Below are positions 1-64,000 of a stretch of DNA of 64,000 nt, one piece after another. The first letter of the stretch is position 1. Every line of letters begins with the position of its first letter. The notes below the pieces were generated by a model. The model was given only the letters and a program-made list of their open reading frames with translations, had not been told where the DNA came from and searched no databases. Source of the DNA: Desulfuromonadales bacterium (GTDB taxonomy: Bacteria; Desulfobacterota; Desulfuromonadia; Geobacterales; Pseudopelobacteraceae); the NCBI GenBank assembly GCA_013349325.1, contig DUZX01000006.1, positions 1-64,000 of the forward strand. The letters are read 5' to 3'. The position numbers and the translations under genes were made by a program.

Positions 1-2
1 AT

Positions 3-73
3 CTGACTGACCAGTCAGGTGTCTCTCCTGGCATCTGCTGACCTCCTGAAAGTCTGAAAATTTCAGGTCAGCA
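3..73. repeat. Two small inverted repeats upstream of the methylase remnant
   Basis: Bases 3-18 form a hairpin with 6-bp arms (CTGACT/AGTCAG). Bases 36-73 form a larger one with 13 matched bases (TGCTGAC...CTGAAA against TTTCAG...GTCAGCA) and a 3-nt bulge. All three forward frames carry stops here, so the methylase reading frame does not pass through. These hairpins may be the edge of an inserted element or a deletion scar. The window boundary hides the rest. Confidence 0.5.
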
Positions 74-207
74 TAGCTTGAAGATCGGTGGGAAGATAGA
101 TGGTGCTCGGTTGACGGGTACATTGCCAACAACCCGGATATTGACGAGATTTACGAGCGGATGCACCCGGCGGTGGAAAAAGCGCTGGGGGAGTTAAATG
201 CGGTGTT

Positions 208-332
208 ATTATCCCCCCCTACCCCCCCCTACCCCCCCCGTAAACGGGGGGGATCTGCGTTGTTACCCTCCCTTTTAGTGGTGGAATCAACATTGTCCTC
301 CCCCCGTTTACGGGGGGCAGGGGGGGGATTAC
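208..332. repeat. GC-rich palindromic repeat element inserted in frame in the methylase remnant
   Basis: The stretch begins with C-runs and ends with G-runs. It contains two hairpins of the form C6-7 GTAAACG G6 (near 232-252) and C6 GTTTACG G6 (near 297-317). The outer arms are also complementary (ATCCCCCCCT against AGGGGGGGAT), which gives a MITE-like structure of about 125 bp. Translation runs straight through and yields a stretch including PPTPPYPPRKRGGS that looks foreign to the methylase. Pro-Pro-Arg-Gly stretches of this kind recur in many proteobacterial proteins where such repeats have inserted. Confidence 0.8.
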
Positions 333-1046
333 AGGAATGGTCCGTCCCCTTCGACCTCCCCATCGACTGGCCGGAGGCCGCGCGCCTCCCTTTCGACGCC
401 TTCCACAAATCCCGCCAGGCGATGCAGAAGCAGATGGACGCCTCCATTGCTGCCCACGCCGATCAGGAAACTCTCTTCGATCAGCCCCAACCGGACAAAA
501 AGAAGCTGCGCATCACCGGCCCGTTCACGGTCGAGGCGGTGCCGTTCCCGACTGTGCTGGCACTGGACGAAGCCAAGCCTGCACATGAGGCCGATGTAGC
601 CATTGCCCGCTCCGGTGAATCCGCCCGCCAGCACCAGTGGCGCGACGAACTGCTGACAACCGGCATCCGCGGCAAAAGTGGACAGATGCTCCGCTTTGCC
701 GAACTGGAAACCCTGCCGGGAACGCGCCATCTGCATGTCAGCGGTCATCTGGACAGCGGCGAACGGGTGGTCATCAGCTTTGGCCCGGAACACGCGGCGC
801 TTGAACAGCGCCAGGTGGAGTTGGCCCTGCGCGAGGCCGGAGAGCTGTTTCCGCTGCCGAAGATGATTGTCTTCTGCGCCTTCGCCTTCGATCCCGAAGC
901 GGCCAAGGATATTGACAACCTCAAGGGGATCACCGCCCTCAAAGCCCAGATGAATACTGACCTGCTGACAGAAGATCTGAAAAAGGCCCGCTCCAGCAAC
1001 CAGAGCTTTTGGCTGATGGGCCAGCCGGATGTGGATGTACGCAAGG

Positions 1047-1085
1047 TCCCCTCACCCCCAACTCATCTCCCAAAGGGCGAGGGGA
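1047..1085. repeat. Second palindromic repeat in frame in the methylase remnant
   Basis: The arms TCCCCTC (1047-1053) and GAGGGGA (1079-1085) pair around a C-rich centre. This matches the widespread CCCTCACCC...GGGCGAGGGG intergenic repeat of proteobacteria. It encodes PSPPTHLPKGEGS between VDVRK and QLYQVEVNGFDYFD, at a point where the surrounding protein reads smoothly without it. Confidence 0.65.
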
Positions 1086-1432
1086 GCCAATTGTATCAAG
1101 TTGAAGTAAATGGCTTTGATTACTTTGACACCTCTAAAGGCGAACTGGTCTCCGGCGGCAAGGGAAAGATCGCCATGTGGCTGCTGGACACCGACTACGA
1201 CGAACGCTCCCTCTTTCCCCGTCAGGTGTTCTTCCCGCTGGCAGGCAAGGGTGAAGGATGGCAAAAGCTCAAGAAGAACATCCGCGCTGAGTTGAACGAA
1301 GAGCTGTTGGAGCAGTTCCACGGCACCGTCTCGCTTCCCTTCGAACCAGGTGATAACCGCAAAGTGGCGGTGAAGATCGTGGACGACCGGGGCATTGAAT
1401 CTTTGAAGATTATTCCGTTGGAGGATTAGGTT

Positions 1433-2581
1433 ATGCTGATTACGCGGATAGCACTAAAAAATTGGCGGAACTTTGAGGAAATTGATGTTCGGCTGCGGGA
1501 AACCGTTTATCTAATTGGTCCAAATGCTTCCGGAAAGTCAAACTTTCTTGATGCGCTTCGTTTTTTACGGGATATAGCAACTCCCAGTGGTGGTGGCTTG
1601 CAAAAAGCAATTGCTGACCGCAAGGGAGTGACCAAGATAAAAAGTCTTGTAGCAAGGAACTACCCAGCCGTTGGAATTTTTGTCGAGCTTTCAGAAAGTG
1701 CAGATGATAAAGAGCCATTGTGGAGATATACCCTCGAGTTCACTGCTGAAACCGCAGGTCATCGTCGAAACGTCATCACCAATGAATCCGTGTGGCATCG
1801 TGAACAGGGTGAACTGCTCAAACGTCCTGATTCAAATGACGATAACGACAAAGAGCTGCTAACGCAAACTGCGCTCGAAAATACATTCACCAATAGCAAG
1901 TTTCGAGATATTTCCAAATTCCTTGACTCAATTACCTATATGCATCTCGTGCCGCAGTTATTACGCCACCCCGAATTGTCGACTCCAACAGATGCCGATA
2001 CGGACCCTTTTGGACAACGGTTTCTGGAACGAGTGGCTAATGCAAATGACAAAACCCGAGACCTCTATCTCAAGAAAATGGAAGACGCTTTGAACTTGGC
2101 AGTTCCACAATTAAAAGAGCTGACATTTGTGCGTGATGAACTGGGACGTCCTCATTTGGAAGCGAAATATTCACATTGGCGTGCACGTGGCGCATGTCAG
2201 AGAGAAGATCAGTTTTCTGACGGGACGTTGCGCCTCATTGGCCTGCTCTGGTGTCTGCTTGAGGGGCATTCACCGCTTCTGTTGGAAGAACCTGAGTTAT
2301 CTCTGAATGACGCAATTGTAGAACGGATTCCACTTCTCATCGACAAGTTGCAACGCAAGCGAATGCAACAGGTATTCATGACCACACACAGTTATTCCTT
2401 GCTTGAAAATCCTGGAATTGACGGTCGAAATGTCTTGATTCTTGAGCCTGGTACAGAAGGTACCCAGGTTAGAGGTATTACTGAAGATGAAGCGATATTG
2501 ATTAAATCAGGGTTGTCAATAGCTGAAGTATTGCTTCCAAAAACCCGGCCGGAATCGGCTGAAAAAATCACGTTGAGCTGA
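1433..2581 (+). CDS. AAA-family ATPase (AAA15/RecF-like), part of the restriction locus
   Basis: A 382-aa SMC/RecF-type ATPase of the sort found beside restriction and anti-phage systems. It has an ABC-like head split by a helical region. Walker A is GPNASGKS near residues 29-36, after the typical LKNWRNF start motif. The signature-like FSDGTLRLIGLLW lies near 260-272, Walker B is LLLEEPELSL near 280-289, and the TTHSYSLL switch His is near 320. The start ATG is 3 nt after the methylase stop, and the TOPRIM-like gene follows 7 nt downstream, so the three form one operon. The frame is intact over the whole expected length. ATPases of this type normally work with a nuclease or TOPRIM partner, and that partner appears broken here. 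The family call is firm; the role in defence is inferred from context. Confidence 0.85.
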   Translation: MLITRIALKNWRNFEEIDVRLRETVYLIGPNASGKSNFLDALRFLRDIATPSGGGLQKAIADRKGVTKIKSLVARNYPAVGIFVELSESADDKEPLWRYTLEFTAETAGHRRNVITNESVWHREQGELLKRPDSNDDNDKELLTQTALENTFTNSKFRDISKFLDSITYMHLVPQLLRHPELSTPTDADTDPFGQRFLERVANANDKTRDLYLKKMEDALNLAVPQLKELTFVRDELGRPHLEAKYSHWRARGACQREDQFSDGTLRLIGLLWCLLEGHSPLLLEEPELSLNDAIVERIPLLIDKLQRKRMQQVFMTTHSYSLLENPGIDGRNVLILEPGTEGTQVRGITEDEAILIKSGLSIAEVLLPKTRPESAEKITLS

Positions 2582-2588
2582 GTCGACT

Positions 2589-3070
2589 ATGGCTGATTTC
2601 TATATTGCAACCGAAGATCGCCTCAGCGAGGCACTGGCCGAATATATCATCATGGCAACAGGTCACTCCGTTGCTGCTAAGATACCAAAGGATCGCCGAA
2701 GACATGGAGGTTTCGGGTATCTGAAAACCAGGTTGCCGGATTTCATAAGATCATGCAATGGCGGGTTGAGTTTCCTCTTGCTGATCGATCTCAATTTGCC
2801 GGATGGCTGGGAATTGAGGAAACAGAAGTGCCGGTAAATCCTGAAACAAGTCGTGATCCAAAGGCTGATCTCTTGAATTTGGCAAAGAAATCCAGAAAAC
2901 GTGAATTGAAGGAAGGTTTGCTGCCTAATAAAGGTGCTCCGAGCCCCATTGGACTGGAATATAACGATCTGCTGTGTAATTTTGTGAAATCTGAATGGCG
3001 ACTGGACGAGGCGGTAAAGATCGCACCCAGCCTGGCACGAGCAATCCAGCGATTGCAAGAATTTGAATAG
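2589..3070 (+). pseudogene. TOPRIM-like partner of the ATPase, frameshifted by an internal deletion
   Basis: The N-terminal part (2589-about 2790: MADFYIATEDRLSEALAEY through FLLLIDLN) resembles the small TOPRIM/DUF4276-like proteins that follow AAA15 ATPases, with an acidic TEDRLSE motif and a hydrophobic LLLIDL strand. After about 2795 this frame loses similarity and stops at 2837. The C-terminal part continues in another frame (LADRSQFAGWLGIEE through ARAIQRLQEFE, to 3070). The join lies in CTTGCTGATCGATCTC, which can be read both as the LLLIDL strand and as the later LADRS motif. A recombination between two such similar stretches would remove the middle of the gene and shift the frame. 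The conserved core is therefore missing. The exact amount lost cannot be judged from this sequence alone. Confidence 0.65.
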
Positions 3071-3077
3071 GCGACCA

Positions 3078-5870
3078 ATGACCCAGCCCACCTCTCTCAT
3101 CATCAACTCCCCCTACGAAGTCCCGCTCCAGCACTGGCAGCAGGCCCGAGATGGCTCGCTTACTCTGACTCCGGAGCGTCGCCCGGCCGGGTATGAAATT
3201 TTCGATGCCCGTCACAACACGCGGCGCACTGAGACGCTTGATCTGGTCAACAGCATCCGTGGCCGCGTCGATGAATGGCGGGTGGCCGGTTATCCTGGGA
3301 TCACCAGTGTAACACGGCGGCTGCTGGAGCATTGGTATGATCGCGATGCGCGGCAGTTTCCATTCTACTTCTGCCAACTGGAGGCGATGGATACTTTGAT
3401 CTGGCTGGTTGAAGCCTCGCCGGAATTCAAACAAGGTATTCACGTTCCCGGCGATGGCGGTACCTGGCAGCGGCTCTGCAACAAGATGGCCACCGGGACC
3501 GGTAAGACTACGGTGATGGCGATGATCATCACGTGGCAGGTACTGAATGCGCTGACCTATCCCAAGAGGAATAAGGACTTTTCCCGAGCTGTCTTTATTG
3601 TTGCGCCGGGGATCACCGTGAAGGAGCGACTGCGGGTGCTCTATCCGGGTGAGCCGGATAATTTCTACGACTACTTCGACCTCTGCCCATCCGAAGCGCT
3701 CCGCCAGAAACTCAATCAGGTAGAACTGCTGATAGAAAATTGGCACACGTTGATGCCGCTCAAACAGGCCGACCGCTCGGTGGTGAAGAAAGGTGCCGAG
3801 AGCGACGAGGCTTTTACCCGGCGGGTTCTGGGGAAGCTGGCTGTCCAGCGCGATCTGGTGATTATCAACGATGAGGCCCACCACGCCTATCGTATCCCGG
3901 CGGAATTAAAGATCAGCAAGAAACAGGCAGCGGAACAGGGGCTCGACCTGGACGAGGCTACCCGCTGGATCGAAGGACTGGACCGCATCCACAAAACCCG
4001 GCGTATTCAACGCTGCTTCGATCTCTCCGCCACACCCTTTGCGCCGACCGGCAAGGCCAGCAGCGAAGCGGGTCTGTTTGACTGGATTGTTTCCGATTTC
4101 GGCCTCAACGACGCCATCGAAGCGGGACTGGTCAAGACGCCACGGGTTGTCATCCGTGACGATGCGCTTCCCGACACCAAAACCTTCCGTTCCAAACTTT
4201 ATCATATCTACCGTGACCCGGAGGTTGCGGACGATCTCAATCGCAAGGCCGAAGCTCACGAACCCTTGCCAAAGCTGGTGCAGGACGCCTACACCCTGCT
4301 TGGCGCTGATTGGCGCGAGACGCAGCGGTTGTGGCTGGAAGCGGGGCACACTTCGCCGCCGGTGATGTTGACCGTCTGCAACCGAACCGAAACCTCAGCA
4401 CGTATCGAACATTACTTTCGCCACGGTGACGTTCACTGGCCGGAACTGCATGCGCCTGAACGGACGCTACGGGTCGATTCACGCGTTCTGGAGAAAGCCG
4501 AAATTGGCGAGAGCGCCGCAAGTGACAAGGATTACGAGACTACTCTGAAGGCGATTGTCGAAGCGACCAATATTCCCGAAACTCGCAAAGTTCGCCTGCG
4601 GGAATTGAAAAAGGAAGAGCTGCTGCGGGAGATAGTCGATAACGTCGGCAAGCGCGGCGCTGCCGGACAGGATTTGCAGAAGGTTATTTCCGTAGCGATG
4701 CTCTCTGAGGGGTGGGATGCCAAGAACGTCACCCACATCATGGGATTGCGGGCTTTCACCAGCCAGTTACTTTGTGAACAAGTCATCGGCAGGGGCCTGC
4801 GGCGGGTTTCTTATGAAACCGATGAGAACGGTCTGTTTCTTCCGGAATATGTCAATATCTTCGGTGTGCCGCTTTCCATCTTTCAGGATGTGGGTGATGG
4901 TGGCGACCCGCCCCCGCCGCCCAAACCGAGTACGCAGATTGAATCATTGCCGGAACGGGCTGAGTTGGAAATCCGCTGGCCCAACGTGTTGAGGATCGAT
5001 AGCGTGGTGCAACCTGTTCTCGTTGTAGACTGGACAAAGGTGGAGGTTCTGCCACTCGACCCGGCCAAGACGCCTGTAACTGCTGAACTGGCCCCGGCCT
5101 TGGGCGGGGCAACCGATTTGAGCAAGGTTCAGGTCATTGATCTGGAGAAGTTACCGGAAGGTTTCCGCCTGCAACGCCTGACGTTTCAAGCGGCGCGCAA
5201 GGCGTTTGAAACACTGCGCGGCGGTTATCATGGCGGCCATGACTACCTGGTGTTCCAGCTTATACGGCTGGTAGAACAATTCTTCGCGTCAGATCTTTTG
5301 CACATTCCGTCGTTGTTCCATCAGGAACCGCTACGCAAACGGATTCTGTTTGCCCTCAATATCGACCTGATTGTGCAGCACTTGCTCCGTTTCGTGACCG
5401 AACAGAATTGCGAACGGTTGGAACCGGTTTTTGATGAGGACGCTCCTATCGGTTCAACAGTCGCCATGCGTACCTGGTACACCACCAAAACGTGCCATCC
5501 GGCAAGAAGGTCGCAAATCAGCCATATGGTTGCTGACAGCAGTTGGGAACAGCTAACGGCCAACCTGTTGGAAATGAGCAAACAAGTGTCGGCTTACGTA
5601 AAAAACGATCACCTCGGTTTTCAGGTCTACTATCTCTGGAATGGCTCCAGACGGCGCTTCATACCCGACTTTATTGTCAAACTGAACAATGGCAGGATGC
5701 TGGTGCTGGAGATCAAAGGAGAAGACTCGGAACAAAATAAGGCTAAACGCGCGGCACTTAATTTCTGGGTGCAGGGTGTCAACGCCAAGGGTGGTTTTGG
5801 TGTCTGGTGTTGGGATGTGGCTTTTGTTCCGGCGCAGTTGCAGGATATTCTGGCAAAACATTCCTACTGA
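3078..5870 (+). CDS. Type III-like restriction enzyme: DEAD/DEAH helicase with C-terminal nuclease
   Basis: About 930 aa. This is the Res-type subunit: an SF2 translocase with a PD-(D/E)XK nuclease. Walker A is MATGTGKT (about residue 140), motif II is NDEAHHAYR (about 265), motif III is LSATPF (about 320), and motifs V-VI run SEGWDAKNV through QVIGRGLRR (about 545-580). The C-terminal nuclease shows FIPDFIV and LVLEIKG (about 860-885), with Asp, Glu and Lys present. The chosen ATG at 3078 lies 8 nt after the TOPRIM-like stop; an upstream in-frame TTG at 3063 is an alternative. It resembles the family that NCBI calls BPTD_3080 restriction endonucleases (recalled, not searched). All motifs are intact, although its Mod partner is truncated. 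Confidence 0.85.
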   Translation: MTQPTSLIINSPYEVPLQHWQQARDGSLTLTPERRPAGYEIFDARHNTRRTETLDLVNSIRGRVDEWRVAGYPGITSVTRRLLEHWYDRDARQFPFYFCQLEAMDTLIWLVEASPEFKQGIHVPGDGGTWQRLCNKMATGTGKTTVMAMIITWQVLNALTYPKRNKDFSRAVFIVAPGITVKERLRVLYPGEPDNFYDYFDLCPSEALRQKLNQVELLIENWHTLMPLKQADRSVVKKGAESDEAFTRRVLGKLAVQRDLVIINDEAHHAYRIPAELKISKKQAAEQGLDLDEATRWIEGLDRIHKTRRIQRCFDLSATPFAPTGKASSEAGLFDWIVSDFGLNDAIEAGLVKTPRVVIRDDALPDTKTFRSKLYHIYRDPEVADDLNRKAEAHEPLPKLVQDAYTLLGADWRETQRLWLEAGHTSPPVMLTVCNRTETSARIEHYFRHGDVHWPELHAPERTLRVDSRVLEKAEIGESAASDKDYETTLKAIVEATNIPETRKVRLRELKKEELLREIVDNVGKRGAAGQDLQKVISVAMLSEGWDAKNVTHIMGLRAFTSQLLCEQVIGRGLRRVSYETDENGLFLPEYVNIFGVPLSIFQDVGDGGDPPPPPKPSTQIESLPERAELEIRWPNVLRIDSVVQPVLVVDWTKVEVLPLDPAKTPVTAELAPALGGATDLSKVQVIDLEKLPEGFRLQRLTFQAARKAFETLRGGYHGGHDYLVFQLIRLVEQFFASDLLHIPSLFHQEPLRKRILFALNIDLIVQHLLRFVTEQNCERLEPVFDEDAPIGSTVAMRTWYTTKTCHPARRSQISHMVADSSWEQLTANLLEMSKQVSAYVKNDHLGFQVYYLWNGSRRRFIPDFIVKLNNGRMLVLEIKGEDSEQNKAKRAALNFWVQGVNAKGGFGVWCWDVAFVPAQLQDILAKHSY

Positions 5871-5931
5871 AGATATGATCCATACTTTTTTACGGTAAGA
5901 CTGTTCCATACCACAACGGAGGATTTTACAC

Positions 5932-8900
5932 ATGCCACAGAATATTATTTCGGCACTATCACACCGGATACTGGTGCTGGACGGCGCTATGGGTACCCAG
6001 TTGCAGGCCTGTAATCTGACGGCCGATGATTTTGGCGGCGCTGAATACGAAGGGTGTAACGAACATTTAACCTTTTCACGTCCCGACGTCATTGAGCGGG
6101 TCCACCGGGCCTACCTGGAAGCGGGAGCCGATATCATCGAGTCGAACACGTTTGGCTCAACCAACATCGTTTTGGCGGAGTATGGTCTGCAGGATCAGGT
6201 CTACGAACTGAACCGGCAGGCGGCCCTGATCGCCCGGCGGGCCTGTGATGCCTTCTCGACCCCGGAAAAACCGCGCTGGGTGGCTGGGTCGATAGGACCG
6301 ACTACGCGTACGATCTCTGTAACGGGTGGCGTGACCTTTGAACAGCTGGTACAGGCTTTTCGTGAACAGACGCTGGGACTGCTGGCTGGCCGGGTTGATC
6401 TGCTGCTGCTGGAAACAGCTCAGGATACGCTGAATCTGAAAGCGGCAGCCGAGGGGGCCCGTTTGGCTTTTGATGAGTGCGGCCGACGTGTTCCGATCAT
6501 GGTTTCCGGCACGATTGAGCCGACTGGCACCATGCTGGCCGGACAGAATGTCGAGGCGTTATATATCAGCTTGGCCCATCTGGAAGAGAGCCTGGGACTG
6601 ATCAGTATCGGATTGAACTGCGCCACCGGTCCGGAGTTTATGGCCGATCACCTGCGGACGCTGTCGGAACTGGCCCGTTGTCACGTTTCGGTCTATCCTA
6701 ATGCCGGCCTGCCGGATGAAAATGGCCATTACGCCGAATCTCCCGAATCGCTGGCCGCTAAATTGTCCCGTTTTGTCGATGAAGGCTGGCTCAATATCGT
6801 TGGTGGCTGCTGTGGAACATCACCGGCTCATATCGCGGCTATCTCCAAAATGGTGGCCGGTCGCCCCCCCCGGCGTCCCTCAACCATTCGCCGAAGGGCT
6901 GTATCCGGCATCGAGCCCTGTTTCATTGAAGATGACCTCCGCCCGCTGCTGGTGGGTGAGAGAACTAATGTAATCGGCTCGCGCAAGTTTAAAAACATGG
7001 TCGTCGCCGAACGCTTTGAGGAGGGGGCCGAGATCGCCCGCGATCAGGTCAAGGGGGGCGCTCAGGTGATTGACGTCTGCGTAGCCAACCCGGATCGGGA
7101 TGAAGCGGCCGACATGGTACGACTGCTTGAGTTTCTGCCGCGCAAGGTGCGGGCACCGATTATGATCGACTCAACCGATCTACAGGTCACGGAACTGGCC
7201 CTGCAGCGGCTGCAGGGCAAATGCCTGCTTAATTCGATCAATCTGGAAGATGGCGAAGATCGTTTCGCCAAGACCGCCCGGCTGCTGCACCATTATGGCG
7301 GTTCCGTGGTGGTTGGATGCATCGATGAAGACCCGCAGCATGGCATGGCCATTACTCGTGAACGCAAACTGGCGGTCGCCCGGCGATCCTACGACTTGCT
7401 GGTCAACAAATACGGTCTGCGTCCGGAAGATCTGATCTTCGATCCGTTGGTCTTCCCGGTCGGAAGCGGTGATGTTTCGTATATCGGATCGGCGGTTGAA
7501 ACCATCGAGGGGGTGCGGCTGATTACGGAAGCATTTCCGGAATGCAGCACGATACTGGGAATCTCCAATGTCTCCTTCGGTCTGCCGCAGGCGGGGCGCG
7601 AGGTATTGAACGCCGTATTCATACATCACTGCGTCAAGGCTGGTTTGACCTACGCAATTGTCAACACCGAGAAACTCGAGCGCTATGCGTCAATTGATCC
7701 CGAAGAGCTGCGTCTGGCGGAAGATCTGATCTACTGGCGCGGTGAAGATCCGGTCGCCGCATTTGCTGCCGCTTTCCGCGACAAACAGCAGACCGTCCAT
7801 ACTCCGGCCGCCGATCTGCCGATCGATGAGCGGTTGCCACGCTACATCATCGAGGGGATCAAGAACGGCCTGACCGCCGATCTGGATATCGCTCTGGCAC
7901 GCGGTGACAAACCGCTGGAAATCATTAACGGAGCGCTGATGGCTGGCATGGCCGAAGTTGGGCGACTGTTCAACGACAATCAGCTGATTGTGGCCGAGGT
8001 TCTGCAATCGGCCGAGGCGATGAAGGCTGCGGTGGCCTATCTGCAACAGTATCTTGAGAAGGGTGAAAGCTCCAGCAAGGGGAAGATGTTGCTGGCGACA
8101 GTTAAGGGGGATGTTCACGATATCGGCAAAAATCTGGTCGAGATTATCCTCTCCAACAACGGTTTTCAAGTAGTCAACCTGGGGATCAAGGTCGGTCCGG
8201 AAACGCTGATCGAAGCGGCATTGCGTGAACAGCCGGATTTCATCGGCCTCTCCGGTCTGCTGGTCAAGAGCGCCCTGCAGATGGCAACGACGGCTGCCGA
8301 TCTGAAAGCAGCCGGCATCAGTGTGCCGCTGATGGTTGGTGGTGCGGCACTTTCACGCAATTTTGCCGACAGCCGTATCGCTCCACAGTACGGCGCTCCG
8401 GTTCTATATGCCAAGGACGCCATGGCCGGTCTTGAGCTGGCGAATCGCCTGGCCGATCCGCTGCTGTGCGGACCACTGCTGGAGGAGCTTGCAGTGCGGC
8501 AGCAGAGTGCAGCTACCAGCCTTCAGACCAGTCGGACAGGTCCGACTGGTCTGAAGGCTCCGACAAGCCTGGCACTTGATGCTCCAATCCTTCCGGCGCC
8601 TGATTTTGAGCAGCACATCCTGCGCGATATTCCACTCAAACAGGTACTGCCATACCTGAACCGGCAGATGCTCTACACGAAGCACATGGGGCTGATCGGT
8701 TCTGTAGAGAAACTGCTGTCGGCTGGCGATGAAAAGGCGCTCAAGCTGCACAGTGCTGTTGAAGAGATGCTGGTCCGTATCGAGCGCGAGCAGTTGATCA
8801 GACCGCAGGCGCTCTACCGATTCTATCCGGCCAATGCGGTTGGCAACGATCTGATCCTGTACGCACCGGACGGTACCGAAAGTGAAGTCATGCGCTTTAC

Positions 8901-9387
8901 GTTTCCGCGACAGGCGGCCGGTGAACAGCTCTGCGTGGCCGATTTCTCGCGTCCTCTCAAGAGCGGAGAGCGCGATAACATGGCTCTGTTTGTGGTTACC
9001 TGTGGTCAGGGTGTCCGTGAGCAAGCCGAGGCGATGAAGAACTCCGGCGATTATCTGAATTCACACCTGCTACAGGCTCTGGCGCTAGAGCTGGCCGAGG
9101 CGACTGCTGAGTTCCTGCACAAACGGATTCGTACATCGTGGGGCATCATTGATGATCCCTCTTTGAGCATGAAACAGCTCTATAACGCCGAATATCAGGG
9201 CATTCGGGTCTCCTTCGGCTATCCGGCCTGCCCGGAGCTCTCCGATCAGCAGCAGTTGTTTCGTCTGTTGGGGCCGGAAACAATCGGCGTCCAGTTGACC
9301 GAAGGAGACATGATGGATCCGGAAGCCAGCGTCTCGGCGCTGGTCTTCCATCACCCGCAGGGTCGCTATTTCGATGTGTCCCGCTGA
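5932..9387 (+). CDS. metH: Cobalamin-dependent methionine synthase
   Basis: Transfers the methyl group of 5-methyl-tetrahydrofolate through cobalamin to homocysteine, giving methionine in the cytoplasm. The 1151-aa protein holds all four modules. The homocysteine domain has LDGAMGTQLQ, with zinc ligands Cys230 and Cys293-Cys294 (GGCCGTS). The pterin domain is about 335-590. The cobalamin module has the cap and DVHDIGKN, with the cobalt-ligand His729. The C-terminal reactivation domain has the AdoMet-binding RVSFGYPACP near 1091-1101. A perfect palindrome is inserted in frame at residues 863-876, in the linker between the cobalamin and reactivation domains. The start ATG has a good ribosome site (GGAGG, 8 nt upstream). 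The gene is slightly shorter than the E. coli enzyme (1227 aa). It stands alone between the restriction locus and an unrelated membrane-protein gene. Confidence 0.97.
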   Translation: MPQNIISALSHRILVLDGAMGTQLQACNLTADDFGGAEYEGCNEHLTFSRPDVIERVHRAYLEAGADIIESNTFGSTNIVLAEYGLQDQVYELNRQAALIARRACDAFSTPEKPRWVAGSIGPTTRTISVTGGVTFEQLVQAFREQTLGLLAGRVDLLLLETAQDTLNLKAAAEGARLAFDECGRRVPIMVSGTIEPTGTMLAGQNVEALYISLAHLEESLGLISIGLNCATGPEFMADHLRTLSELARCHVSVYPNAGLPDENGHYAESPESLAAKLSRFVDEGWLNIVGGCCGTSPAHIAAISKMVAGRPPRRPSTIRRRAVSGIEPCFIEDDLRPLLVGERTNVIGSRKFKNMVVAERFEEGAEIARDQVKGGAQVIDVCVANPDRDEAADMVRLLEFLPRKVRAPIMIDSTDLQVTELALQRLQGKCLLNSINLEDGEDRFAKTARLLHHYGGSVVVGCIDEDPQHGMAITRERKLAVARRSYDLLVNKYGLRPEDLIFDPLVFPVGSGDVSYIGSAVETIEGVRLITEAFPECSTILGISNVSFGLPQAGREVLNAVFIHHCVKAGLTYAIVNTEKLERYASIDPEELRLAEDLIYWRGEDPVAAFAAAFRDKQQTVHTPAADLPIDERLPRYIIEGIKNGLTADLDIALARGDKPLEIINGALMAGMAEVGRLFNDNQLIVAEVLQSAEAMKAAVAYLQQYLEKGESSSKGKMLLATVKGDVHDIGKNLVEIILSNNGFQVVNLGIKVGPETLIEAALREQPDFIGLSGLLVKSALQMATTAADLKAAGISVPLMVGGAALSRNFADSRIAPQYGAPVLYAKDAMAGLELANRLADPLLCGPLLEELAVRQQSAATSLQTSRTGPTGLKAPTSLALDAPILPAPDFEQHILRDIPLKQVLPYLNRQMLYTKHMGLIGSVEKLLSAGDEKALKLHSAVEEMLVRIEREQLIRPQALYRFYPANAVGNDLILYAPDGTESEVMRFTFPRQAAGEQLCVADFSRPLKSGERDNMALFVVTCGQGVREQAEAMKNSGDYLNSHLLQALALELAEATAEFLHKRIRTSWGIIDDPSLSMKQLYNAEYQGIRVSFGYPACPELSDQQQLFRLLGPETIGVQLTEGDMMDPEASVSALVFHHPQGRYFDVSR
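8518..8559. repeat. Perfect 42-bp palindromic element inside metH
   Basis: Two perfectly complementary 20-nt arms (8518-8537 and 8540-8559) flank a 2-nt spacer (AG). The element stays in frame and encodes SLQTSRTGPTGLKA, residues 863-876 of MetH, in the cobalamin-reactivation linker. The coding sequence around it reads normally. The perfect symmetry points to a palindromic mobile element rather than to selection on the protein. Confidence 0.9.
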
Positions 9388-9427
9388 GAAAAGTATCTAT
9401 ACCCCACGACGACAGGAGGATTTGAGC

Positions 9428-11572
9428 ATGGCTGAAACAGCATCCCAATCACGGCACCCGTGGAAGTTCTTTCGTGCTGGTGGATTTGATCAGGTTTTAT
9501 TGGAAAGCGGAGAGGATCTGCTTGCTCTGGCGCAGCTGGACAAAAAGCTCTGGTCGGCGTTAAGCTGTCCGATCAAAGGGATTGAATTTGATCAGCGCAC
9601 GCTTCAGCTGATCGACAGTGACGCGGATGGCCATATCCGCGTGCCTGAGGTGTTGGCTGCCGTGGAATGGGCCGGCAGAAACCTGAGCAACCACCAGGTT
9701 CTGATCACGGGTGCTCAGGGGGTGCCGCTGTCGGCCATTTCGACCGCTACCGAAGAGGGGCAGCGACTCCTGAATGCCGCCCGGACGGTTCTCGTCAACC
9801 TCGGTAAAGCAGATGCTGACCGGATTACGGTAGAAGACACTGCTGACAATGAGGCCATCCTCTCTCAGACCCGTTTCAATGGTGACGGCATTATCACAGC
9901 AGCATCGACGGATGACGAGAAGCTCAAGGGATGGATTGCTGATATCATTACCTGTCTGGAAGGGGCGCCCGACCGGAGCGGGGTAACCGGCGTCAGCCGT
10001 GCCCAGGTTGAACAGTTTTCACAAGAAGTTTCCACCTGGCTGGCCTGGAACGATGAAGCCTTTTCCGGTGGCGCCATCCGTCTTCCGGAAGGGGGGCGTG
10101 AAGAGGCGATCCAGCTCTGGCACACCGTCAAGCCCAAGGTAGAAGACTTTTTTCTGCGCTGTAGTATGGCTGCCTATGACAGTCGTGCCGCTACACTCAT
10201 GAATAGTTCCGATGAGATTTTGACGGCCCTGGCGCCACGCAATCTGACTGATGCCGGGGAAGAAATTGCCGGCCTGCCGCTTGCGACGGTCACGGTGCAG
10301 GAAAATCTCGATCTGGAGTCGGGCCTCAATCCGGCCTGGCGACTACTGATATCACAGCTGCGCACAATCATCATCCAGCCGATACTGGGTGAACGCAGCT
10401 GCCTGACTGCGGCAGAGTGGAGTGAACTGAAACGGGCGGTTCAGGAATATGAACTCTGGTGGGGGCGCAAGATAGAGACAACGACCATTACGCTGGGTAC
10501 AGACCGTATGCGGCAATGGTTGACTGAAGAGCCTGATGCAAAATTACTGGCATTGATCGATCAAGACCTGGCGCTGCAACCGGCCTTTGAGGCAATTGTT
10601 GAGGTTGAGCGGCTGACCCGCTATTGTCGCGATCTGCTACCGCTGGCTAATAATTTTGTCTCCTTCCGCGATTTTTATACCGGCCACGGGAAGGCTATAT
10701 TTCAGGCCGGCACGCTCTATCTCGATGGCCGCAGCTTTGAATTGTGTATAACGGTCAACGATGTCGCCAAACATGCAGTTCTGGCCAGTCTGAGCAGGGT
10801 CTATCTGGCGTATTGCGATTGCGTCAGGCATGGCGGCACAGACAAGATGACGATTGCGGCAGCGATTACCGATGGAGACTGCGATCAGTTGCTGGTGGGG
10901 CGTAACGGGATTTTTTACGATCGCCAGGGACAGGATTGGGATGCGACCATAGTGCGGATAGTTGATCATCCGATCAGCATCCGCCAGGCCTTCTGGGCAC
11001 CCTATAAACGCATCTTTACAACGATCGGCGAGCAGCTGCAGAAGATGGCTGCCGCCCGCTCAAAGGCGGCTGAGGACAAAGCCGCTGTCGGTCTCATGCA
11101 GACCACGCTGAAAAAAGATGCTGCCAAGCCCGCTCCGCCCCCCTTTGATGTCGGCAAATTTGCCGGCATATTTGCCGCGATCGGGCTGGCGGTCGGTGCT
11201 CTAGCCACTGCAGTTGCATCGATCTTAACCGGATTTCTGAAATTGCCCTGGTGGCAGATGCCGCTGGCGGTTGCAGGTATCATTCTGCTGATATCCGGCC
11301 CGTCGATACTTATCGCCTGGTTCAAACTGCGGCAGCGCAATCTGGGGCGCCTGCTGGATGCCAACGGCTGGGCGGTCAACACACGCGCAAGAATTAACAT
11401 CCCTTTTGGAGCTTCGCTGACCACACTGGCGCGCCTGCCGCTGGGCGCTGCACTGACCATGGCCGATCCGTTTGCCGAAAAAAAGCGTCCCTGGAAATCG
11501 TGGCTGGTTCTGCTGATTATTTGTATTGTGGTAATTTCTGCCTGGAGGATGGGGTACATTCCGTTAAAATAA
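9428..11572 (+). CDS. Membrane-anchored protein with an EF-hand loop, function unknown
   Basis: About 714 aa, not recognised as a named family. Residues 63-74 (DSDADGHIRVPE) match the 12-residue EF-hand calcium loop at positions 1, 3, 5, 6, 8 and 12. A weaker copy (FNGDGIIT) follows near residue 157. The body is mostly soluble and helical. Three hydrophobic segments lie at the C-terminus: about 580-606 (IFAAIGLAVGALATAVAS), about 612-640 (MPLAVAGIILLISGPSILIAWF) and the last about 20 residues (WLVLLIICIVVISAW). There is no N-terminal signal, so the large domain is probably cytoplasmic. The start chosen is the ATG after AGGAGG at 9415-9420; a longer frame from 9374 would overlap metH. No functional partner is adjacent. 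Confidence 0.8.
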   Translation: MAETASQSRHPWKFFRAGGFDQVLLESGEDLLALAQLDKKLWSALSCPIKGIEFDQRTLQLIDSDADGHIRVPEVLAAVEWAGRNLSNHQVLITGAQGVPLSAISTATEEGQRLLNAARTVLVNLGKADADRITVEDTADNEAILSQTRFNGDGIITAASTDDEKLKGWIADIITCLEGAPDRSGVTGVSRAQVEQFSQEVSTWLAWNDEAFSGGAIRLPEGGREEAIQLWHTVKPKVEDFFLRCSMAAYDSRAATLMNSSDEILTALAPRNLTDAGEEIAGLPLATVTVQENLDLESGLNPAWRLLISQLRTIIIQPILGERSCLTAAEWSELKRAVQEYELWWGRKIETTTITLGTDRMRQWLTEEPDAKLLALIDQDLALQPAFEAIVEVERLTRYCRDLLPLANNFVSFRDFYTGHGKAIFQAGTLYLDGRSFELCITVNDVAKHAVLASLSRVYLAYCDCVRHGGTDKMTIAAAITDGDCDQLLVGRNGIFYDRQGQDWDATIVRIVDHPISIRQAFWAPYKRIFTTIGEQLQKMAAARSKAAEDKAAVGLMQTTLKKDAAKPAPPPFDVGKFAGIFAAIGLAVGALATAVASILTGFLKLPWWQMPLAVAGIILLISGPSILIAWFKLRQRNLGRLLDANGWAVNTRARINIPFGASLTTLARLPLGAALTMADPFAEKKRPWKSWLVLLIICIVVISAWRMGYIPLK

Positions 11573-11695
11573 CGGCTGCTATCCAGGCCGCATAATTTTT
11601 GAAAATGTATTGAAAATAGTTCTGGACGAATCGGTAACTCTCCCGTATTTTGTCCCGTCGCACAAACTATACTCAACACGAAGGATGGTACCAAC

Positions 11696-12217
11696 ATGGC
11701 ACATGCAGCAACGGGAAACCTTGTAACAATCAACTATACCGGGACACTGGCAGATGGTACAGTGTTTGACTCGACCCTTGAAGGGCTGGAATGCGACGAT
11801 CAGGAATGCAGTGACGAGAGCTGTGATGATGGCTGTGATGATGGCTGTGATGATGACTGCGGATGTGGCCATGCCAGCGGCCCGATGACCTTCAAGCTGG
11901 GTGAAGCAATCCTGTTTCCACAGATTGACGAGGCCATTGTCGGTATGACCCCCGGCGAAAAAAAGACTATTACCATCGTAGCTGCCGACGCTTTTGGCGA
12001 ATACGACAAGGAGTTCATTTTTACGGTTCCGCGTAGCGATTTACCGTCAGATATGATTCCGGAGGTCGGCGATGAACTCTCCCTGACCAACGAGGATGAC
12101 GAAGAGATTGATGTTGTCGTACTGGAATTGACGGATGAGGAAGTAACTTTCGACAGCAATCACCCGCTGGCCGGAGAAGACGTCATCTTTGAGATTGAAC
12201 TGGTAAGCATCCAGTAG
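11696..12217 (+). CDS. SlyD-like FKBP-type peptidyl-prolyl isomerase with a Cys/Asp-rich loop
   Basis: 173 aa. FKBP/SlyD proteins accelerate proline isomerisation, act as chaperones and often bind nickel. The FKBP core is seen as VTINYTGTLADGTVFDST (10-27), then MTFKLGEAILFPQIDEAIVGMTPGEKKTI, then AFGEYDKEFIFTVPRSDL and a short insert-in-flap domain ending in an acidic tail. Between FDSTLEG and GPMTF lies an insert of about 30 residues with Cys at 33, 38, 43, 47, 51, 55 and 57, His59 and many Asp/Glu. In SlyD the metal-binding region is normally a C-terminal tail. The DNA for the insert contains a 12-bp tandem repeat. The gene is preceded by AAGGATGG. Confidence 0.9.
   Translation: MAHAATGNLVTINYTGTLADGTVFDSTLEGLECDDQECSDESCDDGCDDGCDDDCGCGHASGPMTFKLGEAILFPQIDEAIVGMTPGEKKTITIVAADAFGEYDKEFIFTVPRSDLPSDMIPEVGDELSLTNEDDEEIDVVVLELTDEEVTFDSNHPLAGEDVIFEIELVSIQ
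11822..11857. repeat. 12-bp tandem repeat coding for Cys-Asp-Asp-Gly units
   Basis: Three copies of TGTGATGATGGC lie in tandem (11822-11833, 11834-11845 and 11846-11857, the last with one change). They encode CDDG-CDDG-CDDD in the metal-loop insert of the SlyD-like protein. Repeat slippage could lengthen or shorten the loop without shifting the frame. Confidence 0.9.
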
Positions 12218-12251
12218 TGTCCGGCAGCCGCCTTAATCGGGGAACAGTTCT

Positions 12252-12851
12252 GTGAATCTGCTCTATGCGCTTGATCTGCTGGGAACGGCGGCGTTTGCCG
12301 CTTCGGGTGCCTGGGCCGGTGTCCGGCGGGATATGGATCTGTTTGGAGTAGTACTGCTGGGACTGGTGACGGCAAATGGGGGGGGAACCGTGCGTGATCT
12401 TTTGCTCGGGGCCCCCCCCTTTATTCTCAAAAACGAAACCTATCTGTATCTGTCCCTGATGGTCTCCTTATTGGTATTTGTGTTCCACCACAAGATGGAA
12501 TTCCTGCAGCATCCGCTCCAGTATTTTGATGCCGTCGGTCTGGGGACTTTTGTGGTTATCGGAACCGGCAAGGCCATTACCTATCAGATAGGTTTCTTTG
12601 GATCGGTCATGATGGGGGTTATGACGGCTACAGCGGGGGGGATGATTCGGGATGTTCTTTCCAACCAGGTTCCGCTTGTCCTGCAACGCGAAGTGTATGC
12701 CTCCGCCTGTATTGCCGGCGGCATCCTGCTCTACCTGCTGCATCTGACGACATTCCCAGAAAGCTGGGCACTTGTTGTTGCGGCACTGACGGTTATAGCC
12801 GTCCGCCTGCTGGCCATCCAGAAAGGGTGGGCCCTGCCACGCGCCACATAA
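12252..12851 (+). CDS. TRIC-type cation channel family protein (YicG/UPF0126)
   Basis: 199 aa, integral inner-membrane protein. Two internal repeats with the paired motif GTAAFAASGAWAG...ANGGGTVRDLLLG and GTGKAITYQ...ATAGGMIRDVLSN are characteristic of the UPF0126/TRIC channel family, with seven predicted hydrophobic segments. The start is the GTG at 12252, 34 nt after the isomerase stop, so the two may be co-transcribed. Physiological substrates of bacterial TRIC proteins are poorly known; monovalent cation conduction is the family expectation. Confidence 0.9.
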   Translation: MNLLYALDLLGTAAFAASGAWAGVRRDMDLFGVVLLGLVTANGGGTVRDLLLGAPPFILKNETYLYLSLMVSLLVFVFHHKMEFLQHPLQYFDAVGLGTFVVIGTGKAITYQIGFFGSVMMGVMTATAGGMIRDVLSNQVPLVLQREVYASACIAGGILLYLLHLTTFPESWALVVAALTVIAVRLLAIQKGWALPRAT

Positions 12852-12951
12852 AGTGCCAATCCCGATAACAGGTACAAAGCGAACTACTATACACAAAAAA
12901 ATAATTTTTAAACAGTCTAGTAATGCCGCTTTTAGTCCGGTATAGTTAATT

Positions 12952-12971
12952 TAAAGGTGGCGCCACCTTTA
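12952..12971. repeat. Perfect 20-bp palindrome upstream of the DEAD-box helicase gene
   Basis: TAAAGGTGGC/GCCACCTTTA is perfectly symmetric with no loop, so it is a candidate binding site for a dimeric regulator or a short hairpin. It lies 183 nt upstream of the rhlE-like start, in a 302-nt gene-free stretch (12852-13153). An AGGAGGT follows at 12982-12989 but no ATG is near it. Confidence 0.6.
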
Positions 12972-13097
12972 GTACATATCTGAGGAGGTAGGAACAATAG
13001 AGGTTGCATCAGACCAACATTCAGTACTGCATCATCCAGCCGACTTATAAAACAGTCGGATCCACCCGTGTAAAGGGAACAAATAAGCATTGAGAAG

Positions 13098-13124
13098 AGG
13101 GGCCCGTTCATCTAGCGGGCCTTT
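13098..13124 (+). promoter_or_regulatory. Hairpin in the leader of the DEAD-box helicase (possible attenuator)
   Basis: GGCCCG (13101-13106) pairs with CGGGCC (13116-13121). Two G-U pairs and one A-U pair extend the stem, and a short T-stretch follows. It sits 30 nt upstream of the helicase start. Its form resembles a weak terminator, which would fit cold- or RNA-structure-dependent control of a helicase leader. That role is inference. Confidence 0.4.
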
Positions 13125-13153
13125 CATCGTTTATGCGCGAAAGAAGGAGCAGC

Positions 13154-14494
13154 ATGCAGTTTCAATCATTTCAATTTCACCCCTCCATCGCCGCAAGCAT
13201 TACGGCCGCCGGTTACGTCACCCCAACCCCTATTCAGCAGCAATCTATCCCGACCGTTCTTGCGGAACGCGATGTGATGGGGCTGGCCCAGACCGGCACC
13301 GGTAAGACCGCTGCGTTTGCCTTACCGATACTGCAGCGCCTGATGGACGGCCCCCGTGGTAAGGTGCGGGCCCTGATCGTTGCACCGACCCGCGAACTGG
13401 CCGAGCAGATCCACGAGGCTTTCGGCGTGTTGGGCAAACAGACCCGCCTCAAAAGCGTCACCGTGTATGGCGGCGTCAACGTCAACCCGCAGATTCAGGC
13501 GCTGAAAAACGGCGTTGAAATCGTGGTCGCCTGTCCGGGACGGCTGCTCGATCACCTCTCGCAAGGTACCGTCGACCTCTCCCATTTGGAAGTTCTGGTT
13601 CTGGACGAGGCGGATCAGATGTTCGACATGGGTTTTCTGCCGGATATCAAGCGGATCCTGAAGCAGATTCCGGCCAAGCGCCAGACCCTGCTTTTCTCAG
13701 CAACCATGCCGCCTGATATCAGGAAGCTGGCCCAGGAAATCCTGACCGATCCGGTGACGGTGCAGGTCGGTAATACGGCGCCGCCGGTAACGGTCTCCCA
13801 TGCTCTCTATCCGGTCGAGCAGCACCTGAAGACCGGCCTGCTGCTGGAGTTACTGCAGCATACCGATACGGACTCGGTGCTGATCTTTACGCGTACCAAG
13901 TATCGCGCCAAGCGTCTCGGCGAACAGCTGGAGAAGGCCGGTTACAAGGCCGCCTCGCTGCAGGGCAATCTCTCCCAAAACCGGCGTCAGGCAGCACTGG
14001 ACGGTTTCCGTGACGGCACCTACCAGATCCTGGTGGCCACCGACATCGCCGCACGCGGTATCGACGTGTCTCAGATTTCGCACGTTGTTAATTATGATAT
14101 TCCGGACACGCCGGAAGCGTATGTGCACCGCATCGGTCGTACCGGCCGTGCCGCCAAGAGCGGTGATGCATTTACGATGGTCTCCAGCGAAGATGCGCTG
14201 ATGGTGCGCACAATCGAGAAGAAGTTGGGTGTGCCACTGGAACGACGCACCCTCGATGGATTCGATTACAGCGTCCCTGCGCCCAAAAAAGATGCCGAGT
14301 TCGCCCGTCCACCGCGTGAACCACGTCCGCAGCGCAAGCCGGCCGATACAAAAAAAGGCGCAGCCCCTTCCATCAATCCGTTCAAGAGTGATCACGCCGG
14401 CAGTAAACCGGCCGGTCGGCCGCAGCAGGCCCGACCGGCAGCAGCCGGGAATGCCCCCAAATCAATTTTTAACAGCTCTCGCCGCGGCAAATAA
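13154..14494 (+). CDS. rhlE: DEAD-box ATP-dependent RNA helicase, RhlE type
   Basis: 446 aa. Unwinds structured RNA in the cytoplasm, typically for ribosome assembly, mRNA decay or cold adaptation. The Q motif (FQFHPSI...TPIQQQSIP), AQTGTGKT (Walker A), PTRELAEQ, DEAD (VLDEADQMFD), SAT, ARGID and HRIGRTGR are all present. The C-terminal about 80 residues are a basic, Pro/Arg/Lys-rich tail (RPQRKPADTKKG...SSRRGK) as in RhlE. The start at 13154 follows AAGGAGC; an upstream in-frame ATG at 13133 lacks such a site. A long leader with a palindrome and a hairpin precedes the gene, and a strong bidirectional terminator follows. Confidence 0.93.
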   Translation: MQFQSFQFHPSIAASITAAGYVTPTPIQQQSIPTVLAERDVMGLAQTGTGKTAAFALPILQRLMDGPRGKVRALIVAPTRELAEQIHEAFGVLGKQTRLKSVTVYGGVNVNPQIQALKNGVEIVVACPGRLLDHLSQGTVDLSHLEVLVLDEADQMFDMGFLPDIKRILKQIPAKRQTLLFSATMPPDIRKLAQEILTDPVTVQVGNTAPPVTVSHALYPVEQHLKTGLLLELLQHTDTDSVLIFTRTKYRAKRLGEQLEKAGYKAASLQGNLSQNRRQAALDGFRDGTYQILVATDIAARGIDVSQISHVVNYDIPDTPEAYVHRIGRTGRAAKSGDAFTMVSSEDALMVRTIEKKLGVPLERRTLDGFDYSVPAPKKDAEFARPPREPRPQRKPADTKKGAAPSINPFKSDHAGSKPAGRPQQARPAAAGNAPKSIFNSSRRGK

Positions 14495-14498
14495 CCCG

Positions 14499-14540
14499 GA
14501 CACAAAAAAGGCAGCCCACGTGGGCTGCCTTTTTTGTGTC
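14499..14540. terminator. Bidirectional intrinsic terminator between rhlE and folD
   Basis: A perfect 42-bp palindrome with centre GGCAGCCCAC/GTGGGCTGCC, flanked by A6 on the left and T6 on the right. It can end transcription from both convergent genes. Confidence 0.95.
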
Positions 14541-14556
14541 TTTGATGTGCTGTAGA

Positions 14557-15429
14557 TCAGGTAAGATCGAAATTATTCTGATACGCCATCAGTGTATTGA
14601 TCATCAGGGCAGCCACGGTCATGCGGCCGACGCCGCCCGGTACCGGCGTTATCCAGGAACATTTTGAGCTGACCCGCGTAAAATCAACGTCTCCCACCAG
14701 CGAGCCATTTTCAAGCCGGTTGATACCGACGTCGATCATCACGACCCCCTCTTTAACCATATCCTCGGTAACGAAGCCGGGAATACCGACTGCGACAACG
14801 ATGATATCAGCCCGCCGGGTCTCATCCAACAGGAGTTCGCGGGGCGTTTCGATATGGGTCAGGGTGACGGTGGCGTTGCCGATGTCAAAATCGTTGGAAA
14901 GCATAATCGATATCGGTTTGCCCACAATATTTGACCGGCCGATCACGACACAATGTTTCCCTTTGACCGTTATTTCATAAAACTGCAGCAGCTTGCAGAT
15001 GCCGTAGGCTGTGGCCGGACGGAAGGCTTTTTGTCCCAGTGTCATGCGTCCGAAGTTAGTCGGATGGAAACCGTCAATATCCTTTTCCGGAGCAATCGCA
15101 TTGATGATATTTTGCGGGTTGATATGCTGCGGCACGGGCAACTGGACGATCAGGCCGTCAGTTGACGGATCAGCGTTTATGGCGGTAATCGCTGCCAACA
15201 GCTCAGACTCGGAAACCGTCTCGGGAAAACGGAGCAGGGCGCTGTCGAAACCGGCCTTGCGGCAGGAAACAATCTTCGATTTCACATACGACTCGCTTGG
15301 GGCATGGTCGCCGACCAGGATTACGGTCATGTGTGGTTTACGCAGTCCTGAAGCGATATAGCCGTTCACCTTGACGGCGACATCAGCAACAAGGCTTTCC
15401 GCACATATTTTTCCATCCAGCAGTTTCAT
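14557..15429 (-). CDS. folD: Bifunctional methylene-THF dehydrogenase / methenyl-THF cyclohydrolase
   Basis: 290 aa. Interconverts 5,10-methylene-THF and 10-formyl-THF in one-carbon metabolism. Visible motifs: [16 protein letters not shown] (with the catalytic Lys), [23 protein letters not shown], the nucleotide-binding [12 protein letters not shown] and the C-terminal [13 protein letters not shown] chose the ATG at 15429, with AGAGGA about 9 nt upstream. ATG 15438 and GTG 15456 are longer alternatives; the latter would overlap the parvulin stop. It lies directly downstream of the parvulin gene on the same strand. FolD and MetH in the same window reflect folate one-carbon use but are not in one operon. 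Confidence 0.96.
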
Positions 15430-15448
15430 ACCGGCCATTCCTCTGGTG

Positions 15449-15730
15449 TTACTCACTACGTTTGGTGACTTCGATCAGGTGGTAGCCGAACTGGGTCTGT
15501 ACCGGTCCCAGCACTTTGCCGACCTCACCGGTGAAAACAACCTGGTCAAATTCCTTGACCATCTGTCCCGGGCTGAATTCGCCCAGACTGCCACCATCAC
15601 GTTTTGAGGGGCAGAGTGAGTTTTCGCGGGCACAGGCGGCAAAATCCTCTCCAGCTTCTATCTTTGTCTTCAGCGCTTCACAGGCTTCTTTGGTTGCAAC
15701 TAAAATGTGGCGGGCACTTGCTTTAGCCAT
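15449..15730 (-). CDS. Parvulin-type peptidyl-prolyl isomerase, single domain
   Basis: 93 aa, about the size of E. coli PpiC (Par10). It begins [11 protein letters not shown] and contains the rotamase signature [23 protein letters not shown] and ends [12 protein letters not shown]. There is no signal peptide, so it is a cytoplasmic stand-alone parvulin. The start ATG at 15730 follows AAGGAGTC; a longer frame to 15781 has no such site. folD begins about 20 nt downstream. Confidence 0.93.
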
Positions 15731-16031
15731 GTCTGACTCCTTGCATACGGTATTGTTGCAGAAACAAACCTGCAGATGCACTTCATGAGGTACTATCTGA
15801 CATTTTTACCGGCAATAGTCAATATGTCAATCTGGCGTTCCACGCCGCAGTTCGCGTAAGGTCGTGAAGCGGTTATTGCGGCACGCTCTTTTTGTGTACT
15901 CATGTGAGTTTTAATTTGACTCATAAGACGTGTTCGGGCTAAAGCAGGAGTAAGGTGAGCAGAGTCGTCGAAACAAAAATCTGCTGTTATTGTATATTCG
16001 CAGAGCTGTTGCAGCATATTCTTTGCTGTTG

Positions 16032-16047
16032 TGGCACAATCCCTGCT
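16032..16047 (+). promoter_or_regulatory. Sigma-54 (-24/-12) promoter of gltB-gltD
   Basis: TGGCAC-AATCC-CTGCT matches the RpoN consensus TGGCAC-N5-TTGCA/T, with the GG and GC doublets 12 nt apart. It lies about 72 nt upstream of the chosen gltB start and on the correct strand. It would place glutamate synthase under nitrogen-responsive activator control. No enhancer site was identified with confidence in the AT-rich sequence at 15800-16030, which otherwise holds no gene that I can support. Confidence 0.8.
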
Positions 16048-16118
16048 AGAATACTCGTCCGACGTAGCCGAAAGAGAAGCACTCATACGGAATGAAATAC
16101 GGGCAAAAAGGGTCTTTC

Positions 16119-19100
16119 ATGAAAACCAATCGAGCACCACTGAAACAGGGACTGTACGATCCACGCTTTGAGCACGACGCCTGTGGCGTCGGCTTTGTTG
16201 CCAATATAAAAGGCAAAAAATCACACCAGATTGTCTGTCAGGCTTTGACGGTCTTGATCAATCTTGATCATCGCGGCGCCTGTGGTTGTGAGGTAAATAC
16301 CGGCGATGGTGCCGGAATTTTGCTACAGATGCCGGACCGTTTTTTGCGTTCGGTGTGTGCCCCGTTAGGCATCGCGCTGCCGGAGCCGTTCGAATACGGT
16401 GTCGGCATGATCTTTACCTCACCGAAATCGCCGGAACGCAACAGTGCCCGTCATATTCTCGAAAAAATCCTGGTTGAAGAAGGGGTTGAGATTCTCGGAT
16501 GGCGAAATGTCCCGACTGATAACTCTTCGCTCGGCACTACCGCCTGGGCGGCCGAACCGATGGTACGGCAGCTGTTTCTGAAACGTCCGGTAACATGCCC
16601 TGATGAGCAGGCTTTCAACCGCAAGCTGTACGTCATCAACCAGCGCGCCATCAACGAAATCCGTCGCGCCGGCGTGGATGACTACTGGTATGTCTCCAGT
16701 CTCTCGACCCGGACGATTATCTACAAGGGGATGCTGATGCCGGCTCAGGTTGATCAGTTTTTTCCCGACCTGCGCGACCCTGCTTTCGAGAGCGCCATTG
16801 CGCTGGTGCACTCCCGCTTTTCCACCAACACCTTCCCCAGTTGGGACCGGGCACACCCCTATCATTTGCTGGCGCACAACGGTGAAATCAATACTCTGCG
16901 CGGCAACGTCAACTGGATGAATGCCCGGCAGAATCTCTTCCACAGTGAACTGTTCGGCGACGATCTCAAAAAGACGCTGCCGATCATCAACGACAACGGC
17001 TCCGATTCGGCCATGTTCGACAACTGCCTTGAGCTGCTGGTGATGGGGGGGCGTTCGTTGCCGCATGCTGTCATGATGATGGTGCCCGAGCCGTGGGAAA
17101 ACCATACCGGCATGAGCCCTGACAAGAGAGCTTTTTACGAATATCACTCTTGTCTGATGGAACCCTGGGATGGACCGGCTGCTATTGCCTTTACGGATGG
17201 TCGCAGCATCGGTGCGCTGCTTGACCGTAACGGTCTGCGCCCGTCGCGCTACTATGTTACCTCGGATGATCTTGTCATTATGGCCTCCGAGGCCGGCGTT
17301 CTGCCGGTTGATCCAGCGACTGTCCTTGAAAAGGGGCGCTTGCAGCCGGGCAGAATGTTTCTGATTGATACCGAACAGGGTCGCATTATACCTGATGAAG
17401 AGATCAAGAGAGAGCTTGCAGCGGCCCACCCCTACGATCAGTGGCTTAAAAAACATCATGTCGCTCTGGAAGAGCTGCCGTCAGCGCATGGCGGGAATAT
17501 TGCGGAGGCGTCACCACTGGCACAGCGCCAGCAGGCATTTGGTTACACCTTTGAAGATCAGCAGGTTGTGCTGGCCCCGATGGCCCGCGACGGCATCCAG
17601 CCGCTCGGATCAATGGGTAATGATGCACCGCTGGCGGTGCTCTCGGCCCAGAATCAGCTGCTCTACAACTATTTCAAGCAGCTCTTTGCCCAGGTAACCA
17701 ACCCCCCCATCGATCCGATTCGCGAAGAGATTATCACCTCGACGATTACACTTATCGGTTCTGAAGGCAACCTGCTGGATCCAGGTGCCAAAAGTGCCCG
17801 CATGATCCGGCTTGAGCATCCGCTCTTAACGAACGGAGAGCTTGAACAATTGCGTCAGATAGATCGTCCCGGATTTAAAGCTGCGACGCTGTCACTGCTC
17901 TTCCCGGCAGCACGTGGCGCTGTCGCCATGGAACGGGGATTGGAAGCGTTGTTCGCCGCAGCTGACACGGCGGTTGATGCCGAGGTCAATATCCTGATAC
18001 TCTCCGACCGCGGTGTCAATCGCGATAATGTTGCCATTCCGGCCTTGCTGGCGGCTGCAGGCCTGCATCATCACCTGGTTCGCAGCGGCAGCCGTACCCG
18101 CGTATCGATCGTACTGGAGTCGGGCGAACCGCGTGAGGTTCATCATTTCGCCGTACTGCTCGGCTATGGCCTGAATGCGGTCAACCCGTACCTGGCCTTT
18201 GAATCGCTGGATGATATGATTCAAAACGGCATGCTGCCGGATATCCCTCCAGCAAAAGCGCATAAGAACTTCATCAAGGCCGCCATCAAAGGGGTCGTCA
18301 AGACCATGGCCAAGATGGGCATCTCCACGGTGCAGAGTTATCGCGGCGCCCAGATTTTCGAAGCGGTTGGTCTGAACAACAGCGTCGTCGAGCGCTACTT
18401 CACCTGGACTCCTTCACGCATCGGTGGAATGGACATCAACGGAATTGCCGATGAGCTGATGACCCGTCATCAGCGCGCCTACCCGCAGCGGGTAGCGCCT
18501 GAAACAGCGCTGCCGACCGGCGGTGTCTATCAATGGCGCAAGGAGGGGGAAGAGCATCAGTACAATCCGCTGACGATTACCTCTCTGCAGAAGGCAACCC
18601 GTAACGCCGATTACAGCGAGTTCAAAGTTTTCTCCTCCCTGATCAACGAGCAGAACACCAAGCTCTACACGCTGCGCGGACTGCTGGAGTTCAAGGGGAA
18701 TATGCCTTCGGTGCCGATTGACGAAGTCGAACCGGTTGAAGCAATTGTCAAGCGATTCAAAACCGGTGCCATGTCCTATGGATCGATCAGTAAGGAGGCG
18801 CATGAGGCGCTGGCGATTGCCATGAACCGTCTCGGTGGTCGTTCCAATACCGGCGAGGGGGGGGAAGATCCGGAGCGCTTTACCTGGACCAACGCGCAGG
18901 GGGATTCCAAGAACAGCGTCATCAAACAGGTTGCTTCGGGACGTTTCGGCGTCACCAGCGACTACCTGAGCAACGCCGGAGAGCTACAGATAAAGATGGC
19001 ACAGGGGGCTAAACCGGGTGAAGGGGGCGAGCTGCCCGGCACCAAAGTCTATCCCTGGATTGCCAAGACACGTCACACAACTCCGGGGGTCGGTCTGGTT

Positions 19101-20699
19101 TCGCCGCCGCCGCATCATGATATCTACTCGATCGAGGATCTGGCCGAACTGATTCACGATCTGAAAAACGCCAACCGGCGTGCCCGTATCAGCGTTAAGC
19201 TGGTTTCGGAGGTTGGAGTCGGCACGATCGCGGCCGGCGTAGCCAAGGCGCATGCCGACGTTGTGCTGATCAGCGGTTATGACGGAGGTACCGGTGCTTC
19301 ACCGATCTCCAGTATCAAACATGCCGGTCTCCCCTGGGAGCTGGGGTTGGCCGAGACGCATCAGACCCTGCTGCTGAACAACCTGCGCAGCCGTATAATT
19401 ATCGAAGCGGACGGGCAGCTGAAAACCGGTCGCGATGTGGCCATAGCCGCCCTGTTGGGGGCCGAGGAGTTCGGTTTTGCTACGGCGCCGCTGGTCACGC
19501 TCGGGTGCGTGATGATGCGCGTCTGCCAGAGCAATACCTGCCCGACCGGAGTTGCCACGCAGGATCCGGAACTGCGCAAAAAGTTCAGTGGCAAGCCGGA
19601 GTATGTGGTTAATTTTATGCAATATGTCGCCCAAGAGCTGCGCGAGATCATGGCTCAGCTCGGTTTCCGCACACTGAATGAAATGGTCGGACGTTGTGAC
19701 GTGCTGGAACCGAAAAAGGCGATTGAACACTGGAAGGCGCAGGGGCTTGATTTTTCGGGCATGCTGCATCAGCCTAAGGTCGGTCTGGATGTCGGTCATT
19801 ACTGTACCGATCAGCAGGATCATGGGCTGGAAAAGTCGATCGACATGACCAAGCTGTTGGCGCTGTGCAAGCCGGCCATCGAGCGGGGCGAAAAGGTACA
19901 CGCCGAACTGCCGATTACCAACGTTGACCGAGTTGTCGGGACGATTCTCGGCAATGAGATTACCCGCAACCACGGTGTGCAAGGCTTGCCGGATGATACG
20001 GTGGTACTCCGTTTTAACGGTTCTGCCGGTCAGAGCTTCGGTGCGTTTGTACCGCGTGGCGTAACGCTGCAGCTGTCAGGCGATGCCAACGATTATCTTG
20101 GCAAGGGTCTGAGCGGCGGTACGATAGCACTCTTTCCGCCGCAGGGATCGAACTTTGCCTCCGAGGATAATATAATTGCCGGAAATGTCGCCTTCTACGG
20201 CGCTACCAGCGGAACAGCCTATATTCGCGGCATGGCAGGCGAACGCTTCTGTGTACGAAACTCGGGCGTCAATGCGGTTGTAGAAGCGGTCGGTGACCAT
20301 GGCTGTGAATATATGACCGGCGGGACGGTGGTCGTGCTTGGAGAAACCGGTCGCAACTTTGCCGCTGGTATGAGCGGCGGGATCGCCTATGTCCTTGACG
20401 AAACGGGTAACTTTACCAGCCGCTGCAACATTGAGTCGATTGGACTGGAGCAGCCGGGTGGTGCCGATGCAGAAACGATCAAAACCATGGTTGCGGCTCA
20501 TGCCGAAAAAACCGGAAGTATTCGTGCAGCCACCATACTGGCCGACTGGGATGGCTTTCTGCCGAAGTTTGTAAAAGTTATTCCGAAGGATTACAAACGG
20601 GTGCTGCAGGCGCTGGAGCGGGCAAAGGCCTCTGGTCTGAGCGGGGATGATGCCCTGGCAGCCGCCTTTGAAGAAAATTCACATATCGAAGGACATTAA
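16119..20699 (+). CDS. gltB: Glutamate synthase, large subunit
   Basis: 1526 aa. Takes the amide nitrogen of glutamine and transfers it to 2-oxoglutarate, giving glutamate (GOGAT), together with GltD. The order is a class II glutamine amidotransferase with nucleophile Cys22 after a 21-residue propeptide (HDACGVGF), a central domain, an FMN-binding synthase barrel (about 830-1200) with the [3Fe-4S] Cys cluster [15 protein letters not shown] (about 1129-1143), and the GXGXG beta-helix domain to about 1490 ([23 protein letters not shown]). An in-frame ATG at 16092 is possible. The ATG at 16119 is preferred because it gives the usual propeptide length and follows AAGGG. gltD follows after 2 nt. 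A sigma-54 promoter lies upstream. Confidence 0.97.
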
Positions 20700-20701
20700 T
20701 T

Positions 20702-22183
20702 ATGGGAAAAACTACCGGATTCATGGAATACCGTCGCGAAGTACCGGCCGACAGGGCACCGCTGGAGCGCATTAAGGATTGGGATGAATTTCATCTGCAT
20801 ATGCCGGATGAGGATCTGCGCACCCAGGGTGCACGCTGTATGGATTGCGGTGTTCCGTTCTGTCACAGCGGCGTGCTGATCAGCGGCATGGCCAGTGGCT
20901 GTCCGATCAACAACCTGATCCCGGAATGGAACGATCTGGTCTACCGCAATCTCTGGCGCCAGGCGTTGGAACGACTGCATAAAACCAATAATTTTCCGGA
21001 ATTTACCGGGCGCGTCTGTCCGGCCCCCTGTGAGGGTTCCTGCACGCTCGCCAGCTTTGATCCGGCTGTCACGATCAAGAACATCGAAGTCAGCATCGTC
21101 GAGCGCGGCTTTGAAGAGGGGTGGATCGTTGCTGCGCCGCCGACCACGCGCACCGGTAAAAAGGTGGCCATAGTCGGTTCCGGGCCTGCAGGTCTTACCG
21201 CCGCAGCTCAGCTCAATAAGGCTGGCCATGCGGTGACCGTTTTTGAGCGGGCTGATCAGCCCGGCGGTCTGCTGATGTACGGTATTCCCAACATGAAACT
21301 CGACAAACGCCAGGTGCTGCGGCGTCGCATCGATCTGATGGTGGCTGAGGGTATCAATTTCGTCTGTAACACCGAGGTTGGAAAAGCGGATTTTCCGGCA
21401 GAGCGCCTGAGAAAAGAGTTTGACGCTGTCGTGCTGACGACCGGCGCCACCCTTCCGCGTGATCTGCCGATTGAAGGGCGCGCTCTGAAGGGAATTCATT
21501 ATGCGATGGAATTTCTGACTGCCAACACCATGTCGATTCTGGCTGGAAGCGCTACGCCTGTTTCCGCCGCAGGTAGGGACGTCATCATCATTGGTGGCGG
21601 TGATACCGGTACCGACTGTGTCGGCACGTCATTGCGTCATGGCTGCACCAGTGTTGTTCAGTTGGAGATCATGCCCTGTTCGCCTGAAGAGCGTGACGCA
21701 TCCAACCCCTGGCCGGAATGGCCCAAGACCTACAAGATGGATTACGGCCAGGAGGAGGCTGCTGCGAAATATGGCGCCGACCCGCGTGTCTATCTGACCA
21801 CCGCTACCCGCTTTGAAAGCGACAGTACCGGTGCCGTCTCGGCTGTACATACGGTGCAGGTGGCATGGAGTAAAAACGATAAAGGGCAGTTCGTCCCGAC
21901 GCCGGTCCCCGGCAGTGAACAGCGCCGACCAGCGCAGCTGGTCTTATTGGCGATGGGTTTTCTGGGACCGGAGCAGCCGTTGATTGAAGCGCTGGGATTG
22001 GAATGCGATCTGCGCAGCAACATCAAGGCCGAGCAGGAAAAGTACTGCACCAGTATTCCGGGTGTTTTTGCTGCCGGCGACTGTCGGCGCGGTCAGAGTC
22101 TGGTCGTGTGGGCCTTCAACGAAGGGCGTGGAGCGGCCCGTGAATGCGACCGCTATCTGATGGGGAGCAGCGAACTGCCGTAA
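20702..22183 (+). CDS. gltD: Glutamate synthase, small (NADPH) subunit
   Basis: 493 aa. Supplies electrons from NAD(P)H through FAD and iron-sulfur centres to the large subunit. The N-terminal cysteine cluster is at 46, 49 and 54 (CMDCGVPFC), followed by SGCP and [10 protein letters not shown]. The FAD Rossmann motif is [17 protein letters not shown] (about 157-173) and the NAD(P) motif is [13 protein letters not shown] (about 297-309). The C-terminal FAD motif is [18 protein letters not shown]. Separated from gltB by 2 nt, so translation is probably coupled. Confidence 0.97.
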
Positions 22184-22188
22184 TCCTG

Positions 22189-23115
22189 TTACCAGCCGAT
22201 ATCCAGAGATAATTTTACAAAGGGTACATCGTTGATGCGCAGGCTGTTGCGGGCGCTGTCATAAAATTCAAAACTGCGGTCAAAGGCATAGCCGACGGCA
22301 GCGCTGCAGGTAATGCCGGGTTTCGGCAGGTAGTCAAAGCCCCCCATGATCCTGAGATCGCGGTATTTGAGCGCGTCTGCCTCCACAGTCGCGTCGTGGA
22401 TCTGGTACTCATCACCGGTGAAATCGCCCGCCACGAACAGTCTCAGTTGCTGGGAAGGGATATACGTTACGCCGGGACGCGGCATGACGAGATCAATGCG
22501 CCACTCCGGAACCGGTTGATAGCTCAGCCCGAGTATCGGCAGGAAGGGTGCGCTGTGATATCCGACGCGGTAGAGAAATCCCCCGACGACTTGAACGCCA
22601 TTTTCAAAGGAATAGCCTCCCAGAGCCAGGAGCGGCATCCTTATGTCGTTATTGCCGACCTCGTTAAAATCGCTGTACAATCCGGGAAAAATTTTCAGGT
22701 TAATGAATGAACGTGGATTGATGCGGTAGTTGAGGCCGGTTTCCAGCGAGAGTGCGTGCAGATCCTGCGGCAGTTTTGCGCTTGAAGGCGCGTCGATATG
22801 CTTGATGCCATAGCCTCCCCCGATGGTGAGTGTTGTCGCAGTATCCCACCGGAAATTGCGCGTCAGACGCAATCGCGTGTCGCTGATGGATGAATCTGCA
22901 TCCATGCTGCTCAGATTGCCGGGTGCCAGATAGATGGTATTCAGCTGAACATTCCAGTCATGCCGTGGTTGCCGAACTCCAACGGGTTGACTTACAGCTC
23001 GTGATGCTTCCAGTTGATCGGCGCACAACGCCCCGTTACAGAGTAATAAAACCAGTGTCAGTGCCAGAAATGCAATCGAAGGCGCACAGTTCCTCGTCAT
23101 CCGCCGCTTTATCAT
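22189..23115 (-). CDS. Probable outer-membrane beta-barrel protein
   Basis: 308 aa. The N-terminal signal peptide is MIKRRMTRNCAPSIAFLALTLVLLLCNGALCA, with predicted cleavage after about residue 32. The rest alternates polar and aromatic/hydrophobic residues (for example YRINPRSFINLKIFPGLY, VQVVGGFLYRVGYH) and ends in W after VKLSLDIGW, as outer-membrane barrels usually end in an aromatic residue. It resembles DUF6268-type porin-like proteins, from memory only. The start ATG follows GAGGAGGA. The gene is convergent with gltD, 5 nt apart. Substrate unknown. Confidence 0.8.
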   Translation of the reverse strand: MIKRRMTRNCAPSIAFLALTLVLLLCNGALCADQLEASRAVSQPVGVRQPRHDWNVQLNTIYLAPGNLSSMDADSSISDTRLRLTRNFRWDTATTLTIGGGYGIKHIDAPSSAKLPQDLHALSLETGLNYRINPRSFINLKIFPGLYSDFNEVGNNDIRMPLLALGGYSFENGVQVVGGFLYRVGYHSAPFLPILGLSYQPVPEWRIDLVMPRPGVTYIPSQQLRLFVAGDFTGDEYQIHDATVEADALKYRDLRIMGGFDYLPKPGITCSAAVGYAFDRSFEFYDSARNSLRINDVPFVKLSLDIGW

Positions 23116-23240
23116 CGGTATCTCCTCCTCTCCATAATTTTAGCGCCCGTATGGTGCCATACCTGACGCAATAAGCAAATAAATAAAATTAATTTTGTAG
23201 TGTATACGAGCAGAATAGGACAGTAAATTAATTTGATTAC

Positions 23241-23309
23241 TGAGGTATTATCTCCTTTTTTTTTAGTTATCATTATGCTATTTAATCAAAACTAAATTTT
23301 AATACCTCA
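23241..23309. promoter_or_regulatory. Spaced inverted repeat in the pckG upstream region
   Basis: TGAGGTATTA (23241-23250) is the exact inverse of TAATACCTCA (23300-23309). The 49-nt spacer is AT-rich and includes T9. The right arm ends 6 nt before the ribosome site GGGGAGG of pckG. It could be a pair of operator half-sites or a long-range RNA stem that affects pckG translation. Confidence 0.5.
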
Positions 23310-23323
23310 ATTGGGGAGGCGAC

Positions 23324-25177
23324 ATGAGTTACGAAGTCAAAAACGAGCAGTTGGTCAAATGGGTAGCGGAAGTTGCGGCACTGTGCGGACCTGAAGCAAT
23401 TCACTGGTGCGACGGTTCACAGGAGGAGTACGACACGCTCTGCAATCAGTTGGTGGAAAGCGGCACCTTCCAGAAGCTGAATCAGGAAAAGCGGCCTAAT
23501 AGTTACCTGGCCTGGTCTGACCCGGGTGATGTGGCTCGCGTAGAAGATCGTACGTATATCTGTAGCATTTCCAAGCAGGATGCCGGCCCGACCAACAACT
23601 GGATGGCTCCCAAAGAGATGAAGGAAACCCTGGGCAAACTGTTCAAAGGGTGTATGCGTGGCCGCACCATGTATGTTATCCCCTTCAGCATGGGGCCGCT
23701 CGGTTCACCGATTGCAAAGATCGGTGTTGAAATATCCGATTCTCCCTATGTTGTCGCTAACATGCGCATTATGACCCGTATGGGCAAGGCCGTTGTTGAC
23801 GTGCTTGGCAATGGCGAATTTGTACCCTGTCTGCATTCGGTTGGCGCACCGCTGGAGCCTGGTCAGAAAGATGTTCCCTGGCCCTGCAACAAGGAGAAAT
23901 ATATTGTTCACTTCCCTGAAGAACACTCAATCTGGTCGTATGGTAGTGGATATGGTGGCAACGCCCTGCTCGGCAAGAAATGCCTGGCGCTGCGCATCGC
24001 ATCAAAAATAGCCAAAGACGAAGGCTGGTTGGCAGAACATATGCTGATTCTGGGTATTGAATCTCCGGAAGGCGAAAAAACCTATCTGGGCGCTGCTTTC
24101 CCGAGTGCCTGCGGTAAAACCAATCTGGCGATGTTGGTGCCACCTGCAAGCTTTGCCGAATCCGGTTGGAAAATTACGACAGTTGGAGATGATATTGCCT
24201 GGATCAAACCGGGTCCGGATGGCAAGCTGTATGCCATCAATCCAGAATATGGCTTTTTTGGCGTGGCACCCGGAACTTCGGTAAAAACAAACCCGAATGC
24301 CATGGCTTCCTGTGCCGGCAATACGATTTTCACCAATGTGGCCTTGACTCCGGATGGTGATGTCTGGTGGGAGGGGATGACGGATGCCAAGCCGGCTCAT
24401 CTGACGGACTGGCAGGGCAATAAATGGACACCAGAATGCGGCAGAAATGCTGCCCACCCCAACTCCCGTTTTACGTCACCTGCCGGCCAGTGTCCTTCGA
24501 TAGATCCGGATTGGGAAAATCCGAAAGGTGTGCCGATGGCGGCCTTTATCTTTGGTGGACGTCGTAACAGTGTCATACCGTTGGTCTATCAGTCCTTTAA
24601 CTGGAGCTTTGGTGTGTATCTGGCTGCGACCATGGGTTCAGAAACAACCGCTGCGGCAACCGGTGCTGTCGGAACAGTCCGGCGCGATCCGTTTGCCATG
24701 CTGCCGTTTTGTGGCTATCACATTGCCGATTATTTTGCCCACTGGCTTCAGGTCGGACGCACAACTCCGGTACCGCCGCGTATATTCAGCGTCAACTGGT
24801 TCCGCAAAGATGCCAATGGCAATTTCCTCTGGCCGGGCTATGGCGAAAATATGCGCATCCTGAAGTGGGTCGTCGAACGCTGCAACGGTAAAGCTGCAGC
24901 TGTTGAAAGCCCGCTCGGCTGGATGCCGAAGTACGAAGATCTTGATTGGACCGGCCTTGACGGGGTTACCCGCAAGCAGTTTTATGAGCTGACCTCGGTT
25001 GACCGGGATGTCTGGAAAAATGAACTTGTTTCGCACGAGGAGCTGTTCGTTAAGATGTATGATCGTCTGCCGAAAGAGTTTCCGCACATCCGTGAGCTTA
25101 TTTTGTCAGGAGTCTGGCGTTCACCGGAGCATTGGGAACAGTTTAATCAGTCAGCAGATCAGAACAGCTGTATGTAA
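23324..25177 (+). CDS. pckG: Phosphoenolpyruvate carboxykinase (GTP)
   Basis: 617 aa, the usual length for the GTP-dependent class. Converts oxaloacetate and GTP to PEP, GDP and CO2; in acetate-using anaerobes it supplies gluconeogenesis. Visible motifs: the PEPCK signature [13 protein letters not shown] (about 262-274, with the reactive Cys and P-loop), [10 protein letters not shown] (metal site), [14 protein letters not shown], the substrate loop [11 protein letters not shown] and [10 protein letters not shown]. The start ATG has the site GGGGAGG 6 nt upstream. The gene stands alone and ends in an intrinsic terminator. Confidence 0.98.
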
Positions 25178-25204
25178 GCTGTCTGGGCAACTCTGCCTGA
25201 ATGT

Positions 25205-25236
25205 AAAAAGGGTACTGCTTTTGCAGTACCCTTTTT
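25205..25236. terminator. Bidirectional terminator between pckG and hypA
   Basis: AAAAAGGGTACTGC and GCAGTACCCTTTTT form a 14-bp stem with a TTTT loop. T5 and A5 at the ends allow use from both strands. It lies between the convergent pckG and hypA ends. Confidence 0.93.
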
Positions 25237-25570
25237 AATCTTCCACTTCAATTTCCCGTACGCGCAGCTCTTCTCCGACGGTGATGGTTACGCGGTTGCT
25301 CCCGCACTCTTGACAGGCCGCAAACAGCTCTGCCATTGGGGTCGTAGCTCCGCATTCCAGACACTCCCCCTGCCCCGCTATCCTGAAAATAGCTAACGAA
25401 GCTCCCTCCAGAAGCGTATCCCGACTGCAGGCATCAAAGCAGAATTCAATTGCTTCAGGCACGACACTGCTCAAATTTCCGATTTCGACATCGATACTTC
25501 GTACCCGGCGTCCAGCGGCGTGCTGCAGGCAGAGATCGATAATTCCCACTGTGATTGCCATTTCATGCAT
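25235..25570 (-). CDS. hypA: Hydrogenase nickel-incorporation protein HypA
   Basis: 111 aa. Delivers nickel to the large subunit of [NiFe] hydrogenases. It begins MHEMAI, with the N-terminal amine and His2 nickel ligands. A zinc-ribbon with Cys pairs CLECG and CQECG lies at about 74-93. ATG at 25570. No other hyp or hydrogenase gene lies nearby; it is followed by pckG in the opposite direction and preceded by a lipoprotein gene with its own terminator, so it is an isolated copy. Confidence 0.95.
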   Translation of the reverse strand: MHEMAITVGIIDLCLQHAAGRRVRSIDVEIGNLSSVVPEAIEFCFDACSRDTLLEGASLAIFRIAGQGECLECGATTPMAELFAACQECGSNRVTITVGEELRVREIEVED

Positions 25571-25594
25571 AGCAGATTTCCTTGTGCAGAAAAT

Positions 25595-25623
25595 AAAAAA
25601 GCCTGCGGGTTACCCCGCAGGCT
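25595..25623 (-). terminator. Terminator after the small lipoprotein gene
   Basis: The plus strand shows A6 followed by AGCCTGCGGG-TTAC-CCCGCAGGCT. Read on the minus strand this is a 10-bp GC-rich stem followed by T6, which ends the transcript of the lipoprotein gene before hypA. Confidence 0.93.
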
Positions 25624-25650
25624 CGAGACGCTCCCGTAAGGGAAAACGAC

Positions 25651-25863
25651 TTAGTGTTTATTCTCTGGTGCAGGAGCAGCAGCAGGAGCTGCAGCCGGTG
25701 CAGGAGCAGCAGTTGCAGAAGACATCGGTTTCTGCTCAGGAGCCTTAGGAGCTTCAGCAGCAGGAGCCGGTGCAGGAGCAGGAGCTTCTTCCTTTTTCTT
25801 GCAGCCAGCAGCAAATACAGTTGTGAGTGCGAGTACCAGTGTCAGAGAAATCAGTTTTTTCAT
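25651..25863 (-). CDS. Small Pro/Ala-rich lipoprotein
   Basis: 70 aa. The signal peptide and lipobox are MKKLISLTLVLALTTVFAAGC, with lipidation at Cys21, followed by KKKEE and then about 45 residues of almost only Ala, Pro, Glu and Lys (APAPAPAAEAPKAPEQ). Such tails are unstructured. The ribosome site is AAAGAGG. A near-consensus minus-strand promoter lies upstream and a strong terminator downstream, so it forms its own transcription unit and may be abundant. Function unknown; compare small envelope lipoproteins of other Geobacter relatives. Confidence 0.85.
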   Translation of the reverse strand: MKKLISLTLVLALTTVFAAGCKKKEEAPAPAPAPAAEAPKAPEQKPMSSATAAPAPAAAPAAAPAPENKH

Positions 25864-25931
25864 TGTGTTACCTCTTTCGTTTTGAATTTACCATTTAAAC
25901 GCTGTGCGCATGGTTTTGAAATCGATCTAGG

Positions 25932-25959
25932 AGTATACGCAGTTAATTTGCAGTGTCAA
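25932..25959 (-). promoter_or_regulatory. Sigma-70 type promoter of the small lipoprotein gene
   Basis: On the minus strand TTGACA (25959-25954) and TATACT (25937-25932) are separated by 16 nt. Both hexamers are at or one base from consensus. Transcription would start about 60 nt before the lipoprotein ATG. Confidence 0.8.
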
Positions 25960-26009
25960 GTTTTTTTTAACACGAAGCGTATACTGTATACCATGAAGCG
26001 ACCACAAGC

Positions 26010-26417
26010 TCATCTGGCTATGAGCTTTTCGGCAACTGAAACCATGGCATCTATGTCAAGCAGGGCAGCGGTTCCATCGGTGAGCATCAGTGTCGCTGCC
26101 GTGAATTGGCTCTGTGGAGGATCGAGCAGAGTGGCCTCTTGATCAGGAGCTATTCTGAGAACCGACTCCACCAAAAAAGCCAGGGAAGATGTCTCCGAAG
26201 AGAGAACGATCATTTTTTCAGGTACACAGCATACCGACACATCCATGAAGTGAGCCAGGTCAATAACAGCAATGATCGAGCCGTGAAAGTTAACAGCCCC
26301 CCGGTAGCAGGCGGGTGCACCGGGTATCGGCCAACAGCGCAGCGGCTCCGCAACAGCCGCAATCCGGGCCAGATCGAAGGCGTAACGAGCGCCCTGCAGG
26401 GTAAAAATCACAAACAT
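26010..26417 (-). CDS. cheW: CheW-like chemotaxis coupling protein
   Basis: 135 aa. CheW links chemoreceptors to the CheA kinase. The whole protein is one CheW fold: MFVIFTLQGARYAFDLARI at the start, PACYRGAVNFHGSIIAVIDLAHFM in the middle (the usual GxINLRGxIxPVxDL motif in altered form) and DGTAALLDIDAMV at the end. It is shorter than typical CheW (about 160 aa) and several core positions differ, for example RGAVNFHG in place of RGVINLRG. It is the last gene of a cheR-mcp-cheW group on the minus strand with no cheA or cheB nearby. Confidence 0.85.
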   Translation of the reverse strand: MFVIFTLQGARYAFDLARIAAVAEPLRCWPIPGAPACYRGAVNFHGSIIAVIDLAHFMDVSVCCVPEKMIVLSSETSSLAFLVESVLRIAPDQEATLLDPPQSQFTAATLMLTDGTAALLDIDAMVSVAEKLIAR

Positions 26418-26445
26418 ATACGTATCCAGGCTGTTGGAGTCGTCA

Positions 26446-27705
26446 TTAGTCTATCTGGAAGCGTTCGACAACTGTCATGAGTTCGCCTGCCAACAGTGCC
26501 AGCTCTTTGGCCGCCAGTGCCATGTCCTGCATGGCCGCCAGCTGTTCTTCGGTGGCAGCAGAAACCTGCTCGGTGGATGCGGCGTTGTCATCGGCAACCC
26601 TGGCGATTTCATCAATCGCCGTTACCATTTTGGCGGATCCGTCTAACTGCATCCGCGAAAGGTCGGCAATGCTGGATGCTTTACGCTCCGTTTCAAGCAC
26701 CGTTACGAGAATTTCCTGAAAAGCGCTGGCGGTGACATCGATGCTCTTTTTACCTTCCTTGATGCTGCGCGAACTTTCCAGAATAACCGCATGTACGGTC
26801 TGGCTCTCATGTTGCAACGTTTCAATCATATCAGTAATATCGGCTGCTGATTGTGATGAACTGTCCGCCAGCTTGCGCACCTCTTCGGCAACAACGGCAA
26901 ATCCACGGCCATATTCTCCGGCACGTGCCGCTTCGATAGAGGCATTCAGGGCCAGCAGATTTGTTTGACGGGCGATATTGGCAATACAATCAGCGATTTT
27001 TCCGACTTTTTGGAGTTTACCGTTAAAGGCGTCAAACTGATGACCGATCACCTCCTGATTTTCAAAAAAATCTTTAAGCCGCTCCAGTGAATCATTGGCC
27101 AGCGTACCGCCATGCTGGGCGGTCAGACAGGTCTCATGGGCGGCTTTGGCCGTCTCACGGGCGCGGGCTGCCACCAGTTCAATCGAAATAGCCATTTCCT
27201 TGATCGTTCCGGAGCTTTTTTCAACCAGTTCGGCCTGGTTTTCGGCACCGCGCGAAATTTGCTCGATCGCTTGGGCGACCTCTTCGGTCGAGGCGTTGAT
27301 TTCCAGAGCCGTTGAATTTATTTCACGGGTCGATTCAGAGAGCTGTGCAGAGCTCTTCTTAATGTGTCGTACCAGTTCACGCAAATTCTGGAGCATCAGA
27401 TTAATCAGGCCGGCCAGCTCATGGCTTTCATCAGGAACCCTGGATGGGCGCAAAACGACATCTCTGGTCAAATCGCCACGTCCGATTGATTCGGCCGAAT
27501 CGGTCAAAATACTGAAATTCGCGGTAAACCCCTTTGAAAAGAACCACCCCAGAATCAGCCCGATCGTGAGTGCGACAGCATATCCGAGAAAATCACTGAC
27601 TTCGGCAGAATAGCCAAGTTGGGCCACCAGATGCGGGCTAAAGGCAACAGCTGCGACAACGACGATAAAACCGATAATAAATTTGTAACCGACTGGGATC
27701 CGCAT
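26446..27705 (-). CDS. Methyl-accepting chemotaxis protein with almost no periplasmic domain
   Basis: 419 aa. Two transmembrane helices lie at residues about 8-28 ([21 protein letters not shown]) and about 38-60 ([18 protein letters not shown]), separated by only about 10 residues, so there is no ligand-binding domain outside the cell. A HAMP-like linker follows, then the long signalling coiled coil. The hairpin tip contains [40 protein letters not shown]. The start is the ATG at 27705 after GGAGGAC; the longer frame to 27831 would overlap cheR. It may sense a membrane or cytoplasmic cue together with the adjacent CheR and CheW. Confidence 0.93.
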
Positions 27706-27745
27706 TGCAGTGTCCTCCGTATATAACAACATAAAACAGGTGCGC

Positions 27746-28558
27746 TTATATGCGCTGATACATCCGTTCTTCGGGGCAGATTGAAGAAAAACGGCGCCTG
27801 ACATCGCCGACCAGCGTCTCGGATTTACCAAGAACCAGAATGCCGCCCGGCGGCATACTGTCGGCGACTCCGTGCAATATTTTTTCCTGATCCGGGCGGG
27901 TGAAGTAGATCAGAGTGTTGCGACACAATACCAGCTCATGTGCAGCATAGGAACCGGTATTCGCCATATTTCCCTGTGTGAATGTGACCATGTTACGAAT
28001 CTCGAATGCCAGCTGAAAACGGTTTCCCTGCGGAGAAAAATAGCGCTCACGCAGCTCGGAAGAAACTTCATTCAGTCGATCTTCACTGTACAGGCCGCAC
28101 CGGGCAAACTCCAGGATTCCGTTGTCGATATCGGTCGCTTTGATAGGTGTCGGAATCGTCAGAAGATCATCAGCAAAATGTTCCTGCAGGATTAGTGCGA
28201 CGCTGTAAGCTTCTTCGCCGCCGGCAGCGCCCAAGCTCCATATCCGTAACGCAGTTCCGGACTTCCGGGATTGAGCATACAAAAGCGGAAGTATCTCGGC
28301 GCGCAGTTTGTCAAACATGGGGGGATTCCGGAAAAAATGGCTGACGTGAATGGTGAGAGTTTTCAGTAAAAGATCAAGTTCCTGCTCGCTGCTTCTCAGC
28401 AGATGACAGTAGTCTGCCACGTTCTGACAGCGGTTCGATCGCATTCTGATCGCGATGCGGCGCTTCATGCATTTATTCTTGTAGACGGACATACTAAAAT
28501 TCCGCCGCAGCTCCAGAATTACGGAAATTTCGGAAAGCTCATCATCGTCAATGTCCAT
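27746..28558 (-). CDS. cheR: CheR-type chemoreceptor methyltransferase
   Basis: 270 aa. Transfers methyl groups from AdoMet to glutamates of chemoreceptors. The N-terminal helical domain starts [12 protein letters not shown] and includes [14 protein letters not shown]. The catalytic domain has the AdoMet loop [11 protein letters not shown] (usually GCSTGEEPYS), ATDID, and LCRNTLIYF. The start at 28558 is chosen because it matches the family N-terminus; the frame is open to 28714. It is the first gene of the cheR-mcp-cheW cluster. Between 28559 and 28766 no gene is visible. Confidence 0.92.
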
Positions 28559-28766
28559 CGTCTCAAAAAACGTATGTCCGGACGGAGAGTTTAGCAATGC
28601 TACGACCTCACATGATTCTGAATGGTATTTTCTATCATGAAGCAGCAGGTCACGCAACCTCAACAATCGAGCGCACACGTAGTGCTCATTACTTTGGCAA
28701 ATCGATTGCACCACAGAGTCCGGAAATGATAAACCTATCAGAATTCAGCGTGTGCGGGGCGTTCAT

Positions 28767-29684
28767 ATGTCAGCTCATGAAAATCGGAAAACTTTTGCGC
28801 TTGTGAGAACTCTTTTGATGATGCTTTATCTCGCAGCTCTGACGATTCAAACTGCTCAGGGTGAGACGGGACGTTACGGTGTCGTCCGTTCTCCGGCTCC
28901 GGTGCTTAATTCTGCCGATTTCAAAGCACTATTCGGTGGCACGGACGGTATCGTCATGAAAAGCGATCGCTGTGGGCAGCTGCGCGAGCTGGAATTTATA
29001 GCGCTACCGGGGAGTGTTTTTACGATACGGGAGCAGCTGAAAAGCGGCTCTGCATCTATCTGTCGTGTTGATACCGAAGAGTATACTGCGGCGGCAGGTG
29101 TCAAGCTGTACGTGGATTGCCGTTTTCTTGAATTTCATGAGAGTGCCCCGCCGCAGCGCTCGCGCCGTCTGCCGGAACGTGCCGATATAGTGGCTTCCTT
29201 GAAAAAAAGTGTCGGCAGCAGCTATGTTTGGGGGGGCAATGTGACGGAAGGTGTGCCGGAGTTGATGGATTGGTGGTACGGAGATAATGCGGGGCGCGAT
29301 CAGCACCGCCTTACGCTGTCCGGTCTGGATTGCTCGGGGCTGCTCTATCGGGCCAGCGGCGGCTGGACGCCCCGCAACAGTTCACAGCTGCTTACGTATG
29401 GACGACCGCTGGCAGTGGCCCGCACAACAGCAGAGCAGATTGCGGCGATCTTGCAACCGCTTGACCTGATCGTCTGGGATGGCCATGTTGTGATCGTGCT
29501 GGACCGTACCAGCACGATCGAAAGCATTCTGGCATGTGGACGACCGGGAAAAGGGGGCGTGGTCATTACACCGCTGATTCAGCGCCTGAAAGAGATCATG
29601 CGCAGCAGAACGCCGGCTGATCGCTGGCCACAGGACGGAAAAAAACACAAAAGTTTCGTCGTCCGGAGATGGTACGGATTATAG
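28767..29684 (+). CDS. NlpC/P60-family cell-wall hydrolase-like protein, exported
   Basis: About 305 aa. An N-terminal hydrophobic export signal (TLLMMLYLAALTIQTAQG) is followed by an SH3-like region and then an NlpC/P60 domain: SSYVWGGN, catalytic Cys in LSGLDCSGLLY and catalytic His in LIVWDGHVVIVLD. Such enzymes cut peptide crosslinks of peptidoglycan in the periplasm. The start is the ATG at 28767; a GTG at 28752 is the alternative. It lies divergent from cheR and is followed by nfo on the other strand, 3 nt apart. Confidence 0.9.
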   Translation: MSAHENRKTFALVRTLLMMLYLAALTIQTAQGETGRYGVVRSPAPVLNSADFKALFGGTDGIVMKSDRCGQLRELEFIALPGSVFTIREQLKSGSASICRVDTEEYTAAAGVKLYVDCRFLEFHESAPPQRSRRLPERADIVASLKKSVGSSYVWGGNVTEGVPELMDWWYGDNAGRDQHRLTLSGLDCSGLLYRASGGWTPRNSSQLLTYGRPLAVARTTAEQIAAILQPLDLIVWDGHVVIVLDRTSTIESILACGRPGKGGVVITPLIQRLKEIMRSRTPADRWPQDGKKHKSFVVRRWYGL

Positions 29685-29687
29685 CGT

Positions 29688-30539
29688 TTACGCAACCAAA
29701 CTGCGCAGAAGTCCCAGATTGACGGCATCCATCTCGTCGTTGTCCCCTTTGGGAGTTTCCAGAATCTTCGGCACCGTGGCAAAACGGGGATCGTTGAGGA
29801 TGAAGCGGAACGGATTCAGTCCCAGTGTGCCCTGGCCGATATGCTCGTGGCGATCGACACGCGAGCCGAGTCCTTTTTTAGAGTCATTCAGGTGGAAACA
29901 GGCCAGTCGCTGCAGACCGATCAGGCGGTCGAACTGCTGCATGGTGTCGGCATAACCGGCTTCGGTGGCGGTGTCGTAGCCGGCGGCGAAGGTATGGCAG
30001 GTGTCGAAGCAGACCCCGAATTTATCCGGAAAACGCGAACCGTTGATTATCGTAGCCAACTCTTCAAACGTACGCCCCAGATTGCTCCCCTGTCCGGCAG
30101 TGGTTTCTATCAGCACGCGTCCTTCAAACTGCGGCACTTCACTGAACAGCTGGTCAAAAGCGGACACGACCCGTTCCAGGCCGGTTTGCGGCGTGTCGGT
30201 CAGATGAGAGCCGGGGTGCATGACAATTTTATTGATGCCGAGGCGGGCGCAGGTTGCCAGCTCATCGCGGAAGGCGGCCAGGCTCTTGTCGCGCGTATCA
30301 CCAGGCGGTGCGGCCAGATTAATCAGGTAGATATCGTGAGAGACGACTTCGTGCAGCCCGGATGCGGCAAATTTGCTGCGGAAGAGAGCCGTATCAGCTT
30401 CACTGACCGGCTTCCCTTTCCACTGGTTGGAGTTGCGGGTAAAAATTTGCAGCACGTTGCAGCCGGCCGCCGTCGCCCGATCAATGGCCAGATGCAGGCC
30501 GCCCGAGATGGACATGTGGGCACCAAGATAGTCGCTCAT
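29688..30539 (-). CDS. nfo: Endonuclease IV (AP endonuclease)
   Basis: 283 aa. Cuts the DNA backbone 5' to abasic sites in base-excision repair. The TIM-barrel signatures are YLGAHMSISGGLHLA, NKIVMHPGSH, VLIETTAGQGSNLG, GVCFDTCHTFAAGYD and HLNDSKKGLGSRVDRHEHIG, with the metal-binding His, Glu and Asp residues. Its ATG overlaps the moeA stop codon (TAATG), so translation is coupled. Confidence 0.97.
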   Translation of the reverse strand: MSDYLGAHMSISGGLHLAIDRATAAGCNVLQIFTRNSNQWKGKPVSEADTALFRSKFAASGLHEVVSHDIYLINLAAPPGDTRDKSLAAFRDELATCARLGINKIVMHPGSHLTDTPQTGLERVVSAFDQLFSEVPQFEGRVLIETTAGQGSNLGRTFEELATIINGSRFPDKFGVCFDTCHTFAAGYDTATEAGYADTMQQFDRLIGLQRLACFHLNDSKKGLGSRVDRHEHIGQGTLGLNPFRFILNDPRFATVPKILETPKGDNDEMDAVNLGLLRSLVA

Positions 30540-31756
30540 TAAGACTCCCGTTCAATATAATTACTGTAAAAATGCACATCTACGTCGTCACCGACGGCAA
30601 ACGAGGTGCTCTCGGCCGGAAGTATCGCAATGGCCTGGGCATCGACCATGGTTTTAAGGATGGCGGTCTGCTGGTTGCCGGCCGACGTTGCGTAATAGCG
30701 GCCGGCTTCCCTTTCCAGGAGCAGTCGCACGATCTGGACCTTGCCGGGTTTTTTTGTGAGAGGCTCCCGTAGTACGGCTTTGAAGAGCGGGCGCAGCACA
30801 CGCTGAAGCCCTTGCATCCTCAGCAGTGCCGGGCGGACAAACTCCTCGAACGTGATCATGGTTGAGACCGGATTGCCGGGTAGAGAAAAAACCGGTGTCG
30901 TTCCGTGCATGGCAAAGGCGGTCGGCCCGCCCGGTTTGATACCGACTTTCCAGAACTTCTGCTGTGTACCCAGCTCTTCCAGTATATCCCGTACCAGATC
31001 GCAGTCACCAGCTGATACGCCGGCGGAGGTGATCAGTACATCTGCCTGCAGCCCTTCACGAAGTTTCTCCCGGTGACTTTCACGGGTGTCGCGGGCGATG
31101 CCGATAATACGTGGTATGCCGCCACATTCCTGCACAGCGGCTGCCAATGAGAGTGTATTGCTGTTGATGATCTCACCCGCTCCCGGCGTTTGACCCAACT
31201 CGACCAGCTCGTCGCCGGTCGAGAGAATCGCCACCGTCGGGCGGCTGAAGACCGGCACCAGTGCCAGGCCGAAACCGGCCAGCATGTTGATCTCCGGCGG
31301 CCGGATCAGTGTACCTGCCCGTGCAAAGCAGACACCGGACTGTACATCTTCGCCGCGTAGTCGCAGGTGTTGCCCTTTGACGACCGCTTGATTCAGTGTG
31401 ACCAGCTGTTGGCCATCGTCGGTCTCCTCGACCGGCACAACCGCATCGCAGCCGTCCGGAGTCGGCGCGCCGGTCATGATCCTGATCGCACTGCCAGCTT
31501 CGACCAGCAGGCCGTCTGCCCGAGCGCCGGCCGGCAGAAAACCGGTAACGGTCAGTGTGCAGGGTGTCTTTGTGCAATCCGCACTACGTACGGCGTAGCC
31601 GTCCATGGCCGAATTATCCCACAACGGCATGTCCCACGGGGCAACTATATCCTCGGCCAGTACCCGTCCGGCCGCATCGAGCAGATGGACCCGCTCGACG
31701 CCGGTACTGCTGACGCAGGAAAGTATGATACGGCGCGCTTCTTCAAATGTAACCAT
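30539..31756 (-). CDS. moeA: Molybdopterin molybdenumtransferase MoeA
   Basis: 405 aa. Inserts molybdate into adenylated molybdopterin in the last step of molybdenum-cofactor synthesis. Motifs: the N-terminal VTFEEARRIIL, PLWDNSAMDGYAVR, RIMTGAPTPDGCDAVVPVE, VAILSTGDELVELG, TSAGVSAGDCDLV and SLPGNPVSTMITFEEFVRPAL. The start at 31756 follows AAGGAG; a GTG at 31765 is an alternative. First gene of a moeA-nfo pair. Confidence 0.97.
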   Translation of the reverse strand: MVTFEEARRIILSCVSSTGVERVHLLDAAGRVLAEDIVAPWDMPLWDNSAMDGYAVRSADCTKTPCTLTVTGFLPAGARADGLLVEAGSAIRIMTGAPTPDGCDAVVPVEETDDGQQLVTLNQAVVKGQHLRLRGEDVQSGVCFARAGTLIRPPEINMLAGFGLALVPVFSRPTVAILSTGDELVELGQTPGAGEIINSNTLSLAAAVQECGGIPRIIGIARDTRESHREKLREGLQADVLITSAGVSAGDCDLVRDILEELGTQQKFWKVGIKPGGPTAFAMHGTTPVFSLPGNPVSTMITFEEFVRPALLRMQGLQRVLRPLFKAVLREPLTKKPGKVQIVRLLLEREAGRYYATSAGNQQTAILKTMVDAQAIAILPAESTSFAVGDDVDVHFYSNYIERES

Positions 31757-31867
31757 GACATGCACTCCTTTTCTGTATCAGCGGGTAAGAATAACCGGAA
31801 CACGCTTAAAAAACAATATAGATCACCGAGCCTGCCGCCACCGGATGTCTCAGACTTCACAATCAAC

Positions 31868-31896
31868 TTAACATTCCGGTACGATCGTGGTATAAA
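31868..31896 (+). promoter_or_regulatory. Sigma-70 type promoter for the small membrane protein-fabI-hflX unit
   Basis: TTAACA (31868-31873), 17-nt spacer, TATAAA (31891-31896). The expected transcript start is about 20 nt before the ATG of the small membrane protein. It lies between the divergent moeA and the plus-strand operon. Confidence 0.7.
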
Positions 31897-31924
31897 AGCC
31901 ACTTGTAAATTTACAGGAGACAAC

Positions 31925-32134
31925 ATGGAGATCTTTGGCGGTTTGATGGTGATGATGAGTATCATCAGCATTTTCCTTGCGGTCGTCTGGCTGTTTATGC
32001 CCTTTGTCGTGTTTGCAATCAAGGGTAAGCAGGACCGGACGCTGGAAGTTCTGGAAACAATTGAACGCCGTCTGGCCGTTCTGGAACGCCGCTTTCCGCC
32101 GCTATCAGTCGAAAGTGACAGGTCTGACACGTAG
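31925..32134 (+). CDS. Small single-span membrane protein
   Basis: 69 aa. One transmembrane helix (about 5-32: GGLMVMMSIISIFLAVVWLFMPFVVFAIKG) is followed by a charged helical tail with a heptad-like pattern (LEVLETIERRLAVLERRF), which suggests a short coiled coil. The start ATG is 8 nt after AGGAGA. Upstream codons in the same frame run across the moeA region and are not part of the gene. It precedes fabI by 40 nt and probably shares its promoter. Function unknown. Confidence 0.8.
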   Translation: MEIFGGLMVMMSIISIFLAVVWLFMPFVVFAIKGKQDRTLEVLETIERRLAVLERRFPPLSVESDRSDT

Positions 32135-32174
32135 TACTGCCCGCATATGCAGTAAAAAATGGAGAATCGTATCA

Positions 32175-32942
32175 ATGGGATTACAGGGTAAAAAAGCGCT
32201 GATATTCGGCGTTGCAAACGAAAAAAGTATTGCCTGGGCTATTGCCCGCATGTTTCATGAACAGGGTGCCGATCTGGCTATTACCTATGCCGGAGAGGCT
32301 TTTGAGAAACGGGTGCGCCCGCTGGCTGAATCGTTGGGGGCGGCAGCGATCCTGCCCTGCAATGTTACCAGCGACGAGGAGATTGCGGCAGTTTTCAGCG
32401 AGCTTGGTACCATCTGGGATGGTGTCGATATTGTTATCCACGCGGTTGCCTTTGCCAATAAGGAAGAGTTAAAAGGAAACATTCTCAGTACGACGCGGGA
32501 GGGTTTTACAACCGCTCTGGATATCAGCGTCTACTCGTTCCTGGGGATCATGAAAGCCGCTCAGCCCATGATGCAGGGGCGCGACGCAGCCGCGCTGACA
32601 CTCAGCTACTATGGCGCCATGAAGGTATTTCCGAGCTATAACGTCATGGGAATTGCCAAAGCTGCGCTGGAGGCTTCCGTGCGTTATCTGTCCGAGGCGC
32701 TCGGTCCCGAAGGAATTCGCGTCAACGCCATTTCCGCCGGCCCGATCAGAACTCTGGCGGCGGCCGGTGTCAACGGCTTCCACAACATTCTCAGCCATGT
32801 CGAGTCCAAAGCGCCGCTGCGGCGTACCATTACTCAGGAGGATGTCGCCAAGTCGGCACTTTACCTGTGCAGTGATCTGGCCAGCGGTGTCAGTGGCGAA
32901 ATCCACTACGTTGACGGCGGCTACAACATCATCGGTCTGTAA
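32175..32942 (+). CDS. fabI: Enoyl-[acyl-carrier-protein] reductase (NADH)
   Basis: 255 aa. Final reduction of each fatty-acid elongation cycle. It has the SDR fold with FabI-type features: IFGVANEKSIAWAIA (nucleotide binding), YYGAMKVFPSYNVMGIAKAALE (the Tyr-X6-Lys active site) and NAISAGPIRTLAAAGV. The ATG at 32175 lies about 9 nt after GGAGA; the frame opens further upstream without a better start. hflX follows immediately. Confidence 0.97.
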   Translation: MGLQGKKALIFGVANEKSIAWAIARMFHEQGADLAITYAGEAFEKRVRPLAESLGAAAILPCNVTSDEEIAAVFSELGTIWDGVDIVIHAVAFANKEELKGNILSTTREGFTTALDISVYSFLGIMKAAQPMMQGRDAAALTLSYYGAMKVFPSYNVMGIAKAALEASVRYLSEALGPEGIRVNAISAGPIRTLAAAGVNGFHNILSHVESKAPLRRTITQEDVAKSALYLCSDLASGVSGEIHYVDGGYNIIGL

Positions 32943-32956
32943 CGCGGAGTATCCCC

Positions 32957-34642
32957 ATTAAAGAAGTCTTCGGCAATCTTTCAGGCTTAAAATCCAGCCA
33001 GATTCAATCATTGGAACGCTTATACCGCAGACGGGTGCCGGTCGCCGAGTTCTGCTCGCATGAGCTGGCATCCCGCCTGGTAGAAATATCGGGCGATCTG
33101 CGGCGCCAGGTCGGTATCCTCATCAATCGCTCCGGCAGCGTCGAGTACGTTATCGTCGGTGATGAAAAAGGGCTGGTGATACCGGAATTGCGAGATTATC
33201 CGCTCGGCAAGCGGGTTATGCGCGGCCTGCGCTTGATCCATACCCATCTGAAAAATGAACCGGTTTCTGAAGACGATCTGACTGACCTGGCTCTCTTGCG
33301 GCTGGACCTGCTGGCGGCTCTCATGACGGCTCCCGGCAAAGATCAGATCTCTGCTCAGCTGGCCTGGCTGGCGCCTGATCAACGCGGAGCCGGAACGACG
33401 CTCGATCCGGTAGTTACCTTGGATCGTATAGACCTGGACTGCGTTCACGCCATCCCCGAGCTGGAAGCCGATCTTGAAAAAGCGGCGCGCGCAGCCACCA
33501 ACGCCGGGACCTCTCTCGAACGTGCCATTATGATTTCGGTGACAACCTCCGGCACCCGCCAGGAAGCGGAAGATTCCATGGCGGAGTTGCGTGAGCTGGC
33601 TCGTACCGCCCAGGTGGAAGCACTGGATGAGTTCATTCAGCGTCCGAAAGGACTCAATCCCCGTTTTCTGATGGGTGAAGGGATGATGCGTGATGTCGTC
33701 ATCCGGGCCATGCAGCGCGGGGCCAGCATGCTGATCTTTGATCAGGAGCTGACTCCGGCTCAGATGCGCTCCATCTCGGCCATGACCGAGCTGAAAGTCA
33801 TTGACCGGAGCCAGCTGATTCTGGATATTTTTGCCCGTCGTGCAAAAACGCTGGATGGCAAGGTGCAGGTCGAGCTGGCGCAATTGAAATACCTGCTGCC
33901 GCGTCTGACCGGTCGCGGTGTACAGATGTCGCGTCTGATGGGGGGCATCGGTGGGCGTGGGCCGGGGGAAACCAAGCTGGAGACCGATCGCCGCCGTATC
34001 CGTGACCGGATTGCCAGTCTGGAGCGGGAGCTGAAGGAGCTTTCACAGGGGCGCGATCAGCGCCGTAAACAGCGCGTCAAGGCGGGGGTGCCGATTATTT
34101 CGATCGTTGGCTACACCAATGCCGGCAAATCGACCCTGCTGAACGCCCTGACGCAGAGCGACGTCTTTACCGAAGATCTGCTCTTTGCGACACTGGATAC
34201 CTCGACCCGGCGTCTGCGCTTTCCGCGTGAGCGTGAGGTGATCATCACCGACACGGTCGGTTTCATCCGCTCGCTGCCGAAATCGCTTTTGGGGGCTTTC
34301 AAGGCGACGCTTGAAGAGATGCGTGATGCCGATCTGCTGCTGCATGTCGTAGACGCGTCGCATCCCCGTTTTGAGGATCAGATCGCCCAGGTACGGACGA
34401 TTCTGGCAGAGTTGGAACTGGGGGATAAGCAGGAGCTGCTGGTCTACAACAAGTCCGATCTGCTGTATGAGATGAAAAAGAAGGATACGGTAGCATTTTT
34501 GAAAGTTCGTCAGTCTGCCAGGACCCAGCACAGCGTCACGGTCTCCGCCCGCGATCGCAAAAGCCTCAAACCGTTGATGGACCAGCTACAGAGAAAGTTC
34601 TGGCCGGAAGAGGACGATGGTGCGTTTACGGCATCCCCCTGA
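32957..34642 (+). CDS. hflX: GTPase HflX, probable AUU start
   Basis: 561 aa if started at ATT 32957. HflX is a ribosome-associated GTPase that rescues or splits stalled ribosomes. N-terminal subdomain, then the glycine-rich linker GGIGGRGPGETKLETDRR, then the G domain: GYTNAGKSTLLNAL (G1), DTVGFI (G3), NKSD (G4). No ATG or GTG precedes the conserved LYRRRVP region; a TTG lies at 33011. The frame upstream, IKEVFGNLSGLKSSQIQS, matches the usual HflX N-terminus, and ATT at 32957 has GGAG 7 nt upstream, 14 nt after the fabI stop. The 3' end overlaps the convergent kinase gene by 17 bp. Confidence 0.9.
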   Translation: MKEVFGNLSGLKSSQIQSLERLYRRRVPVAEFCSHELASRLVEISGDLRRQVGILINRSGSVEYVIVGDEKGLVIPELRDYPLGKRVMRGLRLIHTHLKNEPVSEDDLTDLALLRLDLLAALMTAPGKDQISAQLAWLAPDQRGAGTTLDPVVTLDRIDLDCVHAIPELEADLEKAARAATNAGTSLERAIMISVTTSGTRQEAEDSMAELRELARTAQVEALDEFIQRPKGLNPRFLMGEGMMRDVVIRAMQRGASMLIFDQELTPAQMRSISAMTELKVIDRSQLILDIFARRAKTLDGKVQVELAQLKYLLPRLTGRGVQMSRLMGGIGGRGPGETKLETDRRRIRDRIASLERELKELSQGRDQRRKQRVKAGVPIISIVGYTNAGKSTLLNALTQSDVFTEDLLFATLDTSTRRLRFPREREVIITDTVGFIRSLPKSLLGAFKATLEEMRDADLLLHVVDASHPRFEDQIAQVRTILAELELGDKQELLVYNKSDLLYEMKKKDTVAFLKVRQSARTQHSVTVSARDRKSLKPLMDQLQRKFWPEEDDGAFTASP

Positions 34643-37235
34643 TTACCTCCCGTAACGCCGAAAGAGTATAGGGCTTCTGGACGAAACCGGCCAAGCCCTT
34701 GCCAATGAACTTCCCGCTGACCTCCTGCTCGCTGTACCCGCTGCTCATGATTACCTTAACGTCAGGTTTATGCTGGCGCATCTCCCGGTAACACTGCTCG
34801 CCATCCATCTTCGGCATAGTCAGATCCATAATCACAAAACTGATATCAGTCCGCTGTTTGAACAGTTCCAGCGCTTCCCTGCCGTCACCGGCGGTAAGCG
34901 TCGTAAAACCCAACTCCTTCAGCATTTCCGTGCCGATTCCACGAACAGTCTCCTCATCATCAACCAGCAGAACGAGTCCGCTCCCTTTCCAGGTATCGCT
35001 GACAGTATGGCCGTTGAAAACTTCGGCAGGTTTTTCGCTGGCCGGCAGCAGGATCTTGAAGGATGTGCCTTTGCCGACTTCACTATAGACCTTGATAGCG
35101 CCATGATGACCACGCACGATCCCCAGTACGGCGGACATTCCAAGCCCGCGGCCGGTAAATTTTGTCGTGAAGAACGGGTCGAACAGTCTTGAGAGGGTCT
35201 CCTTCTCCATGCCGCAGCCGGTATCGGCAATTTCCAGATAGACATACAGACCATCGGTGAGATTCTCGTCCAGCCAGACATCTTTCAGGTAATTCCGGTC
35301 ACAATCCATGCAACCGGTGGTGATGGCGATAATGCCGCTCCTGTCACCGACCGCTTCGGAAGAATTGATGACCAGATTCATGATGATCTGGCGAATCTGG
35401 GTGGCATCGGCTTTTACGGTCGGCAAACGTTCGTTAAGGTTGAAACGCAGGACCGCTTTTTTGGAAATAGAAACTTCCAGCAGGTGCAGCATCTCTTCCA
35501 GCAGCCGGTTCAGATTGATTTCCTCGACGATAAATTTGCCTTTCCCGGAGTAGGCCAGCATCTGTTTGGCCAGATCAGCAGCCCGGGCCGCAGAGGTCTC
35601 GATTCGGTGCAGATTTTCAATAACCGGTGATTCAGGATTCAGCCGCATCAGCGCCAGTTCGGCGTTGCCGAGGATTGCCATCAGAATATTATTGAAGTCA
35701 TGTGCAATTCCGCCGGCCAGAACGCCAAGGCTCTCCAGTTTTTGTGCCTGCTGTACCTGAAGCTCTATTTTATTGCGATTTTCCTCGGCAGTAATGCGCT
35801 CGGTAATGTCGGCGATATGCCCAAACAGAAAGAGCAGGTTTCCCGCAGCGTCTTCCTGGCGACAGGCGCAGAAATGTCCCCAAAAGTCGCTCTGGTCATA
35901 GCGGATAAAATGTTTATCGATACCGACCAGTTCAACCTCTTTGGAAAGGAGCTTCTGTAGACGTTCAGAGGCAGATGTTCGCTGTGTGGGGTGAATATGT
36001 TTCGGGTAGCTGGAGCCGATCAGGTCGCCCATACTACAGCCAAACATTTCAGCCATGCGGCGATTGGCAAAGCGGATGATACCCTCGGCATCAATCAGAA
36101 TTATACCGGTGGGGGAGGTCTCGAAGAGGGTACGAAAGCGGTCCTCACTCAACTTTTTATCAGCTTCAGCTTTTTCCCGTTCGGCCATTTCGGCGCGCAG
36201 GCGCTGGTTGAGACGACGGAAACTCACAACTATCATGGTGAGAACGGTGATAATAATGGTTGCCAGGATGGTAATGGCAATTGCCATGCGATGGTCGCGG
36301 ATCAGCACGGGGTTGTAGATAATTCCCTGCGGGTCGAATCCTTTAGGCAGCATCCCTTGCGCAACAAAGGTCTCCGCTATCTTTTCCCAGCGTGACGGGT
36401 TTTGATATCCCAATTCAACCAATGCAGGCTGGATCAGCGTTTCGATCTGATTGGCCTCGAACAGCAGCCACTCACGACTTTTACTGCGCGAGTATTTTGA
36501 GAGAATAAGGTCAGCAATTTCGCCGCGATTATCGAGTGCATAGCGCCACCCCTTGAGTGTCGCTTCCCGAAATGCCTTGACCAGTTCCGGTTTATCCTCT
36601 ATCAGGCGTTTTGTTGTGAAAAAATTGTCGCCGTAAAAATCGATTCCGGAGGAGAGCGGAGAAAATGTCAGATACGGTTCGCCGACCTCCTCCAGCAAAA
36701 ACGGTTCATTAAAGACGTAGGCCATCATCACGTCGGCCTTGCCGTTGATCAGGTCACGTGGATCACCCTGGTGATTCACTTTGATAAACCGGCTTTCATC
36801 GATCCCATTTAATTTCAGCAAGGCCAGCGTATCGGCGGACTGCCGGGTATACATGAAACGATGGCCGACCATCTGGGAAACCGAATGAATGCCTGTTTTG
36901 TGTGTGGTCAAAAGGATAGCCGCAGAGTGCTGGAAAATCTGTCCTACAACAACCAGATCCGCTCCCTTGGCGCGATGCAGCAGCAGCGAAGATGTCCCGA
37001 CACCGAAGTCAGTCTCTCCGGAGAGAACGCCCGCCTCCACGTTTGTGGCGGGTCCTCCTTCACGGATAGTGACATCCAGTCCGGCCTGTGTGTAAAAGCC
37101 CTTCTCAAGGGCGGCGTAATATCCTGCAAATTGGAAATGATGCAGCCATTTGAGCTGCAGAGTGACTTTTTCAAGGGCTTGGGCAGGAGAGGCTGACAGA
37201 AACAGGATCAGGAGTAACAGGGAAATGTATCGCAT
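34626..37235 (-). CDS. Hybrid sensor histidine kinase with THI5/NMT1-type periplasmic domain
   Basis: 869 aa. After a signal peptide (MRYISLLLLILFLSASPAQA) comes a THI5/NMT1 substrate-binding domain (LKWLHHFQFAGYYAALEKGFYTQAG), a family that in transporters binds pyrimidine or sulfonate ligands. A transmembrane helix follows (ITILATIIITVLTMIVV, about 318-336), then a PAS domain (about 365-485), HisKA with phosphoacceptor HDFNN (about 512), HATPase with GCGMEKE and GRGLGMS, and a receiver domain with the phosphorylation Asp in VIMDLTMPKMDG. All catalytic residues are present. It lies downstream of the haem-c GGDEF-EAL gene on the same strand (56 nt gap). Confidence 0.93.
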   Translation of the reverse strand: MRYISLLLLILFLSASPAQALEKVTLQLKWLHHFQFAGYYAALEKGFYTQAGLDVTIREGGPATNVEAGVLSGETDFGVGTSSLLLHRAKGADLVVVGQIFQHSAAILLTTHKTGIHSVSQMVGHRFMYTRQSADTLALLKLNGIDESRFIKVNHQGDPRDLINGKADVMMAYVFNEPFLLEEVGEPYLTFSPLSSGIDFYGDNFFTTKRLIEDKPELVKAFREATLKGWRYALDNRGEIADLILSKYSRSKSREWLLFEANQIETLIQPALVELGYQNPSRWEKIAETFVAQGMLPKGFDPQGIIYNPVLIRDHRMAIAITILATIIITVLTMIVVSFRRLNQRLRAEMAEREKAEADKKLSEDRFRTLFETSPTGIILIDAEGIIRFANRRMAEMFGCSMGDLIGSSYPKHIHPTQRTSASERLQKLLSKEVELVGIDKHFIRYDQSDFWGHFCACRQEDAAGNLLFLFGHIADITERITAEENRNKIELQVQQAQKLESLGVLAGGIAHDFNNILMAILGNAELALMRLNPESPVIENLHRIETSAARAADLAKQMLAYSGKGKFIVEEINLNRLLEEMLHLLEVSISKKAVLRFNLNERLPTVKADATQIRQIIMNLVINSSEAVGDRSGIIAITTGCMDCDRNYLKDVWLDENLTDGLYVYLEIADTGCGMEKETLSRLFDPFFTTKFTGRGLGMSAVLGIVRGHHGAIKVYSEVGKGTSFKILLPASEKPAEVFNGHTVSDTWKGSGLVLLVDDEETVRGIGTEMLKELGFTTLTAGDGREALELFKQRTDISFVIMDLTMPKMDGEQCYREMRQHKPDVKVIMSSGYSEQEVSGKFIGKGLAGFVQKPYTLSALREVIRGMP

Positions 37236-37291
37236 AACCGTCTCCTTGGAAGCGCATACTACGGAAATGATACAGGGGCAGCATAGCGGAT

Positions 37292-39805
37292 TCAGTCGGG
37301 ATCGGATTTCCCCGGTTTTAACCGATCTTTTTCAGTATTTATCCATGATTCTATCGCTTCAGGTTTCATTGGTCGTGAAAAAAGGTACCCCTGTCCGAGC
37401 CGACAATCAAGCCCTTTCATCTGCTCCAGCTGGTGTGTCAGCTCAACTCCTTCGGCAATGACTTCAAACTTCAGGCTTTTCGCCAGTGACATGATCGACA
37501 GGATAATCTCCTGGTTTTCGCCGTTGGCCGTAAGTTTCTGTATGAATGTCCGATCTATCTTAAGTGCATCGATCGGAAGGCTGTGAAGATAGCTGAGCGA
37601 TGAATAGCCGGTGCCAAAATCATCGATGTGAATATGTACCCCCATGTCGCGCAGTCTGTTCATGGTTGCAATCGCCACGTCGATATTTTCCATGAGCATG
37701 CTTTCCGTGATCTCGATAGCGAGAGTGTGCGGAACCACGTCGGCAGCGCGGAGTATATCGGCAATCATATCGGCGAGATTCTCCTGCGAAAACTGTTTGC
37801 CGGAGATGTTGATACTCATCTTCAGTGGTGGCTGAGACGGGAAGCGACACTGCAGGCGATTCAGTTCGGCGCACGCTTCCCGCAGAATCCAATCGCCGAT
37901 CTTCATGATCAGCCCGGTCTCTTCTGCCAGCGGGATGAATTCCATCGGATAGACGATGCCGCGTGTCGGGTGGTTCCAGCGCACCAGCGCTTCAAAACCG
38001 ACCAGAGAGTGAGAATGGAGGTCAACAATGGGCTGGTACACCATGGTCAGTTGTTGATGGTCGAGGACGCCATGCAGCTCGGATTCAAGTGTATTTCGAT
38101 CCAGTATACTGGCGTGCATCCTGGCGTCGAAGATCTCCGAACTGCCAGTGCCCCGTTTCTTGGCCTCATACATGGCAATATCGGCATCTCGCAAAACCTG
38201 CTCTGCCCGCTCGTACTGGTCCGACCCCGCTGCTATTCCGATACTGACGGCGGTATAGACTTCATGCCCTTCGATTGTAAAGGGTGCTGCCAGAATGTGA
38301 TGGATCCGGTCGGCAACATCAACGGCATCCTTCAAGTCGCTGATATCCACAAGCAGGATCGAAAATTCATCTCCTCCGAGTCGTGCAACCGTGTCGCCGG
38401 GCCTGATGCACTCAACCAGTTTGAGACCGACAGAGATCAGCAGTTTATCGCCGGCCAGGTGTCCGAGGCTGTCATTGACGATTTTAAAACGGTCCATGTC
38501 GAGAAAAAGAACGGCATAGTTTTTCTTTTCCCGGCGTGCCGACGTGGTGATCTGGTGTTGGAGACGGTCCGTGAACAGCGAGCGGTTCGGAAGGTCGGTC
38601 AGTGAGTCGTGGAAAGCGTTGTGAACCAGCTGTTCCGTCGCCAGTTTGTTTGCGCTGATGTCTGTCTGGGAACCGGCCATCCGGTACGTGACGCCGGAGG
38701 TGTTGCGTACCGCAATTCCGCGAGTCAGCATCCAGCGATACTCCCCATCGCTATGTCTGATGCGAAACTCATGCTCAAAATGGGAATTATGGCCATTGAT
38801 ATGTGCTGCAATCCTGGCCTCCAATTCGGGGCGATCATCACTATGAATCCGGTCAAGCCATTCTTCAGGAAGGTTGCCGACATCATGTTCAGAATATCCA
38901 AGCATGGCTTTCCAGCGACTTGAGTAGAAGATGACGTTATGGCGTAAATCCCAGTCCCACAGGCCGTCATTGGCGCCATGAGCCGCCAGGGCAAAGCGTT
39001 CCTCGCTTTCGCGGAGAGCCTCCTCCGATTTTTTGTGCTCAAGGATCTCCTGCTCCAGCTTTTCATACCCGCTCTGCAGAGTACGGTTCATTTCGTTAAA
39101 ATGTCTGGCCAGCTCTCCAAATTCGGTCGTGTCGCTGTCATCAATGACAAAACCGAGCTCCCCCGCTGTTATCTTCCGTGTAGCATCGAGCAGTATATCG
39201 ATCGGGCGGGTAATGATCCTGGATAGGTACAGGGCGATAATGATACCGAGCAGAAGTGCCAGCAGCATGGTCACGATAAGGATCGTTGTTACCCGCTTTA
39301 CCTTCTGCATCGCTTCAGCGGTTAACGTCTTAAGCTTGACGCTCGCCACCAGGGACATCTCCTCGGTTTTGTCGAGCAAATTGTTACCGATACTGGCCGC
39401 TTCGAGTTTGTTTTTGCTGATCTGTTCCGGAGTGGCAGAGGCCGTGATGTAGAAGTCGAGTGCTTTCTGGTACTCACGGATGAGTGTCTGGATGTCACTG
39501 ATCTTGCGGGCTGTTTCCGGGGTGTGATGGCAGGAGGTGCATTTTTTGGCTGCTTGTTCGATTATTGAAAAATTATTGATGATGTAATCCGGTTTGTTGC
39601 CGAACGTGGTATGAACCGAATAGAGATCGGTTTGTACGGTCTGGATGGAGCGGAGTAACTGCTGTCGAAGCGACTCTAACTGGTGGAGTGAGATCAGACG
39701 ATTGAGCATGGCATTCGTATTTCTGACATGCAGAAAGGCGAAAGCTCCACCCAGTGAGGAGATCAGGACAACCAGTAAAAATGAGAATATTATCCTGTTT
39801 CTCAT
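37292..39805 (-). CDS. Membrane GGDEF-EAL protein with haem-c sensor, HAMP and PAS
   Basis: 837 aa. Makes and/or breaks cyclic di-GMP. Order: TM1 (about 5-25); periplasmic helical domain with a single haem-c motif CTSCH at 89-93; TM2 (about 172-195); HAMP (about 196-250); PAS (about 268-390); GGDEF with intact LGGDEFSILL; EAL with GFEALVRWNHP and later DDFGTGYSSL. Haem attachment in the periplasm suggests redox or gas sensing. Both output domains keep their signature residues, so direction of activity cannot be told. The histidine-kinase gene follows. Confidence 0.94.
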   Translation of the reverse strand: MRNRIIFSFLLVVLISSLGGAFAFLHVRNTNAMLNRLISLHQLESLRQQLLRSIQTVQTDLYSVHTTFGNKPDYIINNFSIIEQAAKKCTSCHHTPETARKISDIQTLIREYQKALDFYITASATPEQISKNKLEAASIGNNLLDKTEEMSLVASVKLKTLTAEAMQKVKRVTTILIVTMLLALLLGIIIALYLSRIITRPIDILLDATRKITAGELGFVIDDSDTTEFGELARHFNEMNRTLQSGYEKLEQEILEHKKSEEALRESEERFALAAHGANDGLWDWDLRHNVIFYSSRWKAMLGYSEHDVGNLPEEWLDRIHSDDRPELEARIAAHINGHNSHFEHEFRIRHSDGEYRWMLTRGIAVRNTSGVTYRMAGSQTDISANKLATEQLVHNAFHDSLTDLPNRSLFTDRLQHQITTSARREKKNYAVLFLDMDRFKIVNDSLGHLAGDKLLISVGLKLVECIRPGDTVARLGGDEFSILLVDISDLKDAVDVADRIHHILAAPFTIEGHEVYTAVSIGIAAGSDQYERAEQVLRDADIAMYEAKKRGTGSSEIFDARMHASILDRNTLESELHGVLDHQQLTMVYQPIVDLHSHSLVGFEALVRWNHPTRGIVYPMEFIPLAEETGLIMKIGDWILREACAELNRLQCRFPSQPPLKMSINISGKQFSQENLADMIADILRAADVVPHTLAIEITESMLMENIDVAIATMNRLRDMGVHIHIDDFGTGYSSLSYLHSLPIDALKIDRTFIQKLTANGENQEIILSIMSLAKSLKFEVIAEGVELTHQLEQMKGLDCRLGQGYLFSRPMKPEAIESWINTEKDRLKPGKSDPD

Positions 39806-39890
39806 TTATCGTGTGCCGTAGTTACACGTCATGGGAATGTACCGTGCAGAAAGTGTCTCAAGAGAAACCTGCGTAAGAATTCTGAATGAA

Positions 39891-40015
39891 TTACAGTTTG
39901 AACCAGCCCACCATCTGCTGAAGATTGCTGGCCAGGCGGGCGAAATTTTCAGCTGTAGCTTTGATCGCTACAGCACTTATGACCATATTGAAATAAGTTT
40001 GGTTTTTATTTTCAT
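39891..40015 (-). pseudogene. Stub of a chemoreceptor gene: N-terminus joined to C-terminus
   Basis: The minus-strand ATG at 40015 starts MKIKTKLIS, a typical receptor N-terminus. One frame shift later, ISAVAI runs directly into TAENFARLASNLQQMVGWFKL and a stop. That last part is the usual C-terminal end of methyl-accepting chemotaxis proteins. About 500 codons expected in between (second membrane helix, HAMP, signalling domain) are absent. It follows the PstS-like binding-protein gene on the same strand by about 33 nt. An internal deletion is the simplest explanation. Confidence 0.75.
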
Positions 40016-40048
40016 TGGTACCCGCCTGACGTGTATGGAGTGGGGAAC

Positions 40049-40810
40049 CTATTTTTTGATGAAGGCGGCACCATCACCGGAAACAAAATGGAGCAACTTC
40101 TGAACCGATGCTTTGGGAGCGCCCTTGGTCAGCAGGGTTATCGGGCGTGCCAGTTCCGGAGTTGCGGGGACATTCAGCGTCGGGCCTGCCAGCGACTGTG
40201 GTCCGATCCCTATCGCTTCGGCATTGGTTTCCACGGCATTTTTAACATCTGCTGCGGTACCGGTTTCAAGAACTTCTTTCGTCGGTTCGACTCCGTCCAG
40301 GATGTTTTTGATAAACATGCTGTTCGTGCCCTGGGTCAGTTTGCCCCATACGATCAAGATAGCAGCATCATTTCCACCAACGTCCTTCCAGTTGGTTACT
40401 TTACCCGTGAAAATCGATTTGAGCTGATCTTTGGAAAGTGTTTTTACCGGATTGGATGCATGCGTCAGAACAATGACCTTGTCCTTGCCGATGACGACAC
40501 TTTGATAGGCTTTTGCGTCCGGAATGGTGACCCCTTCCTTTTTCAGGAGTGCCAGCCAATCCTCATACGACAGTCCTGCCGCAGCAGCATCGACTGTGCC
40601 GCGCTCAAGATCGAGAAAGGCTGTTTTGGGGCCGGATGCGAAAATTCCCAGTGTCAGACCGGTAGCTTTTTCAAAGGGAGTTTTTATCGGTTTGAGGATG
40701 TTTTCGACCGGCGCTGCACCGGCACCAACTCGGACCTCTTCGGCCAGAACGGAAAGGGGAAGGACAAACAGCATAACAAACGAGAGTGTCAACCGTACAT
40801 ACAGACTCAT
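40049..40810 (-). CDS. PstS-like periplasmic substrate-binding protein
   Basis: 253 aa. Signal peptide MSLYVRLTLSFVMLFVLPLSVLAEE. The rest is a PBP-like type II binding fold of the phosphate-binding kind: VRVGAGAAPVENIL, SGPKTAFLDLERGTVDAAAAGL, SKDQLKSIFTGKVTNWKDVGGND (the classic PstS/PBP-like-2 motif) and SGDGAAFIKK at the end. No ABC permease or ATPase is beside it. It is followed by a chemoreceptor stub, so it may once have fed ligand to a receptor. Ligand not known. The ribosome site is CAGGAGGC. Confidence 0.88.
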   Translation of the reverse strand: MSLYVRLTLSFVMLFVLPLSVLAEEVRVGAGAAPVENILKPIKTPFEKATGLTLGIFASGPKTAFLDLERGTVDAAAAGLSYEDWLALLKKEGVTIPDAKAYQSVVIGKDKVIVLTHASNPVKTLSKDQLKSIFTGKVTNWKDVGGNDAAILIVWGKLTQGTNSMFIKNILDGVEPTKEVLETGTAADVKNAVETNAEAIGIGPQSLAGPTLNVPATPELARPITLLTKGAPKASVQKLLHFVSGDGAAFIKK

Positions 40811-40916
40811 AACGTGCCTCCTGGGTGTAATGGACGTGCAGATAGAGCGGATGACTGTATCAGAAGAGTTTTAAATATCAACCGGATTTACGTGCTTTCG
40901 GTGAGATTACCAGGTT

Positions 40917-41147
40917 CTAGGTTAGCCCCCGGTTACGGAATATTCGCATCAGTAGCACTCCCAGAACAGAAAGACAAAGCCCGACACACAGAAACAGATA
41001 CCCGAGCGAACGCCCTTCGCCCCACCCCCATAGATTCCTGTTCTTCATGAAGTAAATCAGAAAAATGCCGCCAAAAGTCCCGACTCCGCCAATTATATAC
41101 ACGGCAAAGGCAACAAGTGCCAGGCCGATGCCCCGTTTTTTCGCCAT
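40917..41147 (-). CDS. Small two-span membrane protein
   Basis: 76 aa with two hydrophobic helices: about 6-34 (IGLALVAFAVYIIGGVGTFGGIFLIYFM) and about 50-67 (LGYLFLCVGLCLSVLGVLL). The loop and ends are basic. The start ATG at 41147 follows GAGGGG; GTG 41156 is an alternative. It lies just downstream of yceH on the same strand, 24 nt apart. Function unknown. Confidence 0.75.
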   Translation of the reverse strand: MAKKRGIGLALVAFAVYIIGGVGTFGGIFLIYFMKNRNLWGWGEGRSLGYLFLCVGLCLSVLGVLLMRIFRNRGLT

Positions 41148-41171
41148 GAAAGCCACCCCTCGGGCCTGATA

Positions 41172-41831
41172 TCAATCAAACTGTTTCTTAAATTCTTCCA
41201 TCAATTGTCGCAGTTCGGCAAGCTCATTGCGAACTGCCGCCAGCTCCGACTCCAGCTTCGTAATCCTATCGCTTTCCGCTGCTACCCGTATCCGGGCCGC
41301 CTCGGGTGCCGCACCGCTCTCCTCGAGGGTCGTATCCGGCAGACCGGAAAAGAGCTGGGCGTAGCGCCCCTCTTTTCTGCCGGGCTGGCGCGGCAGCAGT
41401 GTTATCAGCGGTGTTTCACGCTGCATCAGCTCCTGTAGCACCTCTTCGACCGCTGCGAGGTTGCTAAAGGTATGCATCCGTTCGCCGCGCGTACGCAGTT
41501 CGCCGATGGTTTGCGGGCCGCGTACCAGCAATTCACAGATGATGGCCTGTTCAGCCGGCATCAGACCCAGCTTTTCGGCCAGCAGGTGGCGGTACTTCGG
41601 CACGCGCCCGCCATCAGCTGAAATGACCGAAAGCTGTTTGAAGCGCAGTGAATCGAGCGCCCGCACGACATCTTCATCGGTCAGCACCATAACCGGCTCC
41701 CGGTTAGATTTCTGATTGCAGGCATTGGTCAAGGAGTTCAACGAGAGCGGATAATATTCGGGTGTCGTCAGTTCCTTTTCGATCAGACTGCCGAGTACCC
41801 TCACTTCAATTTCGTTAAGCGTAACATTCAT
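41172..41831 (-). CDS. YceH/UPF0502 (DUF480) family protein
   Basis: 219 aa. Tandem winged-helix protein of unknown function. The family signature is MNVTLNEIEVRVLGSLIEKELTTPEYYPLSLNSLTNACNQKSNRE, then LLVRGPQTIGELRTRGERMHTF. The C-terminus is a coiled coil (ITKLESELAAVRNELAELRQLMEEF). The frame is open to 41930, but the family start is at 41831. The next gene upstream on this strand (DUF2288) ends 11 nt before it. Confidence 0.93.
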   Translation of the reverse strand: MNVTLNEIEVRVLGSLIEKELTTPEYYPLSLNSLTNACNQKSNREPVMVLTDEDVVRALDSLRFKQLSVISADGGRVPKYRHLLAEKLGLMPAEQAIICELLVRGPQTIGELRTRGERMHTFSNLAAVEEVLQELMQRETPLITLLPRQPGRKEGRYAQLFSGLPDTTLEESGAAPEAARIRVAAESDRITKLESELAAVRNELAELRQLMEEFKKQFD

Positions 41832-41842
41832 CAGCGGCTCCC

Positions 41843-42145
41843 TCAGTGAAAGGTCGGCATCTTTTCCTGGATCAGCACGTAGGGGCTGACAATCAGCACG
41901 GCAAATTTTTTCTGTCTGTTCTCTTCCCATTCACGGATATTGGAATCGGTCGGTTTCCCGATCAGACCCTCCTCTACCAGATTCTGGATTATCCCGACGT
42001 CATCAGAGGCGACTTTGTGGGCCGTATCGGCCAGGTCAAGGGCGTCATCCACCAGAATCAGTCCGCCGCGCTGCATATGTGCCCGCAGCCAGCTCCATTC
42101 GGCTTCATCGATGGAAAGTGCCATCTCTTCTTTACTTGGTAACAT
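41843..42145 (-). CDS. DUF2288 family protein
   Basis: 100 aa. Small soluble protein of a family without known function. Family-type motifs: EAEWSWLRAHMQRGGLILVDDALDLADTAHKVASDD, GLIGKPT, and FAVLIVSPYVLIQ at the end. The start ATG follows GGAGGCACGA. Same strand and close to yceH. Confidence 0.85.
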   Translation of the reverse strand: MLPSKEEMALSIDEAEWSWLRAHMQRGGLILVDDALDLADTAHKVASDDVGIIQNLVEEGLIGKPTDSNIREWEENRQKKFAVLIVSPYVLIQEKMPTFH

Positions 42146-42199
42146 TCGTGCCTCCTTCGGTGCAAAGATGCCTGACGTGTTGAGCGGATCAGTTTTTTA

Positions 42200-43201
42200 T
42201 CATGCGACACAGACAAAGTCTATGCCTTCCTGCCACCCCAGGCGCTGCGCGACAAATCTGAACTCTTCACGGGCCCCGCGCACACCGATTGCCACGATCA
42301 TCTTTCGGCCACTGAGCTGCAGTTCATCCGGGTGCAGCACCTGAGCGCCGTGCAGCATGCGACCGATCTTGCGCGGGTCAATATCCAGCCAGTTACTGAC
42401 CTGCAGGCCATCATCCGCCAAGAGCCGTTGCCAGGCACGCGCTTCCAGGCCGGCGCCAGCTATAACAAGTTCGGATATATCAGAAAGAAAACCGAGCCGT
42501 AGATGATGGTACTTACAGGCGCGAAAGGCGCTGTTCGCATATTCATCCATGGTGCGTGTGGCCCGTTCGGGATGATCGCGCCAGAACAGAAGTAACTGCG
42601 CCAGTCGGGCGAACTGTACCCCGGCGGCAGCCATGCGCAGCCAGAGATCATAATCCTCGGGCCAGCCGCAGTCACGATAGCCCCCCAGCTCTTCAAGAAT
42701 CGTGCAACGAGTCATGATGCCGGGGTGGACAAAGGGTGATTCAACAAAGAGATCACGCATGATCAGCGTGTGGTCCGAAAGCCCGTTCTGCCAGAGTTCG
42801 TAGTCACGCATCCCCTGTTTAAGGCCGTTGCGGGGGAAATGGCGAAAATTACAAGCCACCAGACCGTATTCAGGATGCGAGTTAAGCAAGGCGGTCTGAA
42901 GTTCTAGGCGTTGCGGATGGCAGATGTCATCACCGTCCAGGCGTGCCACCAGTGGTGCCTGGCAGCATTCCAGGCCGGCATTGAGTGCCGCGACCAGTCC
43001 ACCCCCTTCACGGCGAACGACCTGTACGCGTTTGTCCTGACGGGCAGCTTCGGCCAGAAGAGCCGGAGTGCCATCATCAGAGCCATCATCAACGACGATC
43101 AATTCCCAGGTGGTGAGTGTCTGGCGATAGAGCGAGTCGAGCGCCGCCTGAAGATACTGCTCTTCGTTACGGACCGGCATCAGGATGGAAATGTGGGGCA
43201 T
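42200..43201 (-). CDS. Family 2 glycosyltransferase with C-terminal Rossmann-like domain
   Basis: 333 aa. The GT-A domain begins ISILMPVRNEEQYLQAALDSLYRQT, with WELIVVDDGSDDGT and the metal-binding LDGDDICHP. Residues about 245-333 (LVIAGAGLEARAWQRLLADD...RKMIVAIGVRGAREE) look like an added nucleotide-binding Rossmann fold, such as occurs in sugar-modifying proteins. The start ATG is at 43201; the frame extends to 43312 without support and would overlap the divergent Nudix gene. Acceptor unknown; an envelope or extracellular polysaccharide is likely. Confidence 0.9.
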   Translation of the reverse strand: MPHISILMPVRNEEQYLQAALDSLYRQTLTTWELIVVDDGSDDGTPALLAEAARQDKRVQVVRREGGGLVAALNAGLECCQAPLVARLDGDDICHPQRLELQTALLNSHPEYGLVACNFRHFPRNGLKQGMRDYELWQNGLSDHTLIMRDLFVESPFVHPGIMTRCTILEELGGYRDCGWPEDYDLWLRMAAAGVQFARLAQLLLFWRDHPERATRTMDEYANSAFRACKYHHLRLGFLSDISELVIAGAGLEARAWQRLLADDGLQVSNWLDIDPRKIGRMLHGAQVLHPDELQLSGRKMIVAIGVRGAREEFRFVAQRLGWQEGIDFVCVA

Positions 43202-43287
43202 GGGTGGTCTCCGCCGATTTTTACTTGACGAGGTACTGCTGATACAGCGAGGATGGTCCCCATTTTGAGACGGGGACGACGAGTGCC

Positions 43288-43881
43288 ATGAGCGGAACAC
43301 CATTTCAGTCAATCACGACCTTTCAGCAGATTGCAGAACTGCTGGAAGAGCAGGAGTATTCCTTCAAATCCGATCCGGATGGCCCGACGCGGGCGGCGGT
43401 TGCCATGATCCTGCATCAGGGCCCTGATGATATGGAGGTCCTTTTTATTCAGCGTGCAGCGCACGACCTCGATCCCTGGTCAGGTCATCTCGCTTTTCCG
43501 GGGGGCAAGCTGGAAGCGGGTGAACGCGCCTGTGAAGCGGCTCGTCGGGAGACCCTGGAAGAGGTCGGTCTCGATCTGAACGCGGCCCGCTATCTGGGAC
43601 GTCTGGCGGATATCGTCGGTGCCAACCTGCCGGTTGCTGTTTCCTGCTGCGTGTTCGGGGTCGATAAACTCCTCTTTGTTCCGGCTCTGAATGAAGAGGT
43701 CAGTGAGCTTTTCTGGGTCAGTCTTTCGGAGTTACGCCAACCGGAGCGGCATGTTATGGCCCCGGTCGCATTCGATGACCGGCGCCTGGAAGTGCCTGCC
43801 ATTCGCCTGCCCGGACTCGAGCACCCGGTTCTCTGGGGTATCACCTATCGTCTGCTGATGCAGCTGCTGGAGTTGGGTTAA
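43288..43881 (+). CDS. Nudix hydrolase, CoA-pyrophosphatase-like
   Basis: 197 aa. The Nudix box GGKLEAGERACEAARRETLEEVGL (GX5EX7REUXEEXGU) is complete. The preceding VLFIQRAAHDLDPWSGHLAFPGGK resembles the CoA-binding region of NudL/NUDT7-type pyrophosphatases. Substrate not certain. Its stop overlaps the convergent copA stop by 4 bp. Confidence 0.92.
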   Translation: MSGTPFQSITTFQQIAELLEEQEYSFKSDPDGPTRAAVAMILHQGPDDMEVLFIQRAAHDLDPWSGHLAFPGGKLEAGERACEAARRETLEEVGLDLNAARYLGRLADIVGANLPVAVSCCVFGVDKLLFVPALNEEVSELFWVSLSELRQPERHVMAPVAFDDRRLEVPAIRLPGLEHPVLWGITYRLLMQLLELG

Positions 43882-46076
43882 AGCTGTTTCGCCACCCGCT
43901 TCAGCATGATCGAGTTCAGTACGACTGATACCGATGAAAAGGCCATCGCCAGGCCGGCGTACTCCGGTTTGAGGACCAGGCCGTAGCGCGAGAAGAGCCC
44001 GGCTGCCAGCGGAATGCCGAGGATGTTGTAGAAGAGTGCCCAAAAGAGGTTCTGTTTGACCTTCGCCAGGGTGGCGCGACCGATTTTGATTGCCCGCACG
44101 GCGTCGCGCAGGTCATCCCGCATCAGAACAATATCACCCGCCTCTTTGGCGATATCAGTGCCGCCGCCGATGGCGATACCGATCTCGGCCTGTGCCAGTG
44201 CCGGAGCGTCGTTGATGCCGTCGCCGACCATGCCGACGACCATGCCGCGTCCCTGATACTCCTTGACGATATCCTGTTTGCGTCCCGGCAGCACTTCGGC
44301 CTCGAATGAGTCCACCCCCACCTGACGGGCTACAATGGCCGCAACATCGCTGTGGTCACCGGTTATCATGCAGGTGCGGATACCCATGCACTTCAGTTCT
44401 TCCACCGCTCTTGCCGAGCCGGGCTTGAGCATATCGGCGAAAGCGGCCACCCCCACCAGCGCATTTCCGGCGGCCACGTACACCAGCGACTTGCCGGCGG
44501 CGGTTAATTCGGCCGCTTTGCGGGCCAGCGGCGTCAGGACTATACCGCTCTCCTCCATCAAACGATCGTTGCCCACCAACAGGCGAGCGCCGCTGTACGA
44601 GCAGCTGATGCCGTAGCCGCCGCGCTCTTCAAAATCGCTCATCTCACCCGGCTGAATGTCGGCCTCACGGGCTGCCGTCACGGCGGCCTGTGCCAACGGG
44701 TGCGTCGAGTGCGCCTCGGCGGTTGCCAGGCATTCCAGCAACCGGTCAGGATCAACACTGCGGCTGACCGGGACGAGATCCGTCATCTCAGGCCTGCCTC
44801 TGGTCAGGGTGCCGGTCTTATCCAGCAGCAGGACCTGGATCTGCGAAATGATCTCCAGGGCCGAGCCTTTCCTGACCAGAATGCCGCGCCCGAGAGCGAT
44901 GCCGCTGCCGACCATGATGGCGGTGGGGGTTGCCAATCCCATGGCGCAGGGGCAGGCGATGACGATGACGGTAACGGCAAAGCGGAAAGCGGTCAGAAAA
45001 TCGCTGGCCAGCAGGTTGTACCAGACCATAAAAGTGCCGGCCGACAGCAGCAGCACGACCGGTACGAACCAGGCCGACACGGCATCAGCGAAGCGCTGAA
45101 TGGGGGCTTTGTCCCCCTGGGCCTCACGTACCATTTTGACGATCTGCGACAACAGCGTATCGGCACCGATACGGGTGGCCCGAATCCGCATGACCCCATT
45201 GACGCTGACGGTTGCTCCGCTGACCTGTTGCCCCACCTCTTTCAGCACCGGTATCGCTTCGCCGGTCACCATACTTTCATCGACTGCACCGCCGCCGTGA
45301 ACGACTTCACCATCAACCGGAATCGTATCGCCGGCCCGCACCAGCACAACATCACCAATGCGGATAATCGAGGCGGGCACCTCTTTTTCCCCCTCTTCCG
45401 TCACCAGCAGAGCTTTGTCGGCCTGCAGCTGCAGCAGTTTTTTCAGCGCTTCTCCGGCCTTGCCGCGTGCCCGCGCTTCGAGGTATTTACCGAGGCGGAT
45501 AAAGGCGATCAGCATGGCCGATGTTTCAAAGAAGACCATGCGCTGTGGGCCGAGCAGGCCGAAGTAGGCGGCCAGCGAATAAAAATAGGCTGCCGAGGTT
45601 CCGAGCGCCACGAGTACATCCATGTTGGCACTGCGGTTTTTAAGGGAGCTCCAGGCGCCGCGATAAAAAATCAAACCGGCTGAAAACTGGACGGCGGTTG
45701 CCAGCAGCAGGTTGAGCTGCATCACGGCCCGGTTACTGTGAATCCCCATGGTGAACATGATCGGCAACGAGGCCGCCAGCGCAAAGAGAAACCAGTCGCG
45801 CTGACTCTGTAGACTGTCTTCAATGGCCTGCTCGCTTTCACTCAACTCAACCGGCGTGTAGCCGGCAGCGTTGACAGTGTCGAAAATATCGGTCGGGGAG
45901 AGCTGGTCGGGATCGTAGCGCACAAAAGCGGTTTCTGAGGCCAGATTGACGATGGCAAGTGAGATTGCGGAGGATTCCAGCAGTTTTTTTTCAAGCCTGG
46001 CGACGCAGGAAGCGCAGTGCAGGCCGCGTACCCCAAAACTCAGTTCTCCGGTTTGAGGGTCAGGTGATGTATTCAT
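43878..46076 (-). CDS. copA: Copper-translocating P-type ATPase
   Basis: 732 aa. Exports Cu(I) from the cytoplasm. One N-terminal heavy-metal domain with LHCASC. Eight membrane helices are expected. TGEAIPV lies in the actuator domain, the metal-site motif is IACPCAMGLATP, the phosphorylation site is LLDKTGTLT, with the STHPLAQA histidine and the hinge MVGDGINDAPALA. One metal-binding domain rather than two is common. It is the last gene of a UPF0158-permease-copA run (gap of 6 nt to the permease gene). No copper regulator is adjacent. Confidence 0.95.
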   Translation of the reverse strand: MNTSPDPQTGELSFGVRGLHCASCVARLEKKLLESSAISLAIVNLASETAFVRYDPDQLSPTDIFDTVNAAGYTPVELSESEQAIEDSLQSQRDWFLFALAASLPIMFTMGIHSNRAVMQLNLLLATAVQFSAGLIFYRGAWSSLKNRSANMDVLVALGTSAAYFYSLAAYFGLLGPQRMVFFETSAMLIAFIRLGKYLEARARGKAGEALKKLLQLQADKALLVTEEGEKEVPASIIRIGDVVLVRAGDTIPVDGEVVHGGGAVDESMVTGEAIPVLKEVGQQVSGATVSVNGVMRIRATRIGADTLLSQIVKMVREAQGDKAPIQRFADAVSAWFVPVVLLLSAGTFMVWYNLLASDFLTAFRFAVTVIVIACPCAMGLATPTAIMVGSGIALGRGILVRKGSALEIISQIQVLLLDKTGTLTRGRPEMTDLVPVSRSVDPDRLLECLATAEAHSTHPLAQAAVTAAREADIQPGEMSDFEERGGYGISCSYSGARLLVGNDRLMEESGIVLTPLARKAAELTAAGKSLVYVAAGNALVGVAAFADMLKPGSARAVEELKCMGIRTCMITGDHSDVAAIVARQVGVDSFEAEVLPGRKQDIVKEYQGRGMVVGMVGDGINDAPALAQAEIGIAIGGGTDIAKEAGDIVLMRDDLRDAVRAIKIGRATLAKVKQNLFWALFYNILGIPLAAGLFSRYGLVLKPEYAGLAMAFSSVSVVLNSIMLKRVAKQL

Positions 46077-46082
46077 CGTTGG

Positions 46083-47138
46083 TTACGTCCTTTTGAAATC
46101 GCCATGCAAAAAATGCCCCCAGGTGATTTTGATGGCGGATGCGATCGGCAGTGCCAGCAGAATACCCCAGAAGCCGAGGGTTTCTCCCAGCGCCATGACC
46201 ATGATGATCGTAACCAGCGGATTCAGGTTCATCGCCTCTTTAAACACCAGCGGCTTGATCAGATACCCTTCCACAAAATAGATCACGGCAAACGCAATAC
46301 CGACCTGACTGAGCGCAGCCAGTGTCTGAAACTTGAACCAGGCGAAGAAGAGCGCCGGCAGGGTCGCAATCAACACGCCGATGAAAGGGAGAATCGAGGC
46401 TGCGCCTGCAAAGACGCCGCAAAAAATGGGGTGCGGTATGCCCAGAGTGAACAGCGCTGCTGTTGACAGCAGGGCAACAATCAAAGAGACGGCCACCTGG
46501 CCGCGCAGATACCCGCCAATGCTGCTGTTGACCTCATGTCCGATGTCAACGATCTGGGAACGGCGATGTGCAGGCAGCCATGAGACGGTCGTTTCGATAA
46601 CGGTCTGTTTGTAGAACAGCATGAAAAACACCAGAATCGGTGACAGGACGATGTTGAAAAGATTAAAAAACATGCGTGTGCCGAAACTGTAGGCCCACGA
46701 ACCGGCATTTTCAGCGGCGCTGTTCAGATTGCCGGAGGCTTTGTCGATCAGCCACTGGATCTCGGTTGATCCGTAACGGTCAGGCAGGCGTCCCTTCGTT
46801 TCCAGCGCGATCTGCTTGATTTTTTCGATGTAGAGCGGCAGATCGCGGACAAAAGCGTTCCAATTGATGGTAATGGCCGGTACGATGAAGGTCACAAAAA
46901 AAACGGTCAGTACGGCCAGCGCAACGTACAGGAGTCCCAGTGCATAGATACGTTTCAGTCCCTTGCGTTCGGCCAGCACGATTAACGGGTCCAGCAGGTA
47001 CGCGATGATCCAGGAGAGCAGGAAGCAGGATATGGTGTGTTGCAGTGCATAACCTGCTACGGCCAGCAGGCAGAACAGCAGAATCGTGGTGATAAATCTG
47101 GCGTAGTCCGTGCGAGGTGCATGGTGCGTTTGATGCAT
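46083..47138 (-). CDS. AI-2E family (PerM-like) transporter
   Basis: 351 aa, seven to eight membrane helices. Family signatures are HTISCFLLSWIIAYLLDPLI near the N-terminus and the pair LGIPHPIFCGVFAGAASILPFIGVLI...LVTIIMVMALGETLGFWGILLALPIA near the C-terminus. Members export varied small molecules or ions; the substrate here is unknown. The start has AGGAG 7 nt upstream. It lies between UPF0158 and copA genes. Confidence 0.92.
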   Translation of the reverse strand: MHQTHHAPRTDYARFITTILLFCLLAVAGYALQHTISCFLLSWIIAYLLDPLIVLAERKGLKRIYALGLLYVALAVLTVFFVTFIVPAITINWNAFVRDLPLYIEKIKQIALETKGRLPDRYGSTEIQWLIDKASGNLNSAAENAGSWAYSFGTRMFFNLFNIVLSPILVFFMLFYKQTVIETTVSWLPAHRRSQIVDIGHEVNSSIGGYLRGQVAVSLIVALLSTAALFTLGIPHPIFCGVFAGAASILPFIGVLIATLPALFFAWFKFQTLAALSQVGIAFAVIYFVEGYLIKPLVFKEAMNLNPLVTIIMVMALGETLGFWGILLALPIASAIKITWGHFLHGDFKRT

Positions 47139-47146
47139 CTCTACTC

Positions 47147-47602
47147 CTAGGGGTGTGTCGGGTCATGCAGGAAGGTATCGGCCGTGAAAAGGTTATTATC
47201 TTCCATCCAGCTTTTCAGTCTGCTTGACAGGAAATTGTCCTTGAATAACATCAGACGTTCTTCTTCGCGCGGATAGAAGGAGAGGATATCCTCTATCTTG
47301 CCGAACGGTTTTCTGCCGGCCATTGATGCGGTGAGAAGGCCCTTTAATTCGGCATCTGCGACCGAGGCCACGAAGCCTGCCAGAATATGCCGTTCAATGC
47401 GGTAGTCAAAGGGTGGTATTTCCAGAAAACGATCCTGGTGCAGATCAAGCTGCTGTCGGACTTCGTTTTCCTCATCTGCGGCAGGAATAAAAAATATCTC
47501 TCCCGTAAAGCGGTCGAGAAAGTAGGCTAGGTGCGCTTCGCCATTGGTAAAGGCAGCCAAAAGGTCTTCCCACGATATTTCTACACGGTGTATCGATGTC
47601 AT
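47147..47602 (-). CDS. UPF0158 family protein
   Basis: 151 aa. Cytoplasmic protein of unknown function. Family-type sequence: ISWEDLLAAFTNGEAHLAYFLDRFTGEIFFIPA, RFLEIPPFDYRIERHILAGFV, GRKPFGKIEDILSFYPREEERLMLFKDNF. The start at 47602 follows AGGAG; the longer frame to 47629 is not supported. First gene of a three-gene minus-strand run. Confidence 0.88.
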   Translation of the reverse strand: MTSIHRVEISWEDLLAAFTNGEAHLAYFLDRFTGEIFFIPAADEENEVRQQLDLHQDRFLEIPPFDYRIERHILAGFVASVADAELKGLLTASMAGRKPFGKIEDILSFYPREEERLMLFKDNFLSSRLKSWMEDNNLFTADTFLHDPTHP

Positions 47603-47674
47603 AACTCGCTCCTGATTGATAATCGGCATTCTTCTTGTTGACTTTTACATATCACTGACTGCACAATTTGCGCC

Positions 47675-48412
47675 ATGCGAGCCATTTTTTTAGCTGATGC
47701 CCACCTGGCATCGCCCAACGATGACAATTACCGGCATGTACTCAACTTTCTCCATGAACTTGAGGGAAAGGTCGATGCCCTCTACATAATGGGGGATCTG
47801 TTTGATTTCTGGCTCGGCTTCCCGTCTCATCCGTTCCGACAGTTTGATCCCGTTCTGGATGCCCTGGAGCGGCTGGTTAGCCATGGATGCCGACTGATCT
47901 ACTTTGAAGGTAATCACGATTTCCATCTCGGCCCGCTCTTTTCCGAGCGGCTCCAGGCCGAGATTCATAGCGACCCCGCCATCGTTACGGTGCAGGGAAA
48001 ACGACTGTTTCTCTGCCACGGTGACCAGATCAACCAGCATGACCACGCCTATCATCTGCTCCGTTATCTGCTGCGCACCGGTCTGGTTGCTGCTGCTGTC
48101 CGGCATCTGCCGACATCGTGGGCACTCAGGATAAAAACCAGGCTGCAGCGACACAGCCAGGCCAGCTATCAGCAAAAAACGGCCCGCTGGGATTACCGGC
48201 AGATTATCCTCGATTTTTCCGCTTCAGAGCAGTGCCGGGGGTGCGACGGACTGGTAACCGGTCACTTCCATATCGCTTTTCAAGAAAACGTCAACCATGC
48301 CGGTTTTACGGTGCTCTCGTTGGGCGACTGGATGGGGCAGCTCACCTACGGCGAAATGCTGGATGGCGAATTACGCTTGAAGAGCTACAAGCCTCCCGAA
48401 ACCCCGAATTAG
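47675..48412 (+). CDS. lpxH: UDP-2,3-diacylglucosamine diphosphatase
   Basis: 245 aa. Cleaves UDP-2,3-diacylglucosamine to lipid X in lipid A synthesis, on the cytoplasmic side of the inner membrane. Calcineurin-type metal motifs: FLADAHL, MGDLFDFW, EGNHDFHLG, LCHGDQIN and VTGHFHI. The ATG at 47675 lies in a divergent gap with UPF0158. The stop overlaps that of the convergent transpeptidase gene. Alternative: another calcineurin-like phosphoesterase, but FDFWLGFP-like residues and the long helical insert favour LpxH. Confidence 0.9.
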   Translation: MRAIFLADAHLASPNDDNYRHVLNFLHELEGKVDALYIMGDLFDFWLGFPSHPFRQFDPVLDALERLVSHGCRLIYFEGNHDFHLGPLFSERLQAEIHSDPAIVTVQGKRLFLCHGDQINQHDHAYHLLRYLLRTGLVAAAVRHLPTSWALRIKTRLQRHSQASYQQKTARWDYRQIILDFSASEQCRGCDGLVTGHFHIAFQENVNHAGFTVLSLGDWMGQLTYGEMLDGELRLKSYKPPETPN

Positions 48413-49794
48413 TGTTTAAAAAACTCCTCCAGAGCCTGTTCTCCCACCTGTGAAGCCTTGACGCGCCATTTGTCCGGATTGATCACCAGAGCTACCAGCG
48501 CGATACGCGGACTGTTGATCGGCGCGAAGGCTGCAAACCAGGAGTAATGGCCTTTAGGATCAGTACCGTTGATCGAGCCGGTTTTGGCGGCAATCGGGAC
48601 GTTGATCAGCGGCCGTCCGCGACGATCATGAAATGCTTTGCGCGATGTCCCGGTTAAAACCGTGCTTGAAAGCATGCGGGTCAGGGAGGCCGCTGTTTCA
48701 GGTGTCACCAGTCGACGCAGTTCGCGCGGAGTAAACAGGTCTCCCTGAACACCCTTGTCATCTGCGATGCTGCTGGTCAAGCCGGGAGCCATCATTTTAC
48801 CACCGTTGGCAATCGCCGACATGATAACAGCGGCGTGCAGTGGTGATATTTTAACATCATGATTCAATCCGGCTCCCATCAGCATCAGGCCATGATCGCT
48901 GGTCGGTTCAGCCGCCTGGCTGGCCTTGACCGGTACGCCGGGCAGAAGTTCCTGATTGAAGCCGAAGCGGGAAACGGATTCCATGACCGATTTTTTTCCG
49001 GCAATTTCGGAAGCCATGCGGCCGTAGACCGGATTGATCGATTTGCCCAGAGCGTAGGTGACATCCAGGCGATTATTTTTGCCGCGCGGGCTGATTTCCC
49101 AGTAGCGCGGGTTTTCCGAATAGGAGTTGCCGCGAAACTCTACCACGGATTCCGGAGTGATTTTGCGGCTCTCCAAGGCGGCTGAGGCTGTGATGATTTT
49201 GAACAGGGAGGCCATCGGATATAAACCGTACATTGAGGTACGCGACCATTCGTTATCCCGTGCCGAGTAGGAGGTCATCCCCAGGATACGTCCCGTAGCG
49301 GGCTCGATGGCGACGAACACCCCATACGGCACCTTGTTCCGCTCCAGATAGTCATGAACCCGCTTCTGAAGCCCCCCCATGATGGTGTACGTCAGCTGTC
49401 GACCATCAGAGGTACGCGCCATCAGGCTGTCCCCCTGCATTTCAGCGGTTTCAAGCAAGCTGCCAGCTATTGTAAAGCTGCTGAGTGCGGCAGGTGGCTT
49501 GGGAGGGTCAGGCTGCTTAGGCTGCTGTGTTCGCTGGCTGTCGCTTCCGGAACGAAGGCTGGTATAGACACCGGTGACATAGCTGACAACAGGCCTGTAG
49601 AGGGGAAATATGCCCAGAATAACAGCCAGGCCGAGCAGTGTCAGTTTCAGGTTATAGAGACGTTTCCCGGAAGGGAGCAGACGCAGACGACCCGAAACGC
49701 GTGTCGACTTGATGCGCCGATTGCTGAATCCGATACCTGAGGGGGTGAAGCCGGTAAAAGGTTTTTTACGAGAAAGGTGTTTGAGATCCTGCAT
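48409..49794 (-). CDS. Penicillin-binding transpeptidase (class B-like)
   Basis: 461 aa. One transmembrane segment near residues 50-75 (LKLTLLGLAVILGIFPLYRPVVSYV), then a periplasmic transpeptidase domain with the serine motif SLFK (MASLFKIITAS), SIN (LGKSINPVYG) and KTGS (AAKTGSING). It lacks the large dimerisation domain of FtsI/PBP2, so the precise role is open: a D,D-transpeptidase or an elongation/division accessory protein. The start at 49794 is an ATG after GGAG. A near-consensus promoter lies upstream. No division gene is adjacent. Confidence 0.88.
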   Translation of the reverse strand: MQDLKHLSRKKPFTGFTPSGIGFSNRRIKSTRVSGRLRLLPSGKRLYNLKLTLLGLAVILGIFPLYRPVVSYVTGVYTSLRSGSDSQRTQQPKQPDPPKPPAALSSFTIAGSLLETAEMQGDSLMARTSDGRQLTYTIMGGLQKRVHDYLERNKVPYGVFVAIEPATGRILGMTSYSARDNEWSRTSMYGLYPMASLFKIITASAALESRKITPESVVEFRGNSYSENPRYWEISPRGKNNRLDVTYALGKSINPVYGRMASEIAGKKSVMESVSRFGFNQELLPGVPVKASQAAEPTSDHGLMLMGAGLNHDVKISPLHAAVIMSAIANGGKMMAPGLTSSIADDKGVQGDLFTPRELRRLVTPETAASLTRMLSSTVLTGTSRKAFHDRRGRPLINVPIAAKTGSINGTDPKGHYSWFAAFAPINSPRIALVALVINPDKWRVKASQVGEQALEEFFKH

Positions 49795-49822
49795 GGTACT
49801 CCGGGTACTGAAAAATGTGTGC

Positions 49823-49852
49823 ACTATACCGTCAAGCGACAGCTGTTGTCAA
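49823..49852 (-). promoter_or_regulatory. Sigma-70 type promoter of the transpeptidase gene
   Basis: On the minus strand TTGACA (49852-49847) and TATAGT (49828-49823) are separated by 18 nt and lie 29 nt upstream of the chosen ATG. Confidence 0.7.
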
Positions 49853-49926
49853 TCAACGGCCACGACGCGTGCAGCAGGTATATCCGCTCACAGGATGGTC
49901 GAGAGGGGAAAAAAAGAAGGCCTCTG

Positions 49927-50955
49927 TCAGAAGGTGTTAATTCTGTGGATGAAGGAAATCAGCAGTCCGTAATGGTGGTGATCAAAAAGCATGGAAATTC
50001 GCGGTAGCGCGGCCAGGTCCGGTTCGTCAACCTCTTCAGGGAACGCACTGCAACAGCGAATCAGGTCACCCGATTTGATAAGCTCAGGGAATTCCTCGCT
50101 GAGAGTTGCAATCTGTTCGGCGGAAAGTACTTTGTTGAGGCGAATTACCAGCCGGTTTTCGATGAAGCGCAGCGAGTGATACGTGCGATAAAACGTACTG
50201 ATTATGTCGAGGGCTTCCTGTTCGCAGGTGGTGATCGTGAAGAGCGAAAAGTCTTCACCGGAGATAAAACTATTGACGAGCAGACTCTCCTTGATAAAGG
50301 AGAGAAACTTTTTCCAATAGCCATTCCGGTCATCCATCAGGATCAGCGGCTTGGGCGAAGTTTTGCCGGTCTGAACGAGAGTAAAAACCTCCATGGCCTC
50401 GTCCAGCGTACCGAATCCTCCCGGAAAGACCACAACGGCATCAGCCTCTTTGACAAAAGCGACCTTGCGGTTGAAAAAATACTTGTACGTCACCAGGCGC
50501 GGGTTGCGGTACATGACCGGATTGGGCTTCTGTTCGAAGGGGAGCCGGATATTGACGGCAAATGAATTTTCGCTGCCTGCACCCTCATTGCCGGCCTGCA
50601 TGATACCGGGGCCACCGCCGGTGATAACCATATAGCCGTGTTCGGCCAGGCTGCGACTGAGTCTTACACAGGTCTGATAACTTTCATTCTGCTGTTCCGT
50701 GCGGGCGGAGCCGAATATGGTAACTTTTTTCCGGTTACGGTAGGGGCCAAAGACTCTCGCAGTGTAGCGCATTTCGCGCAGCGTGCGGTTGATCAGCTTC
50801 AGGTCGGCCAGATAGTCGACGTTCTGTCCGATTTTCAGAGATGAAATAATCATCTCTTTGATGACCGCCGGATGATGTATCCCGCCCGTTTCGGCCATGA
50901 GTCTGTCGATGAGCTGGTCGATCTGTCGGTTACTTTCCGAAAAACTCAATTCCAT
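49927..50955 (-). CDS. LOG-family protein (lysine decarboxylase-like fold)
   Basis: 342 aa. Rossmann-like nucleotide hydrolase of the LOG type. Signature motifs: VTIFGSAR, GYMVITGGGPGIMQAGNEGA and PGGFGTLDEAMEV. Family members remove ribose 5-phosphate from nucleoside monophosphates (cytokinin-type or nucleotide salvage). The C-terminal about 120 residues are an extension beyond the core domain (FIENRLVIRLNKVLS...). The start at 50955 is an ATG; the frame opens further to 51165 but would overlap the divergent mglB promoter region. Confidence 0.88.
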   Translation of the reverse strand: MELSFSESNRQIDQLIDRLMAETGGIHHPAVIKEMIISSLKIGQNVDYLADLKLINRTLREMRYTARVFGPYRNRKKVTIFGSARTEQQNESYQTCVRLSRSLAEHGYMVITGGGPGIMQAGNEGAGSENSFAVNIRLPFEQKPNPVMYRNPRLVTYKYFFNRKVAFVKEADAVVVFPGGFGTLDEAMEVFTLVQTGKTSPKPLILMDDRNGYWKKFLSFIKESLLVNSFISGEDFSLFTITTCEQEALDIISTFYRTYHSLRFIENRLVIRLNKVLSAEQIATLSEEFPELIKSGDLIRCCSAFPEEVDEPDLAALPRISMLFDHHHYGLLISFIHRINTF

Positions 50956-51054
50956 ATCAAAAGCCTTTTTTTGAGTGTGAGCTGCGGGCGTTACGGTATC
51001 ACAGCCGCTTGCGTAAAGCAAACGGCTGATAGCGCGGCCTGCCATCGAATACAC

Positions 51055-51083
51055 TTGAAACCGACGGGTCGTTTTGCTATAAG
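51055..51083 (+). promoter_or_regulatory. Sigma-70 type promoter of mglB-mglA
   Basis: TTGAAA (51055-51060), 17-nt spacer, TATAAG (51078-51083), about 70 nt upstream of the mglB ATG. Confidence 0.65.
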
Positions 51084-51152
51084 ATACTGCTGTTTTAATC
51101 TGATCATGTATGGGCGGTGGTTCCATACAGCCGACCGGCAAGGAGATATCAC

Positions 51153-51644
51153 ATGTCCAATCCACAGATGGTCATGTATGATGAAGAGTTCCAGGAGATT
51201 AATGAGGTTATCGGTCGGCTGCTGAAGGAAGCCAATGCCAAGGTGATTTTCCTGGTTGACAAGAACGGCCAGCTTATCTCGGGCGTTGGTGAAACCGAAC
51301 GTTTCGATACGACGTCTCTGGCTTCCCTGACGGCCGGTAATATCGCTGCAACCGGTGGCCTCGCCAAGCTGATCGGTGAAAAAGAGTTTTCAATCCTCTT
51401 TCATGAGGGGGAAAAAGACAATCTGCATATCTCCATAGTTGGCGGCAGAGTGATCCTGGTGGTGCTGTTTGACAACCGGTCATCGCTGGGGCTGGTCCGC
51501 CTGCGGGTTAAAAAGTCATCTGATGAGCTGTCGGCTATTTTTTCAGGGTTGATGAAAAAAGCTGAAGAGCGGGAAAAGCGCGGCACGTCCGATTTCCCTT
51601 TTGCCGAGATAACCGATGACGATATAGATAACCTGTTCAGTTAA
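51153..51644 (+). CDS. mglB: MglB-like roadblock/LC7 protein
   Basis: 163 aa. Roadblock/LC7 domain: [32 protein letters not shown], then [51 protein letters not shown]. MglB is the GTPase-activating partner of MglA in polarity control. The C-terminal tail is acidic. The start ATG follows AGGAGAT. mglA begins 22 nt downstream. Confidence 0.92.
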
Positions 51645-51666
51645 GCGATTACGGAGTAAGCCGAAG

Positions 51667-52254
51667 ATGTCATTCATCAATTATGCTTCCCGCGAAATAA
51701 ATTGCAAAATCGTGTACTACGGGCCCGGGTTGTGCGGAAAAACAACCAATCTCCAGTTCGTCTACCAGAAAACCGCTCCGGAAGCCAGGGGCAAAATGAT
51801 CAGTCTGGCGACGGAAACGGAGCGAACCCTTTTCTTTGATTTCTTACCGCTCTCGCTGGGAGAGATCCGTGGTTTTAAAACCCGTTTTCATCTCTATACC
51901 GTGCCGGGGCAGGTCTTTTATGACGCCTCACGTAAGCTCATTTTAAAAGGGGTTGACGGGGTTGTATTCGTCGCGGATTCACAGGAAGAGCGCATCGACG
52001 CCAATATCGAGTCGCTGGAGAATTTGCGTATCAACCTGAAAGAGCAGGGCTATGACCTGGATAAGCTGCCCTATATCATTCAGTACAACAAACGGGACCT
52101 GCCGGGAGTAATGTCGGTGGATGAATTGCGTCAGGAACTTAACCCGACCAATGTTCCTGAATTCGAGGCCTGTGCGACCAGCGGTGAAGGGGTCTTTGAG
52201 ACGCTCAAATCAGTGGCTAAGCTGATTCTGATTGATCTGAAAAAGGGGAAGTGA
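51667..52254 (+). CDS. mglA: MglA-like small Ras-type GTPase
   Basis: 195 aa. P-loop [10 protein letters not shown], switch region [17 protein letters not shown]3-like YTVPGQV (Pro in place of the Asp of DXXG, as in MglA), and G4 NKRD. MglA/MglB pairs set cell polarity; in the Geobacter group they occur in conserved mglB-mglA pairs. The tRNA-Ser gene follows about 85 nt downstream. Confidence 0.95.
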
Positions 52255-52338
52255 TCAATTTTGCACTTGATTATTCTTCCTGCACATGCTAGTTAACCAA
52301 TCCCGCCTGTAGTAGCGTAAAATTATGATATACCGAAC

Positions 52339-52431
52339 GGAGAGATGGCCGAGTAGGTCGAAGGCGCTCGCCTGCTAAGCGAGTATACTGGGAAACCGGT
52401 ATCGAGGGTTCGAATCCCTCTCTCTCCGCCA
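52339..52431 (+). tRNA. tRNA-Ser (anticodon GCU)
   Basis: The acceptor stem GGAGAGA pairs with TCTCTCC, followed by G and an encoded CCA. The anticodon stem-loop CTCGC-CTGCTAA-GCGAG has anticodon GCT at its centre, decoding AGC/AGU. A long variable arm (TACTGGGAAACCGGTA) and GTTCGAATC T-loop are typical for tRNA-Ser. Length 93 nt. Confidence 0.97.
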
Positions 52432-52451
52432 CTTTTTACCGGTGCATACTA

Positions 52452-52949
52452 TTGATCCCTCAAAAAGTGCCACAAAAATTTCTTGTTCTTGGCACCTGTT
52501 TCCTGATGGTTGCATGTCAGAAAAGCTCACACGAGCCTCCGCCGGTTCTCAAGCCGACGGTGTCCCACGGTACCGTCAAAGAAAAGCAGGTTATCATACC
52601 TGCCGAGGTGGCACGCGAATGGCGGGCGGTCAGAATATCGGTCATCGATAAGGTTCATGCCACTGAAAACGTGTACAGCTTTCCGATCGGCAAAGTTACC
52701 CGCGTTCCCGGTGCAAAACTTTCTCTCTCCGTCGATGCCTTTTTGCCTTCATTTGTCATAGAGGGATCCACGATAACGTCCTCTTCCAACAAGCCCGGCA
52801 ACCCGGGCGTCAAGGTCCGCATTACTGATTCCGATACCGGTCTGCTGGTTTACGCTGGTTGGCTGTTCGTCAATTTTCCCAATACCCACGCCGTTACACA
52901 CCCCAATTACGCCTTTAATTTCGTGGCTCCGGTCGCCGTTTCAAGATAA
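52452..52949 (+). CDS. DUF2155-type lipoprotein
   Basis: 165 aa. Lipobox LMVAC with lipidation at about residue 22, then a Pro-rich linker and one globular domain: VHATENVYSFPIGKVTRVPGAKLSLSVDAFLPSFVIEGSTITSSSNKPGNPGVKV...YAGWLFVNFPNTHAV, which resembles DUF2155. No ATG fits; the start would be the TTG at 52452, only 20 nt after the tRNA. No strong ribosome site is visible. Function unknown. Confidence 0.8.
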   Translation: MIPQKVPQKFLVLGTCFLMVACQKSSHEPPPVLKPTVSHGTVKEKQVIIPAEVAREWRAVRISVIDKVHATENVYSFPIGKVTRVPGAKLSLSVDAFLPSFVIEGSTITSSSNKPGNPGVKVRITDSDTGLLVYAGWLFVNFPNTHAVTHPNYAFNFVAPVAVSR

Positions 52950-52958
52950 ACCGGCACG

Positions 52959-53402
52959 TTAGGTAGGGATCCCCTCACGGGCCAGCTGATCACAGCGTTC
53001 ATTTTCGGCATGTCCGGCATGACCCCGCACCCATTTCCACTGCACACTGTGCTGGCCGGTCAGGGCAAGCAGTTGTTCCCAGAGATCGCGGTTGACGACC
53101 GGCTCCTTTTTGCTGTTAATCCACCCTTTGCGCTGCCACCCTGCAATCCATTCCGTCATACCTTTCACCAGATACTGCGAGTCGGTTGTGATCGTAACGC
53201 GACAGGGGCGGGTCAATGATCGCAGCGCTTCAATAGCAGCGGTCATCTCCATACGGTTATTGGTTGTTTCACGTGCCCCGCCGCTCAACTCTTTCTGACG
53301 GCCGCTGCAGCGCAGAATCGCACCGTAACCCCCCGGTCCCGGATTGCCGCTACAGGCGCCATCACAGAATATTTCAACCTGCTGTTCTTCATGCTTCGCC
53401 AC
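52959..53402 (-). CDS. rnhA: Ribonuclease HI
   Basis: 147 aa. Degrades the RNA strand of RNA-DNA hybrids. Catalytic residues: [18 protein letters not shown] (Asp), [13 protein letters not shown] (Glu), [11 protein letters not shown] (Asp) and [16 protein letters not shown] (Asp). The start is the GTG at 53402, inside the end of the upstream acyltransferase gene (overlap of 14 bp); translation is coupled. Confidence 0.95.
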
Positions 53403-54042
53403 AATAGGCCCCTTCTGCTTGTAATATGTCGGCAATGGCCTGCATGACACGCTCGACGATCAGCAGGTGCGTTTCTTTGCAGTCTTCCAGTTGATACAGA
53501 TCATTGAAATTGAGCGGAGTGCCGAAAACGACGCGCCCCTGTAGTCCCACTCCCGGGAATTTCCATTCATTCAACCCGATTAAGGCGGTCGGTATGACAA
53601 CCGGTCGGGTGTCGTAGATTATTTTACCGACGCCGCGATTGCCGCTGCCCAATCGACCATCCTTATGTCGTGTCCCTTCCGGAAAGAGCATTACCTTCTG
53701 GTCGCGCAGTAGGTCGTTCAACGTGTGTACCGCCCTGACGTCACGTTTGCGTTTAACCGGAAAGGCTCCCCAGGATGTGTAGACCAGCCGCTGGAATGTT
53801 CTGGTAAACAGCTCTTCTTTGGCCGGTGCCCAGAGCATCTGCAGATGATTATGGCTGATGACGGCCCATGGCAGAAAAATAGTGTCGTAGGCCGAGATAT
53901 GGTTGGAAGCGATCAGCACAGGTCCGCAGGCCGGTATGTTTTCGCTGCCTCTGATAACAAATCTGTTCAGAAGTGACGCATAAAATCCGACTACATATAT
54001 GGAAAATGTTACCCAACAGCGCTGTAGCAGATGTGCCTTCAC
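53389..54042 (-). CDS. plsC: 1-acyl-sn-glycerol-3-phosphate acyltransferase (PlsC-like)
   Basis: 217 aa. Adds the second fatty acid to make phosphatidic acid in the inner membrane. HX4D motif SNHISAYD and the [10 protein letters not shown] motif are present, plus IPTALIGLN. An N-terminal hydrophobic stretch ([16 protein letters not shown]) anchors it. PlsC-like proteins include other acyltransferases, so the exact substrate is inferred. rnhA overlaps its end. Confidence 0.9.
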
Positions 54043-54191
54043 GGTGTCCCTTGTACGAAAGTGCGATGGTGTGACGCCCTGCAGCTTATACCATACCGGA
54101 GCATATCAGGCAACCTCCCTCCCGAAACGCAAAAAATGCCGTGAAAACAGATCTGATGTGATATACATCTGCAGATGAGGAGCCGTTCTGT

Positions 54192-54539
54192 ATGCCTGAA
54201 TTTGCCGTGAGCGATGAAAAAAACCGCTGGTTACAGCTGAAGATGGCCGAATTAGGGGTACGGGAGGCGGACCTTGCCGAGAGCTTCGTCAGGTCATCCG
54301 GTAACGGTGGCCAGCATGTCAATAAAACTTCCAGCTGTGTCCAGCTGAAACATCTCCCGAGCGGCATTACCGTGATATGCATGCGTGAGAGAAGTCAGTC
54401 AGTAAACCGTTTTCTGGCCCGTCGCGAACTGTTGGAGCGGATCGAGGCTGCCTCCGGTGTGATCACTTCGGAGATGAAACGCATAGAAAAGTTGCGCAAG
54501 CAGAAAGACCGCCGCAGACGGCGCTCCGGAGGTGCATGA
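54192..54539 (+). CDS. Release-factor-like protein with GGQ motif
   Basis: 115 aa. Contains the catalytic peptidyl-tRNA hydrolysis motif in [14 protein letters not shown], followed by a basic tail ([13 protein letters not shown]) of the sort that ArfB-type rescue factors insert into the ribosome. It lacks the codon-recognition domains of RF1/RF2. The length is close to ArfB (about 140 aa) but the N-terminal region differs, so it is an RF-1 domain protein of the ArfB or rescue-factor class. A weak site, GAGGAGC, precedes the ATG. Confidence 0.9.
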
Positions 54540-54614
54540 AAATGGATACTTCCGTTGACATCCGTTTTGTAAGACGCTATACCACATAGCAATTTTATGT
54601 TCTGGAGGTTAAGA

Positions 54615-55793
54615 ATGAAGTTTGCAGCCGTTGTCACGCTGGTAGTGACGCTCTTCGCCGGTGCTGCCGGCGCCGAAAATGTTTCCAAACCGATTCCGAT
54701 CGGCATCGCTGTCGCTCAAACCAGCAATGTGGCACTGTTCGGTCAGGAGCAGATGAACGGCGCCAAAGTTGCGGAGAAGTATTTCAATATAAGCGGTATC
54801 AATGGAACGCCGATTAAGCTGATCAGCCAGGATACCGGGGGCGACGAAGCCGGAGCTATCAACGCTTTTCAGAATCTGGTAAGCAAGGAAAAGGTAGTTG
54901 GTATTGTCGGTCCGACGCTCTCGCAACAGGCGTTTGCTGCCGATCCGGTCGCCAACCGGCTGAAGGTGCCGGTAATCGCCCCTTCCAATACAGCCAAGGG
55001 AATCCCGCAGATCGGCGAGTTTGTCGGGCGCGTTTCAGCGCCGGTTGCCAAGGTTGCCCCCTTTGCAGTCACGCAGGCGCTTAAACTGAACCCGGCCATC
55101 AAGCGCGTAGCGATTCTGTATGCCCAAAATGACGCCTTCTGCTCATCTGAAACGACTATTTTTCAGCAGGCGGTCAAGCGTCAGAAGCTTGAGATTGCCA
55201 CGCTGCAGAAATTCATGACTACGGATACCGATTTTACCACGCAGGCCACGGCTGTCCTGCGAGCCAAGGCCGATCTGGTGATCATTTCCGGTTTGGCGGC
55301 TGATGGCGGTAACCTGGTCAAACAGCTGCGCCAGCTTGGCTACAAAGGGACTATTATCGGTGGTAACGGTTTTAATACCACCAATGTCTTCCCGGTCTGC
55401 GGCAAGAACTGTGAAGGTATCCTGGTCGCCCAGGCCTACAGCCCTTTGGCGCAGAACCCGCTTAACAAAGCCTTTGTTGATGAATACCGGCGCACATTCA
55501 TAAAAGATCCACCCCAGTTTGCCGCACAGTCGTTCACTGCAATTCAGCTTATTGTCGAGGGACTGCGCAAGGTGGAGATCGCCACCAAGAAAAAGATCAC
55601 GCAGCTGGATCTGGCAACTGTCCGGGTTGAACTCAACAAGGCTCTGCGCAAGGGATCGTATATGACGCCGCTGGGGGAGATCTCGCTTGATGCGGAAGGC
55701 GATATCAATCAACACTCGTTCTATGTATCCAAGATTAAAATGGATATCAGCGGTAAGGTTGGAGTATTTGCAATCGTTTCCGTCGTAAAATAG
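54615..55793 (+). CDS. livK: Branched-chain amino-acid ABC transporter, substrate-binding protein
   Basis: 392 aa. Signal peptide MKFAAVVTLVVTLFAGAAGA, then a type I periplasmic binding fold of the LivJ/LivK kind (IPIGIAVAQTSNVALFGQEQMNGAKVA, IVGPTLSQQAFAADPVANRLKVPVIAP, LKLNPAIKRVAILYAQNDAFCSSE). It binds leucine, isoleucine, valine or a related ligand. The ATG at 54615 follows GGAGG; the longer frame from 54597 is rejected. First gene of the liv operon. Confidence 0.92.
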   Translation: MKFAAVVTLVVTLFAGAAGAENVSKPIPIGIAVAQTSNVALFGQEQMNGAKVAEKYFNISGINGTPIKLISQDTGGDEAGAINAFQNLVSKEKVVGIVGPTLSQQAFAADPVANRLKVPVIAPSNTAKGIPQIGEFVGRVSAPVAKVAPFAVTQALKLNPAIKRVAILYAQNDAFCSSETTIFQQAVKRQKLEIATLQKFMTTDTDFTTQATAVLRAKADLVIISGLAADGGNLVKQLRQLGYKGTIIGGNGFNTTNVFPVCGKNCEGILVAQAYSPLAQNPLNKAFVDEYRRTFIKDPPQFAAQSFTAIQLIVEGLRKVEIATKKKITQLDLATVRVELNKALRKGSYMTPLGEISLDAEGDINQHSFYVSKIKMDISGKVGVFAIVSVVK

Positions 55794-55800
55794 CTCGTTA

Positions 55801-56751
55801 ATGTACACAGGTGAATACCTCCAGAATATCCTCAACGGCATCAGTATCGGCAGCGTGTACGCCATCTTCGCCCTCGGCTACACGCTGGTCTTTTCAATTC
55901 TTGGCATCATCAATTTTGCTCACGGCGCCGTTTTTACGCTGGGCGCCTACCTGACCTACAGTCTGGCGGTCGGCCACTTCGGTATCGGCGGCCTGCTGGC
56001 AGACATGCAGGTTCCGTTTCGACTCTCTTTTCCCCTCTCACTGCTGCTGGGTTCACTACTTTCGGGGGTATTCGGCGTGCTGATCGAACGTTGCGCGTTT
56101 CGCCCCCTGCGTTTGCGGGGCGCCGACCCGCTGCTGGCGCTGGTCAGCAGTCTCGGTGTGGCGCTGGTGACGATCAATGTCATCCAATACCTGGTCGGAT
56201 CCGAAATATATTCCTTTCCGTCAGAAGTATACGGAGATATCCGGCCGGCATTTACGTTTCAACGTGGCGATACAACGATCGTGCTGCGCACGGTGCAGCT
56301 GATCATCTTTGCTGTCAATATGACGGTTCTCGTGCTGCTGAGGTATCTGATCAGCTGCACGCGGGTCGGCAAGGCGCTGCGTGCGGTCGCCGAAAACTCT
56401 TCTACCGCGAGTCTGCTCGGGATCAATGTCGATCGCTTCATTCTCTATACCTTTTTTCTTTCCGGTTTTCTCGGCGGTATGGCTGGTGGGCTGGTCGGCA
56501 CCAGCTTCGGAATTGCAGGGCCATACTTCGGCGTCTCCTACGGACTGAAGGGGCTGGCGGTTATCGTGCTGGGCGGTTTGGGCAGTATTCCGGGGGCAGT
56601 GCTGGGTGGCATGGTAATCGGTCTGGCTGAGGCGTTTGTCCCGTCGGACTACAGCGCCTACAAGGAAGCGGTCGCCTTTGCCTATCTGTTTACCATGCTG
56701 CTGATCTGTCCGCGTGGTCTGCTTGGCCGTGCGACCATCGAGAAGGTGTAG
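55801..56751 (+). CDS. livH: Branched-chain amino-acid ABC transporter, permease LivH
   Basis: 316 aa, about eight membrane helices. Family signature LNGISIGSVYAIFALGYTLVFSILGIINFAHGAVF at the N-terminus and GLKGLAVIVLGGLGSIPGAVLGGMVIGLAEAF near the C-terminus. Begins 7 nt after livK. Forms the membrane pore with LivM. Confidence 0.94.
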   Translation: MYTGEYLQNILNGISIGSVYAIFALGYTLVFSILGIINFAHGAVFTLGAYLTYSLAVGHFGIGGLLADMQVPFRLSFPLSLLLGSLLSGVFGVLIERCAFRPLRLRGADPLLALVSSLGVALVTINVIQYLVGSEIYSFPSEVYGDIRPAFTFQRGDTTIVLRTVQLIIFAVNMTVLVLLRYLISCTRVGKALRAVAENSSTASLLGINVDRFILYTFFLSGFLGGMAGGLVGTSFGIAGPYFGVSYGLKGLAVIVLGGLGSIPGAVLGGMVIGLAEAFVPSDYSAYKEAVAFAYLFTMLLICPRGLLGRATIEKV

Positions 56752-56754
56752 GCC

Positions 56755-57666
56755 ATGGAAGGGTTCCTTCAAAATTATGGTTTTCTGCTGGTCACGCTGC
56801 TGCAGCAGTCGCTCCTGGCCTTTAGTCTCTATTTCCCGCTGATGGCGGGACAGCTGAGTCTGGCCAGTCCCGGCTTTTATGCGTTGGGGGGCTACATTGC
56901 CGCCATTATGTCTACGGCTCCAGAATGTACTCCGCTGCGTGAAAAGCTCGGCACCGGCATCTATCCGTTGGAGTGGCTGGCGGCCGGCCTGATCAGTGGC
57001 GTCCTGGCCCTTGTGATCGGCATTTCGGCGCTGCGTCTGCGCGGTATCTATCTGGCGCTGGCCACGATCGCCTTTGTGGAGATCCTGCGGGTTATCTGTC
57101 TGAATCTTGAGATTACCGGTGGAGCGATCGGCATCTTCGATATCCCGCAGCTGTTTGCAGAGCGCTGGTCGTATGGCCTGATCTTCGGACCGCTGCTGCT
57201 GTTGACGCTTCTGTTTGTCTACCGGCTTGAAAATTCCCGCACCGGCAGAGCCTTGAAAGCCATTCGTGAGGATGAACTGGCAGCCGGGGCCATGGGGATC
57301 CATACGACCTACTACAAGGTGCTGGCGTTTGTGATCGGCGCGGTGTTGGCCGGGATCGTCGGGGCCATGAGTGCCCCTTTTCTGAATACCTGGAACGCCC
57401 GCCAGGGAACCTTTGACGCATCGATATCCTACCTGGCCTATGTTCTGATCGGCGGCAGTCGCTCAATGTGGGGGCCGCTGCTGGGTGCTGTGCTTCTGGC
57501 CTCGCTTCCGGAGCTGCTCAGGCCGCTCAAGGATGCCCGTCTGATCATCAACGGCATGGTGCTGGTCGTTGCCAGTATCTATCTCCCGCAGGGGATTGTC
57601 GGTGCTCTGGGACGCCTCAAGCGCTGTGTCGTCAAGAATACCTCGCCGATGGGAGGTGAACGGTGA
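56755..57666 (+). CDS. livM: Branched-chain amino-acid ABC transporter, permease LivM
   Basis: 303 aa, about eight membrane helices. LivM-type motifs: FSLYFPLMAGQLSLASPGFYALGGYIAAIM, LRLRGIYLALATIAFVEILRVICLNLEITGGAIGI, RTGRALKAIREDELAAGAMGI. Follows livH after 3 nt and overlaps the livG start by 4 nt. Confidence 0.94.
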   Translation: MEGFLQNYGFLLVTLLQQSLLAFSLYFPLMAGQLSLASPGFYALGGYIAAIMSTAPECTPLREKLGTGIYPLEWLAAGLISGVLALVIGISALRLRGIYLALATIAFVEILRVICLNLEITGGAIGIFDIPQLFAERWSYGLIFGPLLLLTLLFVYRLENSRTGRALKAIREDELAAGAMGIHTTYYKVLAFVIGAVLAGIVGAMSAPFLNTWNARQGTFDASISYLAYVLIGGSRSMWGPLLGAVLLASLPELLRPLKDARLIINGMVLVVASIYLPQGIVGALGRLKRCVVKNTSPMGGER

Positions 57667-58427
57667 GCGTCATCATACAGGCGGATGGTCTCTGCCGTAA
57701 TTTTGGCGGGTTGCAGGCCGTTGATTCCGTTTCGTTCAGCGTTAACGAAGGGGAGATTTTCGGACTGATTGGCCCTAACGGTGCCGGCAAGACCACGCTT
57801 TTCAATCTGATTACCGGTCTGACGCCGGTCAGCAGCGGTAGTTTCAGCTATCAGGGGCGCGCGATTACCGGCCTGCCGCCGCATCGTATCGCCGGTCAGG
57901 GCATTGCCAGAACCTTTCAGAACATCCGTTTGTTCAAGGGGTTGAGCGTTCTTGAAAATGTGAGAATTTCGCAGCACGCCTGCACACGAACGGGACTTTT
58001 CAGTGGGATCCTGGGGCTGCCAGCCAGCCGTCGTGAAGAGCGGGAAGTGGAAGAGAAGGCGTGGGAAATTTTGAAGCTGATCGGGCTGTCGGGACGTGCT
58101 GCGGAGCTGGCCGGCAATCTGGCATACGGTGATCAGCGTCGTCTGGAGATCGGCCGTGCGCTGGCGCTGCAGCCGAAAGTGCTGCTGCTTGACGAACCGG
58201 CCGCCGGCATGAATGCTGCCGAAAAGCAGAGCCTGACCGGCTTTATCCGTGAAGTACGCGAGCTGTTTCATGTAACGATGCTGCTGATCGAGCATCACGT
58301 CCCGCTCGTCATGGGGCTGTGCGACAGAATTCTGGTACTGCATTTCGGCAGTATGATCGCCCTGGGCGATCCTGCAGCCGTGCAGCAGGATCAGGCTGTT
58401 ATCGAAGCCTACCTGGGGGCTGAATAG
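57663..58427 (+). CDS. livG: Branched-chain amino-acid ABC transporter, ATPase LivG
   Basis: 254 aa. Walker A GPNGAGKTT, Q-loop, the signature region LAYGDQRRLEIGRAL (Tyr-Gly-Asp-Gln in place of LSGGQ, typical of LivG), Walker B VLLLDEPAAGMN and the H-loop IEHH. GTG start in the GTGA overlap with livM. Confidence 0.95.
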   Translation: MSVIIQADGLCRNFGGLQAVDSVSFSVNEGEIFGLIGPNGAGKTTLFNLITGLTPVSSGSFSYQGRAITGLPPHRIAGQGIARTFQNIRLFKGLSVLENVRISQHACTRTGLFSGILGLPASRREEREVEEKAWEILKLIGLSGRAAELAGNLAYGDQRRLEIGRALALQPKVLLLDEPAAGMNAAEKQSLTGFIREVRELFHVTMLLIEHHVPLVMGLCDRILVLHFGSMIALGDPAAVQQDQAVIEAYLGAE

Positions 58428-58428
58428 C

Positions 58429-59139
58429 ATGGCGCTGCTGGAGCTTGAAAATGTTTCGGTCGCCTACGGAGCCATCCAGGCGGTTCGCAATCTCAATCTT
58501 GAAGTGCATGAGGGGGAAATTGTCACCTTGATCGGGGCCAATGGCGCCGGCAAGAGCAGCACTCTTCGGGCAATTTCGCGGCTGTTGAAACTACAGGCCG
58601 GGCGGATCCGTTTTGATGGCCGGGATATCAGCGACTCTGCATCGCACGCTGTCGTCCGCGCCGGTATAGCCCAGAGCCCGGAGGGACGGCAGGTGCTGAC
58701 GAAGCAGAGTGTGCAGGACAATCTGGAACTGGGTGCCTACGTGCGCCACGACCGTGCCGCTATCAAAGATGATATCGAGCGCATGTACCGGCTCTTTCCG
58801 CGTCTGGGGGAGCGTAAACAGCAGTCAGCCGGGACACTATCGGGGGGTGAACAGCAGATGCTGGCGATTGCCCGCGCCCTGATGAGTCGTCCACGCCTTT
58901 TGCTGCTTGACGAACCGAGTCTGGGGCTGGCGCCGCTGATCGTGCTGGAGATTTTTTCGATTATCCGTGAGCTTAACAGCGAAGGAACGACCATTCTTTT
59001 GGTTGAGCAGAATGCCAAGCTGGCGATGCAGCATGCACAGCGCACCTATGTCCTTGAAGCCGGACAAATCACCTTCTCCGGTCTTTCCCGCGAACTGCTC
59101 ACCGATGAACGGGTGCTGCACGCCTATCTGGGCGGCTAG
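58429..59139 (+). CDS. livF: Branched-chain amino-acid ABC transporter, ATPase LivF
   Basis: 236 aa. Walker A GANGAGKSS, signature LSGGEQQMLAIARALM, Walker B LLLLDEPSLGLAP and H-loop VEQN, the LivF pattern. Starts 1 nt after livG. Last gene of the operon; no terminator is obvious directly after it. Between 59140 and 59296 no gene is seen, only a weak stem near 59220-59254. Confidence 0.95.
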   Translation: MALLELENVSVAYGAIQAVRNLNLEVHEGEIVTLIGANGAGKSSTLRAISRLLKLQAGRIRFDGRDISDSASHAVVRAGIAQSPEGRQVLTKQSVQDNLELGAYVRHDRAAIKDDIERMYRLFPRLGERKQQSAGTLSGGEQQMLAIARALMSRPRLLLLDEPSLGLAPLIVLEIFSIIRELNSEGTTILLVEQNAKLAMQHAQRTYVLEAGQITFSGLSRELLTDERVLHAYLGG

Positions 59140-59296
59140 TTACAACGCCCACCTCCGATTCCTGCCATTACTCCACTTGCTTCACCGTTACGGACGGTAC
59201 ATCCGCCCCTTCGGTAGTATGAAAAAAGCAAGGCGGCTGAGTGGACGCTTTTTGAATACGTATGATGTCACCGGAAACTCAGAAACGTGCAGTTCA

Positions 59297-59535
59297 TTAC
59301 GGCAAAACGGACAATCCAAGCTCCTTGAGAAAGGCATTGTGCTTTTCCTTGGCCGTCTCGATGCTCTGCGTCAATGAAAGCAACTTCTCATTGACCGCCT
59401 GCAAATCGATTTCTTCCTCCGTCTGAGCGGTGCTGATGTAGCGCGAGATGTTCAGTTTGTAGCCTTCCTTCTCGATTCGCTCCATCGATATGCGAAAGAG
59501 AGCGGGATCTTGATTCAGAGAAATTTCTGTAAACG
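59297..59535 (-). pseudogene. C-terminal remnant of a type I restriction methylase subunit (HsdM)
   Basis: The frame is open from about 59535 (just after a TAA) to the stop at 59297. The sequence ALFRISMERIEKEGYKLNISRYISTAQTEEEIDL and AKEKHNAFLKELGLSVLP matches the C-terminus of HsdM proteins (YNLNISRYV...EEEIDL...HNXFLKELGL). The first in-frame ATG is at 59485. The methylase core is absent, and the adjacent bases are a terminator and a riboswitch, so this is a relic. Confidence 0.75.
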
Positions 59536-59541
59536 ATTAAT

Positions 59542-59573
59542 AAAAAAGGGCCAGATTACTAATCTGGCCCTTT
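59542..59573 (-). terminator. Intrinsic terminator behind the TPP riboswitch
   Basis: AAAGGGCCAGATT (59545-59557) and AATCTGGCCCTTT (59561-59573) form a perfect 13-bp stem with loop ACT. On the minus strand it is followed by T6 (59547-59542). It sits about 35 nt after the riboswitch aptamer, the usual place for an expression platform. Confidence 0.9.
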
Positions 59574-59602
59574 CGATTTATGGTTGCTGATAGCAAAAAC
59601 AA

Positions 59603-59712
59603 ACCTCCGGCATTACCCGGATCAGGTACGAAGGGTCGTGGTCCAGGCCACTCTCAGTCGAAACTCTCCCAGCATCGAGCCAATCTTAGATGATTGGTGC
59701 CCCACTGTTAAT
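59603..59712 (-). promoter_or_regulatory. TPP riboswitch (THI element), orphan
   Basis: Read on the minus strand, the sequence contains GGGGCACC, then CTGAGAG, then ACCCTTCGTACCTGATC, then CGGGTAATGCCGGAGG. These are the conserved blocks GGGGxGCC, CUGAGA, ACCCUUxxxACCUGAUC and GGxUAAUxCC of the thiamine-pyrophosphate aptamer, in the right order and spacing. A perfect terminator follows on the same strand. No thiamine gene or transporter lies behind it; only the HsdM relic and then livF in the opposite direction. Confidence 0.82.
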
Positions 59713-59853
59713 CCAATTTTCGGTTCTCTCACGTCTGCCACCTTCTCGTGGAATTATTTTTATTTCAAGATTTGTGCATGTTGATATTGACGCGTTTTTC
59801 TGGCATTGTACGCCATCCTGTGGACAAACTGCAGGTGGGGTGCGGAGGCGGTA

Positions 59854-60222
59854 ATGGCTGATAAACGGGACATCAGGCGGCAGAAAAAACGGATCTCAAT
59901 CCGCTTTGGTATTGATGAGGCCATCAGAATGGCCTTTACGGAAGATATTTCTGCAACCGGCATGTTTATCAAGTCCGCGAACATCATTGCTCCTAACACA
60001 AAGATACGTATTGAATTCATGTTGGCCGACGATTGTAAGGTAGAGCTGGAGGCACGCGTTATGTGGGCTAAAAAAGTGCCCCAGAACCTGTTCCATCTGG
60101 TAAAAAAAAGCGGTATGGGGGTTCACTTTCTCCGTTTTTTCTCCGGACGTGAGCATCTCGATGCCTATTTGTCAGAAATCGGCGCGACCCAAACAGTTTT
60201 AGAGGAGGATGGCCATGTGTAA
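59854..60222 (+). CDS. PilZ-domain protein
   Basis: 122 aa. PilZ domains bind cyclic di-GMP. The N-terminal RRQKKR provides the RxxxR motif and DISATGMF the D/NxSxxG motif; the remaining beta-barrel follows (RIEFMLADDCKVELEARVMWAKKV). The start at 59854 follows GGAGGCG; the longer frame from 59806 is not needed. Its end overlaps the next gene by 8 nt, so the two are coupled. Confidence 0.9.
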   Translation: MADKRDIRRQKKRISIRFGIDEAIRMAFTEDISATGMFIKSANIIAPNTKIRIEFMLADDCKVELEARVMWAKKVPQNLFHLVKKSGMGVHFLRFFSGREHLDAYLSEIGATQTVLEEDGHV

Positions 60223-61306
60223 AAAAGTCTTCATCGGTGCGACGGGGCAGCATTGCGGCAAGACGACCATCAGTCTGTCACTGATGCATCTGGCCAAAAA
60301 AAAATACGAGCGGGTCGGCTTCATGAAACCGATCGGTCCCAAATGGATAGAATTTAACGGCCTTTATGTGGATAAAGATGCGGCCATGTTTGCTTCCGTT
60401 TTCGGCATGGAGCAGGATGTGGCGTTGATGTCTCCGATGACGCTTACCCCCGGTACGACGCGCCGCTTCCTTGATGGCGAGATTTCTTCTTCCATGCCAC
60501 GGGAGTCAATCATGTCTGCCTGCGCGGAGTTGGAAAAAAAATATGATTTTCTGATTATTGAAGGGGCTGGTCACGGTGGTGTCGGCTCTGTGGTCGGAAT
60601 GAATAATGCCCGGATTGCGTCGCTTTTGGGAGCACCAGTCCTGCTGGTAACCGGTGGCGGAATCGGAAATGTTATTGACGCCGTCGAGTTGAATATTGCT
60701 CTGTACCAGCGCGAACAGGCAGATGTCCGTTTTGTGATTGCCAACAAACTGGATAAGGAAAAACGGGACAAATCCCTCGGTTACCTCCAAAAAGCTTTTG
60801 CCGACAGTGGCATGCAGGTCTTGGGAGCTTTTGACTATCTACCGGTACTGGCAGATCCGACGCTGTTGCATGTCTCGAAACTGATCGGATTGCCGCTCAA
60901 AGGTGAAGAGGGGGACCAGAATCGTATCTGCCATACCATTCAACTGGGGGCCGCCTCGTCTCAAAGAGTAATTGACCATCTCGAAGATTCCACTTTGCTG
61001 ATCGTAACCAGCTCCCGGGACGAATTGCTGGTTACGGCCTCTTCACTTCACCATATGCCGGAATTCAGAAAACTACTGGCCGGTTTGATAATCGCCGGGC
61101 ACGTTCCGGTGGCTGACATAACGCAGCGCATCATTGATGACAGCAATATCCCGTATATCCGCATCGAAGAGACGTCTTCCGAAATTTTTTATCAACTGCG
61201 TGAACACGTTTCGAAGATCGGACCGGAAGATACCGAAAAAATCGAGCTGATAAACTCGATTACAGAGCGCTATATTGACTTTGATGCGATTGATGCAAGT
61301 TTGTAG
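60215..61306 (+). CDS. P-loop protein with BioD-like and DRTGG domains
   Basis: 363 aa. N-terminal AAA_26/BioD-like domain with Walker A GATGQHCGKTTIS and DFLIIEGAGHGGVGSVVGMNN. The C-terminal part (VTSSRDELLVTASSLHHMPEF...LIIAGHVPVADITQRIIDDSNIPYI) fits a DRTGG domain, as in the N-terminal part of some phosphotransacetylases. Possible role as a sensor of nucleotide or acyl-phosphate; not established. Start ATG 60215 is 6 nt after GAGGAGG; ATG 60209 is too close to that site. Confidence 0.85.
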   Translation: MCKKVFIGATGQHCGKTTISLSLMHLAKKKYERVGFMKPIGPKWIEFNGLYVDKDAAMFASVFGMEQDVALMSPMTLTPGTTRRFLDGEISSSMPRESIMSACAELEKKYDFLIIEGAGHGGVGSVVGMNNARIASLLGAPVLLVTGGGIGNVIDAVELNIALYQREQADVRFVIANKLDKEKRDKSLGYLQKAFADSGMQVLGAFDYLPVLADPTLLHVSKLIGLPLKGEEGDQNRICHTIQLGAASSQRVIDHLEDSTLLIVTSSRDELLVTASSLHHMPEFRKLLAGLIIAGHVPVADITQRIIDDSNIPYIRIEETSSEIFYQLREHVSKIGPEDTEKIELINSITERYIDFDAIDASL

Positions 61307-61409
61307 ATCTTCCGGCTGCTAGTACGTAAAAACGGCAAATAGCTCTTGACGTTAGGCTGTATTTGCTATTTATAGGATACAATTCTCCATCAGGTCGTTC
61401 GGGATTAAT

Positions 61410-61733
61410 ATGATAGCATTAACGCGTATGGACAAGCAGGTCATGTACCTGAACCCTGATCATATAATCAGTGTCGAGGAGACTCCCGACACGGTCATTA
61501 CCCTTTTCAACGGCAACCGGTATCTGGTGACCGATACTGCCGCTTCAATAATCAGCAAAGTTATTGCTTTTCGTGCAAAAATCTCGCGTCGTGCGGCCTG
61601 TTCCCTTCCGAAGAAGTATCTGGGGCGGGCACGGATCAGCCAGTTTAAATATTCATGTGGAGCAAACGGCAGTGGATTTCCTGCTCCTCCGGTAGAACAT
61701 GCACATACTCCATTCCACAGTCGGGACTATTAG
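61410..61733 (+). CDS. flbD: FlbD-family flagellar protein with an unusual C-terminal extension
   Basis: 107 aa. Residues 1-55 match FlbD: MIALTRMDKQVMYLNPDHIISVEETPDTVITLFNGNRYLV...IISKVIAFR. FlbD is a small protein encoded beside motA in many flagellar clusters. The following about 50 residues (ARISRRAACSLPKKYLGRAR...HAHTPFHSRDY) are not seen in the usual 60-80-aa members. motA begins 3 nt after the stop. The upstream gap (61307-61409) holds an AT-rich inverted repeat around TTGACG. Confidence 0.85.
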   Translation: MIALTRMDKQVMYLNPDHIISVEETPDTVITLFNGNRYLVTDTAASIISKVIAFRAKISRRAACSLPKKYLGRARISQFKYSCGANGSGFPAPPVEHAHTPFHSRDY

Positions 61734-61736
61734 CGT

Positions 61737-62483
61737 ATGGATTTAGCTACCATTATTGGATTGACGATGGCCTTCGGGTCGATTGTCGGCGGTGCAGTCA
61801 TAGAAGGTGTCCATGTAAAAGCGTTGATACAGCCAACCGCTGCCATGATCGTTTTGGGTGGTACATTTGGTGCGACGTTTGTCTGCTTTCCGCTAGAGGC
61901 CATTATCGGTGCGCTTAAAAATGTTGTCGTTGCCTTCCTGCCGCCAAAAGTTGACCACGAAGCGGTGGTCAAAGATATCATAGACTATGCCACCAAAGCC
62001 CGCCGTAACGGACTGATTTCGCTGGAACAGGAGGCGCAGAAAGCCAAGGACGGTTTTATCAAGAAGGGGATCTCACTCGTTGTTGACGGTATTGATCCTC
62101 AAAAGCTGCGTGAAACACTGGAAGCCGAAATCATGGCCTATGAAGATCATTTCAAGCATTCAGTCGAATTTTATGAAGCTGCGGGCGGCTTTGCACCGAC
62201 AATCGGTATTATCGGCGCCGTGCTCGGTCTGATTCACGTTATGGGTAATCTTTCCGACACCTCAAAGCTTGGAGGTGGTATTGCCGTCGCCTTTGTTGCA
62301 ACAATCTACGGACTTATGGTCGCGAATATCATCTGTCTGCCGATTGCAACCAAACTGAAGATTCGTATGAAGGCGGAAATATTGCGACGTGTCATGATTC
62401 TGGAAGGGCTGATTGCGATTCAAAATGGCGAAAACCCTCACTTTATTGAGCAAAAACTGAAGGCCTTCCTTGGTGGTCATTAA
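61737..62483 (+). CDS. motA: Flagellar motor stator protein MotA
   Basis: 248 aa. Four membrane helices with the stator motifs GLTMAFGSIVGGAVIEG near the N-terminus and the conserved Pro-rich GGFAPTIGIIGAVLGLIHVMGNL...AVAFVATIYGLMVANIICLPIA. The charged cytoplasmic loop lies between helices 2 and 3. It forms the ion channel with MotB. Confidence 0.95.
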   Translation: MDLATIIGLTMAFGSIVGGAVIEGVHVKALIQPTAAMIVLGGTFGATFVCFPLEAIIGALKNVVVAFLPPKVDHEAVVKDIIDYATKARRNGLISLEQEAQKAKDGFIKKGISLVVDGIDPQKLRETLEAEIMAYEDHFKHSVEFYEAAGGFAPTIGIIGAVLGLIHVMGNLSDTSKLGGGIAVAFVATIYGLMVANIICLPIATKLKIRMKAEILRRVMILEGLIAIQNGENPHFIEQKLKAFLGGH

Positions 62484-62489
62484 ACTGTT

Positions 62490-63281
62490 ATGGCACTGAA
62501 AAAAGTACCTGAAAAAGAGGCAAACCACGAGCGCTGGCTCGTCTCCTACGCGGACTTTATTACGCTGCTTTTTGCTGTTTTCGTTGTTTTGTACGCGATG
62601 GGGCAAAGCGATAAAAAGAAAGTAGAGGAGGTTGTGCAGTCGATGCAGGCCTCTTTCGGCATGGCAAATGTCGGCTCACCGGCAGCCAAGATAAACGTGA
62701 TACCGTCCAAGGCGATTACCGTCATGCCAGCGATAAAACCGGAAGCGGCCATAGTTCCCTTTGGCCGTCAACGGGGCGGAATGGGAATGGCCAGAGTACG
62801 GGCAGAGGAAAAGGACTTTCGCCAGATTAAATCATCGATTGAAGCGTATCTGGTAAAACAGGGTGCCGAGAGCAAGGTTGCACTGACCATCACCCGGCGC
62901 GGCTTGGTGGTCAGCCTGAAGGAAGCCGGGTTTTTCAATTCAGGAGAAGCAAGCGTTCGACAGGACGCCTTTGAGTTGATTAACACGATATCCGAGGTCA
63001 TGACCCAGTATAATAACCCGCTGCGAATCGAAGGGCACACCGACAACATCCCGATCAATTCGACTCAGTTCCCATCTAATTGGGAGCTGTCGACAGCACG
63101 CGCGACCAATGCACTCAAATATCTGATCAACCATTTTGAAGTTGATCCGGACAAGATATCGGCTACCGGTTATGCCGAATTCCGCCCGGTTGCTGACAAT
63201 GGCACCCCTGAAGGACGAGCAAAAAACCGCCGCGTCGATGTCGTCATGCTCACCAGTGAAGGCGAACGCGGCGAGCCGTAA
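62490..63281 (+). CDS. motB: Flagellar motor stator protein MotB
   Basis: 263 aa. N-terminal helix with the ion-binding Asp in YADFITLLFAVFVVLYAMGQS. The C-terminal OmpA-like peptidoglycan-binding domain has RIEGHTDNIPINSTQFPSNWELSTARATN and GYAEFRPVADNGTPEGRAKNRRVDV. Starts 6 nt after motA; the flbD-motA-motB order is the usual one. Confidence 0.96.
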   Translation: MALKKVPEKEANHERWLVSYADFITLLFAVFVVLYAMGQSDKKKVEEVVQSMQASFGMANVGSPAAKINVIPSKAITVMPAIKPEAAIVPFGRQRGGMGMARVRAEEKDFRQIKSSIEAYLVKQGAESKVALTITRRGLVVSLKEAGFFNSGEASVRQDAFELINTISEVMTQYNNPLRIEGHTDNIPINSTQFPSNWELSTARATNALKYLINHFEVDPDKISATGYAEFRPVADNGTPEGRAKNRRVDVVMLTSEGERGEP

Positions 63282-63291
63282 TACACTTCTG

Positions 63292-64000
63292 CTACTGTAG
63301 CACTTCCCTGCGAAAAACATACACGGCAGCATCCAGTTCAGGCGGCAGCACAAGACGGCTCAGTGTCTGATCCTCTGTCAGGCTGAATGTCGTCTGCAGA
63401 CGATACTCAGCCCAATTCCCGGCTGCAAACCTGTGGCGACTTCCGATAACGATATACAATTGTACACTTTTTGTCCTGAACACCTGCTGTTCAAAACGGT
63501 TGCCGGCCGGTGGCCACGAGCAGAGCACCACTTCCGGGGCGTACTCACGTAGCGCTGTTCCGGCATCTTTTTTGACGACAATTTCAGAATAATGGACCTC
63601 ATGCTGCCAGCTATAATCATCGCTAGCCGTGATGCTGATACCTCTGTCAGCGAGAAAGCGCGTCAATGTCCCATCCCCGGCGGCGATCTCCAGACAGGGT
63701 CGAGACGCAATCAGTTCAACCAGTCTGTCAATCAGTTGTCGGGAGTAAAAACAGTAAATTCCCTCTGGCTGGACCAGCGGCATGAGCAGTTTTTTCTGGG
63801 GCAGCAGCGGCCAGAGGAGGTTGAACCAGAACAGTGATGCCGGTTTGCGTACGAGGCCGTCGGCAAAGAGCAGCTTTTGGGCGATATAACCGTTCAGACG
63901 ATTGAAGCGTACTTTCCCTGTCTCAATACCGGTCGCCACAGAAACCAGGTGTCGCTTGACAATCAGGTGAGCCATGCGCGTCCGTACTGCCTGCTGGACC
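63292..64000 (-). CDS. SAM-dependent methyltransferase-like protein, 5' end beyond the window
   Basis: The minus-strand frame is open to the right edge; the first ATG inside is at 63975. A weak AdoMet-binding signature CLEIAAGDGTLTRFLADRGISITASDD (about 95-121 from that ATG) precedes EVVLCSWPPAGNRFE. The N-terminal region LIVKRHLVSVATGIETGKVRF does not look like a start, and the frame continues as QAVRTRM, so the true start is likely to lie outside. Family membership is moderately supported; substrate unknown. It is convergent with motB, 10 nt apart. Confidence 0.65.
   Translation of the reverse strand, partial: VQQAVRTRMAHLIVKRHLVSVATGIETGKVRFNRLNGYIAQKLLFADGLVRKPASLFWFNLLWPLLPQKKLLMPLVQPEGIYCFYSRQLIDRLVELIASRPCLEIAAGDGTLTRFLADRGISITASDDYSWQHEVHYSEIVVKKDAGTALREYAPEVVLCSWPPAGNRFEQQVFRTKSVQLYIVIGSRHRFAAGNWAEYRLQTTFSLTEDQTLSRLVLPPELDAAVYVFRREVLQ

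Follow-up and report, generated by a model that had tools for sequence, protein, structure and literature searches.

Within the stretch of DNA analysed here (hereafter the window, 64,000 nt), the gene for a conserved enzyme holds a long perfect palindrome in its reading frame, which raises the question of how such a structure arises and persists inside a coding sequence. The host ORF lies at 5932–9387 on the plus strand and is presumably metH, encoding a cobalamin-dependent methionine synthase of 1151 aa; homologs align over residues 1–1151 with identities of at most 85%. The palindrome occupies 8518–8559, and its arms (8518–8537 and 8540–8559) are exact complements with AG between them, which confirms the two in-frame 20-nt arms and the 2-nt spacer given in an earlier, sequence-only reading. 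The peptide encoded across it is SLQTSRTGPTGLKA. Such a structure is far above chance expectation, as arms of at least 20 nt with loops of 0–10 are expected about 7e-7 times per 64-kb window of the same composition. The computed RNA fold of the 42 nt is −37.2 kcal/mol, and that of the surrounding 101 nt is −53.6 (z −5.95). The G+C-rich hairpin and T run of an intrinsic terminator are not found in combination in the metH copy, which is followed by CCGACAAG, while one intergenic sister copy is followed by GGCTTTT. The AGCC...GGCT termini are found again at G000:C1:201427-201468, where G000 is the window's own genome and G001 upward are genomes of relatives. The window contains a second perfect 42-bp palindrome at 14499–14540 (21-nt arms, no spacer, A and T tracts), which differs in sequence (GACACAAAAAAGGCAGCCCAC/GTGGGCTGCCTTTTTTGTGTC) and looks like a two-way terminator, and at 211–329 C runs followed by G runs form imperfect inverted repeats.

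The metH palindrome belongs to a repeat family, dispersed through the genome, of period-9 arrays with the unit TCNGACNNG. The feature proposed at 8518–8559 does exist, but its real extent is larger, comprising five 9-nt units at 8523–8567: unit 1 is TCAGACCAG (8523–8531), unit 2 TCGGACAGG (8532–8540) and unit 3 TCCGACTGG (8541–8549), all on the plus strand and found by pattern match, followed on the same strand by unit 4, TCTGAAGGC (8550–8558), in which two fixed positions deviate, and unit 5, TCCGACAAG (8559–8567), of which only the first base falls inside the 42 bp. These last two are in register with the G008 run, and the run is best described as four or five units of TCNGACNNG. Each unit is built on the core palindrome GTCNGAC, so that a run read on the opposite strand gives almost the same sequence. 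Two-unit matches begin in register at 8523, 8532 and 8541, and the search for further copies in the genome that had been suggested from the sequence gave 45 two-unit matches in G000, against 5 for a reversed control pattern.

Arrays of this family are not confined to one type of location. Among 23 arrays read in G000, 16 lie in open frames, with 6, 1 and 9 in frames 0, 1 and 2, and 7 are intergenic, with the genes and frames being crude longest-ORF guesses. Selection for Ser-Asp repeats at the protein level was rejected, as arrays are present in all three frames. The earlier suggestion of selection on DNA or RNA structure is supported, the constraint being on nucleic acid rather than on protein. 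With both strands summed, array counts are 60 in G000, 39 in G008, 34 in G023, 17 in G052, 31 in G053, 89 in G055 and 120 in G057, with the last two genomes carrying long runs in which neighbouring units are near-identical. Counts among the 58 relatives are patchy and mostly 0–5 outside the high-count genomes; G012 gave 12 matches, largely from one array. Three units occur in 16 of 395 sampled genomes of the phylum, from scattered families. A viral origin was considered and rejected: at least 120 viral stretches contain three units, but some resemble collagen-like repeats, and the viral matches L164, L219 and L204 may be Gly-Pro-Thr coding repeats of this kind rather than arrays. A different dispersed repeat of about 30–50 bp, 85–100% identical between copies, was seen at L159 2713–2749 (query 1564–1600), and this occurs in G000 and many genomes of the same genus.

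The history of the metH copy can be read from its relatives. For this comparison 39 same-genus genomes were searched, of which 28 gave a match and 27 were aligned, with G025 left out. The metH linker is identical in length in G000, G008, G023, G030, G031, G003 and G035, and the extra length between continuous flanks that a recent insertion would leave is not seen. Equal length in six same-genus relatives indicates that the array is not an insertion, which contradicts the proposal of a recent, 14-residue insertion in metH. The sequence-only reading had called for metH to be compared between relatives, and had regarded the same sequence in distant metH genes, diverged like the rest of the gene, as evidence against a recent event; the linker of G008, where the units recur in a register shared with G000, comes close to this. 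Five of the six same-length relatives keep the gene without an intact run, and in G030, G035 and others the linker looks like a decayed period-9 run. The earlier idea that the linker tolerates the sequence is supported. The array is old in the metH linker, with dating inside this lineage limited because even the nearest metH proteins share no more than about 85% identity. The metH array is most likely a tolerated passenger.

How such arrays change could be followed in a second gene, which we take to be cobB. The stretch before its VIEGxMG motif is shortest in G031, G030, G015, G009 and G002, 9 nt longer in G003, G008, G017 and G034, and 18 nt longer in G000 and G023, while G033 and G007 fall outside this series at 6 nt over the shortest. 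In this partial comparison (22 genomes tried, 13 alignable, 9 dropped by a motif filter), orthologous cobB arrays appear to vary by whole 9-nt units, with two exceptions. Within the unit, six of nine positions are fixed and three vary. For orthologous cobB and metH arrays taken together, 6 of 60 fixed positions have changed compared to 15 of 30 variable ones (p 5e-5), in a test where the G000 arrays were picked by motif and are not fully free of selection. The symmetry of the metH arms was assessed using 31 four-unit arrays from G000, G023 and G008, each with at most two mismatches and represented by one window, with 3-mismatch arrays excluded. Matching pairs of variable positions number 48, compared to 48.8 after shuffling, and 51% of shuffles contain at least one fully matched array among the 31. 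The perfect arms of the metH copy are expected by chance as a by-product of self-palindromic units, and need not mark a special event as had been supposed. As variable positions pair without excess, a template-switch correction perfecting the arms was also rejected.

Clusters of arrays in G023 and G140 pointed to a gene whose product joins a four-helix bundle to a suffix domain, referred to here as the suffix protein. It matches the profile TIGR02436 and, for the G023 protein, TIGR04258 (E 6e-21), and has a weak match to PF05635 that is under the cut-off. A search by sequence found no structure for the protein, and a single-sequence structure model was unusable at a pLDDT of 41. Its two domains are separated by a linker that holds the array, and further arrays are frequent at the gene ends. 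Arrays within or beside the suffix gene were found in G023, G448, G052, G055, G057, G077 and G140, as well as in G145, G177, G219 and G228, which were read only for their arrays. In the phylum sample, 6 of the 15 array-positive genomes other than G000 have such a suffix-gene array, and no suffix gene was seen near the fetched arrays of the other nine. Relatives of the suffix protein are present in 21 of 58 genomes, and a search for viral relatives of the four-helix family found one protein, the linker of which is without repeats. Type I restriction-modification islands or their remnants, with relBE, were observed at L159 (1767–2933), L296 (4720–12710) and L384; in relatives the island is placed between cobB and the downstream gene, and a Hsd homolog lies near 11 of 30 four-helix-suffix loci.

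Many of the related proteins have a different period-9 repeat in this linker, and the linker repeats fall into four classes, assigned by eye. Class I has the unit TCNGACNNG with its GTCNGAC core. Class II is GATCNGWCN. Class III is GTCCAYNNN, found partly in both orientations to give a large hairpin, and class IV is ACNTATNNG. The strict class patterns are unmatched in G041 and G048 (class IV) and in G016 (class II). In the class III linkers L438, L449 and L450, GTGGAC units are followed by GTCCAC units, so that a long hairpin could fold in the mRNA. On a tree of 30 proteins built without the linkers (where the G023 and G140 rows lack the suffix part and a second G037 protein is excluded), the four classes are explained by three changes, which is the minimum; the shuffled mean is 16.0, and 0 of 200 shuffles were equally low. 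The repeat class of the linker follows the clade of the protein, and G023, G055 and G057 each encode two suffix proteins, which belong to different clades and carry different repeat classes.

Repeats located elsewhere in the genome also tend to accompany the protein. Outside the gene, class I arrays are found in 4 of 4 genomes with the protein and 3 of 54 without (exact p 8e-5). Using search patterns for classes II and III that were themselves taken from suffix-protein linkers, external class II repeats were found in 4 of 6 genomes that encode the protein, compared with 2 of 52 that do not (exact p 5e-4), and for external class III repeats the corresponding figures are 2 of 5 and 3 of 53 (exact p 0.054). 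Across the 58 genomes, class II matches are limited to G002, G021, G024, G028, G043, G044 and G051, with a control of 0 throughout; class III matches are found in G019, G022, G027, G035, G053, G054, G055 and G057, for which the reversed control also matches in G010, G031, G047, G054 and G055. The combined exact p for classes I–III is 2e-8, a value that ignores relatedness (G055 and G057 belong to one genus). At the 22 external loci read for class II (12) and class III (10), the arrays are intergenic or, in every frame, within other genes, and no four-helix gene was present in these stretches; gene calls here and in the phylum sample are again crude longest-ORF guesses. In the class I external set, a selection of 34 loci, L135 gave a weak protein match (E 8e-4) that is probably the array itself. 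The repeat is confined to the gene or its edges in the protein-encoding genomes G028, G035, G027 and G054, and likewise, among the matches listed, in G077, G145, G177, G219 and G228. The window's genome seems not to encode the protein alongside its repeats: at E 1e-12, no suffix protein was found in G000, which is 99.96% complete, nor in G008 or G053, which both contain arrays. In G448 the suffix gene, of about 740 bp, is placed between hsdR and relE. The same flanks abut in G000 with the suffix gene missing, so either the gene was lost from this junction or it was never there.

Taken together, we consider it fairly probable, on comparative grounds, that the palindrome belongs to a dispersed period-9 family in which each four-helix-suffix protein recognises its own repeat and aids its spread, expansion or persistence, with the metH copy being tolerated. 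From the co-variation of clade and repeat we infer that the suffix protein may recognise its cognate repeat, as DNA or as an RNA hairpin; that it would also help the repeat to spread, expand or persist where tolerated, such as in a protein linker or an intergenic gap, is a further and more tentative step. The metH copy would then be a tolerated passenger with arms made perfect by self-palindromic units. A bolder version is possible but somewhat doubtful: each suffix protein would recognise and propagate its own repeat, with the copy in its gene serving as a badge, and would give rise to in-frame arrays across the genome; clades would have switched units several times, and the metH palindrome would be a fossil left after loss of the protein. 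Passive growth as a minisatellite, by slippage of a self-complementary unit, with a suffix linker that is merely tolerant and a protein that is uninvolved, would fit the whole-unit length steps in cobB, the extended stretches of almost identical adjacent units in G055 and G057, and the several array-bearing genomes that have no protein. We find this unlikely, as slippage does not explain the six fixed and three variable positions, the tracking of protein clade by repeat class, or the different repeats of paralogs within one genome.

Two functional explanations were also weighed against protein-assisted persistence of a tolerated repeat. Judged from sequence patterns, it is rather improbable that the array is a regulatory site, used by the protein to control the gene that encodes it as well as further genes including metH and cobB. 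Many unrelated genes bear arrays in any frame, array presence differs among species, and arrays remain where the protein is missing, even though the suffix gene itself has an array in its linker and often at its ends, and orthologs retain the fixed positions. The cobalamin connection shared by metH and cobB would suit such regulation but may be coincidence. The other explanation, drawn from the sequence-only reading, is a recently inserted hairpin under selection because it delays the ribosome between the domains of MetH, for which the strong predicted fold and the interdomain position speak. This now appears highly improbable: the linkers of relatives are equally long, the G008 array is in register, five of six same-length relatives keep the gene without an intact run, and chance accounts for the perfect symmetry. 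The insertion part is largely refuted.

Bacterial repeats of this kind are usually catalogued with no cause named, and the joint change of protein clade and repeat sequence provides a candidate protein for each of the four repeat classes. The data further show that 9-nt arrays can enter conserved enzymes with the reading frame intact, and they carry a warning that a perfect palindrome within a gene need not mean a recent event. A literature search, made without most subscription journals or supplements, did not find this repeat or a suffix protein as a repeat partner.

REPIN/REP sequences are short dispersed palindromic repeats with a cognate RAYT, a Y1 transposase. The present family resembles them in having short dispersed palindromic repeats and an apparent cognate protein in few copies, but the partner here is a four-helix-bundle protein and the repeats are period-9 arrays that are also intragenic. 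A RAYT partner was rejected, as PF01797 counts over the 58 relatives do not track the arrays: the family is missing in array-bearing G052 and G053, and G023 has one copy. We propose, by analogy, that protein and cognate repeat may follow a RAYT-REPIN-like logic with an unrelated protein. Rickettsia palindromic elements are palindromic repeats tolerated in frame inside proteins, as here, although each of them is one longer inserted element, and not an array that is built from 9-nt units and lengthens by whole units. According to the accessible part of its description, Geobacter metallireducens has repeats with units of 7–8 nt, and a multicopy element in which a heptanucleotide with the consensus GGACCGG is repeated four times in tandem occupies 49 genic and intergenic sites (PMC2700814). 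These are alike in occurring in related bacteria as short tandem units, both genic and intergenic, but they have another unit, with a period of 7 rather than 9, and that part of the source names no partner protein (PMC2700814). The suffix protein falls in the same superfamily as TIGR02436 and the proteins of 23S rRNA intervening sequences (PMC4990558, PMC10053308; both as far as their accessible text goes); such intervening sequences have been termed selfish elements in Coxiella (PMC4990558). It differs from those proteins in having TIGR04258, and none of the loci read places it within a 23S rRNA gene; the accessible text describes no array for them (PMC4990558, PMC10053308). The four-helix superfamily, in the accessible text, resembles Avd of diversity-generating retroelements (PMC10053308), and if our reading is true, distant relatives of the Avd protein would be involved in a new type of protein–repeat partnership.

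What the first reader, a model, noticed from the sequence alone, without database searches (positions are those of the whole stretch)
59297..59712. Orphan TPP riboswitch with a terminator and no thiamine gene
The minus-strand aptamer has all the conserved THI-element blocks in order (CTGAGAG, ACCTGATC, GGTAATGCC) and is followed by a perfect 13-bp terminator with T6. Downstream are only an HsdM relic and the convergent liv operon. Either a thiamine gene was lost by the event that left the HsdM relic, or the short TPP-dependent transcript now acts on its own as a small RNA. The window also holds a THI5/NMT1-domain kinase (34626-37235), a family that includes pyrimidine binders, but a link between the two is speculative.
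Basis: partly seen in the sequence, partly recalled or inferred. Interest (0 to 1): 0.8.

Follow-up and report, generated by a model that had tools for sequence, protein, structure and literature searches.

The report
Vitamin B1 RNA switch broken in two
The lone vitamin-B1-sensing RNA element is the front part of an ordinary thiamine riboswitch that a genome rearrangement cut in two; the back part still sits in front of the thiamine genes on another contig, so this is a decaying relic and probably not a new kind of RNA.

Summary
The sequence features are real: TPP-aptamer blocks on the minus strand, a strong terminator, an HsdM relic and the liv operon. But the element is not a complete riboswitch. 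It scores 26.3 bits against Rfam's cut-off of 54.3, and stops at window 59607, losing J5/4 (C77, G78) and the 3' strands of P4 and P1.

37 of the 38 other genomes held for the genus carry a homologous element. In 19 of 20 relatives fetched at 15-20 kb the order is (motB-motA-)DRTGG gene-(PilZ)-[intact TPP switch]-thiS-thiG-thiE. Here that block is broken inside the aptamer. The window keeps the promoter and 5' part. Contig C18 of the same genome carries the missing 3' part, its terminator and intact thiS-thiG-thiE.

Joined in silico, the parts align end to end with relatives' switches, with 5 changes at 66 core positions invariant in 30 relatives (relatives, scored likewise: 0 or 1 each). The genome's other TPP switch (thiED-thiC) is intact.

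So no thiamine gene was lost, and nothing supports a working orphan sensor or small RNA; predicted trans pairing between the parts is no better than shuffled. Best reading: a TPP riboswitch bisected by rearrangement and now decaying. Interest is modest.

The parts
59683..59711 (-). Ancestral promoter of the thi leader: -35 TTAACA (59711-59706; TTGACA in the 30 relatives aligned), 17-nt spacer, -10 TAAGAT (59688-59683)
   Evidence: Promoter scan; alignment with 30 relatives
59607..59673 (-). 5' part of the TPP aptamer: P1 5' strand, P2, J3/2 (TGAGA), P3, P4 5' strand (ACCTGATC), P5 (CCGG-GTAATG-CCGG); stops at the break
   Evidence: Rfam 26.3 bits; homology to 37 genus-mates ends at 59607 or 59608; alignment
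59607..59611 (-). GCCGG, the 5 bases present at both broken ends (also C18 at L057 14160-14164): target-site duplication or microhomology
   Evidence: Sequence of both junctions
59544..59574 (-). Intrinsic terminator unrelated to the ancestral thi leader terminator; now ends any transcript from the old promoter
   Evidence: Scan: 14 pairs, loop 3, then T run; not found after the aptamer in relatives
59300..59500 (-). HsdM relic: last 67 codons of a type I restriction-modification methylase gene
   Evidence: 82% identity to the C-terminus of the 535-aa HsdM in L085; DNA 89%
59806..60222 (+). PilZ-domain gene, ancestral upstream neighbour of the riboswitch (start codon uncertain)
   Evidence: Pfam PilZ; same place in most relatives
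60209..61306 (+). AAA_26-DRTGG-domain gene, ancestral upstream neighbour of the riboswitch
   Evidence: Pfam; next to the thi riboswitch in 19 of 20 relatives fetched
54597..59139 (+). livK-livH-livM-livG-livF operon, convergent; not a neighbour of the thi riboswitch in relatives
   Evidence: Synteny

Best explanation
The element is the promoter and 5' part of the TPP riboswitch that precedes thiS-thiG-thiE throughout this genus (Geobacteraceae-related). A chromosomal rearrangement in this lineage broke the aptamer at the end of P5 (GCCGG). The 5' part stayed beside motB-motA-DRTGG-PilZ and now abuts island debris (new terminator, HsdM tail) and the liv operon. The 3' part (J5/4, P4 and P1 3' strands, leader terminator) is with thiS-thiG-thiE on contig C18, beside a hydrolase-GH3 gene pair. 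Shown: both parts, the order in relatives, intact copies in relatives, and changes at invariant positions in both parts. Inferred: the window part may still make an RNA of about 130 nt that cannot sense TPP; thiSGE has lost TPP control and uses another promoter, while thiED-thiC keeps an intact TPP switch. The cause of the break (an inserted element with 5-bp target duplication, or microhomology at GCCGG) is open.
For: Rfam 26.3 bits versus 54.3. Homologues in 37 of 38 genus-mates, none with this junction; their elements score 63-75 bits. Order in relatives. ThiG on C18 with GCCGGCATAGGGAAGTGCGC and a terminator before thiS; this stretch matches relatives' 3' parts down to E=2e-11. Joined parts align end to end with 30 relatives; 5 changes at 66 invariant core positions versus 0 or 1 per relative. 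Within-genome control: thiED-thiC TPP switch at 61 bits without core change.
Against: The ancestral partner locus was not found: liv operon and hydrolase-GH3 pair are not adjacent in relatives, so the rearrangement had more than one step or unseen partners. About 220 bases on C18 and most of 470 in the window have no clear source. One relative (L043) also has its thi switch away from the DRTGG gene, with the switch intact. No expression data.
Confidence: 0.92

Rival explanations
1. A working TPP-responsive small RNA: aptamer plus terminator are made as a short transcript that acts in trans.
For: A promoter-like site and a strong terminator frame the element; P3 pairing is kept by a compensatory change.
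Against: J5/4, P4 and P1 3' strands are missing; the P3 change may predate the break; the -35 box is weakened; no relative has a stand-alone copy; interaction with the C18 thiS leader -6.7 kcal/mol, reached by 103 of 150 shuffles. Other targets were not searched.
Confidence: 0.03
2. Antisense-acting riboswitch on the convergent liv operon, of the kind listed in PMC9943018.
For: It lies antisense beyond the 3' end of livF, the geometry described in that paper.
Against: The terminator at 59544 ends the transcript about 400 bases before livF; the aptamer is incomplete; liv operons of relatives have no TPP element found beside them. That paper itself reads cases beside transposases and pseudogenes as fortuitous.
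Confidence: 0.01
3. Assembly fault: two contigs falsely joined, with an intact riboswitch in the real genome.
For: The genome is a 72-contig draft and no reads are available.
Against: Both junctions lie inside contigs of 120 and 74 kb; the shared sequence is only GCCGG; the flanks are not repeated in the genome apart from the terminator palindrome; both parts carry changes at otherwise invariant sites, including G78 to A.
Confidence: 0.04

Closest known systems
TPP riboswitch (RF00059) before thiS-thiG-thiE in the genus-mates (e.g. L004, L005, L007)
   Same: Same promoter, same 5' aptamer part, same upstream neighbours
   Different: Theirs are complete (63-75 bits) and run into thiS; this one is cut after P5 and runs into a foreign terminator
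TPP riboswitch before thiED-thiC on contig C23 of the same genome
   Same: Same RNA family, same genome
   Different: Intact, 61 bits, no change in the aptamer core
Riboswitches parted from their genes by transposon insertion or lying beside pseudogenes (PMC9943018)
   Same: A riboswitch left beside an unrelated gene in one lineage while relatives keep the normal arrangement
   Different: Here the break lies inside the aptamer, and both parts are identified in one genome
Stand-alone or trans-acting riboswitch RNAs (from memory, e.g. the cobalamin riboswitch antisense to pocR in Listeria; named in PMC9943018)
   Same: Aptamer transcript without an adjacent cognate gene on its strand
   Different: Those have complete aptamers and an identified target; this one has neither

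Membership tests
TPP riboswitch (RF00059) | Covariance score at or above the gathering score (54.3 bits) | tested here: not met
   26.3 bits; no match at gathering threshold
TPP riboswitch (RF00059) | J3/2 T-loop UGAGA (pyrimidine pocket), P4/P5 block ACCUGAUC...GGUAAU | tested here: met
   Sequence and alignment; residues 39-43 per PMC3764141
TPP riboswitch (RF00059) | J5/4 C77-G78 (pyrophosphate contact) and P4 3' strand | tested here: not met
   Deleted from the window copy; C18 part has CA in place of CG (PMC7824784, PMC3764141)
TPP riboswitch (RF00059) | P1 closing helix | tested here: not met
   3' strand lost at the break; the strand Rfam aligned is promoter sequence
TPP riboswitch (RF00059) | Thiamine gene in the same transcript | tested here: not met
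   Only HsdM relic and convergent liv genes follow; the thi genes are on C18
TPP riboswitch (RF00059) | Binds TPP | not testable with these tools
   Needs in-line probing or ITC
Broken (relic) TPP riboswitch | Orthologous by position to an intact switch in relatives, missing essential parts, with changes at conserved sites | tested here: met
Trans-acting small RNA | Base-pairing to a target better than chance | tested here: inconclusive
   Not better than shuffled for the thiS leader; no other target tested

The most novel reading that the evidence does not exclude
Both parts are transcribed and the window RNA joins the thiS leader in trans, a riboswitch working as two separate RNAs; or the short window RNA has gained a new small-RNA role. 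Not formally excluded, but the changes at conserved sites, the loss of G78 in both parts and the lack of predicted trans pairing speak against it.
Probability: 0.02. Interest if true: 0.9.

Novelty: new member of a known kind. Interest (0 to 1): 0.33.

Why it matters
It explains an apparently orphan riboswitch without a new RNA function, and it is a clean natural experiment: in one lineage the thiazole operon (thiSGE) seems to have been freed from its TPP switch by a break inside the aptamer, while the thiED-thiC operon keeps its switch and the relatives keep both. It also warns that motif reading by eye, or below-threshold covariance hits, can report parts of broken switches as orphan riboswitches.

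Tried and rejected
Rfam at gathering score gave only a tRNA in the window. Weak Rfam hits to MicC, Termite-leu and DapZ overlap the terminator and are far below their cut-offs. A one-step reciprocal inversion: the liv operon and the hydrolase-GH3 pair are not adjacent in relatives, so it was not shown. Insertion-sequence ends at the junctions: none recognised by eye, and neither flank is repeated elsewhere in the genome. Trans pairing between the two parts. Literature searches found no report of this case; the term 'thiS' was swamped by the word 'this'.

Full report
What is there. The minus strand of 59711-59544 carries a promoter-like site, the first part of a TPP aptamer and a strong terminator. 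The covariance score is 26.3 bits against a cut-off of 54.3, and the window gives no TPP match at the gathering threshold. The alignment shows why: after P5 the consensus GCGUAGGGA block is missing, and the 5' strand used for P1 is really the promoter, as the relatives show.

The same element in relatives. A DNA search found the homologous stretch in 37 of the 38 other genomes held for the genus; every match ends at query base 133 or 134, that is window 59608 or 59607. In relatives the sequence goes on GCCGGCGTAGGGAAGCGCG, a terminator, and thiS. Their elements score about 63-75 bits. In 20 of 20 relatives fetched the thi side is thiS-thiG-thiE-radical SAM gene; in 19 of the 20 the other side has the DRTGG gene, usually with PilZ and motA-motB. 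The exception is L043. The window has exactly this upstream side (motB-motA-DRTGG-PilZ).

Where the rest went. ThiG occurs once in this genome, on contig C18. In front of C18 thiS lies GCCGGCATAGGGAAGTGCGC...AAGCCGATTTTGCGGCTTTTT, the missing 3' part of the aptamer and the leader terminator. Pfam confirms ThiS, ThiG and ThiE. This stretch matches the relatives' 3' parts with E down to 2e-11. Past GCCGG on C18 come about 220 bases with no relative found, then sequence homologous to the upstream region of a hydrolase-GH3 gene pair that lies elsewhere in relatives. Past GCCGG in the window come a new terminator, the last 67 codons of an HsdM gene and the liv operon, whose own upstream neighbours are conserved in several relatives. 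So one ancestral locus is now two, and the cut lies inside the aptamer.

Decay. Joining the parts in silico gives a sequence that aligns end to end with 30 relatives. At 66 core positions invariant in those relatives it has 5 changes; a relative scored the same way against the others has 0 or 1. Two of the five are a compensatory P3 pair and may predate the break. The others, in my mapping to E. coli thiM numbering, are G18 to A, G78 to A and one change near the P1 3' strand. Outside the core the -35 box changed from TTGACA to TTAACA. As a control, the genome's other TPP switch, before thiED-thiC, scores 61 bits and has no change in the aptamer core. C77 and G78 contact the pyrophosphate of TPP or its metal ions (PMC7824784, PMC3764141). 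The window part lacks both and the C18 part has lost G78.

Meaning. The window RNA, if made, should not sense TPP, and thiSGE should no longer obey TPP; a weak promoter-like site lies in the new bases on C18 (L057 14280-14252, minus strand). Both points are inference. Pairing between the window RNA and the C18 leader is predicted no better than with shuffled RNA. Five bases, GCCGG, stand at both broken ends, which fits a 5-bp target duplication by a lost element or a microhomology event; I cannot decide between them. An assembly fault is unlikely, because nothing longer than these five bases is shared and both parts carry changes at invariant sites.

Comparison with the known. PMC9943018 describes riboswitches parted from their genes by transposons, or lying beside pseudogenes, and reads them as fortuitous. 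The present case is of that kind, with the break inside the aptamer and both pieces in hand. The closest named records found are uncultured Geobacteraceae and Geobacter MAGs.

Noticed in passing
window 34626-37235 (-): 869-aa hybrid sensor kinase with an N-terminal NMT1/THI5-like domain, PAS, HisKA, HATPase_c and receiver domains.
   Followed up: partly
window 59213-59276: Stretch between the HsdM relic and livF with about 80% DNA identity to short places in G052 (L089) and G028 (L090), further foreign debris of unknown nature.
   Followed up: partly
L057 14166-14386 (C18): About 220 bases between the 3' part of the riboswitch and the hydrolase gene with no homologue in 58 genomes; contains a weak promoter-like site facing thiS.
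   Followed up: partly
G023 (genus-mate genome): The one genus-mate with neither ThiG nor the thiSGE TPP element detected, at 96% completeness: real loss or an assembly gap.
   Followed up: no
G000:C23:19313-20578 and G000:C10:79220-80476 (L098, L099): Two ThiC genes in this genome, only the first lying downstream of a TPP riboswitch that was found.
   Followed up: no
L019, L032, L106, just after the leader terminator: A similar short sequence (TTTAGTAAGYTAGAA...TTCTGCG...) follows TPP leader terminators in three genus-mates, perhaps a small mobile palindromic repeat.
   Followed up: no
L043 (G025): The thi riboswitch and thiS-thiG-thiE are intact but not beside the DRTGG gene, so the locus has been rearranged at least once more in the genus, with a different breakpoint.
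   Followed up: no
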